Below are positions 1 through 64,000 of a stretch of 64,000 bases of DNA, in pieces. How positions within the stretch are numbered: the first letter of the stretch is position 1; each line of letters opens with the position of its first letter. The notes below the pieces were generated by a model. The model was not told the origin of the DNA. It ran no database searches and was given only the letters and a program-made list of their open reading frames with translations. Both the position numbers and the translations under genes were made by a program. The stretch is from Polytrichum commune (lineage: Eukaryota; Streptophyta; Polytrichopsida; Polytrichales; Polytrichaceae). Location: NCBI GenBank assembly GCA_950295325.1, contig OX485803.1, positions 48,189,554-48,253,553 on the forward strand, read 5' to 3'.

Positions 1-110
1 AATATCTCGCTTGTCCTGCCCCCCAATTGTCCCCAGCACCTGAACGATGGAGAAAAGAAAATGCCTGCCTACACAAGAGGGATTTACAACTTTCCCTCTT
101 GGCACGATTC
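1..110 (+). pseudogene. possible exon fragment cut by the window edge
   Basis: The first 30 bases resemble bases 630-660 closely (about 25 of 32 positions by eye). In the frame shared with that second copy they read Y-L-A-x-P-A-x-Q, followed by a stretch open to about base 110 (through a W-R-K-E-N segment). This looks like a captured or duplicated piece of a coding exon next to a Mutator-like element. I do not recognise the protein, and it runs off the window, so a real 3' exon of an upstream gene is also possible. Confidence 0.3.
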
Positions 111-247
111 CCTCTTGTGTGTGTGTGCGCGAGCGAAAAATGTAAGAATTCCCTTCAGAAGGAGGGGATTGTTCCACAGTGGAAAAAACTATCCTCTTTC
201 CCATGCGGGAGTTTCCCAAATGCTCCTTGTGTTAGTTGCAGAGGAAG

Positions 248-451
248 CAGTGATCGGGGAGATTTTTGGGCATAATCGGTTGAGATCCTAGTGTTTGCAA
301 GTCCAACCGGTTACATGTTGACATCCTTCGGTTTTTCCTTTATTAAATTGGGGTATATTGTACAAACTCCTCTATAACGATCGGTAATTCTCCTGCAGTC
401 TTGAACTTCAACCGGTTATTTCTCAAACTGCCCATTCTCCCCGATCATAGC
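248..451 (+). mobile_element. short Mutator-like MITE, copy 1
   Basis: The ends are inverted (TGATCGGGGAGA at the left, TCTCCCCGATCA at the right). The inside carries several AACCGGTT-type motifs. It is the same family as the copies at 670-898, 20985-21200, 25221-25468 and 25490-25906, and its ends match the longer elements at 33278-34281 and 52266-52924. No clean target duplication is visible here. Confidence 0.7.
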
Positions 452-455
452 AAGA

Positions 456-558
456 AACCAGTGGATGAGTTTGAGTAAGGATCAGTTGAGGTTCCAGACT
501 TCAAGAAAATGGCCGATCGTGTTAGAGAAATCTATGGAATATGCCTCAAATTAATAAA
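456..558 (-). mobile_element. partial inverted copy of the same MITE family
   Basis: Bases from about 468 to 558 match the inner half of the family in reverse orientation, including the stretch that ends in AATTAATAAAGAAA. It directly abuts the Q-rich fragment that follows. Confidence 0.5.
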
Positions 559-669
559 GAAACAACAGCAAATGCATATGGATCCACAACAGCAGCAAAT
601 GCAACACCAGGGATTCACGCAGATTCCCAAATATCTCGCTCATCCCGCCTCCCAAGTTCCAAGCAAATG
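559..669 (+). pseudogene. Gln-rich coding fragment between MITE copies
   Basis: One frame reads KQQQMHMDPQQQQMQHQG and then a segment with K-Y-L-A-H-P-A-S-Q-V-P before a TGA at 667-669. The composition and CAG/CAA use look like a genuine exon of a Gln-rich protein. It is flanked on both sides by Mutator-like repeat DNA, and its last 30 bases recur at position 1. Gene-fragment capture by a Pack-MULE is the simplest reading. The donor gene is not identifiable by eye. Confidence 0.35.
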
Positions 670-898
670 AATTGGGGGGAGAAAAGAAATGACCGCTTAT
701 TAGTTGCAGATGAAGCGGTTGAGTTTGAGAATTAATCGGAACTGGTTCGAGACTTTCGCAAAATTACCCATTGTTGTAGAGGAATCTATGGAATATTCTC
801 CGAATTAAATAAGAAGCGGCCAAAGCATGTCAACGTGTAACCAGTTGCACTGGGAAGCACCAGGGTGTTGACCGATCATGCCCAAAAATCTCCCCGGA
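670..898 (-). mobile_element. short Mutator-like MITE, inverted copy
   Basis: This is the reverse-complement version of the 248-451 element. It has GGGGGGAGAAAAG at the left and the ATGCCCAAAAATCTCCCCGG end at the right. It is diverged, and no target duplication was found. Confidence 0.6.
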
Positions 899-1250
899 CA
901 CAGGTTCCAATTTCACACCCACTTGTGTGGTTTCTTGGCCCATGGGGAGTTGGCTTTTTGTAAGGAGGCCCATGGAAAACATGCTTGGTTGTCGTTTTAA
1001 AGTTACACAATGATATGTGTATATCTACGGACCCCACTGTAGGAGGGGTTGGGGATTCGCAACGTCTACGTAAATCCATATGGTAACAAATTCCAGATGA
1101 GTTCTTTCGGGTGGATGGGCTGTAGTTTGTTTTAGAGGGTGGGTTGCAAGTTGGCAGGTAGGCCCTCCCTATCCCCTCTTTACTAGTTTAAAAAATAAAG
1201 GAAAGCATGTGCACATGATGAGCTTAGATTATTATTTTCCAAAATTATTG

Positions 1251-1297
<47 letters not shown>

Positions 1298-2660
1298 GTG
1301 ACTTTCAAATATTTTTCTTCTTACATTTGGCAATCGACTAACATTGTTCGTTGAGTTATGTTTAATTTCTTTTTTTTGATTGACAATCCACCTTGTTTGT
1401 AGGATTGTTCATATCTTCATCATTCTATTGAAACAATTGGTGGTTTTTATCTTCTATTTGTTCAAAGTCACGCATAGATGTTCTTCTGCAAAATCATGAT
1501 CTTTATTGTGGAAATTCATACACTTAAAATTGGAAGTATTGTATTATATTATAATACATTAAATTCAACAGTACCATGTGACACATCTTTATATGAAAGT
1601 GTGGAATCACATTCCACTAGTTAAGTAGGTTTAAAAACCTTCATTAGGGTATCAATTGAGCACATGTATTACAATCAATACCTTAACCATAATCTCACTG
1701 TTCCATATCCTAAACTAATTTCTACAACACAATTACACCTTATTCTAATGTGAAGTGTAATGTTTATATCCTAACCTGGTATTGTTTTGTGTTCACACCC
1801 TAATATGTCATTGCTTTTCCCATATTATGTATGCTTCACTCATTACCAGTAATAAATTCTAGTATTAGTATATAAGTTCTATGCAAATAAAATAACGATC
1901 TCATCAATACTTATCACCCGCCTCAAAGAATAATAATAATAATAATAAGTTATTTTTCAAACACCAGTTATTACATATTCTACATGCATTCCACCTATCA
2001 CACCAAACAAGCAAAAATTGAGGTTGGAGGGCTTAGCGTTGTATGTGTAATTCATGGACACAGATTCATAAGTTTTTAAAAACATATGATCTATGATGTC
2101 TTAAAGCTTAAAGTTCTTACTTCTAGCAATGTCTATTTTAACATTAAGAATACATTTAGATCAACTCAAAAAAGAAACAACGTCATAACTCATCCTGGTC
2201 ATGATACCGGAGTCTTCTTTCATTTGTTTATTTATGTTGTCTCATCCTACAAACATATTATAATGACTTTTAATCTTATAGAGTTCATGGTTTAAAGCCT
2301 TAGAGGTAATACTGTTATTTGAATTTCATTGACATTGATGATTTTATCTTTTAAATGAGTTGGATTTAGGTGAGTTCGTAGTGCATTAATCAATTATTGA
2401 ATATTTATAGATTTTGTATGTTATTTCTTGATTTCCCAACATACTATATTTATTAGACATCATTAATTTTGGTTCGACTTTAATTTCTACATATACTATT
2501 GTTGTTTGTTAATCTCTGCATATACTATTATTTTATGCAAATATAGTTTGAACACATTGTAGGGTTTATGGATCTACATTTTGATTTCTTTAAACACATG
2601 TCGTGTTTGTCCTTGTTCTTCATATTTATTGTGTGTTCTAGACATTCAGGCATCTACTTG
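899..2660. other. AT-rich intergenic DNA, no gene seen
   Basis: No conserved reading frame was seen. It contains an AG microsatellite (1255-1292) and a short AAT repeat near 1930-1949. The rest is unremarkable AT-rich sequence. Confidence 0.6.
1255..1292. repeat. (AG)n microsatellite
   Basis: Nineteen uninterrupted AG units can be read directly. Confidence 0.95.
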
Positions 2661-2822
2661 ATTTGGTTTCCAAGTTATTATTGATTCTTGGTTGATACTG
2701 TAACTTTAGATCCTTCAATACTTCAACGTACATTTTAGGTCGATATCCACCAAAGGCTACGATATTAGGATATCGACAATTAGGAGAGTAAGAGAGATCC
2801 AATGATGATTTGGAAACCAAAA
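2661..2822. repeat. nested inverted repeat
   Basis: An outer pair TTGGTTTCCAA / TTGGAAACCAA flanks an inner pair GTCGATATCC / GGATATCGAC. It could be a small foldback element. No target duplication was identified. Confidence 0.45.
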
Positions 2823-4821
2823 GTTAGATTTGAAATTCAAGAGAGATCTAAGAGAAATTTTAAGATCAAGGGAGAATCAAGAATTTTTTGAACTTCAAGA
2901 GCAAGAGAGGTCACAAAGATAATAGAATTTAGTGGAAAAGCTTTGAGAATGCAAATGAAGGACCACAACTACTAATAACACAAACCCAAAATTCCTCAAA
3001 GCATAACTCAATAATCACAAATAATTCTCACATATACCAACAAGTACAAACATGTATTTTACAATTCGAGAGTTACAACCACCAAGTGCCTCAAGATGGT
3101 AACAAAAGAGGACAAGGAGAGTGTTGTAAAGGCCTTTTATGAAGTATCTTGTGTGGGTGGGTGGGTCCGGAAATGCTCATGATCGCTCTTGTTAAGACTT
3201 GAGGCATGTTAGTTGTGCGTAGCTAAACATATACATATAAAGTCAACAACCTCTTAGTCCAGATTTTAATCATGATAAAAACAATAGCCATTAGAGAAGG
3301 GGTTGTTTTACACCAAGTGATATTCTTAGAACCACATAAATTGACTATGTTTCACAAAGATGAAAGTCCATTTCCTTGGACTTCAAGATGAGTATACTTA
3401 GATGTTGCGAAACCCAAGCCCAGTAGTAGGACCCTAACCTGGTAATGTAGGTCATCTCCCACATGTTCCTTGTTGGAACTAGAATAGTAGAATCATTGCC
3501 CATCTTGAAAAGTTCTCAATTTTAAAACCTTTTTGGAGGCCTAGTATCAAAACAACTATGTCTATTCGACACATGTGCTATTGGACACATACTCCTTTAG
3601 TAAGATGATATCAAAGAGGTACAAACATAATTCCATAAAGGTTCTAGGCTAGTTCATGAACCTTTCAACCAATCTTACCGAGTGTCCTACCAATTGCATG
3701 CACTTCTAAATTAGTTCACGATTCTTCTAATCCGACTTGGCATGTGGCACACCGCAATTTCACAATAGTGGACCTTTACCTCTAGCAACTTCATGATTCC
3801 TCCAAACCGATTTCATAGATCTTTTCGCACTTTGTGGTTTTTTGTATTCTTAACTCCTCACCTCCTCTTTTCACATTCTTTGCCTTCCTGTTGGTTCATC
3901 TTTGCTTTATGTTTACATGACAACCTCTAGGCTCTACATTGATTTTTCTTTGGTTTTTCATTCTAGTATCTTAGAGCTAGAAGCAAATAACGTCGGTTCT
4001 TCTCTTAGCTTTGAATATTGTGTATCGAAGCAAGCAACTCAAACCCAATGTGGTTGGAGTGCACAATCTCATGGATTTGATAGTGTCAGTACTAATTTAA
4101 AGGTTTTTAGGTCACATTAATGATGATGTACAAGCAATGACTATAGACATGGCCCAAAGTTGGATAAGAGAGGTCAATCCCCGTCAATTAAAATTTAGGT
4201 GGAGCTAGTCACGGGGAGTGATTAGGAGAATCGTATACATGGTGTTCCATTCTTTATGAAATAAAATTACACAATCCATGAAATTGATTTTGCAAAGTTG
4301 TGAATATAAGTACCAAATCATAAAGTTGTTCACAACATGTAGTGATATTGGTTGAAAGTTCAAGTTAAATTGGTTGTCTATATAGTGAACTTGGTTCATG
4401 ATGCCAATGAAATTGGTAGAGCCTACTGCTAGATTGGTTTGTAAAATCATGAAATTGAGTTTGTATTTATGTGAATTCATCTTACTAAAGGAGTATTACA
4501 AATATTATACTTACTTTCATGAGGCATTAGTCCTTGCCCCTTAGCCATGTTCTGTAGGGCCTCCTTCACGTTTATATTTGAGTTTGTGGTTATGATCAAG
4601 GGTGAGGTGTATCAACCACAAATCAACATGGGAAAGGTTTTTTTTACCTAATTCCTAACATGGGAATCAAAAATCATAATTTAACACATCTATACAAATA
4701 CATGATGAGAAAAATATTCATAAACATTGTATCATTTCATTTATGTTCATTGATATCCGATGCCATAAACATCACACGTGCTCACTATAGAGAATCAACA
4801 ATGGTATTACCACTAAACATG
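2823..4821. other. intergenic DNA, no gene seen
   Basis: AT-rich sequence with no convincing coding region and no repeat structure that I could define. Confidence 0.5.
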
Positions 4822-4824
4822 TAA

Positions 4825-5207
4825 GGCCCTTACCAGACGGCCGGCAGGCAATTTCGCCGTGCAAGCTAGGAAAACCTGTAGGCTCGCTATAGCCACTTCA
4901 CCCCAACCTCGCTAGAGCCACCACACGAGCGGCATGAATTTCCTCATCATTGACGACAACTAGGCACGGAGATTCGGCGAGAGAGGGTGGGAGAGAGCGG
5001 GAGAGGACAGTCTCGGTGGGCCAGGGGGTGGCCACCACCGGATTCCATGGGTTTCCGGTGGGAATCCCCTGGTAGTTCCGATGGCCTAAATTCTTGGACA
5101 CGTCATCACGCCTCCCCTCATAATGCCGCTTGTGTGGTAAACGGCAAGGCTGCTCGACCAATCAGGGCCACCGGTTCATGGAAGTTGCCGGTGGTGTGAC
5201 AAGGGCC
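4825..5207. mobile_element. PIF/Harbinger-type MITE, TAA duplication
   Basis: The element is flanked by TAA at 4822-4824 and 5208-5210. The inverted ends begin GGCCCTTACCAG and GGCCCTTGTCAC and remain similar for about 25 bases. The interior is clearly more GC-rich than its surroundings. A 3-bp TWA duplication is typical of PIF/Harbinger (Tourist-like) elements. Confidence 0.75.
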
Positions 5208-5439
5208 TAAGTCCATGCTACATGTCACAGTCACCGTGCTCTTCATTTTTTCAATTAAAATTTGTTTAAATTGACCTAGGCCACCTAGGCCTATCCCTAA
5301 TAGCACAATGGGCTTCACCCAATACAACCACATTGGCGGTGTCAGTTTGGCCATGCTTGGGCCCATGCTCCCTTAGTTACTTTTGCATAAATAGATCAAG
5401 TTTTTAAGAGAAAACTGTTGCATACACGTGTATCTCTCA

Positions 5440-5920
5440 CGGCCACTTCACACATGAGCCAAGAGCCGTGACCATGAAATTGTGAGAGCCCAGAAGAAAG
5501 TATCCAAAGGCCGTCCCAAAACACCTCCAAATCATGTAGTGTGGTCACGGGCCCTCATATGTGACCGTGCCCTCAACCAAATGCTACTTTGATGAATTTC
5601 TATTCATGCAGGTCCTCACACATGATACAATAGAATAAATCAACGGTTGTGAGCGTTTGGAGTGTCATGGTCTCCCGGTTTTGTGTTAGGCCTACCTCCA
5701 AGAAGTGGTTTCTGAAAACAATCCAAGTGACCATGAAACACGATCCATTCAATGCCATGTAGGAATCCATGTAGACTTTACATCCATCTTGCATTCACCT
5801 ACTCCGTTGGTCCCTCAAGCGTAGTGTGAAGTGAACTTGGACTGGCTCCGCCTTTTCCACCAATGAGAGTGCTTGAAGTGTAATGGTCACGGGCTCTCAG
5901 TCTCGTGTGTGAAGTGGCCC
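5440..5920. mobile_element. PIF/Harbinger-type MITE, TCA duplication
   Basis: TCA at 5437-5439 and 5921-5923 flanks inverted ends starting SGGCCACTTCACACA that stay paired for about 33 bases. The subterminal GAGCC-TGACCATGAAA motif recurs inside the element at 47932-48444, so the two are related. Confidence 0.7.
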
Positions 5921-6230
5921 TCATTCATCCATGTGGAAAACATGGTCCCTATATGTTTGTGCAAGATTCATCACAGATTTGTTCCAATAAGTTAGGCTTC
6001 TCTCAAACCACTTCCACTGTCCAATCATGTATATATAAAAAGAGAAAAGAGAAAAGAATGACCTACATAGTATCTTGGGCCTCCATAGTATTTTGATGTC
6101 ATTAACTTATGTGGGACAAATGAGAAGGGCACTATTGTGCGACAATCTTTCATTGCCAATGGGGTCCATCACACTTTTAGTTGTTGGCCACTTGTCTCAC
6201 AAAGAATAATCGTCAGCAATACATTGCTTT

Positions 6231-6424
6231 TCCCAATAAGTGCATGTTCCTATTCGGAGTTACGTAGTGCTATGACTATTTAATGAGAATGTCATATTCT
6301 ATCAAGCAAAGTCAGTTTTGCTCTACACTGTCCAAACAACCTATTGAACTTTTCTTTAGTAAAAGTTGAACACACGAGTAAGACGTTGTTGTATTGTAAC
6401 TTCGAATAGTAACACCTAATATGA
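6231..6424. mobile_element. MITE of the TCCCAATTAGTG family
   Basis: The diverged inverted ends read CCCAATAAGTG...TACTATTTGGAGTTACG-like. The inner motif around AAAGTTGAAC / CCTATTGAACTTT is shared with copies at 9088, 14445, 15688, 32625 and 47400. Confidence 0.6.
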
Positions 6425-6556
6425 CCGAGTGATTGTTTAATTTGTTTAATCACTCTAGCTATTCCCAACCAGGGCTCATTGGGAATCTATAGGGTGCTAT
6501 AATTCGATCAGGCTGGGATTGATTTCGGATATTTCTTATTGTGGATGGTTAAATTA

Positions 6557-7001
6557 GGGGCGGTTTACACTATGGACCATGAAGTCGTCCCACGGCCGTC
6601 TAAGCGATGTGATTGGACGTTGAAGTCGTCCCGGGACGACTTGGGTTTACACCAAGGAAAAAATGGCAGAGTGACCACGGAGGTTGAGGTCCACAAAATA
6701 TTATTTTTTAAGCCTACTCTATCCACTGCCATGGTCCAACGGGTTTTCCGTTGGGACAAGCAAAAGAGGTGGTCCGGGAAAAAGAGCAAGGGCCCATGTC
6801 AGAAAAATGCCGTTTTAAGCCTTTTTGGTGCATGGTCATTCTTCATGGTCCACATTCGGTTTACACCTAGTGAAGGGCCCATGAACCATGAAAACTAATA
6901 TTTTAGTAACTTGGACCATGGAAGTCGTCCCATGAAGTCGTCCCACGCAAAATAGGCCTCTTACGTGGGACGACTTCATGGTCCATAGTGTAAACCGCCC
7001 C
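6557..7001. mobile_element. PIF/Harbinger-type MITE with perfect long ends
   Basis: TTA at 6554-6556 and 7002-7004 flanks inverted repeats that match perfectly for about 38 bases, beginning GGGGCGGTTTACACTATGG. The GAAGTCGTCCC motif is repeated inside. The unmodified insertion site is preserved at about 30462-30478 with equal length, which confirms both the boundaries and the 3-bp duplication. Confidence 0.88.
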
Positions 7002-7029
7002 TTAAGGTTCCACGTTTCATGGTTTCTAA

Positions 7030-7151
7030 GGGTTAGTTTCCATGTAGGCCACTCGCCCACCAAATTCTAGTGGAAATATAGATGCCACCTGGTGGAATCC
7101 ACATTTCCTCTAGGATCTTGTGGGCAAAGCGGCCTACATAGAAACTAACCC
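7030..7151. mobile_element. 122-bp MITE, GGGTTAGTTTC ends
   Basis: TAA at 7027-7029 and 7152-7154 flanks inverted ends GGGTTAGTTTCCATGTAGG. The copy at 30499-30620 sits at the same place in the paralogous repeat, so it was inserted before that repeat was duplicated. Confidence 0.75.
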
Positions 7152-7604
7152 TAACTTTCCAACTTCGGTTATGGTATCGTCAAGGAATCAATAATGCCAT
7201 GACACTTGTCCCCGGTTATGAGTGCTAAAGTGAAGAGGAATTTGTCTCAAAATGAGCGGTCATGACAAACTCTAGACATTGGTAATGTGTTCAAACCAAC
7301 TTTTGGCTTCAAAAAAAATCACAATAATTTTAAGTTAAGAAATAAGATTACCAATTTTTTGCAGCCATCTTGATTTCTATCTTTCTACACAACAAAATGA
7401 ATAAATTGCACCATGTTGAACTTCTCCACATTTGGCGCAGAATCTCTTAAGTGATTGGCTATGGACATCTCTACTCTATATAACGGGAACATATTTTCCC
7501 AGCCGTTGCATGTTTTTAGAAATCACAGACTTATCGCATTCTGGCTACTCTAAAATTCTTCCAAATTCGCCAGCACAACTCTTCCACACAGGTTCTCGAA
7601 CTTA

Positions 7605-7998
7605 GAGCATCCTCAGTCGGTCTAGGTAAAGCTCACTGCAAACCAAGACCTATCTTGCTCAAAATTGCTCAAAATTTAGAGGGAGTGCACCAAATCTTGC
7701 TTAAAATGGACAGATCCTCCCACACTCCCTCTAAATGTCAAAAATTTGGAGGGAGTGTGGGAGGATCTTTCCATTTTAAAGCAAGATTTGGTGCACTCCC
7801 TCTAAATTTTGAAAATGTGGTGTTTTCAATGAGGGATTTCACCTACGTCAAATTTTTACAATTCTTTTTTCTTGAGAAATATCTCACGTTTATTTAGGTG
7901 TGCTTCTAATGATGGTAATTTCAGTTTCTAATTTTAGGTCAGTCAAAAGATAGGTTTTGGTTTGCAGTGAGCTTTACCTAGACCGACTGAGGATGCTC
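7605..7998. mobile_element. GAGCATCC-type MITE with inner hairpin
   Basis: TTA at 7602-7604 and 7999-8001 flanks inverted ends that begin GAGCATCCTCAGTCGGTC and remain paired for 55-60 bases. Inside, 7671-7810 is a second near-perfect palindrome of about 65-bp arms with almost no loop. Starts of the form GAGCATC with TWA duplications are common in plant Tourist-like MITEs. Confidence 0.85.
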
Positions 7999-8157
7999 TT
8001 AGAGCCATCAAGCAACCATAGCTTAACAATTATTTGTTTGGTTTAAATTGAATTATCTATTTCAAAAAATCTGGAATTCTAGCACCGCACATTTGCATAC
8101 GGTGGCAGTTGATCAATCACATTGGCATCACGGAAGCTTCAAATGGTGTAGATAATG

Positions 8158-8443
8158 GTCCGAGATGACCCTAAACTACCGGGTGATAGTGGAGAGGGTA
8201 CTCATGTCCGAAAGGAGTGGTTGGCGGTTCGATTCCAGTTATGAAATCTTCTCTCTACTTGACGGGAAAAACTAAATAAGTAGGTAGATAGATAAGTACC
8301 TAAGAGCCCACCCACCGCAAGGTAGGCAGTAAACCTCACCTTGCACCAAGAGAATTCTTGAGCAGGGTAAGGCCAAAGGGTTCAAATTCACGTCGGATTG
8401 CCCGACATTGGTTATTTATTTATTTATTTATTTATTTTTATTC
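8158..8443 (+). mobile_element. tRNA-derived SINE
   Basis: A pol III B-box, GGTTCGATTCC, lies near 8226-8240 with an A-box-like GATAGTGGAGAGGGTACTC upstream. A unique body follows, then a tail of TTTA repeats (8412-8439). An imperfect target duplication of about 15 bases (GRTGTAGAYARGR) flanks it at 8142-8157 and 8444-8457. The 3' body around GCAAGGTAGGCAGTAAACC matches the 3' end of the minus-strand LINE at 9662-9768, which may supply its mobility. Confidence 0.7.
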
Positions 8444-8594
8444 ATGATGTAGACAGGATAAAACACACCAGTGAAATATCGAAACAATTGAGTGTCATGT
8501 CCGTAACATTACTCATAAACTAGGGTGTTGCACCCCTAGTGCTAAGAATCTTGACAATCTCAAGAGAATTATACTCCTCTTTATGTTGGACCAT

Positions 8595-8643
8595 CCTTGC
8601 AAAGGGAATAGTACTATGGGTGAGTACTATTCACTTTGCAAGG
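8595..8643. repeat. short near-perfect hairpin
   Basis: Arms CCTTGCAAAGGGAATAGTAC and its complement pair at 20 of 21 positions around a 7-base loop. Function unknown; it may be the centre of a tiny foldback element. Confidence 0.75.
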
Positions 8644-8773
8644 ACAAACCTCTAGTCGGGTTGGTCCCCTCATCCAACCACCAAAATAATAAAAAGAAAA
8701 AGATTCAACGATTAAAAATACAACAAGCTGAGCAAGTTGGGGCCTACCCAGCTCACAACATCGTTGACACAGT

Positions 8774-8936
8774 GCCAAATTCAATTGACGTAATATTAAA
8801 AACCTGGGAGGTTAGTAGAGGGTCGGGGCAAACCAACCCGTACATTGATTCCTTGGAAGCAAGGGTTTAGGCATCCAACAAGGAACGAGTGTATGAGTTG
8901 GTTCGCCCAAATCGAGCCAAATTCAATTGACGTAAT
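8774..8936. repeat. 21-bp direct repeat 142 bp apart
   Basis: GCCAAATTCAATTGACGTAA recurs at 8774 and 8916. It is either the duplicated target of a small insertion (8795-8915) or a diverged tandem duplication, since a GAG/CAG-TAGTAGAG motif also follows both copies. Confidence 0.55.
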
Positions 8937-9087
8937 CCTAGCATAGTGGGCAGCTAGTAGAGTTCTCCATATAGTTATAAGTATCTCATCTTGTAGCTTG
9001 AGCAATGTTATGTTTTTTCAGCAGTGATGTTTGGGCACTAGAATGATGATGACTTGGATCGATCCATGTAATGAAACTGCACTGATC

Positions 9088-9270
9088 ATCCCAACTAGTT
9101 TGTGTTTCTAATCCGAAGTCACACAATACAATAACACCTAATTCCTACAAACGAAAGTCCAATAAGTTGTTTGAACATTATGGAACATAAATGGGTTTGT
9201 TTGGTAAAATACTACGTTGTCGTGAAATAGTTATAGCGCTCCGAATAGTAACACGCGGTGTTGTGTAGGG
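9088..9270. mobile_element. MITE of the TCCCAATTAGTG family
   Basis: The left end is ATCCCAACTAGTTTGTG and the right end is CGAATAGTAACACGCGG. The core with AAGTTGTTTGAACATTATGG is shared with the 32625 copy. Confidence 0.6.
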
Positions 9271-9661
9271 AATAAAGTAATTGGCATCCTTAGGAAACTC
9301 CATGCTCCGGTTTCGCAAGCAATAGGCTGGAAAGAGGGAGGCCGACAACAGTACGAGTAGTTGGAGTGGTGGCAGGGCATGGACCCTCTGGGGCCTGTGT
9401 CCCGACCCAAATGTATGAGTAGGACAATCACACTTCCCACCTATTAGGAAGAATGTGCTGACTCACCCTACCAATGGACTCCCACCCCCCCATCATCTAT
9501 CTACACATTCCACCTCTCCCTCACGAATCCAAGTATGAGGTAATCACTTATTAAAAGCAACTTCTACACTATATGAAACTTAAGGTTTAGGGTTTCATAA
9601 CACCTACCGAGGGGTAACAATCAAATCATATCCCTCCCCCCCTCCCCCAACAAAGAAAAGA

Positions 9662-12130
9662 AAAATCAATATCAGGCAATATGACGTTGTTCCTACCCTG
9701 TTCTAGAATCTTCTTGGTGCAGGGTGGGGTTTACTGTCTACCTTGCGTTGGTGGGGGGAGTATTGGTGACTACTGGTTTTTGTTTATTGTCGAGTTTTCT
9801 CTTGTTAAGTACTAGGTATGTGAGATATTTGATGGCTATTTGGTGGATGGTTTTCATTGTTTTATTTATTCATTAGTGATGTAGGGATGTGTAGGTTCTC
9901 AAGGAGTTCTATGCATCTTGTGTGAATGGCTCCCCTTACTCTTGCGGTGATGACCATGAGGGGTCTAATATTCGAGCCTTGTGCGCTTATCGCGTCTACT
10001 AACAAGTTGTATTTGTCTTCTTTTGTTTGTATGACTTGGTCAAGGAATCTATCATGCGTAAAGGTGAATTCAATGGTTTAGATGGTTAGGTCCGGTGTAG
10101 GTATTAGTGGACCATTTTGTTCATATGCAACGCCTTGTATGTAAACAATATTTGGTCTTAGTTTTGCAAGGCATTCACATCGTGTAGTGTTACATGTGCA
10201 GCTTAGTATCCATGGAGGGATGGTGTTGTATTGGTGGGTGCCATGTTATTTATTGGCATTAATGAGTGTGAGGTGTCTAGTGTATACATTTGGTTCGAGT
10301 AGGTTGGTGAGTTGGTGGGCAACGACATTGTGTCTGCGGTTCTTAGGCCTTTGAAAATTTTAATGTTGCATAGAGAGAGTAGTGCGGCCAAGTATCTAGG
10401 TCGTTAACAATGTGTAGTTGGGGTTGGTGTGTGTGTGTGGCCAGAAGAGATTTTTTCCTATGATTGCCCATGTATTGGGCGAATCAGAACTTGAGGAGTT
10501 GTGTGATTTGTGCGTTCATAGTTTGTGGGATTTTCCAGAAGTGTTTAGATAGTCGGTGGTGAATTTCCTCATTGGAGAGCCAATTTTTTTTTTGCACATG
10601 TGAATTTTATGACTCTTTATTATGTGAGCATATTGTGTTATGTTTTTATGATTGTTTGTAGGTTCCTTATTATGCATGTTAGGTTTGTGCTTGAGGGAGG
10701 TTTAGCTAATCTATATGATATGATGTGGGCTACATATATGCGTGGTATGGGTGTTATGGTGCTTTTTGAGGTGCCATCATTTGCCAGTGAGTCGGCCATG
10801 TCATTTCCCTTAATTCATGTGTGAGCTCTAACTTTTTGGAGTGTTAATTTGTGGTGGAATCATGTTATGTGTTGAACTATAGATGATATAATAGTTTATT
10901 TGTGTGATTATGATGGGAGGATGGGCGTCTTATGTGGTTGTTGATGAGATAAATGCTATTGAGGCTATCCGTAAAGATATGTATGTCGTGATTGACTTCT
11001 TGTGTGTTGGCAAGTGATAACCAAATAGCATATAGTTTTGCTATGAGAATGTTCTGAAATCCTAGGAGTCTTTTTGCTATTTGTATGTTGTTGAGTTGGC
11101 TATATAATCCTGATCCTACGAGGTTTCCGTCTCCTTTACTATCTAGTGGGATACCGTGTAGATGCTTTGGGATGGGTTGTATTTTTGTGGTTGGGGGTAT
11201 AGAGCTCAGTTGGTATTTGGTGGATTTGTGCTAGAGGTGGTGTGGGTAGCGGGTAAGATGTTTTGGGGGAATTTGTCTATTCGTCTGATATGTTAAGTTT
11301 GTATGGCTTAGTGGTAAGTGTGGGATTATGTGTGGGTATGTGTAGGTTGTGAGCTTCTTGAATGATTTGTTGGTGTCGTGGGGCGAAGGTGTAGTGTGTG
11401 GGTGGGGAGTCTTGGTTATGTATGCATATGATTGTTGTGAGTGAGGTTTCAAGTTGGTTGTAGTAGAAGGGCCATTGGGGTGTAGATGGGTATCGATTGG
11501 CATTTGACGAAATATTGGCTATGGTATGAATATCTTGACAGTTTGCTAGGTCTAGTTGTTGGGGGGGGGGGTTGAGTCTTTACGGTTTAGGATCATGATG
11601 GTGATATTGTGTTGGTTGTCTTTGGCTGCCATTATGGTCCAATGTATGGATCATGTTGTTGTGCAATGATTTTCCGGGTGTGCGTAGCTTGCACTGTTCC
11701 ATTTTGAGGATAGTGCGCAACCTTGTGAGCTGCATATGATATCTCATGCCTCCCATAGGGTGATTGTTGATTCATTTGAATCTAAATTCATTAGGATAAT
11801 TTAGCGTCTCTAGCCTTGGTTTAGGGATTTTAACTTGGTTACAAATAGTCATGATATTCCTTAGTTGTTATCGGTTGTTCTATTCTAATAATATCAAAAC
11901 GCTATTTCATCCAAATTTTTAGCTTGAATCTACCGTTTTTGTGCTCAATTGATAGACGAAATAGAGTACAATGCCGAATAAAATCTCATACATTCCCGCC
12001 CCCACTCGATGCATAGAGCTAGATGAATAATGTTATGACAATCCCTAGGCTTTACAATAGGAATCAGTGTTTGCACCCTTCCCCTCTTCCAGATTGTGAC
12101 ACCCCTTGGCAGGTGATATGAACATCGACT
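9662..12130 (-). pseudogene. decayed LINE retrotransposon with RNase H
   Basis: The minus strand holds broken pieces of a non-LTR retrotransposon polyprotein. Near 12.0-12.1 kb a fragment W-K-R-G-R-V-Q-T-L-I-P resembles the start of a reverse transcriptase domain. An RNase H domain is clear: FTDSLNSIYLI at 10943-10980 and GNDMADSLAND at 10776-10807, the usual acidic residues of that fold. A Cys-rich stretch (C-T-C, C-E-C) lies near 10160-10205, and the reading frame ends about 9866 after RVRGAIHTRCIELLENL. The 3' tail (about 9662-9768) matches the SINE at 8158-8443. Frameshifts and stops are spread throughout, so it is inactive. The 5' half is missing or unrecognisable, and the strand is strongly A/C-rich on the coding side. 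Confidence 0.75.
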
Positions 12131-12650
12131 GTGGAACTAATTTGTGGCAATCATGTTCATGTGTGTGAATAGGTTGACAAAGCAGTTGGTCTTACCATAG
12201 GGCTAGGGCTACACCGTTCATGGTAATTAGGGCATGAGTTTTGAGGCGTCTTTGTAAACTCAACCATCATGAATATAATATTTAGTGTCATTAGGGTAAC
12301 TTTTTGGATGACACTGCTTATGAATAAGTTTTACAAATATGGTCATGCATGATGGATGAGCTCATCCATTAGCCAAAATCATATCTTGTCTTGTCACCAA
12401 CTTGTGATGAACTGTTGTCATGTACCAATGACAAACGAAACTGAGTACTTTGTTGAAGAAGCCAACTTCGACAAGCCATTACAAACAATGTAGATATTTT
12501 TTTGCAAAGCTAAAAAGTGAGTTAAAAAATTAATAGAGTTATATATATATGCAAAATTATACATCATATTGAAAACTAGATAATTTCTACAATTTACAAT
12601 CACCAACCATATACAAGTACTTAGTATTGTTGAATCTACTTCTTTGAACT
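12131..12650. other. intergenic, no gene seen
   Basis: AT-rich sequence between the LINE and the Tc1-like transposase. I looked here for the transposon's end and could not define a terminal repeat. Confidence 0.4.
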
Positions 12651-13656
12651 TCAATAATTTGTCCAATAGCCTTTACCAACCAATACAACAACAATCCTTC
12701 GTGGCATACTATCATATAGTGCCATACAATCATTTTCACTGAAATTAGAAGAAACAATGCACACACGCTCCTAGAATTCTTCATTTCCTCGTGGAGGTGT
12801 AGAAAATTCATTCAAATATCGTTTGAGAATAGCCCAAAAATGCTCCATGAGATTCAAATCTGGTGATTGAGCATGCCACTGGAGAAGTTGGAATGCCTGC
12901 AATTTTAGCCATTCTTGCACCCTCTTACTTGTGTGTTTTGGATCATTATCTTGTTGAAACTCAACATTGCTTGGAACCAATTTATAATGTCTAATTGTAA
13001 ACCACAAGAAGTTTTCCAAAATAAAATTTGTACACGTGCTGATCCATTCTATGCCAAGCTCCAGGTCCAAAAGTTGTCATACAACCCCAAATCATGATAT
13101 GTCCACCACCATGTTTCACTGTTTGTTAGACATGTTGCGGTTGTACATACTCTTCATATGTTATCCAACACCAGGACCTACCATCGGAATTAAATTTGTT
13201 TATCTTCGTCTCATCACTGAAAATAACGCGTTTCCAATCATGAATGGTCCAATTTGCATACATGCGAGCAAACCTCACCTGTGCCTGAACATGTATTCTT
13301 GTCAATAACGGCTTCTTTTGTTGCACATGTGTAGTGAAACCTTCCCGTCGCAAAGCACATCTCATAGTTACATTAGACACATGTTTACCTGATTCATTTC
13401 GAATCTCTGCTACCACCTTTGATGCAACTCCCAAACGCCCTTCCGTAAGCAAGGTGACACATCGCCGCCTCTCTCTCGCAATAAGGTGTCTTGGGTGCCC
13501 TCTTTTTTGCCTCTCAAGCTCCCCCGTGATATCCTTTCTAAGCCTAACTACCTAAGTTTGACTCATCCCAATTGCATCCGCAACTTTTCGTGTTGAATTG
13601 CCATTCCGAAGTTGCTCCAACGCTTGGAGCTTTTGCGACGCAGATGAACGAGGCAT
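12651..13656 (-). pseudogene. Tc1-type (DD34E) transposase, broken
   Basis: About 335 codons on the minus strand match the layout of Tc1 transposases, close to their usual 340 residues. From the ATG at 13656 come a helix-turn-helix start (MPRSSASQKLQALEQL), an H-P-R linker, and the first catalytic Asp in VIFSDETK. Then follow HGGGHIMIWGC and the second Asp in FQQDNDPKHTS. The Glu lies in SPDLNLMEHFWAILKR, 34 residues after the second Asp, and the typical LYDSMPRRI tail follows. It is broken by a stop after MSQT, a stop after VQPQHV, a frameshift near 13070 and a stop after RGNEEF. DD34E Tc1 elements are common in animals and fungi but unusual in plants, whose mariners are normally DD39D. Terminal repeats were not found. 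Confidence 0.88.
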
Positions 13657-14034
13657 ACAAAAGCAATTGCACGAATGCTCACTACTGCACAATCTCCAAT
13701 TGTCGAGCGTCACAATGCACTAACGATCTAACGAAATTGACCACAAACCAATATGCAAATGAAAATTGAAGTTCGGCTGGTGGTTCCAAACGAAATTGAG
13801 TCTGTAAACCCTAGCCGCTTTGACATGGCTATTGTCAGAAACCCTAATATCATTTTACATTTTCTTTTTACATACATGAAGAGAACTACTTTGTACACAT
13901 ACTTTGCTTAATTACTTCAATGATATCAAATTTCAATCGCCAGAGATTGCTTGCTGAAATTGAAGTTCTTAGTTGAGTACTCAATTTTGTTCGTCATTGT
14001 CTGATTGAAATTTGATTGAAAAGTCACTTCGTAG

Positions 14035-14205
14035 TGCTAGTAATTGCAACACTGTAAATTTATAATCATCCAAAAAAATTACAAGGAATGACAAATAATG
14101 TTGGATTAACATTTACTGTTGGTGACACTATACCACATTTTACAATTAGTATTGAGCGAGACAATTAGAATTGATGACACTAAATATCTTCAACCTTAGG
14201 TAAAA
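14035..14205. mobile_element. MITE-like repeat, TTTAGTGT family
   Basis: The segment from GCTAGTAATTGCAACACTG to GATGACACTAAATATC is homologous in inverted orientation to 31895-32060. The family is marked by ACACTAAATA/TATTTAGTGT ends, also seen around 26000-26290 and 47568. Confidence 0.5.
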
Positions 14206-14228
14206 TTTGTGTGTGTATGTGTGTGTTT

Positions 14229-14241
14229 GGGGGGGGGGGGG
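14229..14241 (+). repeat. poly-G run (13)
   Basis: Thirteen consecutive G follow a GT-rich stretch. A poly-C run of ten lies at 14519-14528, and other G runs lie at 11561-11571, 16302-16313, 21937-21955 and 44349-44358. Confidence 0.9.
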
Positions 14242-14444
14242 CTCAATAAGCAAGACATCCGATGTAAAATGCGGTCATGTTAGCATCGAAGACCAAAGAA
14301 ATTCCATAATTAGGTGATTTTAGTGGCTTTGCCTTGGATCAAAATCCCTTAGTTGGCATGTGAGGCCCATAACTCTTGTCCGTATGAATGGACAAGAGAG
14401 TCTAATGAGTGAATGAACTTGTCTCACACAAGTTAACTAAATTG

Positions 14445-14643
14445 TCTAATTAGTGTGAGTTACCATTTGGAGTTACACATAGCGATAACATGTCACTGAG
14501 AGTATCATCCCCCCCCCCAAATAACATAAGTAGTTAGTATGCACATCAAAGAATATGATATAACTTACTTGGTAAAAAAATGATAATATCGGTAAAAAGT
14601 TATAACAACAAGTAACTCTGAATGGTAACCCACACTAATTAGA
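14445..14643. mobile_element. MITE of the TCCCAATTAGTG family
   Basis: The inverted ends are CTAATTAGTGTGAGTTACCA and GGTAACCCACACTAATTAG, followed inward by paired GGAGTTACACATAGCGATAA and TTATAACAACAAGTAACTC. Confidence 0.7.
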
Positions 14644-14853
14644 AATTTTAACGTAGCTAGAATGTAGATTCATGTCATCTCCAACTTCCATCTTCTTAAG
14701 TTATGTTTAGGTCTATGTTGTGTATGGCTCACATAGATTCAAAGAAATGGATTGACACGTTGTATGCTTAATTACATTCACTTAAATGTCACAGTTCTAG
14801 AAGCTTATCATTGTATTCCACATATGATATGTACTAACTCATATATAGGAACA

Positions 14854-14999
14854 CATAACATTATTCAGATCCATAACAATGTTTTGTGGGACTGACAATA
14901 TTCCAAAGAAAATTCCCACATTCATATTGAATATGCGGAATATTTTGTGGAATACTTTCAGTCCCACAAAACACAATTATGGATCTAAATAATGTTATG
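14854..14999. mobile_element. 146-bp MITE, CATAACATTATT ends
   Basis: Inverted ends CATAACATTATTCAGATCC are paired for more than 40 bases, including TTTTGTGGGACTG. Further copies are at 42074-42215 and 42296-42380, with a longer relative at 42584-42983. Confidence 0.8.
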
Positions 15000-15687
15000 C
15001 ACCTCAATATCTAAGCCCTGAATTATAATACTAATGACGTGCCCTTAATATTGTAGTTACCAATTCAATGCTTCGGAGGTCGGACATGAAGTTTCTTTGG
15101 TTGAAACCAACGTTGGGCGGGGTATTAAAATTGGCACCAAACCCATGTAAGTTATCATGGCAGTTCTTTATATTTGTAACCGTGCATGGTTCTCAAATTT
15201 TCAAATAAATGGACTTAATTCATATTGTGGTTCTCATAGCATCAAAACCTAGTCAAATGACCTTCTAAAAAAAAAGTCAGTTGTTTGTTGGTTCTTTCAC
15301 GAAAACCACCATATTCTTGATTTTTTTTAAATAAAAATAAATGGGTTTTGAGGTCCTTTTATTGTATAAACTCTCAAAACCCCGGAACCAAAGGCCCTTT
15401 GCTTCTAAACTATCTTCGAAAACTAGAGTCGAAGGTTGGTAACAAGATCAACTACCCACCCAACACTAATTGAAACCCTACTGGAAACCAATATTAATGA
15501 GGCCCCCTATCCAAGTACATTTATTATCCCAAAATAAGGTCGAGGCATCCATAGTCGATCAAGTTCATTTAACTACTCATATATATGATTTTTTTTTTGC
15601 ATTCTCCTTGAAATTTGTTTTTCTTCAAAAAAAACTTGTTGTTACTACTCCTAAATTCTCTACTTCTAACGGTTATAGATGCCTCAA

Positions 15688-15825
15688 CCTTAGTGTATGT
15701 TACTATTCAAAGTCATTTATGTTTGTCATGTCCGAACAACCTATTGAACTTTCGTTAGTAAAAATTGAACTTGAGACGTTCTTGCACTAGTTTAGCTCCG
15801 GATAGTAGTAAGCACCAATTGGGAT
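15688..15825. mobile_element. diverged MITE, TCCCAATTAGTG family
   Basis: TAGTGTATGTTACTATTCAAAG at the left and CACCAATTGGGATA at the right, with the shared AACCTATTGAACTTT core. Confidence 0.55.
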
Positions 15826-15829
15826 AGTG

Positions 15830-18800
15830 ACCATAAGCAAAAGTGAGGTGGAGTGGACTGCGTCTTGCGGCCCTTGTCATCGCCATTTGGCTTTATGTGA
15901 GGAAGCTCACGACTCAAGGTGGCACCTACGTGGCACTTATCCCACAACATGATGCTTGAGCACCTAAACGCCACGTCCTCCTTTCATAGACGTCCAATGT
16001 GAGAGAATGGCTTGCTTCGGGACGAGCACGTTACGGCTTAAGTTACTATTTGGGAGTTGGAGCACATCACAAGTGGCAATCTCCTCCGCAAACCGTGTTG
16101 TTTGGAGAGAGGGAATTATCATATGCAAGCGTACCCCTCATTCATCGAACATATAATGATGAAAAGTCTTGAAATAGTATGCAGCATGTATGCTACTATT
16201 CTTAGTTCATATGACATTGGAATTATCCTCGAAGATTTGGAATTAGTCTTGTCCAAGTCAATTGAGATGAATCGGCAACAAACTTATGGGGGGTTGGGGG
16301 TGGGGGGGGGGGGAGGTCAGGCAGTGATGTTGGATGGATGAGAGATACACTCATATGTGATAATTCTATCCTTCCACGTGCTTCAAGGCAATGTCACTCC
16401 TTCTCCACACTTTTCTTTCTTTCATTCTTTCTTTAACAATAATAAGAATAATAATAGGCATGGTTATCCAAGTCCTACTTAGACCTTGGCAGATGCATTG
16501 TCAATTAGCCCAAGGATTTACACTAACGTTGGTTTGGTATCATTTTTTTATTTTTTTATTTATAATTTCTTTAAAATACCATTATGGTATTCATAATGCG
16601 GATTACAGTTTCATACTATTAGGATGTGGATATTTGACATAACTTTTGTTATGAATACCGTTTGGGTTTGTATACCATGCAAGAACCTTCATATATGAGA
16701 AAATTTGTCTTAGTATCAGTATGATTTAGAATGGTATTGACCCGAATAATAACTCAGGTATGCAAAGATTCTTTCACCTAACATACACACCAAATATCAA
16801 CAACTGGTTGGTACTAGAATTATAATACCCATGAGTAGCCAAAACCAAGCGATCCAAATTGAGCAAGAGCAAAAAAATTGGACCCAAGGAATTTACACTA
16901 GGGACCGTGTCCAAGGTATGAAAAAAATAATTAATTGGTGCTAATATGGAATCAATTTCCCATCTAATAATGACATTCCCCACTCATGAAAATCCTCCTT
17001 TAATTTTGATACCACTTAGCATGGTCAGCATGGAGCTACATGGCACATTCCTTGAAATAGTATGCATATATTTTGAGGAAAATTTTTATTAAACAAAAAA
17101 GTTTCAAGTTCAAACTCAAAATGAAGGGCTCAAGTTCAAGAAAAGATCCAACAATCACCATTGTGGTAAATAGTGTTACACTACAATGTTTAGAAAGGTT
17201 GAACTAGGATTAGAAAGAAAGTGAATGGTAGTCTCTAATAATATTAGTGGCAATCTTCGAGATTGGGTCCAATTTTCGAGTTTGAAAGTCTTTTAAGTGG
17301 CATTTTGGACCAAGTTCCTTGCACCCAAACCTTGAGGTATGTCTACTTGAAGTTGTGATTGCACACCCCCTACTACATGTTATTTGTAGGAGCAAAACAC
17401 TAACTACCAACAATGAAATGAAATGTACATTACTATCACTTGTGAATTTCTTAGTAATTGGACCTCGACAACAACCTCCCCCCCAAATGGACGCAATTTG
17501 TGGTAGTCACTAAACATAAGCATCCTTTTATGGATTATAGAGTTATTCTTAAAAAATAAGGATAAAGGGTGAAATATAAGAGCTTTAATTTCTTTTTATT
17601 CTTGTATGGCTTACCTATCTCATGTTAAGAGTTGTAAATAAACAATAATAAAGACATGCTTGAAGAAATTTGTCTTCTATTCTTGGCCTCACTAGAGTTT
17701 GGTCATGAGTTTGGTTGTATTCCCTTGGAAACATGTAGAATGAGCTTGAGAACTTCTTGGGGTTGCGGTGATGGTGTATCCATATTTGGAGTATTTGTTG
17801 GAACTTTGTGATTTCAATACACCAAAGACAAGATGCACCTCTTGGATAACTTTGCTAAGGGTTTCTATAAGTGACTGTGACTTATAATTCAATTTGAAAT
17901 GTATTAGAACAATTTAAGCACTAACCAAAAGATCATGAGATTGTTAAGTTGGGGAGAAGCTCACCCTTTCGAACATAGACATGAATGTTATTTAAAAATT
18001 GCATGACTTGAGATGCGTTTTCAAGATTCCTCTTGAGCTTGGTGAGAAATGGTCCTTTATTCCTTGGAAGAGGGGCCTAACAATGTTATGGTAACTACAC
18101 TATTTATGATATTTAGTGTGGGAACATTGAATTCCACATTCCCAACAAACCTACTAGGCATCATGCATGTGCCTTGGAGCTCCTCGAAGATTGACAAACC
18201 AAGCTTATCCCTTAATTTACATGTGCATTGATATGTGTAATTAGGTTCCCTTTGTGAATAGGTTCCCTCTTTACCCATGCAAATTACCTTGGGTCAAAAT
18301 CTAACTACACAACCCATAACTCTGTTTACTCATTCCTATAATAACTACAATAAAAACCATTCATGTATTTAGTTATTGTGGCAATAAAATTTCAAAGTAG
18401 TGTGGAATGTCAATAAATTAGCGTGAGGGAAACTTAATTGCACATGTTGGTGCGCATTTTTATTTTGTTTTGCTCACACTCCTTTTCATAATATGTGAAC
18501 ACAACATTCAACACTAAGTGTTGACAATTCGTTTCACAAAACCAACTTAGTGCACATTTTGAGTTACTTGGAAAAAAATCTCTTTTGATGCACGTCATTC
18601 ACACAAAATGTAAGCGTTTATCATTGTATAAACTATTTCAAATTTCAAAATCTATAGAGGTTTGATAGCAATATAGAAATTACATGTGAATATTAGCAAA
18701 TCCAAATGAGAAAACATAATGATAGGTCTATTACTCACCTTGCATATATACCTTAAAGAACAAAAACAAAAAAATCAATATAAAAATGGAGGCGCATGTG

Positions 18801-20546
18801 ATCACTTGGCAACCTTTGCTTCATGGCGTACGTGTTGCTAGATACTTTGCAAGAAGCTGAATGTCAAACACTTTTCGAGTTGATGAATCATAGAGCATGA
18901 TACAAACTCACATGTCTCTTTTGGAGATTTAAAGCCTGGCAACCGACAAGGTGATGGAATAAAGGGGGCCAAAAAAAAAAAAAAAAAGGCCAAAAGTGGA
19001 GGATATAAGTTGTACCTTTGTGGAGGAGGAGCTCTCTTCAACATGGCCGGACTTCACTACAAGGATCACGTTGCCATTGGTTTTTGGTATGAATGTGAAT
19101 GCACGCGGATGAATGTGAAAACAAGATAACTATTGTGGATGAAATTGAAGTTTCTAGTTAACTTTAGACAACTAGAAATTCATGTAAGAAACTAAACTAA
19201 GTCATCTAAAACCTAAGTTAACTGTCACTTTTAAGACAAGGCACGGGGATAATTCATTCAATGAGCAAAGCCTTATGTGTGTAGTACCTTAGTAATAGTG
19301 AGAGAGGTTTGGATATCTAAAATCATTCTCATAGTGGCAAATAACTAGTGATAAAGACCCGTGATCTGTACAGTGCTATGAACTCCAACTGACACGGGTC
19401 AAGCTAGATGTGAGCTCATCATGATAACTTACATAATTTTTAGAAGAGCGAAAAATTATCTTATTTACCAATATTATTTTGCAAATGTATGGGGAAACAT
19501 AATCAGCCAGTGGATGGGGAGTTTGGTGTGTTTTCATATAGGTGGCACCTATTATGGACACTTTTTGGACTTTGACATATAGGTGTAGATGTTTAGTGTA
19601 GATGTTTATAACAAATTAAGTTTACGTGAACGCACGAGCAAATCCAAACAAGAAACATGAGAGTCGAAAAGGCCATTTCCATAGGTAAGGTAAATATCTT
19701 TTGAATTCTTGAAGCCAAAGTCATAAATGATCTATGATAGTTTTATTATGATTATGTATATTTCACACTTGGAAGTGTACATATTTGTTAGAATCCTTTA
19801 TAGGTCATGGTTTATGATAGGTGCACTCATCTTAGGGGGTCTCAAATGTGAAGAGGGGGGCATTAATGAGAAGTGTAATCACAAGCATGCACTTGAGGCA
19901 TGTGCTCCAATATACTTCACTCTTGTCATGATGTGCATGCTCTATTTTAAAAAATAAAAATTTCCCCTTGTTTTGCTAACTTTTTGCTTTTGTTTTGGTT
20001 TTGTTATGACATGGATGAGCAATTATACTAGTTCTAATGACTTGAATTTTGATTATGGGACCCATTGATGCAAATTATGCATTTGGACTTTGGAGTTGTC
20101 ATTCCATGATGCTTGACTCCATCGTCTGAGAGGTCCAGCTAGGCTCTCTAGCTACATACTTTCACTTTTATCCAATTGCATCAAAAGTGATTTTATCCAT
20201 AATCAACTCCTTCTTTGAGCATGCGTTTGAAATTCGTTGAATACATTTATGTTTTCAGAAATGCGTATTCAAATACGCAACATGTTGGGTGCCCTTAAAT
20301 GCAGATACACACCTAATATATATATATATATATCCTTCCCGTCACAAGTTAAATTACTAAAGTAAGTTTCAAACCCATGAATATATTTAAGATACGATTT
20401 TAAGACTTACTGAGGCTTGTAGAAATTATGTACATAGGGCGTACATTGAGCCCCTTGCCCCTTTAAGGCTGAAAACAAGCTAAATACACACTACTTATAG
20501 CTTTGCAAAATCACCACAAACTTCACATGCACACTTTCTATATACA
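15830..20546. other. long AT-rich region, no gene seen
   Basis: No recognisable coding exon. It holds the G-rich stretch 16288-16313 (runs of 6, 5 and 12 G), a poly-A run near 18970, and a TA repeat near 20318. The segment 19548-19840 matches 27249-27560 in the same orientation. Confidence 0.5.
19548..19840 (+). repeat. dispersed repeat, copy 1 of 2
   Basis: Shares GACACTTTTTGGA, GAATTCTTGAAG, GATTATGTA and TTAGAATCC in the same order with 27249-27560. The copies are diverged; the class is unknown. Confidence 0.5.
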
Positions 20547-20651
20547 ATGGACAACATGGCGATGGTAGTGGCCATAGCCTTACTGTTCTTCGCCATTCCT
20601 GGAGCTTAAACTCACTTCCTAAGTTCACGATTCGAGGGAGAAAACATCAAT
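20547..20651 (+). pseudogene. signal-peptide-like coding remnant
   Basis: An ATG after a leader-like stretch starts MDNMAMVVAIALLFFAIPGA, which looks like a secretory signal peptide. A TAA follows where a CAA would continue the frame as Q-T-H-F-L-S-S-R-F-E-G-E-N before the next stop. The most likely reading is a broken first exon of a secreted protein. It could equally be chance, as the stretch is short. Confidence 0.35.
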
Positions 20652-20984
20652 AAATGACATGCAAGTGTTTCTTGAGGGTATATGTAGTTGACCTTTGGAT
20701 TATTGATGCAACCGAATGACGAAGAGTTGCGAGATGATCTTGGTGTCTCTAGAGAGAACATGAAAACCTCTGCGAAATAAATTGTTTGTTATGGGGAAAT
20801 GAACAAGATTTGAGGAAGATTTCATCTCTCATTTCTTGAATTTCCAATGTGCTATAGTGTGGATTGATGAGTAGTGTGCACCCACAATATTATCCTTGAC
20901 ATGTTCAGCATGCCATATTCTTTCATCGTTATTAGTGTGGCCCAGAATGTTGACCATAATGAGTGTAGTAGGCCAGTGGCGGGG

Positions 20985-21200
20985 CAGATTTTTGGGCATA
21001 ATCGGTCAAGATCCTATTGTTTCCAAGTCCAAACGGTGGACATGTTGACATCTTGCTTGGTTTTCTTTATTAATTTTGGGGGTATATTCCATAGATTCCT
21101 CTAAAATGATGGATAATTTTCAAAAAGTCTTTGAACTTGCACCGGTGGTTTCTCAAACGCAACCCGGTTCATCTGTAACTAGTGGTTGGTCCTCCCCGTT
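20985..21200 (+). mobile_element. diverged Mutator-like MITE copy
   Basis: Follows the 248-451 copy almost throughout, from CAGATTTTTGGGCATAATCGG to GTAACTAGTGGTTGGTCCTC. The terminal GATCGGGG is degraded. Confidence 0.6.
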
Positions 21201-23985
21201 GTTTCATTTTAGTAGGCTCTGGACTAATGTTCAAGATCGAAGTCTTCAATGCCCTTCAAACGCGATTCGGCCCTTCAAAATATACCTCTCTCAAAGCAAC
21301 CCTTCAAAACGCAACCCCAAATTGAAAATGAAGACGTCATTTGAAGTCCTCAATACACTCTGCCCGCCACGAGAACCCAACAAGCGTAGGGCATTATTGT
21401 CACTACAAGAAGTGGAGTTACAACGGTTGATTCTCAATTCTTCACATTATACTAGAAACATGTACCATATAATTCATGCACAAGTCTAACACAAGTTTTG
21501 TATTTCATTTCCATGTTCTTGGATTGACGTCTTGGATTTGAACCAGTCCGAAGGGCTGAAATTTGAGAACCTTTCAGAATGAAACTCATATGAGGGCTTC
21601 AATCTTGAACGTTTCTCTCGACATGTGCATGGGATGCTATATAAACCTTCCTCATTTGAATTCCGAGTTGCCAAGACACATGCAGGGGTTCAGCTTGTTA
21701 CTTAAACTTAAGCCGCCTAGAAGCTACAGGAAAAAGGTATTATGACACTGCTATCGATGACTAGGTGTCCGTAGACCCAACCTTGTCATTTTAGAGTGAA
21801 ATGATCTATGTACATAGATAAGAAAACTTAAGTCTAAGTTCATTACGACTTAAGACTTCTCAAAGTATCTCCTAGATACTATGGATAAAGAAGGATAAGA
21901 CTAGGAGTTCCTTTGGAGATATAAAAGAGAGAGCTCGGGGGGGGGGGGGGGGGGGTGGCTCTCAAGGATTAGGCAAAGGGTTATGCAATCTTGTTTGCGT
22001 GGTGTGCTTCCAATTTTCGTATTCATTTTGTACTCGTTTTGTAACAAGAGGTACTAAGAAGTTGTGTACCAAAGTCCCCATTGGATTGTTCTTGTCCTCT
22101 CGTGCCATTTTGGTTGCAATGCTGACTGGGTTTGGGGTAAGTTAAGTTGCTCTTCTTGAAAGTGCCGGCAACAACTCCCAAGGATGACTCGCCATGGGAA
22201 ACTTGCAGAGTAGCTTATGTCTCCATATGGTCTTCAATGTCAATGTTTCCCACGCGGAAAGCGGCGTCGAGAGGATATAAATACTCACATTCTAGATATA
22301 AATACTCCCCCCCTTTTTGTTCTAGATTATTTTGGGTTTTTTGAAGCTAACTTTAGTGTCAAATCAATTAAAATTAACAACTTTTGGAATGCATACTATT
22401 TTGAGGCTTTTATGTTGGATGAATGGGAGGAAATTTGGTGTCAAATCAACCAAAAATAACAACCTTCGGAATGCATACTATTTTAGGGCTTTTGTGTTGG
22501 ATGAATAAGAGGAAAGTTCGTGTGTGTCAATTCCTTCACCAAGCAAAAGGCAACAGTGAGAGCGATTCTCTTGCATATGAGCGTGCCTCTCATCCATCCG
22601 GCCTGAAAACTTGACCCCCCTTGCTGCCTTTATAGGTTTGTGGTTGACTTATCGCATGTAACTTGGACTACATTATTTCGAGGTCTTTGGAGCAAAGTTT
22701 TGGTGTCAAATCAACTTCAAAAAAGTTTATCTCCAAACTACATATTCTTTCATGGCTTTATGTTGGATGAGTGAGAGGTATGCTCATGTGCGTTAATGCC
22801 CTCTTGACGAGGGCATCCATTACTAGGATCCTAAGGTAGACGGGGTGCAGCAAATAAATATCCGTTTTTTCTCCCAAAAATCCCAACACCAAAAAATGTA
22901 ATTATGATAACGATTATTCGAAACTTGCACCCCTTCTGAATTGTGCGGTGATGTTATTCATCATGTCCAATTGTTGTGCTTAACACAACCCCTAAAGGAC
23001 CCCATTTTGTTTTGCACCATTCCCATATAGCTTGTGGGTTGTTCTACGGGTAATCCTTGGGTGTCCTTTACGACTTTGAATTTGGTTGCGATTTATTCCT
23101 ATGACTATATTTGAACATGTGCATATGATTGCTAATTCACCAAGGGTAACAATATCCGACAATTGCATGTGAATTTATGTCGACGGAGTTAATTTTTGTC
23201 TCATATTGTTGTCTCTCCAGTATGTGTGAGCATATGTGACAATGTTCTCCCATTTGAAAGCACATCTAGGGTATAAGAATATTGGGGCATGTACAAGACA
23301 ATGAAACAGACATTTAAGTATATTTGGACAAACTACTGTCCACAAATGATAAGGGATGTGCATTTGTGGGGACAAAAAACAACAAAAGCAACAACACAAC
23401 AACTACAACTTTGAATGTTTGTATTCCACGTTCACCAACCACCATATTTGTGTAGTTTTGCGATCTTGTGTGTGAATATTACGTGATGGAAATTGTCCAA
23501 AGTTCATGATAAATCCTAGTTATGATGGGTACCCCATGTCAAGTTGTCACATTGTGGTACTGGACCAACATGTCAAATGATGTCATCATCATATGCCCTC
23601 CACCAATAAGAACGAATGTCATTGGGACCGTGTTTCCTCTTAATCCAAGTCCCATACTTGTGACCGAGTGAACCGCTAACGCTCAATCTCTTTTGTATGT
23701 AGCACTAATATATATATAAATCTTCAAGTACAATGTGTGCTAAATGCACCCTTCTCCTCCCCAAGGTTGTAAATACAAACGATTTGCTCTTGCAATGAGC
23801 GTACACATCCATGTTTACATCACTTTTTCTCCCAAAAACACATCATGATGTTCCTTGCACTCATGCCCATAAACGCCCTCTGCTTAATCCCTACAATTAC
23901 AAAAGCCAATGCTCACATGGTGCAAAACTATACAGAAGAGTAGCACCACCTTTGGGTTTGCCAGTCCGGTAGGGGTTAACCCTTA
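21201..23985. other. intergenic, possible solo LTR and tandem units
   Basis: No gene seen. A 19-G run lies at 21937-21955, just after a TATAAAAG-like box in a segment (about 21760-22150) that could be a solo LTR; I could not prove its ends. Degenerate units of about 90 bases (TGTCAAATCAA ... GGATGAATG) occur at 22350, 22437 and 22694. Confidence 0.4.
21937..21955 (+). repeat. poly-G run (19)
   Basis: The longest homopolymer in the window: nineteen G directly after GAGAGAGCTC. It may form a G-quadruplex, and the assembled length may be unreliable. Confidence 0.85.
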
Positions 23986-24374
23986 AGAGCATCACCACCC
24001 ATCCTACAAAATGCAGGGTGGATCATCCTCACAATAAGTTCAAGTCACTTGGTTTGCAAGCCGAGTGACCCACCCATGACTTGTATATAAGGTGATAAAA
24101 CAAGGAAGAAACAAAAGCAAGATGAATCTCATTGGCACCTTGGAAATCGGAGAGGAATATGAAGTTTGTCCTTTGTTGTTTAGGGGGCTCCTTTTTTGTT
24201 TTGGGGGCGGAGCTCCGACCCCCAAAATGACCCCAATTTGCAAGCCAACCTCAACTTCCAAGCCGGCATTACCAACAAATCATCCATTTTGCACGATGGG
24301 TGGGGCACTTTTGCAAGCCGCCTCTCACAATATAAGTTGAGGTCATCCGTTTTTTAGGATGGGTGGTGATGCCC
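23986..24374. mobile_element. GAGCATCACC-type MITE
   Basis: TTA at 23983-23985 and 24375-24377 flanks inverted ends GAGCATCACCACCCATCCTA and TAGGATGGGTGGTGATGCCC. One extra A at the left edge makes the exact boundary uncertain. It resembles the 7605-7998 element in end type only. Confidence 0.72.
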
Positions 24375-24377
24375 TTA

Positions 24378-25211
24378 GGACATATGCTTTCCCGATACCA
24401 CACCCAAAACATCTTTTAAAATTCATTTTAAGCATGATTAACCAATTAATTTACATAGGCTCTATTCTAAAGAAGTATAGATCTTGCTAAGGTGCTCGAT
24501 TTGGCATTCTAAAAACCCCATTTGGTGCGATGGAGTAGAAATTTTGAACAAGATTCTCCCAAAATAATACCAAGCCCGTGGGGCAGCATTGTCCTTTAAG
24601 GGTTAAGGACACGTTTACATTGGTCACTGTAAGAATCACGGTCCGTTACCAGCGCGCCACTTCCATCTACTAGGTGGTTCTACGATCCACTACAATAGTA
24701 GATCTCCAATCGATGCTCATAAATTGTGTATACCATTTATGAATATACTACATTCGTCGAGTGGGAAAGAACCCGTGGTAAGTAAGTAAGTAAAGGAAAG
24801 CGCGAGTTCCCGTAACGACGATGAAAAAATGACATCGAATTTTCCAATTGGTTACAGAAGGGGAGGGAAGGCAGGGCAGGCAGGCTGGAATGTAAGAAGT
24901 TATGATTGCGAACGAGTGCTGGCTCCTTGAAGGACGCTGGTAACCAACTCCACATTATGAGCAAACACCTGCTTGGAGTTTGGGAAAATGGTTCAGGCCA
25001 CTCAATGCGTGCATGGCCGTCTCACAAAAGTCAAGTTGTACCCGAGTCCGACGAAGCAATCAAAGTGTGTGAGACATGCAAAGGTAAAGGCCATGCCCAT
25101 TCTCGCTCACTTACACTTACACTTACATTCATCGAGATTGCCAGATGATTCAAGTACTGGGGTAAGTAATTCGCCAGCGAGCCTTGTGTTTGGCAGATTG
25201 AATCGATTGCC
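24378..25211. other. intergenic, no gene seen
   Basis: Only short simple repeats (TAAG near 24778, CACTTA near 25108) were noticed. Confidence 0.45.
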
Positions 25212-25220
25212 GCCTGTAAC

Positions 25221-25468
25221 AGTGATCGGGGAGATTTTTGGGCCTAATTAATAATTGGTTGAGATCCTCCTAGTGTTTGCAAGTCCAACCGGTTACATGT
25301 TGATGGCATCCTTCGGTTTTCCTATATTAGTTTGAGGTATATTCTTCCATAAATTCCTCTAAAGTGATCAATAATTCTCCTGCAGTCTTGATGAACTTCA
25401 ACCGGTCGGTTATTTCTCAAACTCAACCGGTTCATTTGTAACTAACTGCCTGTTCTCCCCGATCATTG
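25221..25468 (+). mobile_element. Mutator-like MITE with 9-bp duplication
   Basis: The best preserved short copy. Its ends are AGTGATCGGGGAGA and TCTCCCCGATCATTG. The flanks GCCTGTAAC (25212-25220) and GCCTGTATC (25469-25477) match at 8 of 9 positions, as expected for a Mutator-type target duplication. Internal ACCGGTT motifs are repeated. Confidence 0.72.
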
Positions 25469-25489
25469 GCCTGTATCGATAAACACGCA

Positions 25490-25906
25490 GATCTGAGCGC
25501 CGGTTACAAATGAACCGGTTGAGTTTGAGAAACGACCGGTGGTTGAAGTTCAAGAGTTGAGGAAATTTACTGATTGATGTAAAGCTAGGATCGGGGAGAA
25601 CCGGCAGTTAGTTACAGATGAACCAGTTGAAGTTCATCAAGACTGTAGGAGAATTATTGATTGTTTTAGAGGAATCTATGGAGTATACCCCAATTTAATA
25701 AAGGAAAACCGGAGGATGTCGTCAACATGTAACTGGTTGGACTTGCAAACACTAGGATCTCAACTGATTATTATGCCCAAGCAATCTCCTCGATCATAGC
25801 TGATGTAAAAGGAATTAACAGAATGCTCCTCAATTCAAACCAAGGAAAACTGAAAGATGTGAACATGTAAGCAGTTGTGCCCAGAAATCTCCCTCGACAA
25901 TAATTA
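25490..25906 (-). mobile_element. cluster of inverted copies of the same MITE
   Basis: A partial copy (25490-25580), a nearly full one from GATCGGGGAGAACCGGCAG at 25591 to 25797, and another partial end (25801-25906) follow one another. All are inverted relative to 25221-25468. Facing copies create a large potential hairpin. Confidence 0.65.
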
Positions 25907-28590
25907 AGTAAACAGGCTGTTTAGAATACACTGTGGAGAATGTATGGATTTTGTTTTGGTACTTAATGACTGACTGATTGACTACCACTACACAAAATAT
26001 GGTATTTAGTGTTTGATACACTAAATGCGAACGCATACACTAAATATCAATGACCCTATGAAAGTAAGTAACATTCAATGTAAACTCAAACACTAAATAT
26101 CAACTATGGTAATATGTGGAAGTTACATGTTTGAATTTAGTGTTAGCAAGGATATGAAAAAAAGAGGATGTAATAAGGGAGGTGGCAGTAGGGGAAGGTA
26201 GCGGCACATTTATGTCTAACACTAAATGTTGAAGAATTGAAAAATAGTGTTGAGCATGGTAGGGTGGTAACGACACTAAATATAATCAAACACTGGATTT
26301 CATGTTTTGTGTACTCTCAATTGATTGTTGTGAATTGTGATAAAGTGTGCTCAGATGCTTGTGAACATTACCTCGTGATGTTCATTGATTCCCACTGTGC
26401 ACACATCACGAGTCATCATCTATCTTGTGTTATTCTACGTGACATCAGACTTGTAGTACCCCCGGGTGGCAACTCAAACAAACAATTCCAGGGGGCTTGT
26501 CTAAAAATTTCACAAAGGCATAGATTATGTATACATAATTGTACATATAATCTAGATCATGTTTCAAATGATCTGGATTCAAGAGTTTCAGAAGAGAAGT
26601 GGGAGAGAAGTCACCGAGAGAAGTCGGGAAGAGAGTTAGGGTTAGGGCTTACAAGCCAAAATAATCTAGATTATCTTGAAAAAAAATAGATTACATAAAT
26701 CATAGTTAGGTATGATAAGAGACTAGATTATGGATGAGCCCCCCTGTCCAAGAGAAAGTCCACATTATTTTCAAATTATTCATGTATTGTATTGTAATAC
26801 ATAGGCATGTTCAAATCAAAAAAATATTACGTACTATGGACGGTCTCAATGTGCACTACATCACTCCACTCTAAGTTCTGTAAAATTGTTCTCTGGTATG
26901 AATATACAAAGATAATATGGATGGAATATCTGTTACAAATTATTTTGCACTAGTTGCCACTCCGAGGTAGTACCCTTAGCCCTCCCTAACATATAAGTCT
27001 GCAAGTAATCAGGTATAACTGCGACTCGAAGTAAGGACCAATTCAACTCTTGCTACTTATGAAATCAAAGAACAAGAGATCGAGGATGCCGAGTCGCGAT
27101 GAACAACTACAAAACGCGAGGAAGTCCTTGAATGCCGAACTTATTCACTCCACATGCGAGATTGCAAGAGCAACGTTTGCAACACTTCACTTAGTTGTTG
27201 CAAGTGCCCCTATGCCCAAATGAATGGGGTCTTCTTGTTCTTAGATGAGTGCACCTATTTGGACACTTTTTGGATTTCAGCGGATGTAGAGATTTGATAA
27301 CAAAACAACAATCACATGAGCACATTAGCAAATCCAAAAGAAGGAAAACATTACCTAATTTGATTTTTTGTTTGTTTTTGGATTCAAGTTGAACATCTTA
27401 CGAATTCTTGAAGTGAAAGTCGTAGATGACTTATGATAGTTTCTATTTTCGTTTCTTTTTTTCTTTTGATTATGTACATTTCATAGTTGGATATGAGATT
27501 ATATGTTAGAATCCATCATAGATGATGGTTCATGCCAAGGAGGCAATTCTCATCTTTAGAAAGGTTGTTCATAAAAACACCTTCTTGACTACTTAATTGA
27601 TGATTTTCTATTTACAACAAAGGACCAACATGCTTGGGAAGAGGGCATTGAGGGAAACGCATTGATACCCTTTGTGTTTGCATTAAAAATGGGTTATTTA
27701 TAGTTTCACAGAGTCATTCCTAAAAACCAGTTAGACGCATTTTTCTTCTTCTAAAGGATGGGTCACCATCTAGACCCTCTAGATATTTGTTTGCACTTCT
27801 AGGAGTTTATGAAGTCTCTAAGAGATTTTGAGATTAGAATCATATCACACAAACTCTGAAAAATGCCCACATATTGATATGAGTAAATAGCTTCAAGCCA
27901 AGTCCTAAAGACGTCAATCCATGCATGTGCTATAATTAGGTACCATCTTGGAGCTCGATTAATTCTATTCTAACCCAACAAACATGCATGTCTTAAGGTA
28001 CGTCCACCTCAAACCAACAATGATTAAACCTAAAACCAATATTTCGTACCACAACCATGCATCTAGAAGCTTCAAATATATGATAAAGATACATGTTGTT
28101 GGTTTTAGGTATGCCTACCTTACATATACTAGTAGCAACAAGAATGACATCATGAAGGAGGAATAGTTTGTTGAAGTCTATGTGCATAATTTTCATCACC
28201 ACCATTCTATATTTATGCCTTCGTTTAAAATGTCTTGGAGTAGTGCGAATCATGGCAAGAACTAGGATTGTGGATGTGCTTGGAACTTGTCTAACCCACT
28301 ACTTTTGGTGATGTGACTTCCTAGAAGAACACAAACACAAACTTCAATTCAAAGGACCGACGAACAAAGGGCCCAACAAAGGGCACCTAGGGAGGTGTCT
28401 CCATAGGAAATCGATCTTGAGGGAGATTGTTTCAAAGTGAAAGGCTCAAATTACAATATTTGGATCCCACAAAGTTGGAAGATCATTGTTGTTGGTGATA
28501 TACCAACTATATCCCATTAAATGTGTTGTGTCATATGAGAACCTCAAAAATAATTGTGATTCTTTGACCACTTGCAAACAACATCACTCA
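25907..28590. other. intergenic, no gene seen
   Basis: Fragments of the TTTAGTGT family lie around 25995-26290. A repeat copy at 27249-27560 matches 19548-19840. No coding exon was recognised. Confidence 0.45.
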
Positions 28591-28733
28591 CACTAGTAGG
28601 AAAGGTGGGTCTCCATGACACGCCAATCTAACACGAAGTGTCTAGAATAACGATGTTATGACATCGGTTGATGTTATTCTAGACACTTCGTGTTAGATTG
28701 GCGTATCATGTAGACCCCCCTTTCCTAGTAGTG
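28591..28733. mobile_element. CACTA-type hairpin MITE
   Basis: TCA at 28588-28590 and 28734-28736 flanks ends CACTAGTAGGAAAGG and CCTTTCCTAGTAGTG. CACTA ends plus a 3-bp duplication identify the CACTA (EnSpm) superfamily. The whole 143-bp element is one palindrome with arms of more than 60 bases and only a few mismatches. Confidence 0.88.
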
Positions 28734-29068
28734 TCATAATCAACTCCAACCCATCCATTAATTTGCACTATTTTTTAAGGTTAGACTGGTGGTGTAGTCT
28801 ATGAGTGTGCTTGCACTTTGTTCCAAAGGCATTGCTAGTCATGGAACCATCACTATTTTGAAGCAATCCAATCTCCCAACATTTTAAATTATTTTCCATG
28901 TATTTGTACAATATTTGTGGATTCTACTTTAGAAATGTTGTCCTCAGTTTAGTTGCAACATGCAATCGCAACTTAGGCAATATGTGTTGATGTGTAGCAC
29001 TCTACAATCCTACGTCCCAAGTATGACATGGACGCCTACCTAGCAACTCTTTTGAAAGTGAACCTTGG

Positions 29069-29128
29069 GACTTGTGTTGGGAATCGGGTCAAGCAAAAAG
29101 CTAGACCCAACTCTCAACACAAGTCCTC
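29069..29128. repeat. 23-bp-arm hairpin
   Basis: GGACTTGTGTTGGGAATCGG pairs with its near complement ending at 29128 around a 13-base loop. Confidence 0.6.
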
Positions 29129-29439
29129 CAAATATTTTTTTCATATAATAATCAACATCCAACTAAAATGATAATTAACCATATTTTAATAGGATCTTAA
29201 GGCTCAAAAGTTGGGCTCCGTGTTAAGACTTGCTAGCCACAAGTGGGACTTGGGACTTGGGAGTCCATGTGAACCGGCCCCTTATAGACATGAGTTATTT
29301 TGCATCAGATGTATTATGAAGTGTCTTATTAATTAGTTCTCTATGCGGATCATTCCAAAAGCTTGCAGTGTGCACTAAATTATTGAAGAGTCAACAGCAT
29401 ATCCCATAATAGTGGGATCATCCTTGGTTTAATATTTCT

Positions 29440-30305
29440 GCATATAGAGTTAAGGCAACCATAACCTATCACTTAAGAGATTTTGCGCCATGTTTGAAGA
29501 GAAGTATAAGGGTGTGTAAAAATTTCCATGTAGGAAGACAAAAATCAAGAGCACTATAAATTTTTTTTGGTAATTTTATATCTTAAATTGAAATTACTGT
29601 GGATTTTTGAAGCCAAAAGTTGGCCCGCACATATTACCAATGCCTAGAGTCTACTGTAATTGCTCATTCAAACCGCTCATTCCTCTCCACTTTAGCACTC
29701 AACACCAAGAGTTGTGTATGCCAGTATTGGTTATAGCTTGATCGAAATTTAGTTTCAACCTGATTGAAATTATAGTACCCTATAGATTGTCGATTTTTAT
29801 AATAGATGCCAATCTGGAATAGGCGCCTCTATTCTAGAATTTGAGAAGAAAAATATCTTTATTCTAGAAGAAGACAAGGTGCTCAGAAACATAGAGCAAG
29901 GAGTTTTACTTAACACTTATAATAGAGGTACCTATTCCCGATCAGGACCCCATTGACAATCTACAGGGTACCGGAATTTCAATAAGGCTAGGACTAATTT
30001 TGATTAGGTTGGAACCAATAATGTCATGAGAGTAATCCTGATTTTGAGTGCTAAAGTGAGGAGGAATTAGCGGTTTAAATGAGTGGTTATGGAACACTCT
30101 AGACATTGGTAATATGTTCGGGTCAACTTTGTCTTAAAAAACTCACAATAATTTCAATTTTTGGAATAAAATTATTGAAAAATTTGCAATCCTCTTGATT
30201 TCTATCTTCCTACGCAAAACAAATTTGCACCACCTTATACTTCTCTAGACATGGTGAAAAATCTCTTAAGTGATCGGTTATGGGTGCCTCTACTCTACAC
30301 AACTT
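29440..30305. repeat. large foldback of the dispersed repeat
   Basis: Arms of about 355 bases (29449-29801 and 29937-30302) are inverted copies of the same dispersed repeat as 6468-7490, with a spacer of roughly 135 bases. Matching landmarks include CACTTTAGCACTCAA / GAGTGCTAAAGTGAG and CACTTAAGAGATTTT / AAATCTCTTAAGTGA. Confidence 0.75.
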
Positions 30306-30379
30306 TGGAAACATGTTTGCATATACATTATAACCAAAAATATTGTGGGTAGCATTAGATAGGGTGGATCCACCTACTC

Positions 30380-30950
30380 TCAAATAGGAGGTCATTGGGA
30401 ATCTATAGGGTGCCATAATATCAAGCAAGATGGGACTAATTTCAATAAAAAATTTTTGTGGGTGGTTGAAATAAGGTTCCACATTTCACGGTTTCTAAGG
30501 GTTAGTTTTCATGTAGGCCACTCACCCACAAGATTCTAGTGGAAATATAGATGCCACTAGGTGGAATCTACATTTCCACTAAAATCATGTGTGCGAAGCG
30601 GCCTACATGGAAACTAACCCCAAGTCTCCAACTTCAGTTATGGTATCACGAGACAATCGATAATGCCATGACACATATCCCCGGTTTTGAGAGCTAAAGT
30701 AAGGGATTCAACTCAAAATGAGTGCTTTTGGCTGACTCTAGGCAGTGGAAATGTGTTCGGGCCAAGTTTTGGCTTCAAACAATTTAGAGTTAATTCAAGT
30801 TAAGAAATAATATTATTGAATTTTTTTGCAGTCCTCCTGATTTCTATCTTCCTATATGTGAATTATCTGCACGGCCTTATACTTCTTTAGATTTGGCACA
30901 ACATCTCTTAAGTGACCACTAATGGCCGCCTGTACTCTAAGTGCAAGGTA
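30380..30950. repeat. dispersed repeat copy without the 445-bp MITE
   Basis: A full-length relative of 6468-7490. It keeps the small GGGTTAG MITE (30499-30620) but has an empty site at about 30462-30478 where the other copy carries the 6557-7001 element. Confidence 0.75.
30499..30620. mobile_element. 122-bp MITE, GGGTTAGTTTC ends, copy 2
   Basis: Same as the 7030-7151 element and at the orthologous position of the host repeat. The right flank TAA has decayed to CAA. Confidence 0.7.
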
Positions 30951-32624
30951 AGCACTCTATCTTCTTCTTGTCCAATGTTTTGACCTATTTGGATTCACAA
31001 AATTGAGGAACTATAATTTATGACTAGAGGCAACAAATTCACTCCTAGCATGTGAGTTCTAAGCGACATGTCATGTGTTGGTGACACGCAATAGAGTTAT
31101 TTGTAAAGAAAAATGGATGAAATCATGGGTTTGGTCCCAAACCATGAGTTTGTGAGAATTAACACAAACATTACTAACAAATGCATCTCAATATAACTAC
31201 AAAATGACTATGTTATGACTAAACATGGACCACTTTGACTCAAGTCAAACAAAGGTTTGAGTTTTCAAGTTTAGTGACAGATGTGCAGTCATCTTGGTCA
31301 TTTGTTTGTGTTGTTCAAAACCCATGTCTCATGTCATGTCCATCTCTTGAATCTAACTGAGCCTTACTAGTAGATCATTGACTAAGAATTGTATCATAAA
31401 AATTATAGTTATCAAATCATGTCATGATTATAAAAGTGCAAGGCGTTTTAATTGGCAACTCTACTTTATTGGATAGTACCTACACTCAATCTTTGCCACA
31501 TCAAAGAATCAAACCCTCCCACTTCGTTAGAGCCAAGTACCCTAGCCAACTTCACATCCAAGTTTACTTGATATATACAGATAAGAGTTTAGATTTATTA
31601 AATACCACTGTCCTAAACAACTAGACTACATTGGCCACATTATTCATTATCATCCACATTATTAGTGTTGCAACAACTAGGTGGAACCTAGAGAGGATGT
31701 CATGTAACATCTAGTGTTTGTAACAGTCGGTGTTTGCACAGTGATTCATGAAGATACATCTAATGAACAAGACACATCAATCTTACTCTCACTCCAAATC
31801 AAGGGTTGTGAGATTTTGAAGTGTCATGGCCTTTCAATTTTTTGTTAGAGCAATCTCTTTTTAGGTGGGTTTTGTCACAAAATCTACATTGAATATTGTA
31901 TTTAGTGTCACCAATTTTATTTTGTCTAGCTCACTACTAATTGTGAACCCCCTATGTAGTATCACCAACACTAAATGTAAGCCTAACACTATTTGTCACT
32001 CCTTGTCAAAAAATTGAATAATATAGACTTACAACATTGCAATTACTATCACTTACTTAGGGTTTTTTCATAAAAAATTCAAACATCCATGATGGTAATT
32101 CATTATAAACTTACGAGGATGAAGAATGTACCAAAAGTGGATGAACTAGAAGTAAATTGGGATGACAATATTTGTAAAATTATTCATAAGAAGTATCATT
32201 AGAAAACTCACCATAGTGACATAAAATACCATATTACACTAAATACAATATTTAGTGTAGTAACCCTTGACACATTATCCACTTTATGAAATGTAGAGTC
32301 CATGTAGTTTTCCATTCATTCAAATTTCCTTGAGCCCCAAAGCCTGAATGTAAAGTGGAGTGGAATGGTTAACATCAAATCAATGAGACAAAGTATGTGC
32401 TCAAAATATAGAGACCATTCCAGAATCAATAATGAACATAGTTAAGAAGACATACACGATTGCTTACACACACACACACACACTTACTACCTCATGTAGA
32501 GTTTCCATCTCAACTCCTATTGTGAACTTGATTTGACAGTTTTTGTGACTTGCAATTGCTCGCTTGATGAAACACTCCACCCATTGCAATTTTATGGATG
32601 TTAAAAACCCAATGCTACACATAT
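30951..32624. other. intergenic with TTTAGTGT repeats
   Basis: Between 31893 and 32265 ACACTAAATACAATATTTAGTG-type ends face each other, and 31895-32060 mirrors 14035-14205. The stretch 32340-32620 shares pieces with 43480-43650 and may be LINE debris. A CA repeat lies at 32466-32483. Confidence 0.45.
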
Positions 32625-32827
32625 TATCCCAATTAGTGCATGTTACTATTTGGAGTTATGCGGTGCAATAATGTCTTACTCAAGAGTGCAACTTTTACTC
32701 ACGAAAGTTCAAAAGGTTGTTTGGACATTATAGAACATAAATGACTTTGCATGATAGAATATTACATCTCATTAAATAGTCATACCAATGCGTAACTCCA
32801 AATAGTAACACACACTAATTGGGATAA
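32625..32827. mobile_element. MITE, TCCCAATTAGTG family, best copy
   Basis: The inverted ends TCCCAATTAGTGCATGTTAC and GTAACACACACTAATTGGGA are paired for about 40 bases and are flanked by TA on both sides. This is the best preserved of six copies in the window. Confidence 0.78.
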
Positions 32828-33049
32828 TTAGTGTAGAGCTAAGGTGAAAATGTAGCATGAAAAATAATAATATTGTGTGCCAAAATCTTATTTGAACTCA
32901 TGCCCATAAATTGATTAGGGTGGCACAAGGAGTATGAAGCAAGCACTATACCTCAATCATAGGTACCATATGAAGTAGGTCACCAAATCTCTTGTCACAA
33001 TTTGAACCTATTTCGACCAATGAAAACCCACCCCGATTGACCTCCCAAA

Positions 33050-33125
33050 ATGTTGTCGAAATGTTTCGGCTCGAAACGATAGTTGTCAAAATATTTCGAC
33101 TCAAAACAAAAGTTGTCAAATGGTG
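33050..33125 (+). repeat. 30-bp tandem repeat, 2.5 units
   Basis: Units start TTGTCRAAATRTTTCGRCTC at 33051 and 33081, with a partial third. Confidence 0.75.
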
Positions 33126-33277
33126 TCGTTAGGAAAGTACCTTAATTCTAGTAGGGAAAGTCACCCAAGTTTTCTTGATGCTTAAATTACCATCCACAAG
33201 GATTGGGGCCAAGCTAGTGAAATATGGCGTTATAGCTTGTCCTACTAGGCTGGGTGGTCCAATCTAGCCTTGCAAAG

Positions 33278-34281
33278 CAATGTCCGGGGATAACCGGTAT
33301 TTAGTGTAATGGCGGCTGGTTGGTTTTGTGAAAAGTCCGGTTGAATTGCGAAAGTGGAGGATCTGAAATTGGTGCTTTTGAAAAAAAAACGGATTTCAAC
33401 TGGCCACCATTTTGGAGAGGAGGATTTCTACCTGGATGAATTGTGAAATAGGCGGATATTATCCAGTTTGATTCATCTAGGGCCGGATATCATCTGGTTC
33501 TAGGGTTTAGGTTATGTGTTTGTTGTAGGCTTGTAGTGATTTGGTGAATGGCGGACAGGCGGAGCTTTTGCTTCATTGTTGACGGCTAGCGTTTAGAATG
33601 TATTATGAGTGTGTTTATGGAAGATCTTTGTGGTGATCTTGATAACGTACTAATGGAAGCCATAGCTTTATGGAGGAACTCTACAAAGTTTAGATGGTTG
33701 TTTTCACATCCACAGAGATACCTTTTAGGGCGTTTTTCCTCTTGAAGGTGAAGATGATACTGCTGATTTTGACTCTAACAGTTGATGAATTTCATTTTTG
33801 TATATAGTATGGTATGTTAGGTTACTCCTTTATCATGATGTGCCCTCAAATCTAATATGAGGTTTTAAGACCTAGGTATGATAGAAGAGTAAATCCACAG
33901 CCATCACCGGTTGATGGGTTATTTTAGATTCAAATCCTGCTATGGATAAATTGTTGATCATTGTTGCTGGATGTTGATATCATTACATATTATTGGTGTA
34001 TGTTACTATATTATTTGGACATTGTTGTTGAATGGTGTATGTTGTGTGTAGATATAATTTTGCTACATTGGAAAACTAGCTTACTTATCAATGCCCAAGT
34101 TTTTGGCGGGTTGTCATTACAATGAAGAGGAAATTAGCCGGCACTTGAAAAAAAATATAGGATATTGGCCAGTCCAAATTAATGGCAATAAGTTTGCAAC
34201 CGGTCAAATCTTGAAAAAACCGGTAGAAGTTGTGAAGGGGCGGATTTTAGCTGGTTGAGCTCAAAAATCTCCCGAACCCTA
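33278..34281. mobile_element. 1-kb non-autonomous Mutator-like element
   Basis: TTGCAAAG at 33270-33277 and 34282-34289 flanks it. The ends are AATGTCCGGGGATAACCGG and AAAAATCTCCCGAACCCTA, the same two end types as the short MITEs (CGGGGAGAACCGG and GGGGAGATTTTTG). The interior is rich in CCGG motifs and has no transposase-like reading frame. Confidence 0.68.
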
Positions 34282-34289
34282 TTGCAAAG

Positions 34290-34927
34290 GCCAATCTATG
34301 ATTTAGGACAACATGTTCCATGCACATTCCCTCTTTTAAATCCTAAAAGGTGGGAAGAGGATGTCACAAAATTTTCTCCCAACTTTCAAAATAGGCTCAA
34401 AACACGATGAGCTAGTGAGCTCTTAATAGAAAAGGAGGATCAAACCCATGAATCTGTTTGTATTTGAGGGACTTCATGGATAATTCTAGTGACACCATAT
34501 TTTGGATATTTTTACACTAACATGTAACTTGATGTGTTGCCCAAGACTCATATGTTGATAGTACATCATTTATGTTATCTAGTGTCATGTACACTATTTG
34601 CAAAGGGCCTAAACTAGATGCTTAGAGGTCTCAAAGTGTCATGTCTGCTAATTACCAATATGACATTATTCTTCAACATCAATAACTTTTTAAAGTGAAA
34701 AGTATTTACATTATGACATTTAGCATAGCACATTTGCATAATTTAGATGATAGTTTTGCGTCTTAGTATGAAAAAGGAAGATATTATTGAGCATACTAAT
34801 GGCAAGTGGCATGTGTTTACATTTTAGTATACAAGAGGAAGATATAATTGGGCATACAAGTGTCATTTGCATACACTTTAGTCAACTTATAGACCATTGT
34901 GTGACACATGCATACACCTCATAACAC
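34290..34927. other. intergenic, no gene seen
   Basis: AT-rich. A GAGGAAGATAT-ATTGRGCATAC segment is repeated near 34785 and 34845. Confidence 0.4.
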
Positions 34928-34929
34928 TA

Positions 34930-35435
34930 CGGTAATCTCCCACTTACGTACGCACCTGTTTAAGTACGCATCCCAGTTAAGTGCATAATTTTTTTTGACA
35001 ACAATCAGGGTTCAAACTTTATTGTTTGAACATGTTATGTAGAATCATTTACAGCTAATGCATGATTTTTTTACGCTTCACATTCAATGCCAGTTTGTTA
35101 ACGTTTTGTTGAAATGTCTCAAACGATTGTTGCAATTCATCATACATCTGTTCACCTTCCGTTGGAACATCGGAGCAAAGCAATTGGTCGTCGATGTCAA
35201 GGACAATTCTTGGTAGAGCTTCAATGCCTTTGAAGTCGGTAGCACTTTCAAATTCAACAATGATTTCACATCATTGGGCTTCGGTCAAGCGGGTTGCCTT
35301 AGGTTTCATTCATTTCCCGTTGCGATTCATCGAATCAGAGGGTCCAGAAAGCGATATGAGTAAAGTACGCACGTACCAACTAAGTGCGCACCAACGACTT
35401 CAGTTCAAAGTGCATACTCAAGCGGGAGATTATTG
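34930..35435 (-). mobile_element. pogo/Tigger-like deletion derivative
   Basis: TA at 34928-34929 and 35436-35437 flanks inverted ends of the form CRRTAATCTCCCRCTT. Several AAGTRCGCAC motifs lie just inside both ends. On the minus strand the interior keeps an N-terminal piece, MKPKATRLTEAQ, then a stop, then C-E-I-I. It is joined to an acidic C-terminal piece (I-E-A-L-P-R-I-V-L-D-I-D-D through S-F-E-T-F-Q-Q-N) that ends at 35084. The start resembles the helix-turn-helix of Tigger/pogo transposases, so this looks like an internally deleted copy whose catalytic domain is gone. Confidence 0.6.
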
Positions 35436-35437
35436 TA

Positions 35438-36189
35438 TTGACCATACCATGCCCCCATGGGGTGGATTCTTCATGCAATGTATGAAGTAATATGAATGCA
35501 TAAAGGGGTATTATTTGAGGCATGAGTGTATATAATATACATACATGAGAACTTATTTTCTCCAATGTGTACATTGAAAAAGGCTATTAAGGATCTTGAA
35601 GTTTAGGTAGATATTAAAAAAATGAACTTAATGTATAGAGAAAAAAGATGACAATATCATGCAAGTTTCATCCAAATGACATGTGTTTTAGGGTCACATT
35701 ATTATGAATTATATCCTATGAATGAAAACATGTTCAATAACTTTCTCATTGGAAAGTGAAAGTGAATTCTATATGTAATAAGTGCCTTTTTATATCATGA
35801 TTTATATATTTTGTGTATGTAGTGGAGGCATTGATCACATTAAATTGAAAAGTTTAGAACAAATACTTCAGTCCATTTTCTAGCCTACTCTTAATACGTA
35901 TATATTTGTATTTCTGTATGAATTTCTCATATAGAGGGGGCATTATCTCATAGTCACCCATGCATGTCATTTAGGTTTATACTGAAGAGTCCACCCCTAG
36001 GCTCATGCCAACATATTAGTAAGTGCACTTGAACACCAAGTGTTATGAGGTGACACTAATGGTGAAGTCGTTGATCATTAGTATAACCTAGCATACACCT
36101 CAAAATAAGATAAGTGACACTATCATGCATGTGACACCAAATACCATAAACAACATAGGATTTAGTCATCCTTATTGTTGAGTAGAAGG
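35438..36189. other. intergenic, no gene seen
   Basis: AT-rich, with no coding or repeat structure noted. Confidence 0.4.
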
Positions 36190-36545
36190 ATGATGGGGGT
36201 GTCGGGATCTTCACAGGAGGCCATGTGAGTCCAATGTAAAGTGTGGGAGTCCAAATTTGACGGAAAGACGGAAATACGGAAATACGGATTCCATTTCCAT
36301 ATTTTTCCTTGCTTATCTGAAGGTAATAGGGTCTCTTAGGTTAAAATTACTTGTACTAGGAAATAGAGTATTCTAACTCCGCCTTGTGCGGTAAAACGAC
36401 TTAAAATAAGTACTATGACCGGTCCGTCAAATAGGATGGGCGGACCGTGTAATCATGATCCGAACCATTGGTCCGGACCAAGTAACGGACGCGCCAAGAT
36501 TACCCAACGGACCGGAAGTGGCGGTTATAACGGGTTTATGACGGT

Positions 36546-36630
36546 TGGGGGAAGACCGTCGGAAAACCGTTATAACCGTTATAACCGTTTTCCGTTAACC
36601 CAAACGGTAACAGGGGAGGGATATTTAGGA
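36546..36630 (+). promoter_or_regulatory. putative promoter of the gag-like frame
   Basis: Three CCGTTATAACCGTT-type direct repeats (MYB-core-like AACCGTT) at 36563-36590 are followed by a TATA-like GGATATTTAGG at 36618. The ATG of the long frame is about 240 bases further on. Confidence 0.4.
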
Positions 36631-36861
36631 GTCCCTTCCTTCTCCTTCCCACTTTTTTCTGATTCACAAACGACGAAATTGCTGAGAGAACGAGTGGTGA
36701 GGTTGTTGTCATTTCGAGCCGCCAGCAGTTGGATTGCTGGGACTCAGCACTTTTCAGTCACCGGCAGTTGGTTTGCCGGGACTTTGTAGCAGTTAGACGG
36801 AAGAGAGGGAATCCGGAAGAGAGACAGAGTTGCAAGCCGGAAAGTTAGAAGGGAGAGAAAA

Positions 36862-38934
36862 ATGCCGGAAGCACGGGAAGAGGATCAGCGGGAACCCATC
36901 CCGATTCCGCTGAAAGCCCTCACCCCTGCAATTCCGAGGGAGGATAGAGAGCTGCAGGAGCTCGCGGAAGATCTCCGGGTCATGGGTTGTGCGGGACTGC
37001 TCTCTAAACCCTGGAACCTCAGAGCGGAAGATACCCTCCGTGAGTTTAGGTTCGAGAGAGGCAATCAGTGGCTAGGCACAAAGAGGAGGGATCCGGAAAA
37101 TTGGACTCCGGATACCTGGAACAAGGTTTACGGGTTTCCCAGGGGGATTGCAGAAGGGTGGGCCGGCCGCCGCGACGGCCTGTTCGCCGGAAAGTTCAGA
37201 GGGGACGCGGATCCAAAGGACGGATTCCACCCTGGGAACTGCCGGAATCTTAGGGAGCGGAGAGTGTTAGAGTTTCTCCTGCCCATTCTCAATCCGGACA
37301 AGCCGAAGCGGATTAGCCTCACCATGGCTAACACACTGTTTGGTGCAATGTCCGGAGTCCGGCCGGTGAACTGGGGCCTGATCATCCAGGAGATAGTCGG
37401 ACGGGCCCTCCCCCACATCGGCCGGAAACCCTCCTTCCTCTCCCCCTTCATTTTGCACCTCTACCAGCACTTCGACTGCATCTTGGCGGAGGAGGAGGAC
37501 CTGCTAACGATAGCGGCGGACGAGGTCACCTACAAACTTCTTCCGGAAGCCGGAGACGTCGAGACGGAGACCTCCAGCCACCCCATTCTTCCGGAAGCAC
37601 CTCCCTCGTCACCCGAAAGCCCGCCGCCAACCGTCTCGAGGCCACTCTCTCCCCCTCCCCCTCACCATCATCCGGAAGCCGGACCCAGCCAGGAGACCAC
37701 ATGGCGAAATGTGAACCTATCAGCTTGGGATTTTCCGGAAAATCCCTTCAAGCGGATGCAGGAGGGGATGGAGGACCTGCAAACCCAGTACTTCCGGCTG
37801 GAGCACATCGTCCGAGGGGCGAACCAGGCTCTGGACGACTGCGGGCCCGGAAATATTCTTCGAGAGTTGGCAAAGAGGGCGGACCGGAAGGAGCTGGAGC
37901 AGGCCAAGACGGAGAACGCTCACCTCACCGCGCAGGTAGCGGCCATGACTCAGGAGCTAAGTCAGAAGAGCGAAGATATCCGGAAGTACCACGCGGAGCA
38001 GGCAGTGTTCTTCAGCCGGATCCGGGAGTTGGTGGGGCATCCGGTGGAGATCGTCAACAAGGCGCACCTCTACGACCGGATGATGGAGTCCGGAGAACCC
38101 GCTTCCGCCAGGCATATCCTTCCCATCCTCGTGAAGTACTCACGAACGATGAAGGACCTCCTGGCGGAAATCCAGAGGGTGGTTCCACCAAGCGGAACAC
38201 CCCGGCGGGTACTCTATCCGGGTCCGCCTGGGTCACCAACCGGAACCCTCTATGAGGTAGTTGGTGAAGTGGCCCCGGTGCAGAATCCGCCGACATCTGC
38301 AGGACCCAGCCAGCAGGGAGGCGGCTCGCAGCCGACTAGTTCCGGGAGGGTTCCGGAACAGGTCCGTTCTCCCCAGGTGAGGAGGAAGAATACTGGGTCG
38401 GTCCGATCCGGGAGAGGCCAGTCCCCGGTTCCGCGAAACTCGGATCGATCCCGGACTCCGGATAGGGCTAGGACGCCGATCCGGCACCAAACTTCTGATC
38501 GGGAGGCAACTCCGAGTAGGGGCAAAGCCCCTATGACCCACGCCTCGCCATCGTCTCCTCAGGACTGCCAAATGGTCAGTCCCTTTCCTCCGCCACCCTC
38601 AAGGGCGGCCTCCAACAGGGATCCGTGGACGGCTTCGATCTCGGGCGGACGGAATCTGGAGCAGGGCACCGGAAGCGATCCTTCTCCGATCCGGAGCCTC
38701 CGGATGGGGGCAGTTTCCAGAACCCCAGGGACAGTCTCTGGAACACCAGGGACCGGGACACCGCGGACCGAGAGAGCAGCGGATTCGGAGGACGAGGTTG
38801 CCCCGTCTCTGAACATGAGGAGGATGCTCACGCGGCTGCAGAAGGCATCGTCGGGAGGGGGCTCATCCGCCGTCAACGGGTTGGGCAGTCACTCAAAGGA
38901 GGGATCGGCTCTGAAGAAGCACCGCTCTTCTTAG
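36862..38934 (+). CDS. gag-like 690-residue protein, intronless
   Basis: The frame is intact and GC-rich, unlike every other transposon frame in the window. Residues 30-235 form a globular domain with a conserved-looking core (LTMANTLFGAMSGVRPVNWG ... FILHLYQHFDCIL). It resembles the plant mobile-element gag-like domains found in retrotransposon derivatives. Residues about 240-285 are proline-rich. Residues about 295-430 are predicted helical or coiled-coil (many E/K/Q, e.g. KRADRKELEQAKTENAHL). The rest is disordered, rich in S, R and P with RSRTPDRARTPIR-like runs. There is no CCHC zinc knuckle, protease or polymerase. A role in packaging or in partnership with another element is inference only. 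A domesticated host gene is the alternative. Confidence 0.65.
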   Translation: MPEAREEDQREPIPIPLKALTPAIPREDRELQELAEDLRVMGCAGLLSKPWNLRAEDTLREFRFERGNQWLGTKRRDPENWTPDTWNKVYGFPRGIAEGWAGRRDGLFAGKFRGDADPKDGFHPGNCRNLRERRVLEFLLPILNPDKPKRISLTMANTLFGAMSGVRPVNWGLIIQEIVGRALPHIGRKPSFLSPFILHLYQHFDCILAEEEDLLTIAADEVTYKLLPEAGDVETETSSHPILPEAPPSSPESPPPTVSRPLSPPPPHHHPEAGPSQETTWRNVNLSAWDFPENPFKRMQEGMEDLQTQYFRLEHIVRGANQALDDCGPGNILRELAKRADRKELEQAKTENAHLTAQVAAMTQELSQKSEDIRKYHAEQAVFFSRIRELVGHPVEIVNKAHLYDRMMESGEPASARHILPILVKYSRTMKDLLAEIQRVVPPSGTPRRVLYPGPPGSPTGTLYEVVGEVAPVQNPPTSAGPSQQGGGSQPTSSGRVPEQVRSPQVRRKNTGSVRSGRGQSPVPRNSDRSRTPDRARTPIRHQTSDREATPSRGKAPMTHASPSSPQDCQMVSPFPPPPSRAASNRDPWTASISGGRNLEQGTGSDPSPIRSLRMGAVSRTPGTVSGTPGTGTPRTERAADSEDEVAPSLNMRRMLTRLQKASSGGGSSAVNGLGSHSKEGSALKKHRSS

Positions 38935-39076
38935 TTGAGGAGAATAACTAGTTTAGTTAGGCAGAATAGAGGTAGGCAGGTAGGGCTTAGGAGTTTTTGA
39001 AGATGAGTAATAAAATTTTCCTTTGGGAGTGTCAGCGGGAAATCCGGGAGACCGGGTGTAGTTAGGGTTTTCCTTA

Positions 39077-39101
39077 GCGGCGGCCGCTTGGGCCGCCGCC
39101 C
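39077..39101. repeat. GC hairpin
   Basis: GCGGCGGCC and GGCCGCCGC pair around a GCTTG loop in the 3' non-coding part of the gag-like element. Confidence 0.8.
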
Positions 39102-39195
39102 TCAGTTTAGGGATTTTGAGCCTCTACTTAAGGCTGAATAAGGAGCTTGAGAAGGGTTCCTTCTCCATTGTTGTATTGTGATTACTCCTACTCTG

Positions 39196-39201
39196 AATAA
39201 A
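39196..39201 (+). promoter_or_regulatory. candidate polyadenylation signal AATAAA
   Basis: An AATAAA hexamer follows a T-rich stretch about 260 bases after the stop codon of the 690-codon frame. Confidence 0.4.
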
Positions 39202-39289
39202 TGCCCTAGTTCCTCACTCCTTGACTTCTCTTTAATGATGTTTGTGTGAATGATCCGGAGATTGTTAGCGGAGGAGAAAGAGGGCATGA

Positions 39290-39835
39290 GGGATAGGAGT
39301 TCCAGATAGGACATGAGAGAGGAGACCCGGATCAGATCCGGTTATTGCCTTGTAGATCCTCTCTGAGTGTAGTGGGAAGGAAACCTCACTAATCCGGTGG
39401 GTTGGGTAACGTCTAGGTGGGATAGCCGCTGGGAAGATTGGGTGAGATCCGGAAGGGATCCGGACTTACGCCAATCTGATCTTCTGAAGAGGTCCCACCG
39501 CCCTTAGACGGACCTATCCGGATGGTGGTACGGATCGCCCAGTTAGCTTAGATTGAGTAGAATCCAAGGTAGAGGTAGCCGGACAGATCCGTCGGAAGGA
39601 GAAGGGAAGGTCCGGATCAGTAAGGATTCCGGATTGGAGGCCACCTCCGGAGTGTAGTAGGAAGAGATCCTCATTGTTCCGGATTTCCGGGTAACATCCC
39701 GGTGAGACAGCCGTGGGAGAGATTAGGCAAAGGTCCGGAAGGGATCCGGACTTAACTGATCTTCCGAAGAGGTATCATCACTGGTGAACGGGACAATCCG
39801 GAAAGTGGTACGGGTCACCTACTCATTCCGTCGAG
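39290..39835 (+). repeat. diverged tandem duplication, about 0.3 kb
   Basis: The series GTGTAGTRGGAAG, CCGGAAGGGATCCGGACTTA, CTGATCTTC-GAAGAGGT and GTGGTACGG occurs twice in the same order, offset by about 290 bases. Confidence 0.7.
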
Positions 39836-40310
39836 TCAGATCTCCGCTCGGAATCCGGACTCCTCTGGTCACTATGGTCCCAAAAAACAATCCGGATCTC
39901 TCTGCGTGACCTGCCAAGACGGACCTGATCAATCCGGATTGGTTGTGAGGGAGTTTCCGGATTCCAATCTTATCAAGGACGTCTTCACCGGAAGAAACCA
40001 CCTATTTTAGAGGGTCGAACGTATAGGGGTGAGTAAGCATTATAATTCGTATCTAGAGGTCCAATCCGGAAAGGCACACTCCGGAAAAAAATTAAGAGTG
40101 TCCCCAAAGACCAAAAGTCCGGGAACTAGGGTTTCCGGAAATTTGGCTAAGGAAGAGAAAATAAGTAGGTACAGAAAGTTCTAGCCCTCCTACACTTCAC
40201 AGAATCCCTGGACAATACTAGGGTCATCCGGACAGACCGGATTAGGCACTTAAAACCGCCAATCCGGATATGTTGGTGTTCGCGTGTTCCCACATAAAGT
40301 TTCTACTACA

Positions 40311-42073
40311 AGTAGCAGGGTAGGTGAAGCCTTTGTATTTTTTTTGGTATGTCAAGTGTTCTAATGTTTTTCACAACAAATTATGTAGTTGATGACCTCA
40401 CTACAAGCATGAGTCCTAAACAATTGACATGTGACATTAAGAAAATTGTTCCACATCACTGTAAAATCGATAAATTTACTACAACAATAGAACTACAACA
40501 ATAGATTTGCATATTTCTCTCACCAACACAAAATGATTGCCTAGGACTCATATGTTGGTTTTTTTTTTGTTTTGGTTGGTTGGTTGGTCGGTCTTAGCCA
40601 TCATAGTGCAATATGAGCATTGATTTTGATGCAAGGTAATGTCACCTTCAAAATATTTTAGTCACATACATTTGTAGCCTTAATGTATGTTTCGACTTTT
40701 TGGATCTTTGTTTATCTCAACACCATAGCATTACTAAGTCAAGAGTCTACATTTTATGTGGGATCTAAATAAAGTGGGGCTGTGCTTGCATTATCCTTTC
40801 AAGATACTTGCCTGCCCATATTCAACATCGAATTTGGGCATGAAATGGTCTAAAGAAACAACCACGTAAAGTAGATGAGGCTAATGTGGACACCTCCAAC
40901 TTTGTGGAATCATGACGCCAATGGTATCATGCAATAGAAGCTTGAGCGGGTTAGCAATTGCCAATCAAGACCAAAGAATTTGAAATCTCTGAAATTTGAG
41001 TTGAGAAAGGGGTTGATCTAGGCTCCGGAATCTAAGATTCTATGTTTCCCAAACTAGTGTTATAAGGGGAAATGCTTTTGTTGTTCAATGTTGTGTAAGT
41101 GGACGACATCACTAGCATATTCTACGTGAGTCGTTTGCCAATGTCAAACAAAGATTGATGCCAATATTGGGTGTGTCATGTCTCTAAAGTGGTCACAACT
41201 AAGAAAAAATGTTGCCAAATTGACTTTTCATCATAGAATACCCACAATACAACTTGATCGGCACCTCACATCCACATGTCGCCTTCTAGTTTGCCTAAAT
41301 TGCCGCCTCCTAGTTTGCCCATGCTGCCGCCTCCTAATTTGCCCACCTCACCCACAAAAATCAAGCATGTCATAGCTCGGTGGATGACACTCCTAATTAT
41401 GGAGGATAGTGGGTATAGTTAAATTTTAACAAAGACAACTAACCCAAATATCATCAAGGTGATGGCCAAATCACCATGTATTACTCACCCACCGGCTTAA
41501 AGTGAGTGTACCACCGTTTAAGAGCCAAAAATAGGTGGCTAATTAAAGAAGCTAACCAAATTAGCCTCATCTACCTTATATACATGCTATATGGAACAAC
41601 TCCCTAGCATTGAAGGAGAACAACAGAGGTCATGGCCCATGGGCATAGTTAGGATTTGAATAGACATTCAACAGATTCAGAAAGAAAAATGCATATGTCA
41701 TGGAATATGAGGGCTGTACTGTGGGGCCGATAGGACGATAAGAAGATGAGTGAAGCCTTTGAAATAATTGTCCATACGAATGTAGAGATTGAGACACTTT
41801 CATAGGTGTTGCTGCAATGAAAGTACCCACAAAATATAAAATTACAAGAACCTCGGACCAACAAGATATCGGATAATATCATTCCACTTGTCTGGATGAC
41901 AATGAGCTGCTTGAATTAGGAGATCGTAAAGAACATAACGTTACTTAACTAATGAGGTATGGCCACTTGAGGGTAAATGGGCTTGGGTGAGGCTTTCCAC
42001 CCGTCCAAATCCCAACAAGTCACCAGTGCATCATGAGCCAACTTGATTTTTTTTTAGAACCTCCAACAATAGT
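40311..42073. other. intergenic with a 24-bp minisatellite
   Basis: No gene seen. Three 24-bp units (CGCCTYCTARTTTGCC...) lie at 41280-41351, and a GGTT/GGTC run lies near 40574. Confidence 0.5.
41280..41351 (+). repeat. 24-bp tandem repeat, 3 units
   Basis: Units start with CGCCTTCTAG, CGCCTCCTAG and CGCCTCCTAA, exactly 24 bases apart. Confidence 0.85.
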
Positions 42074-42215
42074 CATAACTCGGATCCATAACAATGTTAT
42101 GCGGGATGGAGAATATTCCCTGAAATATTCTCCACATTCAGACTGAATGTGGGAAAGATTTTGTGGAAACCTGTCAGTCCCGCAGAACATTGTTATGGAT
42201 TTGAATAATGTTATG
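42074..42215. mobile_element. MITE, CATAACATTATT family, copy 2
   Basis: GGATCCATAACAATGTTATG at the left pairs with CATTGTTATGGATTTG at the right. It has lost a few bases at the extreme left end compared with 14854-14999. Confidence 0.75.
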
Positions 42216-42295
42216 ATCATGTCGGTCACACATGACTAGGTTTCTAACTAGACGCCTAATGATTAACTATGTCTAACCTAACACGCATTGGAACC

Positions 42296-42983
42296 ATAAC
42301 ATTATTCAGATTCATAGCAGTGCTTATTGGGAGTGACAATATTCCACCAAAATTTCCCTGATCTTCCCACATTCTATACGAAAGTTTGTTAAATGTTTTA
42401 AAGGGAAGTAGAAGACATTGATTTATTGCCATCCCTAATCCTTGTACAAGAACTTGCTTTTAGCTTAGATGGTTTAAAGACTTATCGCTTAGATGTGGTC
42501 TTATGAAGCAAGTAAAAATCCTGAGGTAGAGGACGTTATGATGGAATGCTTTCCTTCCATTATATGCTCATAATGGACCACCATAGCATTATTCAGCTGC
42601 ATGGTTGTATTTCGTTCTATATTTAGCATATGGCATGGGCCTCCACTATCTTACCTTCATGGGAAGAAACTTAGAAAATAAGAAGAAAATAATGCGGTAC
42701 AAATAATGAATAGTACATGTATGAATAGTATGATTATTGTGAAATATTGTCGGTATTTTCAGTGATAGTGTTGTTATGAACAATATTTTGAATGAATAAC
42801 ACTAGGTTGAACAATGTTTCCTATGAATAGTGGTTGGAGTACAACTCCACCCAAATTTCCAAGTGTCAACTTGAATGTATGAATAGTATGCGAATATTCT
42901 CACTTTGTTCAGGGGCCCCACAAATTATAAATGACATATTCTAGAGCCATGAAACTAACCCACATGGCTAAATAATGTTATGA
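42296..42983. mobile_element. two further CATAACATTATT-family copies
   Basis: A truncated left half (42296-42380) is followed by a longer relative. That one begins CATAGCATTATTCAGCTGCA at 42584 and ends with the complementary TAAATAATGTTATG at 42983. Its interior is unrelated to that of the short copies. Confidence 0.55.
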
Positions 42984-43143
42984 CTACTACGTCAATTTAT
43001 GCATCACCTATGTCCTTGAAAGCAAATGAAATAATACAAAGGCAAGATATATAAGGTATGTGGCCTTATGAAATGAAATGAAATTGATTTTAAAGTCTGG
43101 AAGCCAAAAGGGCTCATGGGACTCAAAGTACATCACAATCATG

Positions 43144-43446
43144 TCAAACTGCTAATTCCTTAGAGTAGCTTAGTGCAATAACCTCCATGAGATAGAGGCT
43201 ACTATCAACTTGATGGTCCAATTGGAAGAAAGACTTGAGACTCCCTAGTACGACAATCCCAAATAGTGAAGGGAACTCATCTCTAATGGATCTGTAGAGA
43301 GGACACTCCAACACAAAGTGTGCCTCATTTTCAACTATATTGTAGGAGCAAGCATGATGTATGTAATCACTCTTCTTAATTGCACACCTAGCTTTTGACT
43401 GGTATAAGGTAAGGCTTGTAGTTACTAGCAAACACCAAAAAGACAC
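43144..43446 (-). pseudogene. LINE C-terminal fragment
   Basis: A 100-codon open stretch on the minus strand carries the Cys/His pattern of the domain after reverse transcriptase in many plant LINEs: C-A-I-K, HHACSYNIVENEAHFVLECP and L-Y-R-S-I-R-D-E-F. The rest of the element is not recognisable. Debris at 32340-32620 may belong to the same family. Confidence 0.55.
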
Positions 43447-45183
43447 ATGTCATGATCAAATTTGGGAATATGTGCTCAAAATGTAGACCATTCTAGGTTC
43501 AATGGTTAACATGATAGGGAGGGTCTTTGTGATCACTCATAGAAAAAGAAAATCTTCACTTTGATCATTAATAACTCTTCCATCTCAGCTTCAACCTTGA
43601 AACTTGAAATGACAATCTTTGTGATTTACAATTGCTAACGAGATGACGCCATTCTCGGCCTGGTCTGCCAAGGTCCCTGCCACAGTATTTTACACTAACC
43701 CACAAATATGCAGCTCTAGTCGACACACATTTTCAACCTGCTTCAGAGTATAGTTCACCAAAAAATTTGACAAGTCAAAACCATTTCCCTTGCGATTTGG
43801 TTTTTGAATGTGATTGAGGGGTCGCTAAAACTACCTACTTTGAAAGGCATTCTTGAATCCGCATTCTTGAGAGGCCCTTCAAGTGATTGATATAGAGAAA
43901 CCCCATCAGTGAGATCCCTTCATATCCACACAAAAACTTTGCGATATATGCAGTATTTAGAATTCACAGTTTCGGACACATCATAACCGGGAACATCTTT
44001 GTTTCACAAATTTCTGTTAAGTAAGTGCACACTACTAACATCCAAATGCAAAACATTTGTTCAGATTGTGGGTTTCAATCGTGAAGGTGGGTACCTAGTT
44101 ATGTGAATGAAAACAGCATATATTGCGAGCGAAAGAATATAGAAAATGCTTTTGTGTGCCAATCGTCACAATACCGGGTAATCCGAATGAAAACAGCATG
44201 TAAGGTACTTGGCCTATTGTGGGCACTTTCAACTCCATTGGATCGATGAGCTGAAGCACTCATTCTGGTAGCATCTTTGAATGAGGAAGAACGCAGATGA
44301 CCACTCAAAGTGCATATTCCATTATTCATAAAGTGGTCATGTTTTTTTGGGGGGGGGGACTTCAAGGCTCATTTGTGCTAAGAATGGCATTTACGTGTGC
44401 CTACTTGTGTGACCGACAATGTGTAAAAGAATAGTTTGTCACATTCTAACAAGCATACCATGTGCTTGAAATTTGTGTTTGAGACACTTATTGGATATAT
44501 ATATATATAGAAGTGGTCTCAAAGTGGTTGCAATATAAGACTCCAGTTCTTTCTTGTACTATAAGTGGTGTCAAAATGGTTTTGTTCCTCCTTCCAAAAC
44601 CGGCATTAAGTTCCATGAATGCAAGAGAATGTTTGCTTCAAGTTGTGCAACTGAGGTGGACGTGCCTAAACAGAACGCAACAATAATCTGGACACCTGTA
44701 TTTGAGTGGTATGTGATTCGATGTGGATCTAAGAACTGAGACCAAACGGACAAGTCTTTAGAAGAGATTGGCCTATGTGTATAAAATATGCTTATCAATT
44801 TGGATTCAATAGTCGACATGATTTGGGAGGACATATATGACCACTTGATGAGCACAAGAATCTTCACTTTGATGAAGAATAAGATATCCAGATGAGCTCC
44901 GAAAAGCATGAGGCAAATGGCTACGAGCACAATTTGGATCTGCTAATCATCTTGCCTGCACGAATGGCGTGTTTCATATCCTACCAGAAGGTGGGCGCGA
45001 AGAGAAAAATACCCATCTAAATGCACGTCCGCCTCATGCCTAAGATGACATGATCACACGATCATAAACTAGCCAATGTAATGTATGGACGCTTGAATCA
45101 AGACTTCAGTAAAACCCCAAGCTAGGCCGTCACATACGACACGTGACCAACATCGATCAGGCACACACATACCTTCGATCGAG
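43447..45183. other. intergenic, no gene seen
   Basis: AT-rich. A 16-base direct repeat GAATGAAAACAGCAT lies at 44106 and 44184, a ten-G run at 44349-44358 and a TA repeat near 44497. Confidence 0.45.
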
Positions 45184-45768
45184 CTACCGAATCTCGCGTG
45201 CTTCTGAATCTCGATCGTCGCAATACGTGAAGTGCGCCTCGAAGCGGTGTGTGCCACGAGAAAAGTCGGGAGAATTGTAGACAGTCGACCGGATCGCGTA
45301 GCCTCCTGCACCCACGAAATCGCCGGTGCCACCCACGATTGAGGCCGTTTGATTGACGTCGAAGATGTTGACGCCGCCTTCCACCAGGAACGTGCCCTTG
45401 TATTTGTCGGTCTGGACGTGGTTGTCAAGCGAGAAGAACAACACATAACTCCCATTGATGATCTGGCTCGTCGAACTCCCTGTCCCATACTGCCTCCCAA
45501 CGACATTCGAAGTCGTCGCGTTCACTCCGTCTGTGAGGTTTTGGCTGATGACCGCCAAGTAGCCGAGCGTGCTGTTGGCAATGACTCGCACCGTTTGGTT
45601 CTCGGCCGGACTCCGAATCTCCTGCGCGTAAACCGTCAAACTTCGAGGCCTCGCTTTGATCGCAAAACCACCACAACCACCGCCATCTGCACACGCGATT
45701 TGCGCAACATGGAAACCCAACAGCAGTAGAATGGCGACAAGCAAGCCCCTCTCGGAAAATGCCATCAT
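45184..45768 (-). CDS. dirigent-like secreted protein
   Basis: An intronless gene of 194 codons, close to the 180-190 usual for dirigent proteins. These apoplastic beta-barrel proteins steer phenoxy-radical coupling in lignan and related phenolic synthesis. MMAFSERGLLVAILLLLGF with A-C-A-D at residues 26-29 is a classic signal peptide. The dirigent core follows: L-T-D-G-V-N and VVGRQYGTG in the middle third, and SIVGGTGDFVGAGGYA near residue 150. One Cys lies just after the signal peptide and one near the C-terminus, which could pair. Several N-x-S/T sites suit a secreted glycoprotein. I chose the Met pair at 45768/45765 because it directly precedes the signal peptide; the frame is open further upstream, to an ATG at 45957. 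The substrate cannot be read from the sequence. Confidence 0.85.
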   Translation of the reverse strand: MMAFSERGLLVAILLLLGFHVAQIACADGGGCGGFAIKARPRSLTVYAQEIRSPAENQTVRVIANSTLGYLAVISQNLTDGVNATTSNVVGRQYGTGSSTSQIINGSYVLFFSLDNHVQTDKYKGTFLVEGGVNIFDVNQTASIVGGTGDFVGAGGYAIRSTVYNSPDFSRGTHRFEAHFTYCDDRDSEAREIR

Positions 45769-45884
45769 CTTCGAGCGCCTCTCAAAACCTCTCAAAATTG
45801 TTGCTGGACGTGAAGTTAGTTTCACATTGGCGAGGAGAAACTTTGCACTTATGTGTAGAAGCAGTGAGCCTCTCTGACATCGCT

Positions 45885-45900
45885 CAGAGCATATAATAAA
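45885..45900 (-). promoter_or_regulatory. candidate TATA box of the dirigent gene
   Basis: TTTATTATATGC on the minus strand lies about 120 bases before the start codon, with a CATGCA (RY-like) motif just upstream. Confidence 0.4.
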
Positions 45901-45957
45901 TGCATGATTTGTTCCATTATAGTATTCCAGCACTAGCATGTGAGACTTCCTGCACAA

Positions 45958-47931
45958 AGAGCATCAACTTACAATTTGCAGATTGAGCGGTGTCGTACAC
46001 TGGGTTTTGCTATTGTTTTACTTTTGTGAAGTAGTTTGGTTTCTATATTTAGGCATTCGGCGTCACATTTTTGGACTTCAGTCGTGAGCATTGGGTTTAT
46101 GTTTGCTACAAAAACTAGTCCACTTGGATTTTCAGTGCATGAATCACGTGGGTGCATGCATAGAAGGGGAATTGATTATGGCTAAAGGTTACAAAATATA
46201 CATAAGAGTTAGGGTGCTCTTTTTCCTAGGAATGGAGATATATTATGTCCTATGGACTATTGGAACTTTGATGTAATATTATAACAATGACATGCATGCA
46301 TATTTAAGACATCAGAAACAATTAGGATGAACTATTGAAGTATAACTGCACACAAATATTGGAGGCCCTGTTTTTTCCTGCAAGTATTTTGTCAGCACAT
46401 AAGTTATGGTGTTACATTGTTACTTTCATTTTTGTGTGGAATATATATATTTCTTGCTATTTCTTAGCTATGACTTTGTATGTATATCCCTTTTTCTGTC
46501 CACCTAAAAACCAAATACAAGAATGTTAATTTGAAGGTGACGCACACACATGACGTATGCTTGTAAGAAAAGCACATCCCCCAGAGGTTGATTGAGGATT
46601 TTGTTTCCCAACACCTACCATGAGGAGTGTACTGAAAGCCTACCCCCTTGTAAGTTTCTTGATAATTCATCATGAGTAGACTTATTCAAGACTTTTGACC
46701 CTAAATTTGGGGTGTTAATTTGGCCATAAATAGCATTTCTTGGGTTTTACATAGCAATCCACGATTTCACCCTCCCCCATGCTAGAATGCTACGAAACAT
46801 CACCCGTTGACCAGACTTACTTACAATCTATCACGGGTGTAGATTGAGTGTGTCAGATTAGTACTCTAGTGAATAGGCTAGCCACAATGTACGTTAGTGA
46901 CCATTAAATTGTACGTGGTCATACCCGTGGAACTTTGAAGGGTACAGTGTTTTGTCAAATTAGTGTGGGTAGGAAATTCATGTGGGTTGGAATTTAGTGT
47001 GGTCCACATTAATTTTATAGTACTTGCATTGGTTAACAATAGTATTATTACAGTACTTGCGTAGCCTTGAATTTTCGTCCAAATATACGGACGAAAAAGT
47101 CCACACTAATTTTTCAAACTAAAAATTAGGGTGGGGCACTTCAAACTATAATTTAAACAAAATAGTTTTGGGAATTGGGAATTGGTGTGGTTGACATTAA
47201 TCAAACGAAACCATGTACTTGTGATGTGCGAACCAAAGCTCTTCTTTCTGAGTCACAACAATTGATGAATTCTCATGATATTTTCCGACGTTTTAGAAAG
47301 ATGTGAAAATGTTTTGAAGGAATCATGACACACGTTGTTTCAAATTGTTTACACTAACTAGTATATTTAGTGCCACATGCTCTTTAAATTTACACAATGC
47401 TATATCACTTTACTATTCATGTAGTTATTTACTAGGTAAAGATGCTAATGCTCCATAATGTCCAACCAACCAATTTGACCTTTGTTAACAAACTTTGTTA
47501 ACAAAGAATGAGATATACAATAAAGAGTTATAGCATTGCGTAATTTCAAATAGTGAGTGACACTAAATACAATATTTGGTGTAGTTCTCCAAACAAAAGG
47601 ATCGTAGGGTAAGCTAGCGGGGCTACATGTTAACTGGTAGCAGGATTCTATGATTGTAATATTCTACAAAATGCTCATAATTTACCCAAGGTCATAGGGC
47701 TATGCTAATACCGGCACTTTTTAAGCGATGCCTACAGTCAGGATTACAATGAGGCCTAATTTAGAGCATGGCCACCGGTGGCACCCCGAACTGCAAATTA
47801 AATGCCCCCGAGTTAAAATTGGAGTTTTAAATTGGAGCTGCATTTCAACCTAAGGGGTTTAAGTTAGGATAGTGCAGCTCTTGCGGCTTAGTTGGATCTT
47901 CTCACTAGTGTCTCTATTCACATTCACCTCA
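45958..47931. other. intergenic, one decayed MITE
   Basis: No coding region seen. About 47400-47566 is a diverged copy of the TCCCAATTAGTG family, with GTTATAGCATTGCGTAATTT near its right end. Confidence 0.45.
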
Positions 47932-48444
47932 GGGGCGGTTTACACTATGGACCAAGAGCCATGACCATGAAATTCTAAAATCTGTGATTGGAGAGTAAAG
48001 TGCTCTTGGTCCCATTTGGCTTTACACTACCTTGAAAAAAGGAGAATGACCACTAACTTTGAGGTCCCCAAAAACTACTAAAATTTGCCATTTGGATAAT
48101 GTGCCATGGTCCAACAGGTTTTCTGTTGAGGCGAGGCAAAATGCTCGACTCAACGGAAATCAAGGGAGCCGTAAGGCAGAAAATCAGCCATTGGCCGAAT
48201 TTTTTTTTAATATTTTCTTTTCCCGATTTTTTTTGACGTTACTGTAGATCGTTGGGATAGAAATTTAAAAAAATCAGCTCAAAGTTGTCCCGGTCCAAAT
48301 CCACTTTACACTACAAGAGTGACCAAGCCACTCAAAAATCCATTTTTGATTTTTCATGGTCATGGCTCTTGGTCAAGAGCTGTGACCATGAAAATGATTT
48401 AATTTTCTTGGTCATGGCTCTTGGTCCATAGTGTAAACCGCCCC
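47932..48444. mobile_element. PIF/Harbinger-type MITE with perfect ends
   Basis: TCA at 47929-47931 and 48445-48447 flanks inverted repeats identical for about 35 bases, starting GGGGCGGTTTACACTATGG as in the 6557-7001 element. After the first 22 bases the two elements differ: here a repeated AGAGCCATGACCA motif replaces GAAGTCGTCCC. Confidence 0.88.
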
Positions 48445-48788
48445 TCAGATCATAAAACATACACCAAGCTTCACTCATGTTTAGAGGAATTACATTCATG
48501 TTTAACCACAATTTTTACTCTAAACATTGCCACGTGTAACTCGAAAAAGCTTTACTAATCAACTATCCTCATGTTTGTAATTTTGTTTCCAACAAGAACT
48601 CGTCGTTCATTACAAGCCAAATTTTGTACAATAAGAAGGGACACCATGAACTCCCAAGCCCATGTTATATCAACATAAGGAAATTGAATGAATCAGGCAC
48701 AAATGAAAGTGATGTTATTACTAAGGCCTTAGATGTTTATAGAGGGATGCATGAAACCAAAGTTGTGTTTTTTTTCCACATGGCTGAA

Positions 48789-49284
48789 TAGGCACCCCTA
48801 AATTTGAAACATGGCAGCTTTGAAGTGAACCTCAATTCTATCTTAGAATTTGAATTTCTTTTGTTGTGCCCCCACAATTGGATCAACATGTTAGACGAGG
48901 AAGAAGGTGGATTTAGGAGGGCTGAAAACTACTCCCAAAATGAAGAGATCCAAGTTTGTCGAAGTTGGATGCACATTTACCAAGATCCGATTGTGGGAGC
49001 ACAACAAAAAAAATTCAAATTCTAGGATAGAATTGAGGTTCACTTCAAAGCTGCCATGTTTCAAAATGGACTTACCTATTCCACAGGGTTGAATAGGCAT
49101 CCCAAAATTTTGAAACATGACAGCTTTGAAGTGAACCTCAATTCGATACTAGAATTTGAATTTCTTTTGTTGTGTCCCCACAATTGGATCTTGGTAAATG
49201 TACATCCAACTTAAACAAACTTGGATCTCTTCATTGTGGCAGGTAGTTTTCAGCCCTCCTAAATCCACCTTCTTCCTCGTCTGA
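48789..49284. repeat. compound palindrome X-Y-X'-X-Y'
   Basis: Segment X (TGAAACATGGCAGCTTTGAAG ... CACAATTGGATC, about 80 bp) occurs at 48806 and 49113 forward and at 48984-49066 inverted. Segment Y (GACGAGGAAGAAGGTGG ...) occurs forward at 48895-48985 and inverted at 49191-49284. Bases 48893-49066 and 49113-49284 thus form a hairpin with arms of about 172 bp and a loop of about 46 bases. Confidence 0.82.
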
Positions 49285-49728
49285 CATGTTGATAGTGCAA
49301 CCTCTCTTAAACCTTTGAAATAAAATTCAATGTGATTAAGGTGGCTTATTCAGTATATCATGTGGCTCGTTAGATGCAACAAAATAAATTGATAATTTGA
49401 TATAAATGTCATATATATAATAGATGGTACAAATGTAAACTTTTGAAAATGATTATATAAATTTTAAAAACCTATTTATAGGAAGAACATGAATGCAAAT
49501 ACTCATGAACTTTACTTTGAAGAAATCAAAGTAAAAGTATCTAAAACTTAAGTTGAGAAAGTAAAAACATGAAAAAGACAATCCAAATAAAGAAACAAAT
49601 AAACCAACAAATAAATAATCAAAAAATAGATATATAGACAACATTAAAGAATTGAAAGACTCATTGAAGAAGGCCTACATATCTATAATGTAGTTTTAGA
49701 TTTAGTTGGCAATCTCCATGACCAAGTA

Positions 49729-50105
49729 TTGGAACTTTGTGCTATTAATCCTTTTAGGCTTGGGGGTTCAAAACGTGGTAAAAAATCAAATATTGCACAG
49801 GGAAGAATTGAGGGGCACAAACATTTGATGAAAGACTATTTTGTAGAGAATCTAGTCTATGATGCAAGGATGTTTCGTCAAATGTTTAGAATGTCAAAGT
49901 GTTTGTTAAAAACATTACAAAGTGTGGAGAACTATGAGTCATGATTTGTACAAAAACCAAATGTCACTGGTCAATTGGGTTTGAGTGATTTGCAAAAATA
50001 TACAATAGCAATGCGTATTTTAGCTAAGGGGTCGCGTATGAGCCACTGATGAATATGTGCGATTAGCATTGAGCACATCAATGCTAGCATTAAAACTTAA
50101 TCATA
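49729..50105 (+). pseudogene. PIF/Harbinger transposase fragment
   Basis: The translation follows the N-terminal half of plant Harbinger transposases: I-E-G-H-K-H-L-M-K-D-Y-F-V-E-N, then M-F-R-Q-M-F-R-M-S-K. A stop replaces the residue before FVQKPNVTGQLGLSDLQK, and AMRILAKGS follows. After a frameshift comes ATDEYVRLALSTSM. The catalytic DDE half is missing. It shows that this superfamily, a likely source of transposase for the TWA/TCA-flanked MITEs, has been active in the genome. Confidence 0.8.
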
Positions 50106-50123
50106 ACCTGATTAAGTTTTAAT
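50089..50123. repeat. 14-bp-stem hairpin
   Basis: ATTAAAACTTAATC pairs perfectly with GATTAAGTTTTAAT, with a 7-base loop, at the break of the Harbinger fragment. Confidence 0.75.
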
Positions 50124-50412
50124 CATGTTATTAATGAAAATTTCAGCATGTTGTTTGAATTGCAATCTTCTTTCTAATTTTCTTTGGCAGTATAAGTAAA
50201 ATATGGTATTTTAAAATGATTCCCCCCCAAAAAAAATTATTGACAGGGTGTATTAAATTACAAGCATTTACCTTTATTTTGAGAAATACCATACCTTATA
50301 ATCTTTTTTGCAAGGTAAATAGCCCCCCGATTAATAAGTCTTGAGCGCACGTGTATGCATTAATATAAGAGGGAGTGACCTCCCTGAGAAAAAGACACGT
50401 CGGCCGGTGAAA

Positions 50413-50840
50413 GGGAATTTTTATTACAAGGCAAAAAAAAAAACACAAAGCTTTAGCAAACCTCCGTTCCATTGTCCTCCTTGAGGCCTCTAAGAGGCAC
50501 ATACATGGGGACAATAATGGAAGAGGCATTGTTGTTGCCGCTATTTTCCCCGGCAGAGCCTTCATTATTACAAGGCAAAAAAAACACAAAGATTTAGCAA
50601 ACCTCCGTTCCATTGTCCTCCTTGAGGCCTCTAAGAGGCGCATACATGGGGACAATAATGAAAGAGGCATTGTTGTTGCCGCTATTTTCCCCGGCAGAGC
50701 CTTCATTATTACAAGGCAAAAAAAACACAAAGATTTAGCAAACCTCCGTTCCATTGTCCTCCTTGAGGCCTCTAAGAGGCGCATACATGGGGACAATAAT
50801 GAAAGAGGCATTGTTGTTGCCGCTATTTTCCCCGGCAGAG
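50413..50840 (-). repeat. 141-bp tandem repeat, 3 units
   Basis: CGGCAGAGCC recurs at 50551, 50692 and 50833, exactly 141 bases apart, and the units are nearly identical. Each unit copies the last codons, stop and early 3' region of the HUH-like gene at 50735-51890. On the minus strand the end of that gene reads GENSGNNNASFIIVP ... GTEVC and a stop. Confidence 0.9.
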
Positions 50841-51890
50841 CCTTCACCAGAAGCCCCTTCGGCACTCCCCCCCAAGGCTCCAACACTGCTACCTTCCCCG
50901 GTAGCTACCCAACCGACATATATGCCAGGTATGCCACCTAACCCAAGCTCAACGGCAGAGCCAAAACCCGCCCCAGCTAGAGCCTAGACAACTGCATGCC
51001 CACCCAACCGCCTACTGGCCGCAAAGGTGCCGGTAGTTGCTAACATCTCTAACATCTACCTCCATAGCCAATTCATCATCGTCATGGAGCACCATGTCAT
51101 GGTCCCGCTCTTCCATCCTATGGTCAAGCGCAACTTGTTGCGCATTAAAATAACGCATGTTCAACATTCTCATGATAGTGTCAAAGAAGACATTAGAATT
51201 GTCCTCCATCTTGATGTCATGTGGACACATCATAATTTTCCAAATTGAAGACCCCTCCTCACATCCATGCCCACAGATCACAACGGAATAACCCAAGTAG
51301 GATTTGGAGAGAATTGCCCGCTCTTACACATGTGAAACATGGTCCCCATAAGACTAACGCGCAAATGTTTCTTCATGTGGAATCATGCCCATTGATGAGC
51401 CCGCTACAAAATGTTGTTGTGAGACAAACTCACATGAGTTTTCAGTCCTACCTTGCCAAATTTTGCGTATTCCATCTTTCCCACATTCATATCATCCGTG
51501 GACATGTTACGATAAACAAATTCAAATTGATCTTGCCCATTATCCTTCACGCAATACCCAACCATCCCCCAAAAGGTATGCAACCCCTCATCTCTCAACT
51601 TCTTACAAGAAACAAACTTAATCTTTTTTTTCAAAACGAACAAACTGCTCAAATTATTGTTGAGCATCATTTGGAAATGCTTATGGGTCAAAGCACCTCC
51701 TCACTCAACAATGCACAACCCGGCAAGGCAATGCTCCACAATGAACCTCCTCAAATTGACCAACAACATGGTATCAATGTCAACACCCCCAACCACAATG
51801 GTAATTGAAGCTTCAAAATACTTCGATGCCGCCCGCACATGTGTGCTAAATGCCTTTTCGCCCGAGCTACAACTTTCATTCTTTGAGGCA
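50735..51890 (-). pseudogene. HUH-endonuclease-like transposon protein, broken
   Basis: On the minus strand a roughly 380-codon frame can be followed through four stops and about two frameshifts. The N-terminal part reads K-Y-F-E-A-S-I-T-I-V-V-G-G-V-D, then a segment ending in C-L-A-G-L-C-I-V-E, a stop, and GGALTHKHFQMM. About 45 residues later comes MVGYCVKDNGQDQFEF. The HxH in THKHFQ and the YxxK in GYCVKD have the order and spacing of single-tyrosine HUH nucleases, which nick and rejoin DNA in rolling-circle replication and in some transposons. Then follow KMEYAKFGKVGLKTHVSLSH, a basic segment H-M-K-K-H-L-R-V-S-L, MFHMCKSGQFSPNPTWVIP, W-K-I-M-M, an acidic stretch rich in D/E/H, and a Gly/Ser-rich tail. 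A Replitron-like or other Rep-type element is my best guess. The start codon and element ends are not defined. Confidence 0.5.
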
Positions 51891-52265
51891 TTCTAAAACA
51901 CCAAACAATAAACCCAATAACTCAAATAACTATTCTATATTGTGTCACATAGATCAATTTACTTTTTCACAGACAATACTTACTACCAAAGAAACACTTT
52001 GTTTTCCCTACTTACTCATACCCCAAGCGACAAACACCCATAATTCTCTAGCACGATAAAATAATCAAACAATTGCACCCACAATAGACGTAGATTTTAC
52101 GAGCCTGGCACCTCACACACGCAATTATTTAGTTTTGCGTAAACACAAGATTGACGTCATACAATTAGAGACAACGTCTTCACCCTGCATCCCTTGCTTC
52201 GATAACCATCATCATGCCACCTTCCAATTTCGAAAACCTCCACCTCCAACCACATGGGTCATCCT

Positions 52266-52924
52266 CTATGTTCGGGGAAAACCGACGGCTAGTTCATTAT
52301 CAGCTGATGGATTTCCCCTCATGGCCGGTCCAAACTTCCAACCATCGGATGGCAATCCGACTGTAATTTCAATCCTTCCGGCAATTAGCGGATGGACCAG
52401 AAAATGTCCCGGAAATGTAGCCGGTTCTTCTTGTGAGTTACTGGATTTCAGCTGAAAGCATCCAGAGCGCTATTTGTCTGGGGCATCTAATGATGCACTT
52501 GAGGAAGTACCCTAAACCTTAAACTTTTTGAATTATGCAACCTTTCCATGACCAAATCCAATTGCTTCTATGAAGAATTGGGGGACCCTTGGCCTTCAAG
52601 CGGTGAAGGCATTGCTAGGTTCAATTCCTGCCAAGGATATTAACTCTTCAAATTTAAAGTTTTGAACATGCCTTTCTTTTCACTTATTCAAGATTTTGTA
52701 CTAAGAAATGATTTCTAATAACTTTTCATACACTTTTTAAACAATTAGTGCCGATATGAATTCCATTTAATCGTATATTGGCCAATGGAAATATGAAATA
52801 TAGGCAATTGGCCGATTGATTTTACAAAAGACCGGCTCTTGCCGATGTAAATTGGAAAAAATCCTACCCTTCGCAGCAACTACCGGCAATTAGCCACTAA
52901 GGCTTCAAAAACTTCCCGAACTCT
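52266..52924. mobile_element. 659-bp non-autonomous Mutator-like element
   Basis: A perfect 9-bp duplication, GGTCATCCT at 52257-52265 and 52925-52933, flanks the ends CTATGTTCGGGGAAAACCG and CAAAAACTTCCCGAACTCT. End types match 33278-34281 and the short GATCGGGGAGA MITEs. CCGG motifs are frequent inside and no transposase frame is present. Confidence 0.75.
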
Positions 52925-52933
52925 GGTCATCCT

Positions 52934-54108
52934 GGAGCTAGGTCCCGTACCCTCTGCCACATAAACCTCGCAGCCATGGCTTTACCAATACACTAAATCC
53001 AGGGGGGGGTCCAATTGGCCAATCGAACTTTAAGCCCTTAATCCTTCTGTTGCACATGTCAAAAAGACTCCAACCTCTCGACATTGTATGCTCCAAAGCT
53101 TTCAAGAGTGTCTTTCACCATCGTTGCAAATATGGTTACTTGCAAATATGGGAGCCGAAGTTCGCTAGGAGGATTCAGCCCATTAGATGATCTCCATAGT
53201 GATTAAGAGAGCATTGACCCTCGAAAACATGACCTTGGCATATGGCATGTTGATGACACCAGATTTGACAACAAAATGGCTCTAACCAAGTGTTGGCCAC
53301 AACATGCTTCACGCTCCATGGATGTGCCGGTGTTGGTGTCAATGTCAAAGATGTCGATTGAGGAGATTGTGGAGACATTGGAAATGCGCATTCCAGAGGA
53401 GCGGTTGATCGCCAACCATTACTGAGAATGCTAAAGATATCCCAAATTTATGTTTGAATCTACCCTTTCCCATGAACAACCTACCGACATATCACGATTC
53501 GTGATCCTTCCGACACTTTCGGAATCAAGCAATTGTAGTAGGAAAGTGAGCAAAACCAATATTGATTATAAATGTGTAGGTAGGGTGCAGGTAGGTTGAT
53601 ATATGGTCACTCTCATGGGTATTTGAAGACACAACTAGGTTGTTGCTACACTACAAAGGAGCATCTAATAGGATGGCCACTTAAGTTAACATATGTGCAG
53701 ATATGTCTAATGAGGTCTTCACACTAAAGCCAACATGTGTACTTAAAGATATCGTGCAACACGGATTGATTAATTCAAAGAACAACCTAGGTGAACTAAG
53801 AAGGCCCATCAATTGCAAGTGTTTCCCCATTTTTTGCCTCCCACTTAACAATTTTTTGTGAAGTTGGTATTGGAACGCGCATTTGTATTACAAGCCCCAC
53901 ACTTGTTAAGCCAAGAGAGGACCGCTATGACATAATCAGTGCACAATGACATTTATATACATGTAGGGACTTACGTAAGATGCAACCTTGTCTTAAAAGG
54001 CTTTAAAAGCCAATGGTAAAGTTCAATTACACCCTAAAGGGTCTAAATAATTTTGGGACCCTATACAGTCCAACTATTTTCAACCACATAAAAGGAGTTC
54101 ATGAAACC
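52934..54108. other. intergenic, no gene seen
   Basis: An eight-G run lies near 53002. No convincing exon or repeat structure was found before the last exon of the next gene. Confidence 0.45.
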
Positions 54109-57100
54109 CTACCAACAACTTTTGTTTTCTGAGAAACCATCAGAATCAAATGTAGAAAAAACTTTTGCAGATTGGGCAATTTTTTCTGGCACATTTGTGA
54201 TGATAAAGAATAGCTCCTCGTGTCTACATATCTTACGTATAAGATCACAACAGTTGCATAAAAATGACTCCAGGTCCATCCTCATCCACTCTTCCCAACT
54301 CTTATTGGGATTAAAATATTCATTCAAGCTTTGAAGGGTTACCAAGTTTGCTTCATGGATGTTTTGCTGTGCTACCTTGTAATCTTCACTGAATGCCTGA
54401 AATGTAGAAAACCAACAACCAAAAATGTAAATTCCAATTTCATCAAAATATACAATTCAAGCGGATGTTGGTGTAAATCTACACTGGCAATGATGTGGTA
54501 GGAGCATCTTTCTTAAATCCAAGACATTTATTGTCCTCCATTATGCACCTCTTGGCTAATTCTTGAGACATTACACGCTTCGTGTGAGTAACACATACAG
54601 ACAATATTTTTGACCATTTTAATTTCCAGAGCTCAGGAATCCCTTCACACTTTCTTGTTCAGACTTGACCACAGGAGCTGAGAGGTGAGCCGTTTGAATC
54701 GCTGATCTCTTTGTGAATTATGCATGTTGACTTCTCAATATGAAGATAACCAAACCGGCAACCTGCAAGTACAAAGCATTTCATGTTAATACATACTTTA
54801 CAGTAATAAAAAATTCCTTCGGTAAGCATGGGAAGTAGACCCAAAATTCTGCCCAGAGCTTTGGCATGCAACTACTGTAAAAAGAACACAAACCTCTACC
54901 AAGTGAAAGATCGAGAAAGCTAGATTGCCCACCTGATTACCAATAATCACCACAAGAACACACGCCATCCTTGAAGTGATGAAAACGATTTGCATCCCTT
55001 GCCACAATCTCCCGACGAGTCATCTTAGAGATAAACTTGGTTGCTGTGTGGCAATCAGAACACACCCGAAGGTTTTTGTACACTCGAATTGGTTTTGGAT
55101 AGGGTGTGTGCAATAGGCCATAAGAAATAGCCAGTCTCTCACTATGAGAACAGAGAACTAGTTTTTTGTCCTCCTCGTCAATATTGTGCAAAACGAGCCG
55201 GATGTCAGGAATATAGCCTTCGACTTGCAAACTTTCAGTCAATCTCTTTAACTCAGCATATATGTCCTTTGCTTCTGGGTGAGATGTATCCCCTGAAACA
55301 AACTCGTGGATCTTGTTATCAACTTCAATCCAACTACGCCCTGGCTCCTTGTGTATAGCTCTCTCCTGCATCACAGAGCGCACCAGTGACACCTCCTTCC
55401 ACTTGCCAGCTGCAGCATAGATGTTAGAGAGGAGGACATACGGAGAAGCATCCTTCGGTTCCAACTTGATACACTCTTCAGCAGCAAGTTCACCCAACTC
55501 CACATTACCATGAGTTCTACAAGCACCAAGCAAGGATCCCCAAGTGGCTCCATTTGGTTCAAGTGGCATGTTCACAATAAGGAGTTTTGCTTCCTCCAAC
55601 TGCCCTGCCCTCCCAAGAAGATCCACCATGCAGTTATAATGCGCCAAAGTAGGTTTGATGCCAAAATCTTGCGTCATGGCCAGAAACAATTGGCGGCCTT
55701 CATCAAGAAGGCCTGCATAACTACAGGCCGACAACACTGCCACAAATGAGTACCCATCGGGGTTCACACCCTTTGTGTTCATCTCCCTGAAGACTTCCAG
55801 GGCTTCACTCCCACACCCATGTTGTGCTAGTCCACCAATCAAAATGGTCCATGTGATGACATCCCGTTCCTCCATTCTGTTAAAAACTAGTCTCGCATCA
55901 TCTATACTGCCAACCTTTATGTACACATCAACAAGTGCATTGAACACATGCAAATCTGCCTGAAGTCCTGCTTCCAGAACATGGCGGTGAACCTCCTTCA
56001 CCCACTCCAGAGCCCCTGCACTCGCACATGCATTCAGTATGCTCACATAAGTTATTGCATCTGGTTTAAAGCTTTCCTGCCTCATTTGGAGAAAGAGTTC
56101 ATATGCTTCGCGCGTACATCCATCTAGTGCAAGCCCACCAATCATGATGTTCCATGTGATTACATCACGTTCCTTCATACCATCAAAAATTAGTCTAGCA
56201 TCATCAATACTGCCACTCTTTGCATACATGTGAACAAGAGCATTGCCCACGCGTAAATCTGACTCGAGTCCTGCTTCCACTATATGACTATGGACCTCCT
56301 TCACCCACTCCAAAGCCCCTTCACTTGCACATGGATTCAATATGCTCACATAAGTTGTGGCATCTGGTACACAACCCTCTCTTTGCAATTGGAGGAAGAG
56401 ATCATAGGCTTCACACCCACATCCATCTTGTGCAAGTCCACCAATCATAATATTCCATGTGATAACATCGCGTTCCTTCATACTGTCAAAAACTAGTCTA
56501 GCATCTTTAAGACTACCACTCTTTACATACATGTGCACAAGAGCATTTCCCACACGTAAATCTGATCCACATCCTGCTTTCATTGCATGGCTGTGAATCT
56601 CCTTCACCCACTCCAGAGCCCCTGTACTTGAACGTGGATTCAATATGTTCACATAAGTAGCTGAGTCTGGTACACAACCCTCTCTTTGCATTCGAAGAAA
56701 AAGTTTGTATGCTTCATGCCCACACCCAGCTTGTGCAAGTCCACCAATTATTATATTCCATGTGATAACATTGCGATCCTTCATACTGTCAAACACTAGT
56801 TTGGCATCATTAATACTGCCACTCTTTGCAAACATGTGAACAAGAGCATTGCCCACACGTAAATCTGACTCAAGTCCTGCTTCCGCAACAAGGATGTGAA
56901 TATCCTTCACCCACTCCAATGCCCCTGCACTTGCACATGGATTCAATATGCTCACATAAGTAGTTGCATCTGGTTTGAAGCCTTCCTGATTCATTTGGAG
57001 AAAGAGTTCATATGCATCACGCCCACATCCATCTTGTGCGAGTCCACCAATCATGATGTTCCAAGTGATAACATTGCGTTCCTTCATTCTGTCAAAAACT

Positions 57101-59160
57101 CGTCTGGCATCATCAATGCTGCCACTCTTTGCATACATGTGAACAAGAGCATTGGCCACACGCAAATCTGATTCAAGTCCTGCTTCCAAGATATGGCTGT
57201 GAACCTTCTTCACCCACTCAATAGCCCCTTCCCTTGCACATGCATTCAGGATACTTATACAAGTAATCGCATCTGGTTTGAAGCCTTCCCGTTTCATTTG
57301 GAGAAAGAGGTCATATGCTTCAACACCACGACCACTTTCTGCATATGCGCCAATCATAACATTCCAAGAAATGACATCAATACTGGTCAATCTATCAAAC
57401 ACTTGCCTTGCCTCCTTGATACACCCACACTTTGCATACATCTTAAGAAGGGCAGTCCCTACACACACATCTGATTCAAGGCCACCATGAGTGATGTGTG
57501 AATGAACTTCTTTGCCCCATTTTAAACCTGATGGGTTGGCACATGCCTTCAGAATGCTCAAGTAAGTAATCTCATTTGGCTTCACACCTTCTTGGATCAT
57601 TTTATTAAAAACTTCCATTGCATCTTTAGTATGATTCTGCCGAGCATAACCTCCAATCATGATGTTCCAACTAGAAACATCCTTCTTCGCAAGTTCAACA
57701 AATGCTTGGTTTGCATCCTGCAATCTCCCACAATTGATATAGGTACTGAGTAGGTTATTCGCCACATATATATTTTGCTCCATTCCACTCTTGATAATGC
57801 AATCATGAACATGCTTGGCTGCTGTTGGGTCTTTTTGCTTTGAGCACTGCTTCAGAACTTTAATATACATGTACGAGTCTATAGTAATGCCTTGTTGTAG
57901 TTGATTCTTCAGAATAGCAATTGCTTCACTCAAGGTACTTGTGATTTGCACATGCATATTACCATTGCCACCTTGTACAATTTGCCTAAACTCTCTTGCA
58001 CTACTAAGCTCAATGTTTCTTCTTCCATTGTCTCCTTTCAACAATCTGCCCACCACAAAAATCATCATGAGAGCAAGAAAACGCTACTTCATCAAGTGAA
58101 GGGTGTAAGATCAGGAACGCTCTACACTCAAGCGTTTCAATACGAACACACTTGAATGCATCCATATGCAAACTTTGTATTTCTCAATATATTTTAGAAA
58201 GCCCCTCACTTTCAAGTGCATCCAAATCTTAAAAGATGGCTCAGAATTCCAAGGACAAGTACATGGTGCTCAAACCAAATCCTTCACAGATCACAAATTT
58301 TAGATTGCACCTGAAATTACAAATTTCAAAGTGCATGTTTGGCATCCAGATTTCATACATGAGCTTCACCAACGAATCATGTTACACCTACTTCTTGTCA
58401 GTTATGAAGAGCTACCATTACCTTTGGGGATGTGCAGTGTCTTGAGAACCTGTGGTGCAATAACAAGCACGAGATTGCAATTTGCCTTGCATCACCAATT
58501 TGAGCCTTGCATTCAACCATGCTGGTGTTGACCAAATATCTACTAGAAGTGTTTGTCTTGGCAACTTTTCTTTAAAGCCAAGTGTCCCGAGATTCCTCTA
58601 TAGGCACCACAACCCACAATCAGAAATGGAAAATCCAACTTGCATTTTATTTGCAACCAACAGAATGAAGAATATGTTGTTAAACATCTCAATAATCGGA
58701 TCAACTTTCACTCCACTCTAGTACAAGCAAATAACAACTGTATTCATTGTTTCCCTAATGACCATAACTTTTGTAAAAAGCAAGGAATGTCCCAACTCAA
58801 TTGTGAACCCAACATCAACTTTCTACCCTTATTGACTGGCAGCCACAGTAGTACCTTGTCAATCCTGTTGCCCCACCACTGGATAAGCTCTGCATAATAT
58901 TTCCCCCAAAGTTGTTCAATCGTCTGTGTTTTGCCTGAATCAAGCGCAAAGTACTTCATCCATGTCAGTTATGTTCTCTTTGGGAAAGGCAACTTGCATC
59001 GACCTCTTTCCATGACGATGGGCATCTCATACAAACCTGAGATATAAGGACTCGGAGGTGACCTTCTCCAAATTGATGAACATGGAAAGCACCTAATTTG
59101 TCCACTGCTTCTTCCTCCATGGTGAACGAGAGAGTAGATAAAGAAGGGTAGATAGGCCAT
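54109..59160 (-). CDS. unrecognised five-exon gene hosting the PPR gene
   Basis: Five minus-strand exons fit together with GT-AG borders and matching phases: 59037-59160 (start ATG, 124 nt), 58855-58934 (80 nt), 58450-58597 (148 nt), 54485-54762 (278 nt) and 54109-54396 (288 nt, ends TAG). The total is 306 codons. Exon 1 encodes a basic, hydrophobic start (MAYLPFFIYSLVHHGG) that could be an organelle transit peptide. Exons 2-3 read Q-L-W-G-K-Y-Y-A-E-L-I-Q-W-W-G and LLVDIWSTPAWLNARLKLV, ending Cys-rich (C-Y-C-T-T-G-C). Exons 4-5 give a helical tail with W-E-E-W-M-R-M-D-L-E-S-F-L-C-N-C-C. A single in-frame TGA (54659-54661) interrupts exon 4. Intron 3 (54763-58449) contains the whole PPR gene. 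I know no family for it. It could be a recent pseudogene, or two unrelated exon sets. Confidence 0.5.
54937..58068 (-). CDS. PLS-class PPR protein with DYW deaminase domain
   Basis: An intronless frame of 1043 residues. PPR-DYW proteins bind single sites in organelle transcripts and convert C to U. The repeat tract runs from about residue 60 to 860 in PLS order. Five almost identical 101-residue units each start E-W-V-K-x-(V/I)-H. The E region and PG box (PGRSWIEVDNKIHEF) begin at residue 909. In the DYW domain the zinc site and catalytic glutamate are complete: HSER with His975 and Glu977, and CSDC with Cys1003 and Cys1006. The second metal site is HH 1030-1031 with C-S-C 1037-1039, and the protein ends exactly in GDYW. 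An in-frame TAG shortly upstream supports the start at 58068; the basic N-terminus suits import into mitochondria or plastids. It lies inside intron 3 of the gene 54109-59160, on the same strand. Being intronless and nested, it may be a retrocopy or an insertion. Confidence 0.93.
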   Translation of the reverse strand: MMIFVVGRLLKGDNGRRNIELSSAREFRQIVQGGNGNMHVQITSTLSEAIAILKNQLQQGITIDSYMYIKVLKQCSKQKDPTAAKHVHDCIIKSGMEQNIYVANNLLSTYINCGRLQDANQAFVELAKKDVSSWNIMIGGYARQNHTKDAMEVFNKMIQEGVKPNEITYLSILKACANPSGLKWGKEVHSHITHGGLESDVCVGTALLKMYAKCGCIKEARQVFDRLTSIDVISWNVMIGAYAESGRGVEAYDLFLQMKREGFKPDAITCISILNACAREGAIEWVKKVHSHILEAGLESDLRVANALVHMYAKSGSIDDARRVFDRMKERNVITWNIMIGGLAQDGCGRDAYELFLQMNQEGFKPDATTYVSILNPCASAGALEWVKDIHILVAEAGLESDLRVGNALVHMFAKSGSINDAKLVFDSMKDRNVITWNIIIGGLAQAGCGHEAYKLFLRMQREGCVPDSATYVNILNPRSSTGALEWVKEIHSHAMKAGCGSDLRVGNALVHMYVKSGSLKDARLVFDSMKERDVITWNIMIGGLAQDGCGCEAYDLFLQLQREGCVPDATTYVSILNPCASEGALEWVKEVHSHIVEAGLESDLRVGNALVHMYAKSGSIDDARLIFDGMKERDVITWNIMIGGLALDGCTREAYELFLQMRQESFKPDAITYVSILNACASAGALEWVKEVHRHVLEAGLQADLHVFNALVDVYIKVGSIDDARLVFNRMEERDVITWTILIGGLAQHGCGSEALEVFREMNTKGVNPDGYSFVAVLSACSYAGLLDEGRQLFLAMTQDFGIKPTLAHYNCMVDLLGRAGQLEEAKLLIVNMPLEPNGATWGSLLGACRTHGNVELGELAAEECIKLEPKDASPYVLLSNIYAAAGKWKEVSLVRSVMQERAIHKEPGRSWIEVDNKIHEFVSGDTSHPEAKDIYAELKRLTESLQVEGYIPDIRLVLHNIDEEDKKLVLCSHSERLAISYGLLHTPYPKPIRVYKNLRVCSDCHTATKFISKMTRREIVARDANRFHHFKDGVCSCGDYW

Positions 59161-59814
59161 GAAGACTGAAGAGTGTGATCACACAAATATTCTGGTCACA
59201 AGAATTCGACAGAACGCCATTAAGAACGTTAGTAGCTGTTAAAGCATACTCTTCTTATCAACACTGGGAGTCAGTCAGCCAAGTTCATGTCTGCTACTTC
59301 GGGGAAAATGTCACGACCTCTATACAGAAAAGACGTTTTTTGTTTTACATAGCACCTACCGGAAGCTGTATTAACTGCACCTATTGGTCAATTGAGGAGA
59401 TTTGAAGCCATATGATGCATTGCACACATATTCTCATTTATCTTCCTTTCCACTACAATAATTCCAGTCCATAAAGCACGTCATCTTCTTGTCGAATTTG
59501 TGATTGTTTACTGTATATCTAAACTCAAATATCCCTACATGAAAATGCATTCCAGGATTTATATGCGATATGCTGCTGTAAAGGATACATCACATTTGCA
59601 CAACATAAATCATGGGCATGACCGTCACAAAAGTTCAACACAAGTCCTTAACAAAAATATTTCGACTGTTTTATATGGACTAAAGTTAGAAATCACCTGT
59701 GCACCAGCTCCACACTCCAGAAAACTTCTCTGTTGTTGCCCATGCTGCAACATCAGACATCTGCTACCTAAACCCAACAAAACTAATTCAGACAAGCAAA
59801 TCTTCATTTATTTT

Positions 59815-61380
59815 GAGAGCACAATATCGATGCCAATTCCTGAGTGTGAAGTAAGTCGCCGACAGTAAGTTCATAACGGCAGAAATGCACTGAACCGGAA
59901 CTGAATCCAAGAGCAGACAAAATCGGCTCTGAAATGTCGAGGAGTGACATTATGACGGCCGTCAAAGTCACAAGAGCGGGGGCAACAGGGGAAAATGTTG
60001 GAACTACAATCAGTATCAGCTACCGAGGGGTAGGCGGAGTAGCTCAACAGGCCAAGAATGACGATGATAGCTCTTACGATACAATCTGCAAATTTGCCAA
60101 AGTTTGCATTACACGAGGTCGATAAATATCTCTAAAGGACTCGAATCGATTCCGAATCACAAAGGCGGCTCTATCGTAGCAATTGACCAGGGCCGCAGTT
60201 TAGGATCCCGCGCTTTGAAAGAGACGATTTCCCTCTCTCAGTGACGCTCTCGACGATATATCCAAAACAGGGGATGCATATAAATTGCACCCTTGGCGGT
60301 GTTAAACCAGTAGCCGGATTCCAGTTTCGTTTCGCAGTCATGTGTAGCAGCTAACAAGGCCAGCAGCAAACCTATCAATCTCCGAAAAAGTTAAAGTCAC
60401 CCCGAATCAAAGAAGCAGATCTACTCGAGCTTCACATTTGCCCTTAAATCAGCGACTACAGAGCTCCACTTCCACCTGAAGTCCAGCACAATTCCGTAAA
60501 GCTAAAATACGAGCCTCCAAAGGCTCGAAAATTTACTGTGAGGACTTCGCAAGAACCCTGGCTGCGTCGACAAACTTAGCCCAATCCGAACACAAAATGG
60601 CGAAACTGAGCTCAAATTACTTTGCGTAAGGCTCAGAATGATGCTCTGCCGACCGAGAATATTCACACAGCCAGTATTAACGCCATCAACCCGATGCGAT
60701 TGAGCAATGTTGGATGCGAAACCCTAGGGAGCGTAATCCCGCATTGCATCCAACTCTTGAACCTTATGGCGGGACCCGCATAGACTCCGTCTCAAAACGT
60801 CATTAATTATTTATTCCGTTGGAGTGTTTCTGTTGCAACCTAAACCTATAGATGTTGGTTAGAAGTCATTACTGCATCTCACAACATACCGTTGGATCAC
60901 TCTTGCTCTCAGTTAAGTTTTCCTTTTAATAACTTCACTCAAAAACTTTATCTTACTTATTTTTCTAAAAATCCATTTTTAAAATGAGCATGATACCCTT
61001 CAAAATGACTAATGATGTCAGTATTAAAAAAAATTGACATGAATGTCTCCATGTAGCTCATGATGTGAGCAGTCGATTGTCGCCTTCGTAGAAAGAATTG
61101 GAGTTATATTGATGGTGCTACAAAGTTTATGCGAGTGTTAGGGGCCAATGGGACCCTAGGGTCCTGCCATATGGTTCACTTCTTTCCCCATGTGTTCAAA
61201 GAGTGCAGGAACGGTGTTAGTCTTATTTACCCAACGGTAGGCAACTTTATCTAGCGTACGGTGGTTTTGTTCACAAACTATTGTCTTTATTTGACAGTCT
61301 GTACCGCTTCCGAGTCCTGACTTGTGTAGAAATGCAAGGAAATTGGCGGCGTCAACTCCTTTGTCCAACGGTCGCCCACT
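59815..61380 (-). repeat. inverted duplication, left arm (leader of minus gene)
   Basis: Read on the minus strand it follows the right arm (61881-63055) from the MYB-like TACCGTTGGGTA region through CTTTACGGAATTGTGCTGG to GGCATCGATA, at roughly 80% identity by eye. A segment of about 350 bases (60800-61150) is present only in this arm. It ends about 650 bases before the start codon at 59160, so it is the likely promoter and 5' leader of that gene. Confidence 0.8.
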
Positions 61381-61880
61381 AAACACATGTATGCACTATG
61401 AAGTGCTCGATGGGGTGTTAATGAGGCGATATTATGTTGAAGTGCAATTTCATGAGATGTGTTGATGTGTAAGGATAGGTAAAACACTTTACATAGGCAA
61501 ACGTTATTATGAGTGCTTATGTGTTGGTACACTCTAAAGTGCTAAATTTTAACATACCATGTCTTCAATAGTTGACATGGTATGTATAACACTTCAAAAT
61601 TTGATATTTGTCATTTTATTAGGATGTCCTAGGATGCAGAGTGCACATTGAACTTTACACTTTTGCTTAGTTTTGCACATACAAGTTCTCACACTGGCCA
61701 TAAACCAAAATCAACATAGTCATAAAAGTCTTATTCGTTTGGGGAAAACACTGTGGCATTTTCGGGTAATCGCTGCCAAAACACACTATTTTATAGTAAG
61801 TGTGCATTCTGAATGCATTATGTATGAAGTTTGAACAGATCATTTTATCCGGTATCTCTTGCACTAGAGCGTTTTAACTT
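61381..61880. other. spacer between the inverted arms
   Basis: About 500 bases of AT-rich DNA at the centre of the inverted duplication. It holds a small hairpin, ACATACCATGTC/GACATGGTATGT, at 61552-61585. No gene seen. Confidence 0.6.
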
Positions 61881-63055
61881 TGGCGGCCAACCGCTGGACA
61901 AACGACGAACGCCGCCAATACTCCCGCGCTTCTGCACGGTCGAAACCGAGACAGACCGTCAGAGAATGAACATGTTCTGTGGACAAATCTACCATACGCT
62001 GGTTAAAGCTACGTACCGTTGGGTATGTGGGACCAACACCGTTCCCGCGCTCAACGAACACCCGGGGGAGTAAGTTTTAGCGGCAATTCGGATTTCGTTC
62101 GCTAGGGTTTCACATCCATGGCGCACGAGCCACGGCAACATCTGCCATCGCTCAAGCGCATCGGGTCGATGCCGTTAATACTGGCTGGGTGAATAATATG
62201 TCGGCAGAGCATCTTTCTGAGCCTTACGAAGAGTTACTTGAGCTTAGTTTCGCCATTTCGTGGTCTGATTTGGCTTGTCGACGCATCCAGGGTTTCACTC
62301 CGAAGCCCTCATAGTAAATTGGAGTGCTGGTGAATTGAAGGATTTTCCTAGCCTTTGGAGGCTCGCATTTGAGCTTTACGGAATTGTGCTGGACTTCAGG
62401 TGGAAGTGGAGCTCGGTAGTCGCTGTTTATTAGGGCAAATGTGAAGCTCGAGTTGATCTGCTTCTTTGATTCGGTATGAATTTGAGTATTTCAGAGATTG
62501 TTAGGTTTGCAGCCTTGTTAGCTGCTACGCATCTCTGTGAAACGATACTGGAGTCTGCTTGTTCAACACGGCAAGAGTGCAATTCATTTCCAGCTCCTGT
62601 TTTGGATCTATCGGCGAGAGCTTCACTCAGACAAGGATAATCGTCCCTTTTTTTTTTAAGCGCGGAATTCTAAACTACGGCCCTGTTTAATTGCTAATAT
62701 TGATCCGCCTCTGTGATTCGAAATCGATTTGAATCCTTAAGAGACATATATTGACTTCTTATGATGCGAACTTTGGCAAGTTTGCAATTTGTATCGCAAG
62801 AGCTATCATCTTCATTCTTGGCCTGGGCTACTCCGCCTATAGATACCTCAGTAGCTGATACTGATTGGAGTTCCAACAATTTTCTCTGTAGCCTCCGCTC
62901 TTGTGTCTTCGACGGCCGTCATAATTTCACTCCTTGACGTCTCAGAGCCAATTTTTTCTGCTCTTGGATGCAGTTCCGGTTCAGTGCATTTCTTTCTATG
63001 AGTTTACTGTTGGCGACTTATTTCACATTCTGGAACTGGCATCGATACTTTTGTG
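61881..63055 (+). repeat. inverted duplication, right arm (RAD5A leader)
   Basis: This is the mirror of 59815-61380 and lies directly upstream of the RAD5A-like gene. Both arms end a similar distance (about 650-700 bases) before a start codon, in opposite directions. Confidence 0.8.
62042..62049 (+). promoter_or_regulatory. E2F-like site TTCCCGCG
   Basis: It contains the GCGGGAA core recognised by E2F factors, which drive S-phase and DNA-repair genes. The equivalent position in the left arm reads TTCCTGCA and has lost the core. Confidence 0.4.
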
Positions 63056-63081
63056 GAGAGAAGTTGCAGCATGCTCAATAG

Positions 63082-63093
63082 TGGTGACGTCAC
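63082..63093. promoter_or_regulatory. bZIP-type palindrome GGTGACGTCACC
   Basis: A perfect 12-bp palindrome containing TGACGTCA, the classic bZIP (CRE/C-box) core. It lies in the RAD5A leader just outside the duplicated arm, so it is absent from the other gene. Confidence 0.45.
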
Positions 63094-63104
63094 CTTCAGT
63101 GAAG

Positions 63105-63734
63105 GTAGATCCGGTACGTTCAGTTAATACTGTAATGTGGCATCCATTTTCTATGTTCTAAATGGATTATTGCGGATGGTTGGGAAGAGCAGAAGTTATC
63201 AAATTGCTCGGAGTTGCGGTCCCTGACATATCTCACATGCTGGCATAATTATTACAAGCTCTTCGATGAGTTTGGTTGGATTGCCTTGATGGCTCACAGC
63301 CGATTCTGTCTGCGTTGTCGGCATTCTCTATAATAAGCCTCTGTACTTCAGAAAAGTATCTTTGCTGAATTGTGAATTGAACTTTCCGATGTTTGTCTAT
63401 ACAAAGTATACATTTAGCAGACCTTTATTCATCAGCAGTTGAACTAGTTTGCCATGTATGCTTGCCATGCTCAATAAAAGGCGATGCTGTGGCTCGAGTC
63501 AAGAAAATCAGGATGATATAGGTAAATTGAATGCCGAAAGTAGGTTCAAAATTACAGATAGTTCGTCAAGCAAGATACATACTGATGTTGACCATGCAAG
63601 TTGTCTAGAGTGCATTTTAATGTTTTCATGGAGCTTGCAATTGCATCAGAATGCTTGATATGGGTTGTGACGGTATGGTTCAATAGCGCTTCTCAATTTG
63701 TTTGACTGATGTTCTATCATCGAACGATTATGCA
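63105..63734 (+). other. probable 5' UTR intron of the RAD5A-like gene
   Basis: A candidate donor GAAG/GTAGAT lies at 63104/63105, and a candidate acceptor GATTATGCAG/GTAACC ends at 63734 with a branch-like CTGAT upstream. The acceptor lies 24 bases before the start codon. Confidence 0.4.
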
Positions 63735-63758
63735 GGTAACCTTGGTCGGCGGAGAGAA

Positions 63759-64000
63759 ATGGCTCGACAGGTCAGCAACCAGAATATTACTGACATGCGG
63801 GCTGTTGTAGGCTCTGGTCCCAGTGAAATGGATCTGATTCGTGCCCTTCATTTAGCAAGAAATGATGTTGCAGCGGCTATCAATATCCTCTTTGACACCC
63901 CAAAGTCCAGCTACCTTAAACCTGCACCTCGAGCAACTGCTTCACCGAAAGCCGGTGGGGGATCTAGTTCTCAAGTGCGCCCCAGAGAAGAACGACAATC
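63759..64000 (+). CDS. RAD5A: RAD5A-like helicase/ubiquitin ligase, N-terminus only
   Basis: The frame starts at ATG 63759 and is still open at the window edge (80 codons). Its first 50 residues, with I-T-D-M-R-A-V-V-G-S, M-D-L-I-R-A-L-H-L-A and A-A-I-N-I-L-F-D-T-P, match the conserved N-terminal motif of plant RAD5A as I know it from Arabidopsis. In those proteins HIRAN, SNF2 helicase and RING domains follow, and the enzyme ubiquitinates PCNA to bypass replication-blocking lesions. None of those domains is inside the window, so the assignment rests on this N-terminal motif. A candidate splice acceptor 24 bases upstream supports a 5' UTR intron. The promoter lies in the right arm of the inverted duplication. 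Confidence 0.75.
   Translation, partial: MARQVSNQNITDMRAVVGSGPSEMDLIRALHLARNDVAAAINILFDTPKSSYLKPAPRATASPKAGGGSSSQVRPREERQ

What the first reader, a model, noticed from the sequence alone, without database searches (positions are those of the whole stretch)
50735..51890. Plant transposon relic with an HUH-nuclease signature
The minus-strand frame carries THKHFQ and, about 45 residues later, GYCVKD. This is an HxH plus YxxK arrangement as in single-tyrosine Rep/HUH enzymes. It has no Helitron helicase hallmark, and the surrounding protein (long C-terminal part with conserved-looking WVIP and acidic Gly-rich tail) matches no common plant transposase class I know. It could represent a Replitron-like or still undescribed rolling-circle element.
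Basis: partly seen in the sequence, partly recalled or inferred. Interest (0 to 1): 0.85.

Follow-up and report, generated by a model that had tools for sequence, protein, structure and literature searches.

The report
Dead Replitron transposon in a plant

Summary
On the minus strand one frame (51404-51892, interrupted by a single TGA) carries THKHFQ and, 43 residues on, GYCVKD. A later piece touches Replitron_C (PF21860) weakly, 0.0048 and below cut-off; sister copy L013, 74% identical, matches both families above cut-off. The genome holds 71 Replitron_HUH matches over cut-off of 74 listed, against 0 of 14 unnamed control genomes. The longest open frame over any of 150 scored matches is 289 aa, of an expected ~400. 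Codon statistics suggest old lineages that diverged under selection, then decayed. This copy has stops, frame changes, lacks 13 codons and has a triplicated 3' coding end. It is a new member of a known kind, an ordinary relic. Ends and target-site duplications were not resolved, and no fold was obtained.

The parts
51404..51892 (-). HUH endonuclease domain of the Replitron protein, one frame with one internal TGA (51701-51703), ending at a stop at 51404-51406; THKHFQ and GYCVKD inside
   Evidence: PF21859 37.6 bits for the 98-aa piece, 45.5 bits for 51410-51832 read through; whole-genome family search 41.9 bits, profile 2-128
51889..51891 (-). probable start codon, near where homology among copies becomes recognisable; out of frame with the HUH frame
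   Evidence: alignments of the 5' region: copies share an M(P/S/A)(Q/P/S)RM-like start; inference
51177..51382 (-). remains of the Replitron_C domain, split over two frames: FHMKKHL...NPTWVIPL (51382-51281) and SSIWKIMMCPHDIKMEDNSNVFFDT (51251-51177, in ORF 51012-51323)
   Evidence: 34-aa first piece to PF21860: E 0.0048, 17.7 bits, below cut-off 27; second frame piece no Pfam match; the homologous stretch of L013 matches PF21860 with 35.2 bits
50735..50983 (-). Gly/Ser-rich linker and C-terminal peptide IVPMYAPLRGLKEDNGTEVC-stop, end of the coding region
   Evidence: similar peptide before a stop in sister copies, e.g. VPFYVPVRELDGVTTEEAF-stop in L075; no Pfam match of the 82-aa frame at E 0.01
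50436..50858 (.). three 141-bp tandem repeats that triplicate the C-terminal coding end; 98% and 91% like the reference copy
   Evidence: the peptide is read three times; no other match found in the genome with 50400-51044
50359..50373 (-). possible 3' end motif CCCTCTTATATTAAT, like CCCTCTTATACTAAT after the C-tract of L064; tentative only
   Evidence: local score 13, reached by 83 of 500 shuffles, so not significant

Best explanation
Shown: the stretch 50735-51891 (minus) is the decayed protein-coding region of a Replitron, about 400 codons when whole (inference from its span): N-terminal HUH endonuclease domain with one candidate catalytic tyrosine, Replitron_C domain, Gly/Ser-rich linker, C-terminal peptide shared with sister copies, no helicase match in the parts read. 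Inferred from established knowledge of HUH enzymes (recalled, not tested): in an active relative the HxH would hold a metal ion and the tyrosine of YxxK would nick one DNA strand at an element end and stay joined to the 5' phosphate; strand displacement would give a single-stranded copy that is inserted elsewhere (copy-and-paste). Replitron_C is presumed to serve in oligomerisation (recalled from the abstract of Craig 2023, not seen here). This copy is dead: a stop inside the HUH domain, further stops, frame changes, 13 codons missing, and a triplicated 3' coding end.
For: PF21859 above its curated cut-off for the window sequence itself. Sister copy L013 (74% identical over the query) matches PF21859 (57.7 bits) and PF21860 (35.2 bits); L029 40.6 and 32.8 bits. 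Single Ala changes of L013 scored against the profile cost 5.9 bits at the second H, 6.1 at Y, 4.3 at K and 2.4 at the first H; controls H95, Y118 and K48 cost 0, -0.6 and -0.1; two other residues also cost much, H112 5.9 and E40 4.1. 71 of 74 PF21859 matches and 32 of 32 PF21860 matches in this genome are over cut-off; 0 of 14 control genomes in both. Window copy against L013: Ks 0.59, Ka 0.17, Ka/Ks 0.28; median Ka/Ks 0.15 over the 30 of 55 pairs with computable Ks.
Against: No solved-structure relative by sequence, and the AlphaFold2 model of the broken window protein is useless (mean pLDDT 35.1), so the fold is not shown. Ends, terminal direct repeats and target-site duplication were not established. 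The window's own Replitron_C match is below cut-off and one of its two pieces has none. Among copies the two H are kept no better than a middling column (67th and 52nd percentile), the Y is (96th) and the K (88th); 33 of 54 copies have lost at least one of the four residues. The first H matters least to the profile.
Confidence: 0.96

Rival explanations
1. A still undescribed class of rolling-circle element that merely resembles Replitrons.
For: The C-terminal peptide and the G-tract/C-tract blocks lie outside the stretches matched by the two Pfam models.
Against: Both Replitron domains match in sister copies, in order and above curated cut-offs; the second H, Y and K fall on conserved columns of the family's profile.
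Confidence: 0.03
2. Fragment of a Helitron (two-tyrosine RepHel, by recall) that has lost its helicase.
For: Helitron_like_N occurs in this genome (34 matches, 33 over cut-off).
Against: Window pieces (E up to 10) and four sister ORFs (E up to 1) match Replitron_HUH and not Helitron_like_N; a Replitron_C match follows.
Confidence: 0.005
3. A host gene domesticated from a Replitron, here a pseudogene.
For: Low Ka/Ks between lineages (0.28 window-L013, median 0.15).
Against: Dozens of scattered matches with stops in many of them; the closest pair differs evenly at the three codon positions (0.20, 0.23, 0.21 for L063-L064), as neutral relics do; lineages of active transposons also show low Ka/Ks.
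Confidence: 0.02

Closest known systems
Replitrons (Craig 2023, PNAS e2301424120; paper not held, known from a passage in PMC10741241, and by recall); Pfam PF21859 Replitron_HUH and PF21860 Replitron_C
   Same: HUH domain with HxH and one candidate tyrosine, followed by Replitron_C; no helicase in the parts read; many copies in one genome
   Different: The window copy is broken. Its sister copies show a C-terminal peptide after a variable linker and G-tract/C-tract blocks near the ends; whether other Replitrons have these was not tested
Reps of CRESS-DNA viruses and their plasmids
   Same: HUH with a YCxK-type motif (recall)
   Different: No helicase match in the parts read; no relative confirmed in viral contigs and none in PDB sequences
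Helitrons (RepHel)
   Same: HUH-based rolling-circle transposon (recall)
   Different: Two tyrosines and a fused helicase expected (recall); no Helitron_like_N or helicase match here

Membership tests
Replitron | Replitron_HUH domain (PF21859) over curated cut-off | tested here: met
   37.6 and 45.5 bits for the window pieces, cut-off 28.5
Replitron | HxH and a single tyrosine with YxxK at conserved columns of the profile | tested here: met
   Present in the window; in L013, Ala changes lower the score at H49, Y103 and K106, less at H47. The profile's own letters were not visible
Replitron | C-terminal Replitron_C domain (PF21860) | tested here: inconclusive
   Window: one piece 17.7 bits, E 0.0048, below cut-off 27, the other no match; sister copies L013 and L029 above cut-off, L012 and L039 not matched
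Replitron | No fused helicase | tested here: met
   No helicase match in the window pieces or in four sister ORFs; the protein is broken, so only the parts read were tested
Replitron | Short direct terminal repeats of 5-11 bp and TSD of 2-8 bp (as stated) | tested here: inconclusive
   Shared blocks near the ends of sister copies; exact ends, direct repeats and TSD not resolved; window 3' motif not above shuffles; window 5' block not found
Replitron | Host among green algae, liverworts, mosses, lycophytes, ferns; not hornworts or seed plants (as stated) | tested here: inconclusive
   A radial-spoke gene (four exon-like matches on C1) points to motile sperm, so probably a nonseed plant (by recall, Ginkgo and cycads also have it); the tools name no species
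Replitron | HUH fold | tested here: inconclusive
   AlphaFold2 without alignment gave pLDDT 35.1; no fold search was run on it
Helitron | Helitron_like_N and helicase | tested here: not met
   No such match

The most novel reading that the evidence does not exclude
This genome preserves many Replitron lineages that parted long ago (synonymous sites saturated or nearly so between most copies and L013) under purifying selection, and that share a C-terminal peptide (VPxYxPxRGL...E.F-stop) and G-tract/C-tract blocks near their ends. They could be a distinct land-plant Replitron subfamily with a further functional module, perhaps one that recognises the ends.
Probability: 0.3. Interest if true: 0.35.

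Novelty: new member of a known kind. Interest (0 to 1): 0.2.

Why it matters
It confirms that a reader of raw sequence can recognise a decayed HUH transposase, and it adds a set of Replitron relics from one 408-Mb plant genome (71 HUH matches over cut-off). The shared C-terminal peptide and terminal blocks could help to annotate Replitrons, for which no dedicated software existed according to PMC10741241 (passage seen).

Tried and rejected
Fold of the window protein: single-sequence AlphaFold2 gave pLDDT below 50 at each of 162 residues, so I ran no fold search. PDB by sequence: one chance hit (E 0.32) for the 98-aa piece, nothing for the profile. PHROGs: one weak unnamed hit, 0.019, for L013. 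Relatives in viral contigs and in prokaryote genome contigs: none confirmed, although 91 and 133 stretches matched a pattern. Window 3' end by similarity to L064: 83 of 500 shuffles score as high, so not claimed. The upstream sequence 52265-52925 was considered as the element's 5' part and rejected: it is a separate repeat with many near-identical copies. I first doubted the Gly-rich tail because DNA homology with L013 ends at about 51044; extended sister loci showed that it belongs. The CheR hit of the N-terminal piece (E 0.016, below cut-off) was taken as chance. tRNA scan of the window: none. Paper searches: 'Replitron' 3 papers, with 'moss' 1, 'HUH endonuclease' + 'transposon' + 'moss' 3; passages seen in PMC10741241 and PMC13231165, the others in listing only; Craig 2023 not held.

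Full report
What was claimed and what is there. The minus-strand frame holds THKHFQ and, 43 residues on, GYCVKD. The frame runs 51404-51892 with one TGA at 51701-51703. A probable start codon, ATG at 51891-51889, sits near where homology among copies becomes recognisable, but in another frame. Past 51404 the homology goes on in the same frame through further stops (WVIP at 51295-51284), passes to another frame (SSIWKIMM, in ORF 51012-51323), and the Gly-rich tail, 50735-50983, is again in the first frame.

What it is. The 98-aa piece with both motifs matches Pfam PF21859 Replitron_HUH, E 3.3e-9, 37.6 bits, cut-off 28.5. Read through its one stop, the frame (51410-51832) matches profile positions 2-128 of 128 with 45.5 bits; the whole-genome family search also finds this place, 41.9 bits. 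The WVIP piece touches PF21860 Replitron_C, E 0.0048, 17.7 bits, below the cut-off of 27; the frame with SSIWKIMM has no match. The nearest sister, L013 (74% identical over the query), has an open frame of 289 aa that matches PF21859 (57.7 bits) and PF21860 (35.2 bits), in that order; L029 does too (40.6 and 32.8 bits); L012 and L039 match PF21859 only. WVIP lies in the part of L013 that matches Replitron_C.

Are the motifs the catalytic ones? The profile's columns were not visible, so I scored single Ala changes of L013 against it: unchanged 59.5 bits; first H 57.1, second H 53.6, Y 53.4, K 55.2; controls H95 59.5, Y118 60.1, K48 59.6; two further residues matter as much, H112 53.6 and E40 55.4. 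So the second H, the Y and the K fall on conserved columns, the first H less strongly. Of 56 own-genome copies mapped to L013 (L013 and the window copy included), 54 cover all four positions: HxH in 29, YxxK in 39, both in 21. H-to-Y is the commonest departure (HY 5, YH 3). The two H are kept like a middling column (67th and 52nd percentile), the Y (96th) and K (88th) better. This is what decayed copies of a functional family would give; it is not proof of catalysis.

How many, how old. The protein search gave 150 scored matches from 218 candidates, some of them fragments of one copy. PF21859 gave 74 matches, 71 over cut-off, from 119 candidates; PF21860 gave 32, all over cut-off, from 72; each rang in 0 of 14 control genomes, which the answers do not name. 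The tool calls such counts lower bounds. The longest open frame over any of the 150 matches is 289 aa, against about 400 expected from the span; in the 56 compared copies it is also 289 (where 40 regions of about 900 bases could cut a frame short). The closest pair found among the 56 is 84-85% identical in DNA. Against L013, Ka/Ks is 0.28 for the window copy (Ks 0.59, Ka 0.17); for 55 copies the median is 0.15 over the 30 pairs whose Ks could be computed, the other 25 being saturated. The closest pair, L063-L064, differs evenly at codon positions (0.20, 0.23, 0.21), and so do L052-L055 (0.28, 0.30, 0.25); L019-L029, L012-L023 and L026-L034 lean slightly to third positions (0.32, 0.30, 0.29); L056-L058 is even but high (0.40, 0.41, 0.45); the window against L013 is mixed (0.19, 0.15, 0.29); deep pairs such as L013-L012 differ mostly at third positions (0.23, 0.19, 0.55). 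The reading is that lineages parted under selection while active, and that each relic then decayed neutrally.

Anatomy beyond Pfam. Extended loci (13 regions) show that coding goes on past Replitron_C through a variable linker to a short C-terminal peptide: VPFYVPVRELDGVTTEEAF-stop in L075, VPLYVPVRGLHDISKEEAF-stop in L020, IVPMYAPLRGLKEDNGTEVC-stop in the window. A strict pattern finds it in 4 of 27 sequences (L075, L020, L022, window); in 50 shuffles the mean was 0.0 copies. Looser tblastn with two of these tails finds similar stretches in further copies (L065, L074, L016, L021, L017 at 0.02 or better with one tail; others weaker), along with a few hits that are plainly chance (reverse strand, or upstream in L073). 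In the window the end of the gene is triplicated as 141-bp tandem repeats, with no other match found in the genome. Several sister copies have a C-tract, in L064 followed by CTTATACTAAT, roughly 110 bp past the stop. Five share a block like GCATTGGGTGGGGG...GATAAATTTA...GTCCAACAT a few hundred bases upstream of the start, about 1 kb upstream in L071 (L072, L071, L022, L020, L064), and L014 weakly (E 0.065). These look like terminal regions, but exact ends, terminal direct repeats and target-site duplications were not resolved. The 5' block was not found near the window copy, its 3' motif is not above shuffles, and a repeat at 52265-52925 interrupts its 5' side.

Mechanism. By established knowledge of HUH enzymes (recalled), the pair of histidines would hold a divalent metal and the tyrosine would nick one strand and stay bound to the 5' phosphate, starting rolling-circle-like copy-and-paste transposition. 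That Replitrons insert copy-and-paste is recalled from the abstract of Craig 2023, which was not held. No step of the mechanism was tested here, and no activity is expected of this copy.

Host. The tools name no organism. The assembly has 408 Mb; seven contigs (C1-C7, 42-78 Mb) make up about 406 Mb of it. A radial-spoke gene (four exon-like matches on C1, a fifth weak match on C5) points to motile sperm and so probably to a nonseed plant, in line with the host range reported for Replitrons (passage in PMC10741241). A moss with seven chromosomes is my guess.

Novelty. The held library has three papers with the word Replitron; I saw passages of two and the listing of the third. The review passage describes the group, so the kind is known. 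I found nothing that makes this copy more than a new, dead member. Interest is low; the shared C-terminal peptide and terminal blocks are worth a line to a specialist.

Noticed in passing
window 52265-52925: About 660-bp repeat, 96-97% identical to 39 other listed places and with 1078 first-look candidates (40 scored), directly upstream of the relic; its ends (TGTTCGGGGAA ... TTCCCGAACT) suggest a solo LTR of a young, abundant element (inference).
   Followed up: partly
window 50436-50858: Three 141-bp tandem repeats that triplicate the C-terminal end of the relic's gene.
   Followed up: yes
L070 2782-3561 (locus coordinates; 1341-2120 when turned to the sense strand): Part of a Replitron copy's 5' region seems to be present two or three times in tandem; a trace of transposition or replication, or of later slippage.
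   Followed up: no
window 54937-58083, minus strand: Open frame of 1048 aa with PPR repeats, E, E+ and DYW deaminase domains: a likely plant organelle RNA-editing factor next to the relic.
   Followed up: no
window 45184-45963, minus strand: Open frame of 259 aa with a Dirigent domain.
   Followed up: no
window 49000-49174: Inverted repeat with 68-nt arms, 94% complementary, 39 nt apart; the first arm begins at the edge of the stretch examined, so it may be longer.
   Followed up: no
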